Positions 1 to 23,337 of a stretch of 23,337 bases of DNA are shown one piece after another (positions within the stretch are counted from its first letter, which is position 1; each line of letters opens with the position of its first letter). Position numbers and translations under genes: made by a program. The notes beneath the pieces are model-generated. The model ran no database searches. It was not told the origin of the DNA and was given only the letters and a program-made list of their open reading frames with translations. The stretch is from a virus, in IMG/VR virus record IMGVR_UViG_3300024999_000409, positions 1 through 23,337 of that record. One strand, given 5' to 3'.

Positions 1-946
1 TGATTTTATATTTCTCTTCATCAGGTTTTGTTGATGCTAATATTTCGCCTTTTCTAACGATATCTTCTGCTGTCACAGTCCCTAAATTTTCTTTCTTAAT
101 AATAGAACCTAATTCTCCGTTAAGTTTTCTATTATTGTTTTTATAGTATTTCTTAGCAAACACTTTATTAGAATTAATATCCATTTTCTTATAGAACTTA
201 ATTCCTTCTTTAAGATCATTAATTGCTGTTTCTTCATCGACAAATAAAGTATAAAAATTACAACTTTCTTTTAGTGATTTGTTAGGATCATCTTTATAAT
301 ACCATAATCCTGCTGAATCTTTTCTAATCATATCTAATTCGATTAACACGTTATTATATTTATCAATCGTTTCATCAGTAAAACCTGTCTCATTAGTTAT
401 TGTTTCAAATGATACCCAACAAACTTCTGACCTTCCACCCGATTTAACTAATTCATCTCCTTTTGGACGTTTATACATTCTACATTTTAAGTAACAGTAA
501 TACATAAGTAACTTCATATTATTTGTTTTATCTAATGTTTGATTTAGAATTTTATTCTTTTCAGAATCATAAAGTAAGAAAAATTGATTATCTAAATCAA
601 TTTCTAATGTACATGATATTTTCCCATTGAGTTTATCATCTTTAAAATTAGTATCTGATTTTATGATATTTTTATTTTGCAATATAGACAATATTTCTTT
701 AAACTGATCACTAGAAGCATCTTTCTTTGTGCTATATGTAAAACCACAATCAATAATCATATCTTTTAGGTGAAAATTTGTAATATTTCTCATATTCTTA
801 TTCATATAAATAAAATCTAGAATGTAAAATGTTCTATGATTATTATTTGTATAAGATAAAATACTTTTCTCAACTGAATCTTTTTTAGTATAAAATAATG
901 TATTAGGAATTTTAGAAAAATTATCTACTATTTGTTTTTCTGTCAT
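1..946 (-). CDS. Winged-helix replication/regulatory-type protein, C-terminus beyond window
   Basis: The frame is open from an ATG at 946 to the left edge, giving 315 visible residues with no stop. An AGAGG ribosome site lies about 9 bases upstream of the ATG. The protein is basic and soluble, with no membrane segment. Residues near 150-180 read like a winged-helix recognition region (CWVSFETITNETGF, then a helix DETIDKYNNVLIELDMI). That pattern is common in plasmid and phage replication initiators and in DnaD-like replisome organisers, but I cannot assign a family. The N-terminal 130 residues are paralogous to the broken frame at 1465-2187 (for example FFLLYDSEKNKIL against YFIVYDREINYIL). 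It follows three operator-like palindromes, which may control it or act as binding sites for a replication protein. The function is inferred; the open frame and paralogy are seen directly. Confidence 0.8.
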   Translation of the reverse strand, partial: MTEKQIVDNFSKIPNTLFYTKKDSVEKSILSYTNNNHRTFYILDFIYMNKNMRNITNFHLKDMIIDCGFTYSTKKDASSDQFKEILSILQNKNIIKSDTNFKDDKLNGKISCTLEIDLDNQFFLLYDSEKNKILNQTLDKTNNMKLLMYYCYLKCRMYKRPKGDELVKSGGRSEVCWVSFETITNETGFTDETIDKYNNVLIELDMIRKDSAGLWYYKDDPNKSLKESCNFYTLFVDEETAINDLKEGIKFYKKMDINSNKVFAKKYYKNNNRKLNGELGSIIKKENLGTVTAEDIVRKGEILASTKPDEEKYKI

Positions 947-1017
947 TTGTTAAAAACCTCTTTCTTTAATTTGTTTACAATATTCATTAGAAGAAAGAAA
1001 AATAATTTGTTAATTTT

Positions 1018-1038
1018 CTGTATCGCTTTAGCGTACAG
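1018..1038 (-). promoter_or_regulatory. Short hairpin in the leader of the left-edge gene
   Basis: CTGTA and TACAG flank an inner CGC-TTTA-GCG, giving a nearly perfect 21-base inverted repeat. It lies about 70 bases upstream of the ATG at 946. It has no good U-tract on the minus strand, so a protein binding site or leader structure is more likely than a terminator. The role is unknown. Confidence 0.4.
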
Positions 1039-1087
1039 GAGTATATTATTCTCTCTTATTAATACTTAGTTACTCTTATTACACCTT

Positions 1088-1116
1088 ATTACCTACCCAG
1101 TTTTAGGGTAGGTAAT
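1088..1116. promoter_or_regulatory. Operator-like palindrome 1 of 3
   Basis: ATTACCTACCC and GGGTAGGTAAT form an 11-base perfect inverted repeat around the centre AGTTTTA. The same half-site recurs in the next two elements, which are imperfect versions with the same overall 29-base size. There is no U-rich tail. The repetition of one dyad with fixed internal spacing suggests a bound dimeric protein rather than a terminator. Confidence 0.6.
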
Positions 1117-1132
1117 CTTAGTAATTACTGTC

Positions 1133-1161
1133 GTTACATGCTCACTTTTTGGGTAGGTAAT
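1133..1161. promoter_or_regulatory. Operator-like palindrome 2 of 3
   Basis: The right half GGGTAGGTAAT is identical to that of element 1. The left half, GTTACATGCTC, is degenerate, and the A/T-rich centre is kept. Its centre lies about 45 bases from that of element 1. Confidence 0.55.
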
Positions 1162-1193
1162 TTATTTACTGTTGATTATTGTTAAGTAAAATA

Positions 1194-1222
1194 ATTACAT
1201 GCTTAGTTTTGAGGGAGGTAAT
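1194..1222. promoter_or_regulatory. Operator-like palindrome 3 of 3
   Basis: The left half ATTACATGCTT matches element 2 closely, and the right half GGGAGGTAAT matches elements 1 and 2 with a change. It ends five bases before the stop codon of the small DUF5659-like gene. Its centre lies about 61 bases from that of element 2. Confidence 0.5.
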
Positions 1223-1226
1223 TATT

Positions 1227-1424
1227 TTACTTCTTGATTAATTTATATTGTTCTATTGCTTTTGCTAGTTGAGGACTATTTGTAAAAAGAAATAGATTTC
1301 TATTAGAATTCTCTTCTGGTTTTACTCCATGTAATACGAAGCCTTGAATCATCAGGTATCCAGCAAGCTTCATCGATTTTATATAGAAGGTTTTATTTTC
1401 TGGTTTATTTGTTTGATCCGTCAT
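1227..1424 (-). CDS. Small DUF5659-like protein (copy 1)
   Basis: This is a 65-residue protein. I start it at the second ATG (1424), because the AAAGGA ribosome site sits about 9 bases before it and directly abuts the earlier ATG at 1433. The core LAGYLMIQGFVL, followed by an NLFLFTNSPQLAKAI strand-helix, matches the pattern of DUF5659-type small phage proteins: a helix ending in a 'YL..KGF' turn, an aromatic strand, then a short helix. Two more copies occur in the window (8954-9130 and 11774-11959). The biochemical role of this family is not known to me. It follows the truncated paralogue and precedes the palindrome cluster. Confidence 0.7.
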   Translation of the reverse strand: MTDQTNKPENKTFYIKSMKLAGYLMIQGFVLHGVKPEENSNRNLFLFTNSPQLAKAIEQYKLIKK

Positions 1425-1464
1425 AAAAATCATTCCTTTTTATTTATTTTATTAATTCATTTGC

Positions 1465-2187
1465 TCAAATAAACTTGATTAATTTTAACTTATCTTGAAG
1501 TATTTCATTATACTTTTGGAAAGTTTTTAAATCATTTACTAAATTTCTTACTTTATCTTGAGTTAAAATATTATTATCACTGTTATTATTCAAAAATTTA
1601 CAACAAGAGATAAAATATCTGATGATATTGAATTTACTTATTTTCTCTGATTCTAGTTCTTGAAGGATATAGTTAATCTCTCTGTCATAAACAATAAAGT
1701 AATTGTCTTCTGGTGGTTTAATCATTTTAACGTAAAATATAGTGTCTTTATTTATATCACACGTTGTAATATTGTTGGAATACAAGTCGTATATTTCTGT
1801 AATATACTTTTTATCTATTAATTTAGTGATAGCATCTTTTATGATTGGAATAATATCATGATTTTTCTGAGCATCAAATCTCATTATTTTTACAATCATG
1901 TTTATAGAACAAAGACTTATACCCTTATTCTCTATGTAATTACGATACATTAACGCTAAAATTGTTAATTCTGTATTTGAAATATTAATATCATTATGTA
2001 TATTGCAAGGTAGTTTGATGAAATCATAATTATCAATATTAAGTTGAGCAATTTTCTTGATCTTATATTTTATTTTAAATCCACATTGCCTTTTCTTAAA
2101 TTCATTATCCTTAACATTATATGTTCCACCTCCACCTCCTGATGAAAGATTGTAATAATCTCCACTATTTACGGCATCATGATTTTT
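1465..2187 (-). pseudogene. Truncated winged-helix paralogue fused in frame to the lost tail of a GIY-YIG nuclease
   Basis: The frame is open from 2187 to a stop at 1465. Its first part (NHDAVNSGDYYNLSSGGGGG, about 2110-2184) is the conserved end of a GIY-YIG domain, which is missing from the neighbouring nuclease frame. From about 2060 the sequence becomes a paralogue of the left-edge protein, but it ends before that protein's winged-helix region. The only ATG (1950) lacks a ribosome site, and the homology to the left-edge protein begins upstream of it, so independent translation from 1950 is unlikely. A single-base change in the A7 run at 2183-2189 would join this frame to the nuclease at 2177-2485 and give one fusion protein of about 340 residues. 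I read it as a frameshifted remnant, or possibly as a gene expressed through slippage. Confidence 0.65.
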
Positions 2188-2485
2188 TTATAAATTCCAC
2201 TTCTAAATCATTTAATTCTTTCCTAGAATAAGTTATTGCAATTATTTTTCTTGTAAAATTCTCTTTACCATATTTCCTTAATTGCTCCTTTAATAAAACT
2301 CCACTACCTAAATAATCTTGCCAATTGTTTTTAAATCTTCTTTGACCAATATATTTCTTGCCATTAATCATATTTGTTGTAATGTAGATAAAACCATATG
2401 GGTTAAGTACTTCTATATTTTCATTTGTTTCCAATGCTTTAACCTCTCTTTCGTTTGTAAAATGTAATAATTTATTAGGAGCCAT
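2177..2485 (-). CDS. GIY-YIG homing-type endonuclease, frame cut short by a frameshift
   Basis: This is a 102-residue frame with the GIY-YIG core: GFIY at 31-34, YIG at 45-47, a KYGKENF block near 71-77, and ELNDLE with the likely catalytic acid near 95. The domain should continue with the NAV..YYN...GG block, which is present immediately downstream in another frame. The frame stops right after an A7 run, so the last residues (KKS) are probably a frameshift artefact. The ATG at 2485 has only a distant GGGGG as a ribosome site (about 16 bases away), which is weak. As a nuclease it probably lacks part of its fold. Homing endonucleases of this type nick or cut DNA and spread by gene conversion; the target is unknown. 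Confidence 0.75.
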   Translation of the reverse strand: MAPNKLLHFTNEREVKALETNENIEVLNPYGFIYITTNMINGKKYIGQRRFKNNWQDYLGSGVLLKEQLRKYGKENFTRKIIAITYSRKELNDLEVEFIKKS

Positions 2486-2544
2486 CCAAATTAATTGGAC
2501 AACCCCCTATTTAATATGATAATATTATTTATGTATTATTATTA

Positions 2545-3726
2545 TTATAAACGATATTTTCTAACATGATCTCTAATCTTTTCTATTTGTTCATTAGTCA
2601 TACTACCATCTTTCATTTTTATTTCTATCCAAGATTTCATATCCATTGTTCCTTTCTTATCATTACAACTTGAACATGAACTAATAAGATTTTGAATTTT
2701 ATCACTACTACCATCACTACTCTGGGCTATAATGTGTTCTGCTAAAAGCATTTCTTCACTACCACAGTAAGCACATTTATTATTAAATTCATTTAAAATC
2801 TTTTTCCATTCAATTTTGTTGCTATATATCCCAGATTTACTTATCCAATTTCCTTTATCATTTTTGACTATTATTTTTTGTGCTACTCCTAAAACGAATT
2901 GCCTTATATTTTCTATTCCATAATAAGAAATCCAATATTGTTTTTTATTTATTTTATTATTAAGAGTAATACCAGTCCAATTTTCAAATTCTTTATTGAA
3001 CATTCCATAACCTTGACCATATAATTTTATTCCTGCTGTTTCTATTGCATTTGGGAATTCAACCATAATTAACATATCGTATGCCCTGCTTGCATTTTCG
3101 TGGATTTTAAAGAGTGGTTGCTCTAATAATTCATCTACTTTCATAATCAACATATTTATATTATGTTTCAATTCTTCGTTATCTGTAATAATTATAGCAT
3201 TCTTCTGCTCTAATAATTCTATTTTATTATTCATTAATTTTAGTGAATCATTGCTATCTTGTGTAAGGGCAATTAATTTGTCTTCTACTTTTGTATTTCC
3301 TTCTACATCTAATAAATAGGTTCTTACTTGTTTTGCAATAAGACTATCTTGTAGTAACATACCAAGGCGAAGAATTGCTCTTCGTGGAATAATGGTTAAT
3401 ACTGATGATTGTTTGATTTCAGATGGTAAGGACGCTATGTCCCCACCACTTATTAAGTCTTTAAATTCTTTTAATTCTTGCCCTTTTAACACTTTAAGAC
3501 CATCATTAACCAATTCTTCATTATTTCTTTGAATAGATTTTTTAACAGTTTCCTTGTCAACTTCAAAATATTGTGATGCCATTTCAACTGTAATATTTGT
3601 ATCATCTGGGAGTAATACAAGTCCTTTGATCTTATTGAATATTTCATCCATTCTTTCTTCGCTAACACTCACTACCATTTGTTCTCTCATTGTTTTTGAC
3701 TCAACCAACATTAATTCATTTTCCAT
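2545..3726 (-). CDS. Antirepressor-type phage DNA-binding protein fused to a C-terminal HNH nuclease
   Basis: The protein has 393 residues, starts at ATG 3726 and has a GAAGGAA ribosome site. Residues about 25-140 (LVLLPDDTNITVEMA, VKKSIQRNN, GLKVLKG, then RRAILRLGMLLQDS and VRTYLLDVE) match the start of phage antirepressor-like DNA-binding proteins of Bacillus and relatives. A coiled coil is likely at 145-205. Residues 312-360 form an HNH site: C318/C321, E330-H331, N346, C351/C354 and N355, so both the zinc clamp and the catalytic histidine are present. An HNH at the end of this family is unusual, and may come from in-frame invasion by a homing endonuclease. The region upstream of its ribosome site holds two long crossing inverted repeats. 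The role in the lytic/lysogenic decision is inferred from the family only. Confidence 0.8.
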   Translation of the reverse strand: MENELMLVESKTMREQMVVSVSEERMDEIFNKIKGLVLLPDDTNITVEMASQYFEVDKETVKKSIQRNNEELVNDGLKVLKGQELKEFKDLISGGDIASLPSEIKQSSVLTIIPRRAILRLGMLLQDSLIAKQVRTYLLDVEGNTKVEDKLIALTQDSNDSLKLMNNKIELLEQKNAIIITDNEELKHNINMLIMKVDELLEQPLFKIHENASRAYDMLIMVEFPNAIETAGIKLYGQGYGMFNKEFENWTGITLNNKINKKQYWISYYGIENIRQFVLGVAQKIIVKNDKGNWISKSGIYSNKIEWKKILNEFNNKCAYCGSEEMLLAEHIIAQSSDGSSDKIQNLISSCSSCNDKKGTMDMKSWIEIKMKDGSMTNEQIEKIRDHVRKYRL

Positions 3727-3747
3727 TTTCTTTTCCTTCTTTCTTAT

Positions 3748-3921
3748 TTTTATTAGTAATTTCAGTTCATAAAAGACAACTGCGAATCATCATTTATAAA
3801 CACAAAAACTACTTAGAGAAAAGTCAGAACAAAATCTAACTCTCCTCTTCGCAGTTCCTTACTAATAAAATAAGAAGAAGAAATGTTAGAATAGTTTTCA
3901 CTACTCTCTAAGTAGTTTTTG
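3748..3921 (-). promoter_or_regulatory. Two long inverted repeats that cross (pseudoknot or alternative folds) in the leader of the antirepressor-HNH gene
   Basis: Pair A: 3748-3759 with 3859-3870 (12 perfect bases, extending further with one bulge through TTCTTA/TAAGAA), stacked with 3778-3786 (AACTGCGAA) and 3848-3856 (TTCGCAGTT). Pair B: 3803-3819 with 3905-3921, 17 perfect bases around AACTACTTAGAG. The left arm of B lies inside the loop of A and its right arm lies outside, so the two stems either form a pseudoknot or compete. The extension of stem A reaches the region just upstream of the ribosome site at 3731-3738, so it could control translation. This fills the 325-base gap at 3727-4051 together with the + strand promoter. 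Confidence 0.55.
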
Positions 3922-3976
3922 AAAATCAATAAATTTGAACACAATAAAAGAGAGTCACAATTATTGTAACTCATAG

Positions 3977-4005
3977 TTATAAAACCATTAAAAATACGAT
4001 ATAAT
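3977..4005 (+). promoter_or_regulatory. Sigma-A-type promoter of HNH gene 1
   Basis: TTATAA (3977-3982) and TATAAT (4000-4005) are separated by 17 bases. An imperfect dyad GTAACT-n3-AGTTAT (3966-3980) overlaps the -35 box. Both promoter and dyad recur before the second HNH gene, so the control region was duplicated with the gene. Confidence 0.7.
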
Positions 4006-4051
4006 AGACTATATACACCATAAACAAATCCTTAATAGGAGGTATCCCCAT

Positions 4052-4690
4052 ATGAGAAGATGCACCAAATGCGAAATCGAAAAAGATGATTCTCAATTTA
4101 GAGGAACTAAAACAAAACAATGTATTCAATGTGAAATAGAAAAAGCTGTTAATAAAATGATAGAATATAAAAGTATAAATATTGGTTTAGAAAATTTAGA
4201 TACTACTTTAGAAAACATAATTCTTAGAAGTAAATATTTAATTTCCAAAAAGTTAATCTCTCTTGATGAAGCCATTTCTTTAGTAAATGAAGGTAAAGCA
4301 CAGGTTTATAAATCAGATACAATTTATATGCCAAATCATGAAGATGAGAGTTGGATTGTTAGATACAATGTTAATGAACGTGACAATTATAAATGTCATT
4401 ATTGTGGAGTTAAAGGAGATACTGTTGACCATTTAATTCCTAAGAGCAAAGGTGGAGAATTCAACGAAGATAATTTAGTTTGTTGTTGTGGCGATTGCAA
4501 TATAGAAAAAGATAATATGTCTTATGAAGAATATAAAAGTAATTTATTATTACTAAGAACTGAAAAATATTTAAAAATACAGCAGAAAACAAAAAAGCAA
4601 ATAGAAGCAAAAAATATACTAAAAAAGAAACAAACTAATAAAATTCCTAATGTTTTGTTAAAACAAAAGGATAAATATGAATGGGATTAA
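4052..4690 (+). CDS. HNH endonuclease with N-terminal zinc finger (tandem copy 1)
   Basis: The protein has 212 residues, with AGGAGG at 4037-4042 ahead of the ATG. An N-terminal C-x2-C...C-x2-C finger (C4, C7, C24, C27; RRCTKCE and QCIQCE) is followed by a helical linker. The HNH domain follows: C115/C118, the DHLIPKSKGG motif with D126-H127, N141, and C146/C149-N150. This is the layout of free-standing HNH homing-type endonucleases, which bind DNA through the finger and cut with one metal ion. It lies on the strand opposite to the phage genes with its own promoter, as expected of a self-contained mobile gene. The copy at 4823 is about half identical and has the same layout. Confidence 0.85.
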   Translation: MRRCTKCEIEKDDSQFRGTKTKQCIQCEIEKAVNKMIEYKSINIGLENLDTTLENIILRSKYLISKKLISLDEAISLVNEGKAQVYKSDTIYMPNHEDESWIVRYNVNERDNYKCHYCGVKGDTVDHLIPKSKGGEFNEDNLVCCCGDCNIEKDNMSYEEYKSNLLLLRTEKYLKIQQKTKKQIEAKNILKKKQTNKIPNVLLKQKDKYEWD

Positions 4691-4737
4691 AAATAAACAT
4701 AATAATAAAAGGAATTATAGTTCCTGTAACTCCTTAG

Positions 4738-4765
4738 TTATAAAGTCATTAAAATATGATATAAT
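4738..4765 (+). promoter_or_regulatory. Sigma-A-type promoter of HNH gene 2
   Basis: TTATAA (4738-4743) and TATAAT (4760-4765) are separated by 16 bases. The surrounding sequence repeats the first promoter: GTAACT-n4-AGTTAT dyad, CATTAAAA spacer, ATAATAGACT after the -10, and a CAATCCTTAA block before the ribosome site. A short AGGAA/TTCCT hairpin at 4710-4725, just upstream, is a weak terminator candidate for gene 1. Confidence 0.7.
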
Positions 4766-4822
4766 AGACTCATATAACTTAATATTCCAACACAAACAAT
4801 CCTTAAAGGAGGATATTCACCA

Positions 4823-5470
4823 ATGAAAACTTGCCCACAATGCAATATTCCTCAAGAAATATATCAATTCCGAAAATTTACAAATGATATTTGTATGAAA
4901 TGCGAATCTTTAAAAGTTTATGAAAAAATGTTAAAATTTTTATATACAGATATCGGATTAGAAAATTTAGATAAATCATTAGAAGAAATTATTGTTAAAA
5001 GTAAATACTTAACTGCCACTTACACTGTACCACTAGAAAAAGCTATTAAATATATTGTAGAGGGCAGAGCACAAGTATATAAACCAGATATGATTTATAG
5101 AATTGACCATGAAGATGAAAATTGGATAGTAAGATATGAAGTTCTTGAAAGAGATAATTATACTTGTCATTATTGTGGCAAACATACTGATGAATCTGTG
5201 GATCATTTATTACCCAAGAGTAAAGGTGGTAGGTACACCCATGAAAATCTCGTATGTTGTTGTCATGATTGTAATAGTTTAAGGAAAGATATGGACTATG
5301 AAGAATTTAAACAGAATTTTATATCACTAAAGAAACAATATAAGTACGAAGAGACTCAAAAAATATATAGAAGAATGAGACATGAAGAAAGTAGAGGGGA
5401 AAGGAAAGAAAAAGATATTAGTAGAATTCCTGCCATTATATTGAAACAAAAGGGTAAATACGAATGGTAA
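4823..5470 (+). CDS. HNH endonuclease with N-terminal zinc finger (tandem copy 2)
   Basis: The protein has 215 residues and an AAAGGAGG ribosome site at 4805-4812. The arrangement matches copy 1: a finger with C4, C7, C24 and C27, a shared IGLENLD linker motif, then the HNH domain with C115/C118, D127-H128 within VDHLLPKSKGG, N142 and C147/C150-N151. All catalytic and zinc positions are kept, so both copies look functional despite substantial divergence. This argues for an old duplication or two successive insertions rather than a recent copy. The gene ends about 20 bases before a convergent terminator hairpin. Confidence 0.85.
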   Translation: MKTCPQCNIPQEIYQFRKFTNDICMKCESLKVYEKMLKFLYTDIGLENLDKSLEEIIVKSKYLTATYTVPLEKAIKYIVEGRAQVYKPDMIYRIDHEDENWIVRYEVLERDNYTCHYCGKHTDESVDHLLPKSKGGRYTHENLVCCCHDCNSLRKDMDYEEFKQNFISLKKQYKYEETQKIYRRMRHEESRGERKEKDISRIPAIILKQKGKYEW

Positions 5471-5491
5471 TAAAATTAGACATTAATAAAG

Positions 5492-5517
5492 AGAGATCAT
5501 CAAAAACGATGATCTCT
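5492..5517. terminator. Hairpin between convergent genes, probable two-way terminator
   Basis: AGAGATCATC and GATGATCTCT form a 10-base perfect stem with an AAAAAC loop. It lies between the + strand HNH gene (stop 5470) and the minus strand nuclease (stop 5681). U-rich sequence is modest on either strand (CTTTATT on the minus strand). A small ACTGT/ACAGT hairpin followed by TTTT (5526-5541) may help termination on the + strand. No gene is seen in 5471-5680. Confidence 0.55.
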
Positions 5518-5680
5518 TAAACCCTACTGTAGCAACAGTTTTAAAACTCAATAATCCCTATCCATTAAAACTGGAATTTTAATTTAATTGATACATTTAA
5601 CTTTCACTTTTGCTAAACGAATAATAAACATAAATTATAACTTAAAATTAATCATAAATCTAAATCATTATACCTTACTA

Positions 5681-7129
5681 CTAAAGTTGTCCTTCATATC
5701 CCCCTGTAAAGTTAATAACATTATATATTGTTTCTTCAGAAACTAGATATTCTTCTGCTAAGTCCTTTTCTAAATATTTACATGATGTATACCATTTTTG
5801 TCGAATCTCATTTACTTGATTATAATTTAATTCTACTTTTTTATCAGTTCCTGTTTTTATAATTAATCCATGTAAATTTTCTTTCTCGCACCAACATAAT
5901 TCAATACCTTGTTTTATGTGTCTTAAAATTGTACTTTCTGGAATATTTAATTTATTTATCAAATCTTTAATATCTCTAACTCCTCTATTCCATAGGTCAC
6001 AAGTTTTCTTAATTGTACCTGAACATCCATACCAATGACACTTCAACCAATTTATATCTTCCTCTTTAAAATTTAATAATTGTGGTAAGGGACTATTCAT
6101 TATACTATCTTTAATCCAATTCATATCTGATTTTCTACAATCAAGAACTATGTAATTTTCTATCCCACTTTCCTTAGCTAATTTTTCTTTATTTTTATCG
6201 TTTTCTTGAGTATTAATTAATTTTCCCCATCTTTTTACCTCTTTGTAATGTTGTAAACCATGAGTTTCTATAATCCCATTAATTATATTAAGATAAAAAT
6301 CATATCTATAATTTTCACACCATTTAAAAGTTTTTTTGTTCAATTGTGTTTTAAAATTCTTATGTAACTGTTCTAAAAAATTAAACACAAATTTTTCTGG
6401 GTAATACCCTGATGAACATATCGGGCAACGTAATCCTAATTCAGCTAATTGAGATATACTTCTTTCTCTCTCGTAACCACAGTCAGGACAAACCATTGGA
6501 ATTTTTTTATTTGAGTGTATAGAATATTTTAGTGCATCTTTCTTATTAACTAAAAATATTTCCAATTCGGGATGTGTTATAGAAATACTATTACATTGTT
6601 TACAATGAAAATCATTATTATAACTTTTTGTAAAAATACTAATACTCTTTTGCTCTGATAAATGATCTTTATGATTACCAAAGCATTTAAACCAGTATCC
6701 CTTACCATCAATCCCAAGAGAATTAAAATCAACATCTTCTGGATTAATTACATTCCCATTCTCATCAATATTTAATTTGTTATCCCAGTGAAATATGATT
6801 CTATTTGCGGTTTCTATAAATAAATTATCGTAACACCATTCTTTAAAATTTGTTGTTTTCTTATATCCATTATCTACACACTTATTACAATAATATTGTC
6901 CATGTTCTTTTACGCAATCTTGATATTGTTTATATACAATATTATTTATGGGTTCTATACTACAACAATCGCATTTTACAGTTATTTTTACCATTCCACA
7001 ATTCTCTGGTAAATCTTCTACTTTAACTTCAAAAATATCTTTTAGTTTTGTAAATATATATCCTTTGCTCTCATACCATTTTTTAGTTCTATTATACCAT
7101 TTTACTTTAACCATTTTTGTTAATATCAT
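5681..7129 (-). CDS. Large zinc-ribbon plus Vsr-like nuclease with C-terminal helix-turn-helix region
   Basis: The protein has 482 residues, with AAAGGAG 11 bases before ATG 7129. CxxC pairs suggest zinc ribbons: C53/C56 region with C81/C84, C176/C179, and C214/C217 with C235/C238 (MVCPDCG, LRCPICSSG). Residues 243-335 resemble a Vsr/PD-(D/E)XK nuclease core: PEKFVFNFLEQL, YRYDFYL (D277), ETHGLQHY (E288, H290, H294), then a helix ND..NKEKLAKESG and a strand NYIVLDCR. The last 140 residues hold helix-turn-helix-like repeats (LNIPESTILRHIKQG; YLVSEETIYNVI), which should read DNA sequence. Related proteins in phages behave as free-standing homing endonucleases of the Vsr-like (I-Bth0305I) group. 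That assignment rests on motif order only. Confidence 0.7.
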   Translation of the reverse strand: MILTKMVKVKWYNRTKKWYESKGYIFTKLKDIFEVKVEDLPENCGMVKITVKCDCCSIEPINNIVYKQYQDCVKEHGQYYCNKCVDNGYKKTTNFKEWCYDNLFIETANRIIFHWDNKLNIDENGNVINPEDVDFNSLGIDGKGYWFKCFGNHKDHLSEQKSISIFTKSYNNDFHCKQCNSISITHPELEIFLVNKKDALKYSIHSNKKIPMVCPDCGYERERSISQLAELGLRCPICSSGYYPEKFVFNFLEQLHKNFKTQLNKKTFKWCENYRYDFYLNIINGIIETHGLQHYKEVKRWGKLINTQENDKNKEKLAKESGIENYIVLDCRKSDMNWIKDSIMNSPLPQLLNFKEEDINWLKCHWYGCSGTIKKTCDLWNRGVRDIKDLINKLNIPESTILRHIKQGIELCWCEKENLHGLIIKTGTDKKVELNYNQVNEIRQKWYTSCKYLEKDLAEEYLVSEETIYNVINFTGGYEGQL

Positions 7130-7311
7130 TTCTTAAACATCTCCTTTAATATTTTATTTGGTTTCCTTAAAAGGTAGTTAAGCAAACAAACACTAAGGAT
7201 TGTGTCTTTTAGATGGCCTATCCTAGTTTGCTTAATGTGCATTACGGCACAACAAAAAACACCTCCTAAAGAGATGCTTTTTAATCTGATGTAATTTTTA
7301 ATTTTTGCCAT
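7126..7311 (-). CDS. Doubtful 61-residue frame overlapping a structured stretch
   Basis: The frame runs from ATG 7311 and its stop overlaps the start of the nuclease as ATGA, which could give translational coupling. ATG 7311 has no ribosome site. A strong AGGAGGTG lies inside the frame (about 7258-7265) with no well-placed start after it in this frame: the next in-frame ATG is about 19 bases away and would give 38 residues. Much of the frame is occupied by inverted repeats. I think it is more likely a leader RNA or a gene remnant than a real protein. Confidence 0.25.
   Translation of the reverse strand: MAKIKNYIRLKSISLGGVFCCAVMHIKQTRIGHLKDTILSVCLLNYLLRKPNKILKEMFKK
7178..7251 (-). other. Structured RNA-like element upstream of the Vsr-like nuclease
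   Basis: TTAAGCAAAC (7178-7187) pairs with GTTTGCTTAA (7226-7235). Inside this, TAAGGAT pairs with ATCCTA with one bulge. An adjacent hairpin TGTGC/GCACA lies at 7236-7251. On the minus strand the small hairpin comes just after an unused AGGAGGTG, and the long one ends about 35 bases before the nuclease ribosome site. It may be a leader that controls nuclease expression, or the remnant of an element. I recognise no known RNA family. Confidence 0.4.
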
Positions 7312-7492
7312 AATTTAAAATTTTTGTCTCATTAAAAACATTGATATACATGGTTTGTAGTGAGTATATTAGGTCTAGAATCAATTAGATTAACTAATGT
7401 GATAGATTGTGCCAATCAAAAAATAGTGCCTTTAAATTGGCTTCTAATTTGTGATATTATTGGTTTGATTAATTAATAAATCTGATTAAAGA

Positions 7493-7669
7493 TTACCAAG
7501 TAATTTCTTCTTTGGTTACAACACGCAAAATTAAATTAATTACTACAATAATACTTGCTTGAACTTCAGGAGTAATTAAATCTACTCCTGTAACATTTAA
7601 TGTAATTGAACCTCCGAGCATTACTGCGTTACTCCACAATGTTTTTGATGCGTACCATTTTTTAGCCAT
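7493..7669 (-). CDS. Small phage membrane-associated protein (58 residues)
   Basis: The protein starts MAKKWYASKTLWSNAVMLGG and ends near INLILRVVTKEEITW. A start of K-W-Y-x-S-K-T-x-W, a central hydrophobic segment and an 'IN-ILR-xTK' end are typical of a small protein common in the lysis or tail-end regions of Firmicute phages. No function is established to my knowledge. The ATG lies one base after the stop of the nuclease at 7671, with a weak AAAGGATG ribosome site, so it is probably translated by coupling. The 180 bases downstream (7312-7492) hold no gene; a GCCAAT/ATTGGC pair near 7411-7434 is the only structure noted. Confidence 0.65.
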   Translation of the reverse strand: MAKKWYASKTLWSNAVMLGGSITLNVTGVDLITPEVQASIIVVINLILRVVTKEEITW

Positions 7670-7670
7670 T

Positions 7671-8936
7671 TTAAATCATCCTTTCTTTATTTTTATTGTT
7701 TTTTTGTGGGTGTTTGTTAAAAGAATCATCTTTTGTAGATAATTCTTCAAGATAATCATTTAGTATTTCTTCAATATTATCAAAATCCCAGTACCAAATT
7801 TCTAAAAAATCATATCCGTTTTGTTGAGCGTATTTCCTTTTCCTTCTATCATGTTCTTTTTGTTTTGCCAATCTTGCTTCTGCTAATTCTCTTGGTTCAT
7901 TTTTATATAGTAATATTACTTGGTCATGGTATTCCCCTTGATATTCAACTAAGAGACTATATCTATTTGGCAAATAAAAATCATAAGAAAGAGGACTTCC
8001 ACCTAAACCTATTAATCCATTAAATGTCTTCTGTGGTATAAAATATGTATTATTATTTTTATCTATTATATTATTGTAATTGTCTTGATTTATTTCAATA
8101 AATCCTTTATTAATAAAAACTCTTTTACATTCTTTTTCACCTTTAGACTTATTACATTCTGGACATCCGGAATTACTAATATTTCTGTTTTTTACATCAA
8201 CTTTCCATTCATGTTTAGGATTATCTTTGCATTGCCACCAAACTTCTTTATGACTACCACAAGTTACATCAAACGGTGTTAAGTCTCCATTTTTAGTAGG
8301 ATGCCACTCTGACGCTAATTTAGGATTAAGGGTTGCTAGGCAATTAGAAATTCCTACTTGCATTCCTTCACAAAAACCACACCCATGATTGGAATAAATA
8401 TTACTCCAAGTCATTTCAAATATTTCTCCACATTCAGGCTTTAAGCACTTCCATTTAATTTGTTTATCATTTGCATCATATGTTTCACTAATTATTTCAA
8501 ACGGTTTGTTATTTATTTTACACCATAATTTAATATTTTGTATTGTATAAGGATTATTTTGATGAAATTTAGCCAATATTCTCTCAGGTACTATTAGGTT
8601 ATTTAAATTCGAAAAATAATAATAACCAACAAAATCTTTAAATGTTAAATTAATTTTATTTCCATTATAATCTCCAGAAACAAGTTCAATATTAAAATTA
8701 TTTAATTTCAAAAATAATTTTATATTTCTAATAGTATATGGATTATACTTATCAAACTTATATGGGATTTTGTTAGTTAAGAGTGCCATTAATCGTGTAA
8801 AATATAAATAACCTTCTTTATCTCTAAGCACCAATCGTTGTTGACTGTTTGTATAATATTTACTTAATAATTTGAAACCTTTTGCATCTACTAATTTATC
8901 TGCTTCATCTATAGTATATCTCCTACCTTTTCCCAT
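7671..8936 (-). CDS. Zinc-ribbon / Vsr-like (EDxHD-type) homing-type nuclease with internal repeats
   Basis: The protein has 421 residues and a TAGGAGGAA ribosome site. Three repeats of about 64 residues open it, sharing NNPYTIxNIKL and a following hydrophobic strand pattern. Only the third keeps its zinc cysteines (C164, C169, C186, C189). Residues 199-261 (CLATLNPKLASEWH, then GSHKEVWWQC..NPKHEW, CPEC) fit the DUF4379-type zinc ribbon. The nuclease core follows: SYDFYLP (D319), LVEYQGEYHD (E331, Q333, H337) and KEHDRRKR (E361-H362-D363), then the closing strand FLEIWYWDF. The order D...E-x-Q...H...EHD fits Vsr-like homing endonucleases. It sits directly downstream of a DUF5659-like gene, as does the nuclease at 10588. 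Confidence 0.75.
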   Translation of the reverse strand: MGKGRRYTIDEADKLVDAKGFKLLSKYYTNSQQRLVLRDKEGYLYFTRLMALLTNKIPYKFDKYNPYTIRNIKLFLKLNNFNIELVSGDYNGNKINLTFKDFVGYYYFSNLNNLIVPERILAKFHQNNPYTIQNIKLWCKINNKPFEIISETYDANDKQIKWKCLKPECGEIFEMTWSNIYSNHGCGFCEGMQVGISNCLATLNPKLASEWHPTKNGDLTPFDVTCGSHKEVWWQCKDNPKHEWKVDVKNRNISNSGCPECNKSKGEKECKRVFINKGFIEINQDNYNNIIDKNNNTYFIPQKTFNGLIGLGGSPLSYDFYLPNRYSLLVEYQGEYHDQVILLYKNEPRELAEARLAKQKEHDRRKRKYAQQNGYDFLEIWYWDFDNIEEILNDYLEELSTKDDSFNKHPQKNNKNKERMI

Positions 8937-8953
8937 TAAAACATTCCTCCTAA

Positions 8954-9130
8954 TTATTTGTTTTTGAAACGTAAATACTCCTGAATCGCATTTTGTAGTT
9001 CAGGAGTATCATTAAAGATAAATATTTTTCTTTTTGATTTTTGGTCATCTCGCATTAATTTAAGTACAAATCCTTGCAACATTAAATATCCTGCAAGACG
9101 AAGGGAGTAAGAACTAAATTCTGGTTTCAT
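8954..9130 (-). CDS. Small DUF5659-like protein (copy 2)
   Basis: The protein has 58 residues (starting MKPEFSSYSLRLAGYLMLQG and ending EYLRFKNK), with AAAGGAA ahead of the ATG. LAGYLMLQGFVL is almost identical to copy 1 (LAGYLMIQGFVL), and the second half KIFIFNDTPELQNAI matches NLFLFTNSPQLAKAI. It lies between the holin and the zinc-ribbon nuclease, with its stop 18 bases before the nuclease start, so the pair is probably cotranscribed. The role is unknown. Confidence 0.7.
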   Translation of the reverse strand: MKPEFSSYSLRLAGYLMLQGFVLKLMRDDQKSKRKIFIFNDTPELQNAIQEYLRFKNK

Positions 9131-9159
9131 GAAACCATTCCTTTCCTTTATTATTATTT

Positions 9160-9705
9160 TTATTTATTCCCAAAAATTTGTTTATACTTATTTTGAATAA
9201 AACCCAATACTGGTATTAATGATTTATTTCCCATTGCAATAAAATTTTCCAATATGCTTGAAATCTCCACTAAGATAATAGAATTATAAATCACATAAGA
9301 AATCTCTTGACCAAATAGAATTCCTTCAACAATTCCTAATTGATGAGATATGTAGAGTAAAGACGCATACATAATTGTTTTTACGCCGATCCCATTTTTC
9401 AATTGTCTTGATGTCAATACTTTTTCTTTCCATCCAGTAAAATAGTTTTTAAAACTTAATGAACCATAATTAACGATTACAATACTTATATGTTTTGAAA
9501 TTATGTCAATTATGGTTAGAGCAACTATAAAGACAATTATTTGTTTTGGAAAACCAATAGCACTCAAAAATAAAGCTCCAATAATACTCAACAAAAGTAT
9601 TCCTTTGTCAAAAAAACGAGTAATGGTGTCTAATCCTTGATTCCAAACCTCATTCCACATGTTCTCATCCACCTCTTTCACAGTTAACATTTGTTGATAT
9701 TTCAT
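9160..9705 (-). CDS. Holin of the phage_holin_4 (TcdE-like) type
   Basis: The protein has 181 residues with a GGAGGG ribosome site. Four likely membrane segments lie near 34-50, 54-72, 110-125 and 134-152. The pattern in 137-160 (YVIYNSIILVEISS then ILENFIAMG) is typical of the holin_4 superfamily, where a membrane helix with a conserved glutamate is followed by ILEN. Holins open the inner membrane at the set time so that the endolysin reaches the wall. It follows the amidase in transcription order, so the pair forms the lysis cassette. About 200 bases with two hairpins separate it from the amidase, which suggests separate control. Confidence 0.85.
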   Translation of the reverse strand: MKYQQMLTVKEVDENMWNEVWNQGLDTITRFFDKGILLLSIIGALFLSAIGFPKQIIVFIVALTIIDIISKHISIVIVNYGSLSFKNYFTGWKEKVLTSRQLKNGIGVKTIMYASLLYISHQLGIVEGILFGQEISYVIYNSIILVEISSILENFIAMGNKSLIPVLGFIQNKYKQIFGNK

Positions 9706-9743
9706 GTTGACTTTGCCCTCCTTCTTATGATATTATTAATCAA

Positions 9744-9806
9744 GGTTAACAAAGCTCGTACTTTGTTTTACCTAGCAAGTCTCAGATCGGGCAGTTCTGA
9801 GCTTGC
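9744..9806 (-). promoter_or_regulatory. Two consecutive hairpins in the holin leader
   Basis: GCAAGtCTCAGA (9775-9786) pairs with TCTGAGCTTGC (9796-9806), an 11-base stem with one bulged base. The next hairpin, AACAAAG/CTTTGTT (9748-9754 and 9761-9767), is extended by GGT/ACC at its base. Both lie between the amidase and the holin ribosome site and are more GC-rich than the flanks. They could tune holin timing at the RNA level, or the element could be a protein binding site. No known riboswitch consensus is recognised. Confidence 0.4.
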
Positions 9807-9850
9807 GAATACATAAACAACTGAATATAAATAATATTTCATGTTAGCAA

Positions 9851-9878
9851 AGAGGTGTAATTATAAATTTACACCTCT
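9851..9878 (-). terminator. Possible terminator after the amidase gene
   Basis: AGAGGTGTAA and TTACACCTCT form a 10-base perfect stem with an 8-base loop, 36 bases after the amidase stop. The minus-strand tail (TTTGCTAACAT) is only weakly U-rich, so termination may be partial. Confidence 0.5.
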
Positions 9879-9913
9879 AATAGAATTTGTTTTTAAATTA
9901 AAAAAATTATTAC

Positions 9914-10585
9914 CTATGCAAGCTCTAATCTTTTGCAAGCATAACCCATTTTAATAATCTGTTTAATTACTTCATCTGATTTTGATTCTAATACTCTCAC
10001 TGATAAATAAATGTCTTTATCTACTTTTGTTTCTTTTATTGTATCTGCCACTTTATTTACTCCTTCTTTATAAGTTTTCAATTCAATAATTTTAGCATTA
10101 ATAGCATCACATAATTGTTTCCATGACTTTCCCATTCTTGTCAAATATTCGTAAGGATCAACATGGTCTATCCCCTTATATAATGATCTTAATCCATTAT
10201 GTGACCATACATTATCATCAACATTCCAACCATGACGAATACATAAATCCGCAACAAACCAAACTGTTTTATTCCATACGATTTCAAATTGATTTTTATC
10301 ATTCGTTTCACACATTTCAACACCAAGCCATTCTCTGTTGCCTTGCCAACTGCCTGTATGCCATGCTATTTCATTCTCAGGAATAAATTGATATATTTCT
10401 GCTCCTACCCAATCTGCGATAAAGTGAACAGATGATTGTCTATCTGCATTATTCCAATAGTTATAATGATTAAGAGATGTTGCTCCGATGTTCGCTGTAC
10501 TGTGGATTGTGATACCTTTCAGATTAATAAATTTTTCTTTTGGTCTGTTCATAGATATTAATTGTTGTTTAATATAATATGACAT
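9914..10585 (-). CDS. Endolysin: N-acetylmuramoyl-L-alanine amidase (Amidase_2)
   Basis: The protein has 223 residues with a GGAGGAAAAA ribosome site. The amidase_2 fold is clear: GITIHSTAN with the first zinc histidine (H28), VHFIAD at 53-58, IAWHTG at 73-78, a GVEMCE strand at 88-93, and WSHNGLRSLYKGIDHVDP at 127-144 with H129 and D143 as likely remaining zinc ligands. It cleaves the bond between muramic acid and the stem peptide. Residues 188-223 (YLSVRVLESKSDEVIKQI, then a GYACKRLEL end) form a short C-terminal domain like those of clostridial phage lysins, probably for wall binding. There is no signal peptide, so release depends on the holin. Its start follows the preceding nuclease stop by two bases. 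Confidence 0.9.
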   Translation of the reverse strand: MSYYIKQQLISMNRPKEKFINLKGITIHSTANIGATSLNHYNYWNNADRQSSVHFIADWVGAEIYQFIPENEIAWHTGSWQGNREWLGVEMCETNDKNQFEIVWNKTVWFVADLCIRHGWNVDDNVWSHNGLRSLYKGIDHVDPYEYLTRMGKSWKQLCDAINAKIIELKTYKEGVNKVADTIKETKVDKDIYLSVRVLESKSDEVIKQIIKMGYACKRLELA

Positions 10586-10587
10586 TA

Positions 10588-11724
10588 TTATATTTTTCCT
10601 CCTTCTTTAATATGAAAAGAACTATCTAATAAAGATAGTTCTTTAAGGCATCCATCCAATATCTCTTCAATCTTATCAAAGTCATAATACCAAATTTCTA
10701 ATAATTTAATATTATTTTTTTTTGCATATTCTCTTTTTCTTCTATCATGTTCAACTTGTCGCTCAAAATCTTTTATAGTTTTATGAAATCCTTTGCAAAA
10801 CTTTTCATGTTGTCCACCTTGATATTCTATAAGAAGGTTATATTGAGGTAAAAAGAAGTCATAAGACAGTAATCCATTTCGTAAACCAACTAGACCATCA
10901 AATTTCTTTTGAGGAATATAATATTTATTATTTTGTTTTTCTAGTAAATTATTATAATCAAACTCACTTATTTCTATGAAGTTATTATAGATAAAAACTT
11001 CTTCACATCTTTTTTCTCCTTTTGGATTATTACATTTTGGGCATCTTCTATTATGTGTAAATTTATTTGGTGTAACTGGATATTCTGTGCCACATTTATT
11101 ATGTCTCATTAAAATCGGCGTATTGGCATTAATATATTCTCCGAGAATTGTATATTCGTCACCAACCAAACTCTCAACTCTTTCTGTAAATATAGGAGCA
11201 TATTTGATACGCCAATGATCAACGTCTACTGGAAATATATATGTTTTATTTTTCCGTATTTTTATATTAACAATTTTGACTTTCTGTATTTTGGGACGTT
11301 TTATATTAACTGTTTTAATCTTCTGTACTTGAGGGCAATTTAGACAAATATCTATGTTTTTTCTCCGTAAAAAAGAATCTGGAATAACTGACCATGTATT
11401 ACCACATTTTAGATGTTTAATTAGAATAGGAATTCTCGCAGTAATATATTCGCCTAAAACCTCATATTGTCCGTTAGTTTTTTCAAATACTTCTTTTTTA
11501 AATTTCTCAGTAGTTTTCTTAGGTGTGCCAAAACATGCAGGACATCTTTTTCCTGCTTTTAAAATTTTATAAGGGGTAACAGGATATTCAGTTCCGCAAG
11601 TATTGTGCCTCATCATAATATGAGTTCTATTGTTTATATACTCTTTCCCAATTACTGAATATTCTTCACCATATAAATTATAAACATCTTTTATAAATTC
11701 CTCGATTGTATTCTTCTTTCCCAT
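10588..11724 (-). CDS. Zinc-ribbon (DUF723-like repeats) / Vsr-like homing-type nuclease
   Basis: I start the protein at ATG 11724 (378 residues), because AAAGGTGG lies eight bases upstream; the earlier GTG overlaps that site. Three DUF723-like repeats are visible: about 6-65, 72-130 and 176-231. Each has an 'EY.VLGEYI...PI..RH..CG' core and one or two CxxC pairs. The third runs into a nuclease domain: LLSYDFFLP (D289), LIEYQGGQHE (E300, Q302, H306) and VEHDRRKR (E325-H326-D327), closing with LLEIWYYDF. From KGEKRCEEVF onward it is clearly related to the nuclease at 7671, while the N-terminal repeats differ. This suggests a shared cutting module with swapped binding modules. It sits immediately upstream of the endolysin. 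Confidence 0.75.
   Translation of the reverse strand: MGKKNTIEEFIKDVYNLYGEEYSVIGKEYINNRTHIMMRHNTCGTEYPVTPYKILKAGKRCPACFGTPKKTTEKFKKEVFEKTNGQYEVLGEYITARIPILIKHLKCGNTWSVIPDSFLRRKNIDICLNCPQVQKIKTVNIKRPKIQKVKIVNIKIRKNKTYIFPVDVDHWRIKYAPIFTERVESLVGDEYTILGEYINANTPILMRHNKCGTEYPVTPNKFTHNRRCPKCNNPKGEKRCEEVFIYNNFIEISEFDYNNLLEKQNNKYYIPQKKFDGLVGLRNGLLSYDFFLPQYNLLIEYQGGQHEKFCKGFHKTIKDFERQVEHDRRKREYAKKNNIKLLEIWYYDFDKIEEILDGCLKELSLLDSSFHIKEGGKI
10616..10644 (-). terminator. Terminator-like hairpin inside the end of the nuclease gene
   Basis: AAAGAACTATCT and AGATAGTTCTTT form a 12-base perfect stem with a 5-base loop, followed on the minus strand by TTTTCATATT. It encodes nuclease residues near LSLLDSSF and lies just before the lysin ribosome site. 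It could attenuate transcription into the lysin gene. Confidence 0.5.
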
Positions 11725-11766
11725 TATTATTTCCACCTTTCACTTCATAAATTTCCACAAATAAAA

Positions 11767-11794
11767 AAGAAGACTAAATTGGCTTAGTCTTCTT
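11767..11794 (-). terminator. Intrinsic terminator after DUF5659-like copy 3
   Basis: AAGAAGACTAA and TTAGTCTTCTT form an 11-base perfect stem with loop ATTGGC, followed on the minus strand by a T-rich run (TTTTATTTG). The stop codon of the small gene lies within the stem. Confidence 0.75.
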
Positions 11795-11959
11795 CCACTC
11801 CATTAACAAGTTATTTAATTTTTCATTGTCTATAAATATCCACATCCTTTTACCACTGTTGGCATTAAGTGCAGATAATTTATATCTCAACCCTTTACTC
11901 ATTAGATAATCCCTTAAATTCGAACTGTAACAAGGGAATAGTTGAATATCATTATCCAT
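11774..11959 (-). CDS. Small DUF5659-like protein (copy 3, divergent)
   Basis: The protein has 61 residues with an AAGGAA ribosome site. LRDYLMSKGLRYKLSALNA followed by MWIFIDNEKLNNLLMEW keeps the helix, 'YL..KG' turn, strand and short-helix plan of copies 1 and 2, but with little exact identity. It lies between the protease and the zinc-ribbon nuclease at 10588. That mirrors copy 2, which precedes the nuclease at 7671, although here an intrinsic terminator separates the pair. The function is unknown. Confidence 0.65.
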   Translation of the reverse strand: MDNDIQLFPCYSSNLRDYLMSKGLRYKLSALNANSGKRMWIFIDNEKLNNLLMEWKKTKPI

Positions 11960-11985
11960 AAAACATTCCTTCTTAAATTATATAT

Positions 11986-13047
11986 TTAATAATATACAAT
12001 AAAATTATTAATCCCTTCATCCTTTAATTTTTGCGAAAACATTCTTGCATTTGCTTCAATACTAAATGCATTTAATTGACATTTGTATAATCCATTTATA
12101 AAAACAATATATGAATTATATCCTTTTACTTTTAAAACTTGTTGATATGCTTCAGCATTAGATTTTTGTGAGAATGCGTTTGCTTGGCATCTCCATAATT
12201 TTTTAGGAGTAGAATCTGGGTTTGGAATTATTATTTCTGGTTCTTTTTGTTTCAAAGTCTTTTCTAAATCCTCTAAATCAGGCAAAACAAATAAACCATA
12301 ACCTGACTTATTATCTCTTCCAACATCTTCAATATCAACACAATTATTTTTTACAAATTTCATTGCTTCATCTGGAGTAAGTTTTGGCAAATTATTTTTC
12401 TTTCTCCATTCAATATAGATTGCCAACAATCCAACTGCGACAGGACTTGAAAAACTTGTACCTGAAACAGAATGAATTTCTCCACAAATATTTTTAACAT
12501 ACATATGACTAGGACATGTTGTAATTAAAGATGGGCCTTTATTACTATAAGAGTCAACAATAGTTCCAATTTTATTTGTGGCACCAACAGAGATTACAAA
12601 GGGATATTTTGCCGGATAACTTATGTGGTCTTCATAATAATCGTTACCACTAGCTGCACAAATTACTAAATCTAATTCTTTATATCTTAGATAATCTTCA
12701 GTAGGCATTCCTCGCAAACCAGCCAACGAAATGTTCACAATATCAATCTCTTGTACATGATTTTTTACCCAATCAAATACAGCATCTTTATTTCTAGTGT
12801 TGTCGAAATATAGTATTTTACAGTTCTGGGATATTTGATTAACCGTTTGTGCCACATTAACTGGATGTCCAGATTTAATTGCTTTGCCGAAAACATCAGT
12901 ATAATATGATTCCATACCTTTTAATGGTTTTCCTTCGCTAGAATCTAGTATTACAACTGTAACATTATTACCATTGTAATTATTTGTATGCCATTTATCC
13001 ACATTTAGTAATTTGCGTATCCCATCATTTTCTTTTAATAGTGACAT
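11986..13047 (-). CDS. S8 (subtilisin-type) serine protease with two C-terminal SPOR-like repeats
   Basis: The protein has 353 residues with a GGAGGTGA ribosome site. The catalytic triad is visible: VVILDSSEG (D35), GHPVNVAQTVNQI (H61), the oxyanion AASGND (N135) and SGTSFSSPVA (S198). The usual HGTHVAG around the histidine is replaced by GHPVNVAQ, and the Asp motif has an insert, so it is an atypical member. Residues 284-317 and 320-352 are two related halves (WRCQANAFSQKSNAEAY; YKCQLNAFSIEANARMF) of SPOR type, which bind peptidoglycan stripped of stem peptides. There is no signal peptide or propeptide. It could be a virion or lysis protein that acts at the wall. An amidase of the kind that makes such stripped glycan lies downstream. 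Confidence 0.8.
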   Translation of the reverse strand: MSLLKENDGIRKLLNVDKWHTNNYNGNNVTVVILDSSEGKPLKGMESYYTDVFGKAIKSGHPVNVAQTVNQISQNCKILYFDNTRNKDAVFDWVKNHVQEIDIVNISLAGLRGMPTEDYLRYKELDLVICAASGNDYYEDHISYPAKYPFVISVGATNKIGTIVDSYSNKGPSLITTCPSHMYVKNICGEIHSVSGTSFSSPVAVGLLAIYIEWRKKNNLPKLTPDEAMKFVKNNCVDIEDVGRDNKSGYGLFVLPDLEDLEKTLKQKEPEIIIPNPDSTPKKLWRCQANAFSQKSNAEAYQQVLKVKGYNSYIVFINGLYKCQLNAFSIEANARMFSQKLKDEGINNFIVYY

Positions 13048-13070
13048 ATATTATTTTCACCTCCGGTCAA

Positions 13071-13112
13071 ATAAATAAGAAATTGCTTTAGTATAAGCAA
13101 CTTCTTATTTAT
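13071..13112. terminator. Long hairpin before the protease gene, probable two-way terminator
   Basis: 13071-13088 pairs with 13095-13112 (17 pairs with one A-C mismatch, loop TAGTAT); the arms read AATAAGAA.TTGCTT and AAGCAA.TTCTTATT. It lies between the small membrane gene (stop 13130) and the protease ribosome site at about 13056. Confidence 0.7.
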
Positions 13113-13129
13113 CATCCTTATTTTATTTA

Positions 13130-13288
13130 CTATATTTTTTTCATTTTCCTCTCATTATACTTTCTTAAATACTCCATTTGTTCTTTATCATCATTTTCTT
13201 GATTTTCTTGATTAATATGTCCACCATGGTTAAATAATAGAAACATAATTGTTACTAAAATATAACCAAATAAGCATAAGTAAAGCAT
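13130..13288 (-). CDS. Small membrane protein (52 residues)
   Basis: The protein starts MLYLCLFGYILVTIMFLLFN and continues into a charged tail rich in N, Q, E, D and K, ending ERKMKKI. AAGGAAGTG lies seven bases before the ATG. One N-terminal membrane helix (about 2-20) with a hydrophilic tail suits a small accessory lysis, exclusion or signalling protein, but I recognise no family. It is flanked by the GIY-YIG gene upstream and a strong terminator downstream. The 135 bases between 13289 and 13423 hold no further gene. Confidence 0.6.
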   Translation of the reverse strand: MLYLCLFGYILVTIMFLLFNHGGHINQENQENDDKEQMEYLRKYNERKMKKI

Positions 13289-13423
13289 TGTAAATCACTT
13301 CCTTATTGGTTATACGATTTGGGAAGAAGGATTGTGGGGTGTGATTATTGAATATTTTCAAACTATTTAATTAATTAGCAAAATATTGGAATATCGCCTC
13401 TTCCTTATTTTATTTTGATTTGT

Positions 13424-14260
13424 TTAAACACATAATTTCTTTAAATTATCAGGACATTCATCTAAATAATAGAAATAATGATTATTTATTATTCTTACAA
13501 CGTTGGTTAAGCATTTATTAATACATCCTCTTTTAAGTCCTAACTCTCTTTCACACAATAATTGATTTGACCAAGTTCCTATATATTGATAATTTTTATC
13601 AAAAACTACAAAATCACGATTATATCTAATGCGCTTTAATCTATCTTTGAGATTTGTTTCTGAGTAATCCTCTATGTATATTAAAATATAATCATTTAAA
13701 GATGGTTTTTTATTTTTAAGAACTGTCATAGAATCCCCTACACGCACATCATTTTCTTCGCAGAAAAGAAGTCTATTATCACATTCTTTAATAAAATTAC
13801 CATATTTATCAAATATTAAGAAAGGATGACTATCATCTGGTTTTGTTTTTAGATATTCAATACGATTTAGACCAGTTGCTTTATTTGCTCCTTGTCCACC
13901 AAGAGTCATGTTGTATCCACTACAACCATATGTGTTATAATAATCAATCCAAAATATTTCTTTATTATCTAAATCTTCTTGGGAATATGCTTGATCTATT
14001 ATTTCCCATATGAATTTTTCCTTTCCATATTTATTTATTGCCTTTTGAAATGCCGTATCATTACGTTTAATTGTGCTTAAATGATTTTGTTTTCTAGTTT
14101 TTAAAGATTTAGTAGTTTGACCAATATATTTTTTATTATTCATTATATTTGTGACTGAGTAAATAATTCCGAATTTATTTTTCTTATCTATATTAATCAC
14201 ATCCTTAAAATTAGGTAAACAAAAAGACAGATATAAAGTCTGTCTTTTTGTTTGTTTCAA
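13424..14260 (-). CDS. GIY-YIG homing endonuclease with NUMOD1-like repeats
   Basis: Up to 278 residues. The catalytic domain includes FGIIY at 30-34, KKYIG at 43-47, R56 in TRKQNH, KYGKEKF at 78-83, the catalytic glutamate near E101 in KEIFWI, and GYNMTLGGQG at 115-124, so it is complete. The C-terminal half has two NUMOD1-like DNA-binding modules: about 147-185 (FLIFDKYGNFIKEC) and 217-260 (FVVFDKNYQYIGTW then a helix-turn-helix). This is the standard plan of phage intron or free-standing homing enzymes. The start is uncertain: 14260 is TTG, and its first 15 codons overlap the upstream gene's terminator, so the real start may lie near the GTG at codon 21. Confidence 0.85.
   Translation of the reverse strand: MKQTKRQTLYLSFCLPNFKDVINIDKKNKFGIIYSVTNIMNNKKYIGQTTKSLKTRKQNHLSTIKRNDTAFQKAINKYGKEKFIWEIIDQAYSQEDLDNKEIFWIDYYNTYGCSGYNMTLGGQGANKATGLNRIEYLKTKPDDSHPFLIFDKYGNFIKECDNRLLFCEENDVRVGDSMTVLKNKKPSLNDYILIYIEDYSETNLKDRLKRIRYNRDFVVFDKNYQYIGTWSNQLLCERELGLKRGCINKCLTNVVRIINNHYFYYLDECPDNLKKLCV
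14217..14253 (-). terminator. Intrinsic terminator after the tail-tip gene
   Basis: AAACAAAAAGACAGA and TCTGTCTTTTTGTTT form a 15-base perfect stem with loop TATAAAG; the minus-strand right arm is T-rich. It follows the tail-tip gene stop (14315) by about 60 bases and overlaps the proposed start of the GIY-YIG gene. Confidence 0.75.
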
Positions 14261-14314
14261 ACATTATAATTCTTCAAAAACATACACCTTCTACGATTGA
14301 ATCTTTAGCGAAGG

Positions 14315-15733
14315 TTATTTACTGCACATTAATTTATATGCGCTTTCCCATTCCCACTTATCGCCTACTGTAATTGCAAATCCATCCCCACAATATGCTA
14401 AGTATAATTTATTGTAGTCGTTGACAATGTTTTGAACAAACCCAAAAGCACTTGCTGGACGATTCACAATATCGGCACTAATACGGGCAGATATACCAGA
14501 TGTAGTACCATAAATATTAAGGGCAGCACGCCCAGAGATGTGTTGTGAGATATAGTTGCTAAACCCACCAACGCTTACGTCATATTCATCATACGTTAGT
14601 TCATCAAAAGCCTTTTCCGTGATCTGCGCTATAGATGTAGTGTCGTTACCGCGAATAATTGGGAGCATAGCTATATAAGACGAATCTGCTGTATCAGTTA
14701 CTACCCAATCTATACGCTGTTTTATGCGTATACCACTAGCGGTAAAAACGTGTTCTTTTGTGTGATATCCAACGACGGTTGTATGGTCATTAGGATCGTA
14801 CATGGTAGACTTCTGAACAATTTTTAACTCCGAACAAGCAAACGAGTCCCCTGCAACAAGTGTATATCCAATGCCATCAACGTAGAACTTGGCATAGGTA
14901 TTAACCTCGTCCCCGTGTGCTTTTGTGCCAATGAAGTCGGAACGACCAGTTAATTTTATAGCCATTTCCCACTCACCAACAAGGCATACCTTAGTTCTGT
15001 CGGTAAAAACTCCGTTGCTATATGTTGCTAAATACGCTTCGTTTATACCCCATCCGTCTGCATTATTTGGGACACTAGTATAATGAAGTATCGGATATTT
15101 AATATATTTGTCGTTCACCAATGTTGGTAAGTAAGCGTATAAATGCGTGGCATCTGTTGATACAAAAAAGCGATTCTTGCTTTGTGCAATTTGCGTATCA
15201 TTCAATTTCATCTTGGGACTTAAGATATCAGAATAATGGGGCCATTTTACATAGATATTAGCGTCTGCTCCAGCCGTAACGGTAATAACAAATAACGTCC
15301 CTGAATTAAATGACATTGGAGAATCAACAGTCGGCAAATTGCTTTCTGATTTGCGATATCGAACGGCATGCGTTAGATCGGCGCTTACCATGTAACGGTA
15401 TGCTGCTCCAGTTTCCCACGTTCCAGATGGTTTTTGCAAAACGGTAAGAGCGTAATATGCTGGCGTACTACCGACATAAAGTTGGCAATTTTCGGGAGCG
15501 TAGAAAGCATAAGAGTCGTAACCAGCCAGATTGCCAAGGTATGCACCATAAGAAAATGTTGAGCTACCAACGTCACAACTCATTCCCGCGTAAGATTCGG
15601 AGGTGAAATAACGTGAATAATTCTTGAGACTTATCGCCTCAAAAATGTCTCCTTTATCTGTGTACGCAATTGAAATTGCTTCTGTTTTCTTTTTAGTAAA
15701 CTTCTTAGCGGCTCCAAGGGTTTCTATATCCAT
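14315..15733 (-). CDS. Tail fibre / tail-tip appendage protein, GC-richer than its neighbours
   Basis: 472 residues from ATG 15733, which overlaps the previous stop as TAATG, with GGAGGG upstream; an earlier in-frame TTG abuts that site and is unlikely. The sequence is rich in Gly, Ser, Tyr and Thr, with many beta-type stretches and no cysteine clusters or membrane segments, as expected of a surface appendage or receptor-binding protein. I find no named domain. Two 60-base lines sampled by hand here have about 42-52% G+C, against about 25% in the tail gene at 20013. This suggests the module came from a different source, as is common for host-range genes. It is the last gene of the tail series before a terminator. 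Confidence 0.6.
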   Translation of the reverse strand: MDIETLGAAKKFTKKKTEAISIAYTDKGDIFEAISLKNYSRYFTSESYAGMSCDVGSSTFSYGAYLGNLAGYDSYAFYAPENCQLYVGSTPAYYALTVLQKPSGTWETGAAYRYMVSADLTHAVRYRKSESNLPTVDSPMSFNSGTLFVITVTAGADANIYVKWPHYSDILSPKMKLNDTQIAQSKNRFFVSTDATHLYAYLPTLVNDKYIKYPILHYTSVPNNADGWGINEAYLATYSNGVFTDRTKVCLVGEWEMAIKLTGRSDFIGTKAHGDEVNTYAKFYVDGIGYTLVAGDSFACSELKIVQKSTMYDPNDHTTVVGYHTKEHVFTASGIRIKQRIDWVVTDTADSSYIAMLPIIRGNDTTSIAQITEKAFDELTYDEYDVSVGGFSNYISQHISGRAALNIYGTTSGISARISADIVNRPASAFGFVQNIVNDYNKLYLAYCGDGFAITVGDKWEWESAYKLMCSK

Positions 15734-16290
15734 TAGATTTCCCTCCAAACACCACTGTAGTAGCGATAGTATTTATTATCTAACGGGTCAGGGTAAAAAA
15801 CAATCAAGGTATTCCCATCTTCTCCTGGTGGATCTGGTTCAGTTGACAACTTCGCTAAACTCCCAGCAATGGTAGTCTGAGTCAACAAAGCCCCATTTGC
15901 AGTAGTTTGCAATGTAACAACATCACCATCATCACGAGTTACGGGAATGGCAGAATATAATCCTGCCGATAATACAGGGTTTCCACTTACTGCCACATTA
16001 TCTGCTGCATTTCCTACTACAGTTACTGCATCGGTTATTTTTTTAATTCCATTAGTATCCATGATAGCTGTTAAAGTTGTTTGAGTTGCAAAATCTTTAG
16101 CGATTAATGTATCTTGCTTCGCCTCTGTTGATGCCCCTGTAGGCAATATACTTGAATTTACTACTACGCCATTTGTTGTTCCTGGAGTTGTTTGATCAAT
16201 ATTAACCTTTGGAGAAAATGCACCCCCATCAATCCAGTCATTAACTTTTTTCCAATAGTCCTTTAATGTCCCCAATTCTATCAATGCCAT
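15733..16290 (-). CDS. Virion structural/appendage protein with 'TEAKQDTLI' motif
   Basis: 185 residues from ATG 16290, chosen because an AAAGGGGGA site precedes it; an earlier ATG (16344) has none. The central part (NSSILPTGASTEAKQDTLIA, then FATQTTLTAI) is a motif that recurs in many phage fibre and head-decoration proteins, probably a trimeric beta or coiled stalk. The C-terminus (IVFYPDPLDNKYYRYYSGVW) is aromatic. It shares the GC-richer composition of the next gene and overlaps it as TAATG, so the two form a translationally coupled pair, probably parts of the same appendage. Confidence 0.6.
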   Translation of the reverse strand: MALIELGTLKDYWKKVNDWIDGGAFSPKVNIDQTTPGTTNGVVVNSSILPTGASTEAKQDTLIAKDFATQTTLTAIMDTNGIKKITDAVTVVGNAADNVAVSGNPVLSAGLYSAIPVTRDDGDVVTLQTTANGALLTQTTIAGSLAKLSTEPDPPGEDGNTLIVFYPDPLDNKYYRYYSGVWREI

Positions 16291-16351
16291 ATTATTATTT
16301 ATTCCCCCTTTATATTTATAAAATATTATATTTTGCTTATACACTGAATCT

Positions 16352-16594
16352 CTACAAAGTAGTTCCTGACCATTTCACTTCAGTTCCCGATAGTTCCATA
16401 ATTTGCAAAGTATTAATTAATGCATCAGTAATAATTAAAAATGAAGTAGTTATAGTATCTGAATTATTAATTTTAATAGAAATTTGATCTTTTGCTTCAA
16501 TAGCTATACCAGATAATGGAGATTCAAATGTTATAATTTCATTATTAATAACTGTAGTGTAGAAATCATTTGAAGATACGATAGAAGTTGCCAT
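16352..16594 (-). CDS. Small phage protein of unknown function, tail region
   Basis: 80 residues with a strong AAAGGAGGTGA ribosome site. Alternating polar and hydrophobic residues and many Ile, Thr and Ser suggest a small beta-rich structural protein. There are no cysteines or membrane segments. It stands between the membrane protein and the appendage pair. Confidence 0.65.
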   Translation of the reverse strand: MATSIVSSNDFYTTVINNEIITFESPLSGIAIEAKDQISIKINNSDTITTSFLIITDALINTLQIMELSGTEVKWSGTTL

Positions 16595-16639
16595 TTTTTA
16601 TTTTCACCTCCTTTAAAATGTCATTCCATTTGGTTATTT

Positions 16640-17092
16640 TTATTTTAGTTTGATTAAGTCTAAATATATTTCTTTTAAACTATACATTTCACATTCATTA
16701 TATAATTTGAATCTAAGCCAATCATCAACAAAAATACAGAATGGAACTATTAGCATCCACAATATTGTATATGGGATACAAATCTGTCTATATAAATTCC
16801 CCCATGTATCTGAGTAATTCCATAGGTTCATCTCTAAAAACACATTAAAAAACATACCAGAAACAAACTCGACAATTAAAACTATAAAAGTTCCAATTAA
16901 AGTTTGTTGATATATTTTTAATTTATAATATTGTGGATACTCATTAAGCAATCCAATTAATACACTACAAATTCCACCTATTAGTAACATAATTATATTT
17001 GCATTGCTACGCCACACTCCCTCTAAGGTGAAATAAATCATACCCATAATAAAGAAGAGAGATAGATATTTTATTAACTGCTTACCATACAT
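16640..17092 (-). CDS. Polytopic membrane protein, resembles ABC_trans_CmpB family
   Basis: 150 residues with four likely membrane helices (about 8-24, 31-50, 63-86 and 103-123). The block EFVSGMFFNVFLEMNLWNYS followed by RQICIPYTILWMLIVPFCIFVDDW has the layout of the 'putative ABC transporter type IV' membrane family found in Firmicutes and some of their phages. No ATPase partner is present, so a transport role is unlikely here. Its ATG lies inside the end of the preceding gene (11-base overlap), so it is translated with the tail genes. A membrane protein inside a tail series could serve superinfection exclusion or DNA entry, but this is speculation. Confidence 0.65.
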   Translation of the reverse strand: MYGKQLIKYLSLFFIMGMIYFTLEGVWRSNANIIMLLIGGICSVLIGLLNEYPQYYKLKIYQQTLIGTFIVLIVEFVSGMFFNVFLEMNLWNYSDTWGNLYRQICIPYTILWMLIVPFCIFVDDWLRFKLYNECEMYSLKEIYLDLIKLK

Positions 17093-17774
17093 AATTTTCC
17101 CACACTATCTCACCCACACATTCAATAGTCTCACATGCCACAACTTGATTTCGTAAGGTTTCAAACATCTTAATTCTTTCAGTCATAAATGTTGCACCTT
17201 CTGTTGCCAATTGTACAATTTGTTCCATAGTAAACGGAGTGCAAATTGTTTCAGACGCACTTTTCCATTCTGGAGCATATGATGGGTTTAAAGTAGCTAA
17301 AGTTGCTTGACTTATAACTCGGTTTTGATCGTCTCTACTATTAGTAAAAAACTCCTGTGTTCCTCGACATGAAGAATAGAATCCTGCAAGTATTTCCTGT
17401 TCACATGCCACATTCAACTCATAAATTTTATTTTGTTGATAATCTTCCAATGTTATTGTATTTTCAATAGGAGGAATGAGATTAAAAGTTTGTTTAATAG
17501 TAATTAATTCTGATTTTGTTTGGACTTGTTCTAGGCGAAGTGTTTCTATTTCTGATAGAGGTTTAATTGGTTCTGGCGGTTTTTCTATTGGCACGACATC
17601 AATTAGATTATTATTAGAGTCTAATACGAAATCAAAATATGGTTGATTGATTAGTATTTTTTGTCCTAATTCGCTTGAATCATCTACAACGAACACATTT
17701 TCGTAATTGCCAAAGTTTTCATTTGTACTTATTGAACTTGTTTCTACGCTTTTAGTAGATTTATGAATGATCAT
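17082..17774 (-). CDS. Tail-associated protein with DUF4376-like C-terminal region
   Basis: 230 residues with an AAGGAGAG ribosome site. The N-terminal 65 residues carry a short beta-rich segment; a Pro/Glu-rich linker (IEKPPEPIKPLSE) and a helix follow. Residues 115-230 (KIYELNVACEQEILAGFYSS, FTNSRDDQNRVISQ, APEWKSASETI) fit the DUF4376 pattern found in phage tail fibre or fibre-assembly genes. Its position between fibre genes supports a structural or assembly role. Confidence 0.6.
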   Translation of the reverse strand: MIIHKSTKSVETSSISTNENFGNYENVFVVDDSSELGQKILINQPYFDFVLDSNNNLIDVVPIEKPPEPIKPLSEIETLRLEQVQTKSELITIKQTFNLIPPIENTITLEDYQQNKIYELNVACEQEILAGFYSSCRGTQEFFTNSRDDQNRVISQATLATLNPSYAPEWKSASETICTPFTMEQIVQLATEGATFMTERIKMFETLRNQVVACETIECVGEIVWENYVW

Positions 17775-17791
17775 TTTCTTCTCTCCTTATC

Positions 17792-18520
17792 TTATCTAAA
17801 TGCTATATAATTATATTTTATGGTGTTTTGATTATTCGATATAACATAGGTGGTGCCAGAAAAAAAAGTATAATGTCCTACATTAAACCCTGTACTTATA
17901 ACTGCAACAAGCGTCTTTAATCCAACATCGGAATTTGCCTGAGCTGGATATTCAGCTATTGCTAATCCACTATCGTAATCGTAAGCATTGACATGTCTTA
18001 TACCATAACTTAACATCACAAAAACAGCCGAAGGTTGAAAGCCTAAGACTATATTTCTTGATGCTAAACCATCACCTGTATATGAACCAGTTACATATGT
18101 CTTTTCTACTGGATAACCACTTGAATTCAAGGTAGCAACCCCATTTGCGACTCCTTTTTGAGTTAGGGGAATTGCATCTATTTGAACAGCAGTTACAGCG
18201 TGCGGATTAGAAGTATTATTAGAATGCGTAATAAGATCATCAGTAACTTGTGTAATACTATCAGTAATTCCATTATAATCATCTGCTGTAACAAGATAAC
18301 TATCAAGTGCTAATTGTAATACTTGTAATAACCCCTCTTGTCCTTGATTATCAAAATCTGAACCTAATGTTGTATAAGTAAATCCAGAAGTTGAAGATAT
18401 GAAACTCGCTTGACCTGAGCTTGAGCGAGGTTTTGTATTATATAATGTTGTTAAATGAATTGCTTCTGCTGTAAGATTGTCATTTGTTAGACTATTATTT
18501 GGAAGATTTGATTTAGCCAT
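17792..18520 (-). CDS. Tail fibre / collar-type protein
   Basis: 242 residues with an AAAGGAGG ribosome site. The middle has HSNNTSNPHAVTAVQIDAI and GVATLNSSGYP, which are hallmarks of phage tail fibres and collar proteins, where they form short stalk repeats. The C-terminus (SYTGDGLASRNIVLGFQPSA and on) looks like a beta-structured tip. It follows the small baseplate gene in transcription order, as fibre genes commonly do. Confidence 0.7.
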   Translation of the reverse strand: MAKSNLPNNSLTNDNLTAEAIHLTTLYNTKPRSSSGQASFISSTSGFTYTTLGSDFDNQGQEGLLQVLQLALDSYLVTADDYNGITDSITQVTDDLITHSNNTSNPHAVTAVQIDAIPLTQKGVANGVATLNSSGYPVEKTYVTGSYTGDGLASRNIVLGFQPSAVFVMLSYGIRHVNAYDYDSGLAIAEYPAQANSDVGLKTLVAVISTGFNVGHYTFFSGTTYVISNNQNTIKYNYIAFR

Positions 18521-18543
18521 TTATGTGTTTTCCCTCCTTTGTA

Positions 18544-18834
18544 TTATTTCTTTATTCCTATAAATGCGTTTTTAAGAGTGCTAATTGAATGAAGTTGTAC
18601 TGCGTCATTTGTTATTAATACTAATCCAGTATTATTTTTAAGATTTGGAATAATATTTTCAGATGGATCAATAATCAGAACTACATTTACAGTTCCATCC
18701 TCATTCACACTTGAAACTTTAGCGTCCCATCCTTGCATATTTCCATATCTATTTTCCCTTTCTTTTATTATTTTTAATACTTTTCTTTCAATGTATTTAT
18801 CAAGTTCTTTAAGTTCTTCACTGTTTAAATTCAT
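18544..18834 (-). CDS. Small baseplate-type protein
   Basis: 96 residues from ATG 18834, with AGAAGGTGA eight bases upstream; the GTG at 18846 overlaps that site and is rejected. A charged helix (ELKELDKYIERKVLKI) leads into a beta-rich segment (GWDAKVSSVNEDGTVNVVL) and ends KNAFIGIKK. This is the plan of small OB-like baseplate proteins next to tail hub genes in Firmicute phages. The assignment relies on pattern and position. Confidence 0.5.
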   Translation of the reverse strand: MNLNSEELKELDKYIERKVLKIIKERENRYGNMQGWDAKVSSVNEDGTVNVVLIIDPSENIIPNLKNNTGLVLITNDAVQLHSISTLKNAFIGIKK

Positions 18835-18858
18835 ATTTACATTCACCTTCTTTTAAAA

Positions 18859-19998
18859 TTATATAAATGGTATTTCCTTAGATTTAACAGCATTAATTGA
18901 AAGTGTGCCATTACTATTTAATTGTAAATTTATATCATTGATTAGAAATCTTTCTTTATTTAGACCAAGTTTTGAGTCAGTTAACGTTATAATTGCATCT
19001 GAGTTTAAATGAAACATTCCCAAACTATTAATCTGAACAGAGTTTTGAACAGCCGTTTTTCTTTTTAAAATATACTCTGATAAATCAATGCACTGTTGCT
19101 CGGTTGAAATAGTATCAGTTTGATAAAAAAATATTCTATCAAAACCTAAATTTTGTACGCTTGTTGGTGATAGTAAATTGGAATTGACAACTGTATGAGA
19201 CACAGCCACTCCTGACGCAATATTTGACCCAACCACACGAACACTAGTATAGAGATCTGACCAATTAAATTGATTTGAACCACCTTGATAAACAAAAGAA
19301 TTTGTTGAAAAGTCCCACAAAGGAGATTTAATATCATCATCTACATCTTTGCTTATTTCTAATTGACCGTTTTCATTATAAAAACAAGAACAAGCATATA
19401 ATTGTGATAAATCTGTAATTATTTTTCCAAGTGTATCATTTGGTTGGTATGTCATGGTATAAGGTGTTTTTAATCCAACAAGTGAAGTATCAATAAGAGG
19501 AGGTTGTGGGTCTCCACTTAGTTCTAAAACACTTTTTATTGCTTGACTTACATCAGTATCAATATTTATTATATACACATAACCAATTTCCCCATTTAAA
19601 TCACCATTTAGCAAACTGAATTTATCTACACCATTGATAGATATTAAAGAATTACTAAATTTACTAGAAACTGAAGGGTTATCTAATATGTAAACTCCTT
19701 GGGGTAAGAAAAAATCAGTTTTATTAGGTATTTCTAAACATAAACTTAAACGAAACTTTTGATGTATATAAAAATTCTCAGGATTAGGTATATATTTATT
19801 ATCTAAATTAAATATATCAAAACTGCAAGTTCTCCTTACTCCATTATTTCTTTTTATAGAAAGATTACCATTTGTATTTGAAATTAACGTTGTAATTTCT
19901 TCTCGTACTGTTTCATCTGACCTTAAAAGTTCTATTTTTACCTTACGTGTATATGTACCTGATTCGAGAGCGTTTATATAATCATTGAAATTTGCCAT
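18859..19998 (-). CDS. Baseplate hub-like tail protein
   Basis: 379 residues with an AAGGT ribosome site. The start (YTRKVKIELL, then GNLSIKRNNGVRRTCSFDIF and a YIPNPENFYI segment) and the later LPQGVYILDNPSVSS resemble tail/baseplate hub proteins of clostridial phages that open with a 'G.Y.RKVKIE' strand, and more distantly the gp27/XkdQ type. It is predicted to form a ring at the tail end that connects tube and fibres. It lies between the distal-tail-like and small baseplate genes. Confidence 0.55.
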   Translation of the reverse strand: MANFNDYINALESGTYTRKVKIELLRSDETVREEITTLISNTNGNLSIKRNNGVRRTCSFDIFNLDNKYIPNPENFYIHQKFRLSLCLEIPNKTDFFLPQGVYILDNPSVSSKFSNSLISINGVDKFSLLNGDLNGEIGYVYIINIDTDVSQAIKSVLELSGDPQPPLIDTSLVGLKTPYTMTYQPNDTLGKIITDLSQLYACSCFYNENGQLEISKDVDDDIKSPLWDFSTNSFVYQGGSNQFNWSDLYTSVRVVGSNIASGVAVSHTVVNSNLLSPTSVQNLGFDRIFFYQTDTISTEQQCIDLSEYILKRKTAVQNSVQINSLGMFHLNSDAIITLTDSKLGLNKERFLINDINLQLNSNGTLSINAVKSKEIPFI

Positions 19999-20012
19999 GT
20001 AATAACCTTCCT

Positions 20013-20879
20013 TTACGAATCTTCACACTGTATAAAGTCAAAGTTGATAAGATATAATTGTTGATCAATACCATCATTAATTTGTGTAGCAGAATAGTTA
20101 TGAGTTTTTACACGCCATAACTCCCCTTTTCTATTTTTTAAAGTTTTTGTCGTAATATCTTGAATTCTATTTCTTAGTGTATCTGTAAAATCAACAGATT
20201 GAACAATTCCATTTTCTGAAGAAATATCTCCAACTAAAGCTTGAATCGAACCTCGTAAAAAATTTCTAGTTCCTTTAGAAAATGAATTATATTTTGTATA
20301 AGATAGGTTTTCTGTAAAATCTTCATCATTGGTTAATGACCCACTACTTACGTTTAAATCCATTTTGTAAACATAAGTAGATCCATCTAAATCATTTCCA
20401 ATTAAAAACCACCCATAAAAATTCATCTCAATTTCATCTGCCAAAAATGGTTCTGAAATTTGATCACTGTTTAATGCGTTAATTTGATACTCATAAATTT
20501 TATTTTGTTGACAACTAAAATCAACAAACTCTGTAACTCCTACATCAACAGTCCCTAAAATCTTTAAAACACTACTATTTGATTCTCTTCTACTAATTTG
20601 CCATTGAGTTACAGGAGAATCAAGATTTGCAACATTCCCTGCAATTAAATTATTTTCAAACTCTGCCAACAATATAGTCGTAGGATTCCAAATTAATCTG
20701 TCTGAAATTGCAATATTTGTTAGTGTTTCATTATCAATCTCTATATTTTCTATTTGTAATTTGTCTATTGTTGCACCACCAAAAATCTGTATACTATCAT
20801 AAATTTTTTTAACCGGAGAGGGTGTCCCTGCTACATTTTGAAAATAATTTACCCCTAAGAATAATCCTGATAAAAACAA
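20013..20879 (-). CDS. Tail protein, distal-tail-like position, TTG start
   Basis: 288 residues. The only start that suits the AAGGAGATGA site is TTG at 20879. Beta-rich segments include TQWQISRRESNSSVLKILG and YEYQINALNS, which resemble Fn3-type folds, then a domain ending ELWRVKTHNY. It has no named motif. Its place after the tape measure and Fn3-like gene and before the hub gene suits a distal-tail component. Confidence 0.5.
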   Translation of the reverse strand: MFLSGLFLGVNYFQNVAGTPSPVKKIYDSIQIFGGATIDKLQIENIEIDNETLTNIAISDRLIWNPTTILLAEFENNLIAGNVANLDSPVTQWQISRRESNSSVLKILGTVDVGVTEFVDFSCQQNKIYEYQINALNSDQISEPFLADEIEMNFYGWFLIGNDLDGSTYVYKMDLNVSSGSLTNDEDFTENLSYTKYNSFSKGTRNFLRGSIQALVGDISSENGIVQSVDFTDTLRNRIQDITTKTLKNRKGELWRVKTHNYSATQINDGIDQQLYLINFDFIQCEDS

Positions 20880-20891
20880 AAAATCATCTCC

Positions 20892-22508
20892 TTATGGATG
20901 CAAATGCTCATAAATTTGATTATCATATATAATTAAAACTTCTACTCCTTTAATTCCTATTAGTATTGGATTTATTAAAAATTCCTTTTCTGTTCCATTA
21001 ACTTCAAAACCATTAATATTATAATAATAATGGTTGAATTCAGAGTTATATCCAATCTCATAATAATCACTGGTAATACTGTTTTCTAATCTAATCATTT
21101 TTCCACCAACAGATGTAATATTAGGAACATATATTATCTTTGCAGTAAAATCTAGTGGAATATCAACTTCAAATTCTACATAACTTTCCTCATTTACTTT
21201 ACCAAATAAATCATTAAGGAGAATAGATGCACTAGCAAACTCATCATAAGTTGAAATTTCATCAAATGTTATTGTATCATCTACTGTATCTTCACTATCC
21301 CATGTGGTTGTATCTAATTTTAATCCAGTATTATTTGGAGTAAATAAATTAGAAACATATTCACTTGTTCCTGTTACTGTTCCTTCAATTTGAACTGCTG
21401 GAGACCATAGAACTTTAACTGCACTTAATTCTGGAAGTAAAATTGCAGTAGGAATTACTGTAAGCGAAGGAGATGCATATATAACTGTAAATGTATAAAT
21501 TGGAGATTGGGCTGTGATGTTTTGTTGATTTGTTACAGTTGTATAAACTTTATAAGTGGAATTAGAAATAAAACCATCAAATTCATATGAAATATTTGCT
21601 GAATAACTGTTTGAGGTTGTTAGTATAACTTCATTATTAGAATTTAAAAAAATCATATTCCAATAATTTAATGAAATTGATTCTGCTTGAGTGTAAACAG
21701 ATGTAAACGTGTGCTTTTTTGATGTAATTTCAGCAGGGACAGTCATGGAAACTGTTGAGGTAGCATAGCAGTAAAATGGAGTTTGTCTTGATGTTGCAGA
21801 AGTTTTACTCCATGCTTGATTTCCTAGAGGTGATGTGGTTTTCGATGTAAAAGCAGATACTCTACATCTAATCCAATATTTTGTAGATAAATTTACAGCT
21901 ACTTGTGACCAATCTAATGGAGGACTAAAAAGAATCATACCACTTTGAGTAAATCCTAATGTATTGTCAGTTAGTAGAGGGATGGAAGTCCATGTAGACG
22001 AAGTAGAATTGTAATATTCCCAAACTAACGTTGCTGTATAGATTCCTACAGTTCCGACTAGTAATTTTATTCCTGAAAATTTACTTGTACTGCCAAAATA
22101 ATAAGCATCATTTTGTGTACCAATTGGAACCAAAGTCATATTATTCGTTGTCTCATTTGCAAATACTGTTTCATCTGTATATGTTGTAGTACCTGCGTTA
22201 TACGAAAAACATTGTTGAATAGGCAATGAATCAGAAAATAGTTGAAGTTGCCATTTATATTGATTTCCATTTACTAGAGTGTTAGATGAAAGAGGAAAAG
22301 AAAATATATCATCTTGATACAATATTTGAGAAAGAGGTAAAGCACCTGAATTAAATGCAATATTATTATTCATGTCATAAATCATTAATGAATAAGCGTC
22401 CGAAAATGATCCTTGCATAGTAGCAGTAAAATTTTGATCTATTGAATTATCAATAGTTGTGGAATTCGGAGATAAATAATTTGGTTGATAGATTGCTATT
22501 GGAGTCAA
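20892..22508 (-). CDS. Fn3-like tail protein, start uncertain
   Basis: 538 residues, rich in Ser, Thr, Asn and Tyr. Several Fn3-like stretches are visible (ANISYEFDGFISNSTYKVYT, NGNQYKWQLQLF, AVKVLWSPAVQ). Such domains decorate phage tails and may bind surface carbohydrate. The start is odd: the AAAGGAG site directly abuts the TTG at 22508, and no ATG or GTG follows at proper distance. ATA (codon 4) would have normal spacing. The true start is therefore uncertain by a few codons. It is followed at 13 bases by the distal-tail-like gene. Confidence 0.6.
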   Translation of the reverse strand: MTPIAIYQPNYLSPNSTTIDNSIDQNFTATMQGSFSDAYSLMIYDMNNNIAFNSGALPLSQILYQDDIFSFPLSSNTLVNGNQYKWQLQLFSDSLPIQQCFSYNAGTTTYTDETVFANETTNNMTLVPIGTQNDAYYFGSTSKFSGIKLLVGTVGIYTATLVWEYYNSTSSTWTSIPLLTDNTLGFTQSGMILFSPPLDWSQVAVNLSTKYWIRCRVSAFTSKTTSPLGNQAWSKTSATSRQTPFYCYATSTVSMTVPAEITSKKHTFTSVYTQAESISLNYWNMIFLNSNNEVILTTSNSYSANISYEFDGFISNSTYKVYTTVTNQQNITAQSPIYTFTVIYASPSLTVIPTAILLPELSAVKVLWSPAVQIEGTVTGTSEYVSNLFTPNNTGLKLDTTTWDSEDTVDDTITFDEISTYDEFASASILLNDLFGKVNEESYVEFEVDIPLDFTAKIIYVPNITSVGGKMIRLENSITSDYYEIGYNSEFNHYYYNINGFEVNGTEKEFLINPILIGIKGVEVLIIYDNQIYEHLHP

Positions 22509-22586
22509 CTCCTTTCTTGAAAAATTATTGAAAAATAAGTAAAATATTATTTTTATAAATCATAAATCCCGACAAATAAAACAAAA

Positions 22587-22649
22587 AAAACAGAGAAGAA
22601 ATGTCGTCTTCTTATCAGATATGTCATGACCATACCTTATCTCTGTTTT
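22587..22649 (-). terminator. Three-way-junction structure with long U-tract
   Basis: AAAACAGAGA (22587-22596) pairs with TCTCTGTTTT (22640-22649) and encloses two smaller hairpins: GATATG/CATACC (22618-22623 and 22631-22636) and AAGA/TCTT (near 22597-22610). On the minus strand it is followed by TTTTTTTTGTTTTATTT. It is a strong terminator, but larger and more branched than usual, and it sits before four tail genes that must still be expressed. Confidence 0.6.
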
Positions 22650-22676
22650 AAAAGTATTTATTTAATTACATATCAA

Positions 22677-22698
22677 AAAAGAGAATTTAATCTCTTTT
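22677..22698 (-). terminator. Intrinsic terminator after the tape measure gene
   Basis: AAAAGAGA and TCTCTTTT form a stem with loop ATTTAA, followed on the minus strand by TTTTTTGATA. It begins six bases after the tape measure stop codon. Together with the structure at 22587 it makes a double terminator. Confidence 0.7.
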
Positions 22699-22703
22699 AA
22701 GTA

Positions 22704-23337
22704 TTAAGTGTACTGAATGTTCGTTAAACGATTAAGACTTTGAAGCTGTGCAACCAAATTATTAGCATTCTGAGTATTTACATTAAGATTTTGTATGGTA
22801 ATTCCACCATTGTTATTACTACCACTTTTATTGATATTATTTATATTGCTAGTGAAATTAGGTATTTGAGGCAATTTAATATTATTCATATAATTTTTTG
22901 TAATATCCATAAGATTAGGAATTTTACTAAGCATCTCTTTGCTTAAAACAAACTCGCCTTTCTCAAGAATAGCAGGAATTTCATTTAATTTTAAATCATT
23001 AGGTTTTTTATGAACCCATCCACCGTCATGATACCTGTCAAAATCATTCTCATAATCTTCTAACGAACCATTTCCATTGTGAGTATTTCCATCTTCATCT
23101 GTTATAGAATAATTCCCAGTATCAGGATTATAACTGCCATTTTTAACCATATTCATTTCTTCTCTATATCCTGAACCAGAGCCACTACCAGAGCCTCCAC
23201 TATTACTACCGCCTGATAAACTATCTGGAATAGAAGTAGATGCATTTACAATTTCTGCTAATTGAGCATTTAGTGATACTAATTTTTCACTTAAAATTGC
23301 AACTACAGAATCAACGTTATTTTCATATTGTTCTAAT
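22704..23337 (-). CDS. Tail tape measure protein, C-terminal part
   Basis: The frame is open from the right edge to the stop at 22704 (211 residues); the ATG at 23156 is internal. A helical part (VDSVVAILSEKLVSLNAQLA) leads to a Gly/Ser linker, then a segment YHDGGWVHKK and NEIPAILEKGEFVLSKEML. This 'DGG-V...E-P-AIL-KGE-VLS' motif is typical of tape measure C-termini in siphovirus and myovirus-like phages of Firmicutes. An Asn-rich tail follows. The protein sets tail length and is ejected during infection. Confidence 0.85.
   Translation of the reverse strand, partial: LEQYENNVDSVVAILSEKLVSLNAQLAEIVNASTSIPDSLSGGSNSGGSGSGSGSGYREEMNMVKNGSYNPDTGNYSITDEDGNTHNGNGSLEDYENDFDRYHDGGWVHKKPNDLKLNEIPAILEKGEFVLSKEMLSKIPNLMDITKNYMNNIKLPQIPNFTSNINNINKSGSNNNGGITIQNLNVNTQNANNLVAQLQSLNRLTNIQYT

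Follow-up and report, generated by a model that had tools for sequence, protein, structure and literature searches.

Here, we show that a viral gene encoding an S8 protease with a C-terminal SPOR domain belongs to a family whose members adjoin or are fused to lysis enzymes in related phages, and that the protease is probably a component of lysis in Gram-positive bacteria. The gene lies in a viral DNA stretch of 23,337 nucleotides (IMG/VR record IMGVR_UViG_3300024999_000409), the whole of which we call the window. Its product is most likely an accessory lysin. The specific role that we propose, with a probability of about 0.7, is that of a lysis-module protease which is made in the cytoplasm, escapes through the action of the holin and attaches to the wall, and which would cut envelope proteins during lysis, both substrate and activity being putative.

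The S8-SPOR gene and its surroundings

The features on which the analysis turns are as follows.

11986..13047, minus strand: S8 subtilase-SPOR protein, 353 aa (ORF, Pfam, AlphaFold, Foldseek)
12256..13047, minus strand: S8 domain, residues 1-264, calcium-site-A loop absent
12943-12945 (D35), 12865-12867 (H61), 12643-12645 (N135) and 12454-12456 (S198), minus strand: catalytic codons
11989..12204, minus strand: SPOR domain, residues 282-353, two half-repeats in one domain
13058-13064, minus strand: Shine-Dalgarno GGAGGTG 5′ of the S8 start codon, read from the sequence
11774..11959, minus strand: 61-aa ORF (phrog_21297), flanked by the S8 gene and the endonuclease gene
10588..11736, minus strand: free-standing homing-endonuclease-like gene, an insertion separating the endolysin gene from the S8 gene
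9914..10585, minus strand: Amidase_2 endolysin (Pfam, PHROGs)
9160..9705, minus strand: holin-like membrane protein (a Phage_holin_4_1 match that misses the family cut-off, E=0.0011)

The reading frame starts with ATG, and its coordinates and strand are as first described. Judged by its sequence, the product is an S8 family member bearing a SPOR domain. Pfam finds Peptidase_S8 (E=2.2e-14) and SPOR (PF05036, E=1.1e-9), and no peptidoglycan hydrolase domain. The SPOR match spans positions 2-75 of the 76 in the profile; hence the pair of SPOR-like repeats in the sequence-only reading is a single complete domain, each repeat being one half of it. Among the PHROGs, the protein matches phrog_3677 'protease' (3.5e-26), and its tail matches endolysin families. 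The best sequence matches in the PDB are subtilisins, together with the SPOR domain of CwlC (1x60, 4.9e-9). Residues D35, H61, N135 and S198 align to D32, H64, N155 and S221 of BPN′, giving an Asp-His-Ser triad in S8 order plus the oxyanion Asn. The Asp, Asn and Ser motifs had been recognised before; the His motif had been called atypical, which it is, with the catalytic His retained, but its actual string is SGHPVNVAQ. Moreover, among 20 aligned relatives the residue after this His is G, P, A, N, Q, S, D, M or K, and the departure from HGTHVAG is therefore a family trait rather than a peculiarity of this gene.

An AlphaFold model built from eleven sequences (pLDDT 81.4, pTM 0.74) has as its top Foldseek matches the calcium-independent subtilisins 1suc (E=6.6e-15) and 1sua, and 7y6m, an intracellular subtilisin, is also among its structural matches. 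By VIA, the model superposes on subtilisins with Z ~26 and an rmsd of 2.8 Å over ~240 residues. Residues 285-352 are modelled as beta-alpha-beta-beta-alpha-beta, the SPOR order, with pLDDT 82-91 across the block. The sequence-only reading had staked itself on an S8 fold and a C-terminal SPOR fold, and the model, being subtilisin-like and having the SPOR order, leaves it standing on both counts.

Tail genes lie transcriptionally upstream of the S8 gene (e.g., 18859-19998, phrog_1887). Downstream follow the 61-aa ORF, which ends at a terminator-like hairpin, the homing-endonuclease-like gene, the Amidase_2 endolysin and the holin-like protein. The gene is thus near the lysis cassette, as had been noted, but not immediately beside it, with two genes intervening before the endolysin. 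The last 35 residues of this endolysin share 49% identity (35 aa) with the C-terminus of an S8-Amidase_3 fusion at another locus, L008, and form a short module common to the two.

An S8 domain without pro-domain or calcium-site-A loop

The earlier finding that no signal peptide is present holds: the top hydrophobic 12-mer in the first 35 residues scores only 0.38. None of the 20 family members scores above 1.8 in this region, versus 39 of 65 control subtilases. Homology across the family starts at residue 1-7 (LKxNDxxRKLLNxDxWH), leaving no room for a pro-domain ahead of the S8 domain of ~260 aa. In the window protein, neither the Csp-type chaperone pro-domain nor the jellyroll insertion is present, and no LIPY-type pro-peptide is seen in the first 25 residues.

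The distance from the catalytic His to the following AP is also short. It is 13 in nearly all members and 11 in L004; BPN′ has 22, as do 41 of the 52 controls where it is readable. By alignment, what is missing is a stretch of nine residues equivalent to BPN′ 75-83, which is the calcium-site-A loop. Deletion of this loop greatly speeds the folding of subtilisin, and the engineered Sbt-70 folds without a prodomain (PMC4865297). Loss of the loop probably lets the S8 domain fold unaided in the cytoplasm, an argument built on the alignment and the published engineering. The natural absence of both pro-domain and loop parallels the engineered enzyme, and subtilase folding could be studied on the family as a natural case.

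The Ser, His and oxyanion Asn are conserved in 19 of 20 aligned members; in those 19, the acid residue is Asp in 14 and Glu in five. The five with Glu are all the members of one supported subclade (L083 7587-9032, L105 6467-7504, L111 2083-3495, L121 1-1076, L123 2334-3338) and retain His and Ser, suggesting a Glu-His-Ser variant of the triad. In L004 (11989-12990), an S8-SLH protein of a Tepidibacter hydrothermalis phage-plasmid, the Asp is lost, the His is shifted and the Ser motif is altered. With the first two of these changes, it may be inactive, possibly a pseudo-protease.

A family of phage subtilases

Viral contigs, annotated plasmids and Bacillota genomes were searched for relatives on S8 similarity, with lysis genes playing no part. 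IMG/VR was additionally scanned with an S8-only DNA pattern that encodes WHx[AS]G[YF]TGK, and 11 of the 13 matches carry the family. In all, 23 distinct loci were found in phages, prophages or viral contigs. A second viral contig, L002, encodes a protein identical to that of the window, and the L003 protein is 66% identical; identities of relatives to the window protein range over 22-72%. In a draw of 398 genomes from the phylum, five contain clear members (at least 225 bits), and the next match scores 136 bits. The scan of the genome collection with A4 and the viral scans with single relatives gave no matches or SLH-only ones.

What follows the S8 domain varies. It is SPOR in the window and L003, with a SPOR-like tail, undetected by Pfam, in L112. 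SLH follows in L004 (Pfam) and, by eye, an SLH-like region in L046. Cu_amine_oxidN1 follows in L082, L086, L105, L106, L121 and L123 (Pfam), and similar tails are visible by eye in L084 and L107. At six loci, an amidase endolysin has the S8 domain as its N-terminal half: the amidase is Amidase_3 in L008 and in L108, which has SLH too, and Amidase_2 in L111, L114, L119 and in L083, which has Cu_amine_oxidN1 too. The family also includes L118 and L120, and L115 and L116, which are cut or broken. Modules are shared with endolysins as well. For example, a module of the L003 endolysin terminates the L114 fusion (67% identity), and in L123 (Pfam) and L046 (by eye) the wall module of the protease is of the same type as that of the endolysin.

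In a FastTree phylogeny, 20 members were set beside 65 subtilases of bacteria, BPN′ and two further phage subtilases. It places the 20 members in a single clade (0.992) with no intruders; IQ-TREE also groups them, with weak support (UFBoot 63). At five places, fused and free-standing forms are sisters (UFBoot 99-100): SPOR in the window and L003 versus Amidase_3 in L008; SPOR-like in L112 versus Amidase_2 in L114; Cu_amine_oxidN1 in L105 versus Amidase_2-Cu_amine_oxidN1 in L083; Cu_amine_oxidN1 in L121 versus Amidase_2 in L111; and SLH-like in L046 versus Amidase_3-SLH in L108. That such close relatives differ after the S8 domain implies that the module behind the protease has been swapped repeatedly, always for one that binds or acts on the wall.

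Several candidates were set aside. The best matches in the phage collection, from Moorella phage MTATph1, Brevibacillus phage Jimmer1 and phages of Bacillus and Staphylococcus, represent other subtilases; neither of the two that were tested groups with the family clade. The human faecal 'Bacteriophage sp.' candidates H50 and H51 were dropped, their neighbours being bacterial housekeeping or large non-phage genes. Two 'Bacteriophage sp.' records of the phage collection, L013 and L014 (MT836091, MT836193), resemble pieces of bacterial chromosome, not phage. The best non-family genomic match (L016/L047) is located in a peptide-biosynthesis-like cluster, not in a phage; there, L047 6960-8900 encodes a tandem-S8 protein without a signal peptide, and the bacterial cluster resembles one for lasso-peptide biosynthesis.

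Association with lysis genes

A holin or endolysin occurs within ~1.5 kb, or in the same protein, at 17 of the 23 family loci versus 2 of 65 control subtilases (Fisher p=2e-11); the HMMs for this count were built from family loci, a circularity that affects the positives and leaves the controls untouched. The controls are subtilases from the same searches, with flanks of ~1.3 kb, and mostly look chromosomal. The two controls that score do so through an Amidase_3. For L004, the context was counted from its annotation.

The neighbourhood, with holin and endolysin, is conserved in the manner of a phage lysis module. In L003, an Amidase_3 endolysin comes directly after the S8-SPOR gene, and next come a weak XhlA match and a holin-like gene; in L112, the protease with the SPOR-like tail precedes an Amidase_3 endolysin. 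Phage_holin_4_1 lies immediately 5′ of the S8 gene in L008, L108, L114 and L120. Elsewhere, the orders are: tail genes, protease, XhlA, holin, M15 peptidase (L004); YvrJ-family small protein, protease (4-bp overlap), M23 endolysin with, by eye, the same type of tail (L046); Phage_holin_1, protease, M23 (L082); S8-Amidase_2 fusion, small BhlA-like protein, Phage_holin_6_1 (L083); holin-like reading frame, protease, M23 (L084); protease, weak XhlA match, small membrane protein, Amidase_2 (L107); fusion, then small proteins, one a weak Phage_holin_1 match (L111); protease, BhlA, Amidase_3 (L118); and protease, coiled-coil protein, Phage_holin_5_2, M23-Cu_amine_oxidN1 (L123). Two members speak against the association: L105 sits in the early region of a Mu-like phage, with holin-like genes ~2.5 kb away, and no phage context is visible for L086. 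With the S8 domain between holin and endolysin, or fused to an endolysin amidase, at independent loci, the lysis-stage role offered as one option by the sequence-only reading is well supported.

Relation to known systems

The family shares with the S8A subtilisins (BPN′, 1suc, 1sua) the fold, the D-H-N-S order and the Ser and Asn motifs. It differs in having neither signal, pro-domain nor calcium-site-A loop, in its relaxed His motif and in its wall-binding or amidase C-terminus. The overall plan, a catalytic domain joined to a wall-binding domain in a lysis module, is that of modular endolysins bearing SPOR, such as PlyGspY412 and Bacillus-phage endolysins (PMC11674121), or SLH, such as LysBT1 (PMC12285257). 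In contrast to these, the catalytic domain here is a protease and not a peptidoglycan hydrolase, although the six S8-amidase fusions have both. The Csp proteases (CspB, CspBA) are clostridial S8 enzymes that partner a peptidoglycan hydrolase, SleC, but retain the chaperone pro-domain and jellyroll (PMC3567191) that the window protein lacks. Like the window protein, intracellular subtilisins have no secretion signal; according to PDB entry 6f9m, their LIPY/F motif is involved in inhibition, and this motif is not seen in the window protein, which also lacks the calcium-site-A loop expected of an intracellular subtilisin. Judged on the features tested, the window protein thus falls outside the endolysins, the Csp proteases and the intracellular subtilisins.

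Accounts of how phages lyse Gram-positive hosts usually name a holin and a peptidoglycan hydrolase. Spanins and mycobacteriophage LysB are extra lysis proteins that act on an envelope layer beyond the peptidoglycan. The likeness to these is a functional analogy only, as the family is unrelated to them in sequence and its members are neither membrane proteins nor esterases. If the proposed role is true, subtilases in lysis modules would imply that wall or surface proteins form a barrier or sink that phages pay to remove. Within the open-access literature searched, we found no description of a phage lysis-module subtilase and no endolysin class made of protease-amidase fusions with wall-binding domains.

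Proposed role and alternatives

The protease, which has neither signal nor pro-peptide, would be synthesised in the cytoplasm and, going by gene order, late; its S8 domain would probably fold by itself thanks to the missing calcium-site-A loop. Once the holin opens the membrane, the protease would exit with the endolysin, as gene order and the fusions suggest. The amidase endolysin would then remove stem peptides, and the SPOR domain of the window protein would bind the resulting denuded glycan. Tethered in this way, the protease could cut surface-layer, wall-bound or wall-crossing proteins, its putative substrates, and this proteolysis may finish the opening of the envelope and the release of virions. 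Where relatives lack SPOR, targeting would come from another wall domain or from being fused directly to an amidase.

SPOR domains bind denuded glycan, the product of amidases (PMC6895207). All three SPOR-tailed proteases (window, L003, L112) have an amidase neighbour, a suggestion that SPOR is captured on the neighbour's product, albeit from three cases only and with amidases being common. The division-site targeting that had been proposed is then unneeded, since the neighbouring amidase makes the SPOR ligand; most relatives, besides, have a non-SPOR wall domain.

SLH proteins are encoded by 9 of 9 prophage hosts, but also by 82 of 101 genomes of the phylum, so that host SLH content does not discriminate in favour of a surface-layer link. 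Cutting of outer-membrane tethers in diderm Bacillota was considered and rejected: Omp85 is absent from 9 of 9 prophage hosts and present in 7 of 14 control genomes. Tentatively, and at somewhat less than even odds, we extend the proposal to many phages of monoderm Bacillota, which may use a dedicated proteolytic lysis step to strip a protein layer from the envelope, the agent being either a holin-released subtilase that is anchored to the wall and has no pro-domain, or an endolysin made of protease and amidase. Such a step would play, in Gram-positive hosts, a part comparable to that of spanins and LysB.

It has been shown in Clostridia that the S8 protease CspB activates pro-SleC, the precursor of a peptidoglycan hydrolase, during spore germination (PMC3567191). 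By analogy, and given that the S8 domain is fused or adjacent to endolysins, it could cleave and activate the endolysin, in cis in the fusions, or remove a holin inhibitor. We consider this unlikely. The Amidase_2 match of the window endolysin begins at residue 22 and the Amidase_3 match of the L003 endolysin at residue 10; these neighbours start near the catalytic domain and thus have no N-terminal pro-domain for an activator to remove. Moreover, an activator working in the cytoplasm would need no wall-binding tail, and the endolysin types are diverse (Amidase_2, Amidase_3, M15, M23).

Alternatively, the protease might destroy surface receptors on fragments of dead cells, limiting the re-adsorption of progeny, and be dispensable for lysis. 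The anatomy would be the same, and a wall-bound location and release at lysis fit equally well. Fusion to endolysin amidases suggests a part in wall opening, however, and while that is compatible with clearing too, we hold clearing alone to be rather improbable.

An entry protease carried on the tail tip of the virion, the other option of the sequence-only reading, is very unlikely: although the gene lies between tail and lysis genes in the window, L004, L083 and L108, six members are fused to endolysin amidases, the S8 gene comes after the holin in L008, L108, L114 and L120 and overlaps a small lysis-type gene by 4 bp in L046 and L107, and no member is fused to a tail-type domain. Least credible is a pseudoenzyme that retains the subtilase fold for wall binding, which the changes in L004, the relaxed His motif and the Glu-for-Asp subclade would fit, but which is at odds with the upkeep of Ser, His and Asn in 19 of 20 members despite their low identity.

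Finally, some features of these loci stand apart from the protease itself. The window contains unusually many endonuclease-like genes for so short a phage region (2177-2485, 2545-3726, 4052-5470, 5681-7129, 7671-8936, 10588-11736, 13424-14260), one of which splits the lysis module; that at 13424-14260 is GIY-YIG by Pfam, and the others are HNH-like or zinc-finger by eye. In L116 (8406-9825), the S8 gene is apparently interrupted by an HNH-homing-endonuclease-like ORF, perhaps an intron in a lysis gene. The S8 member at L084 1489-2600 (genome G609) has one in-frame TGA, for which recoding, error or decay are possible. Among the tail genes of the window, 16640-17092 encodes a membrane protein (ABC_trans_CmpB, PF06541), and a similar-looking membrane protein is encoded at L084 2968-3288, just ahead of the L084 holin.
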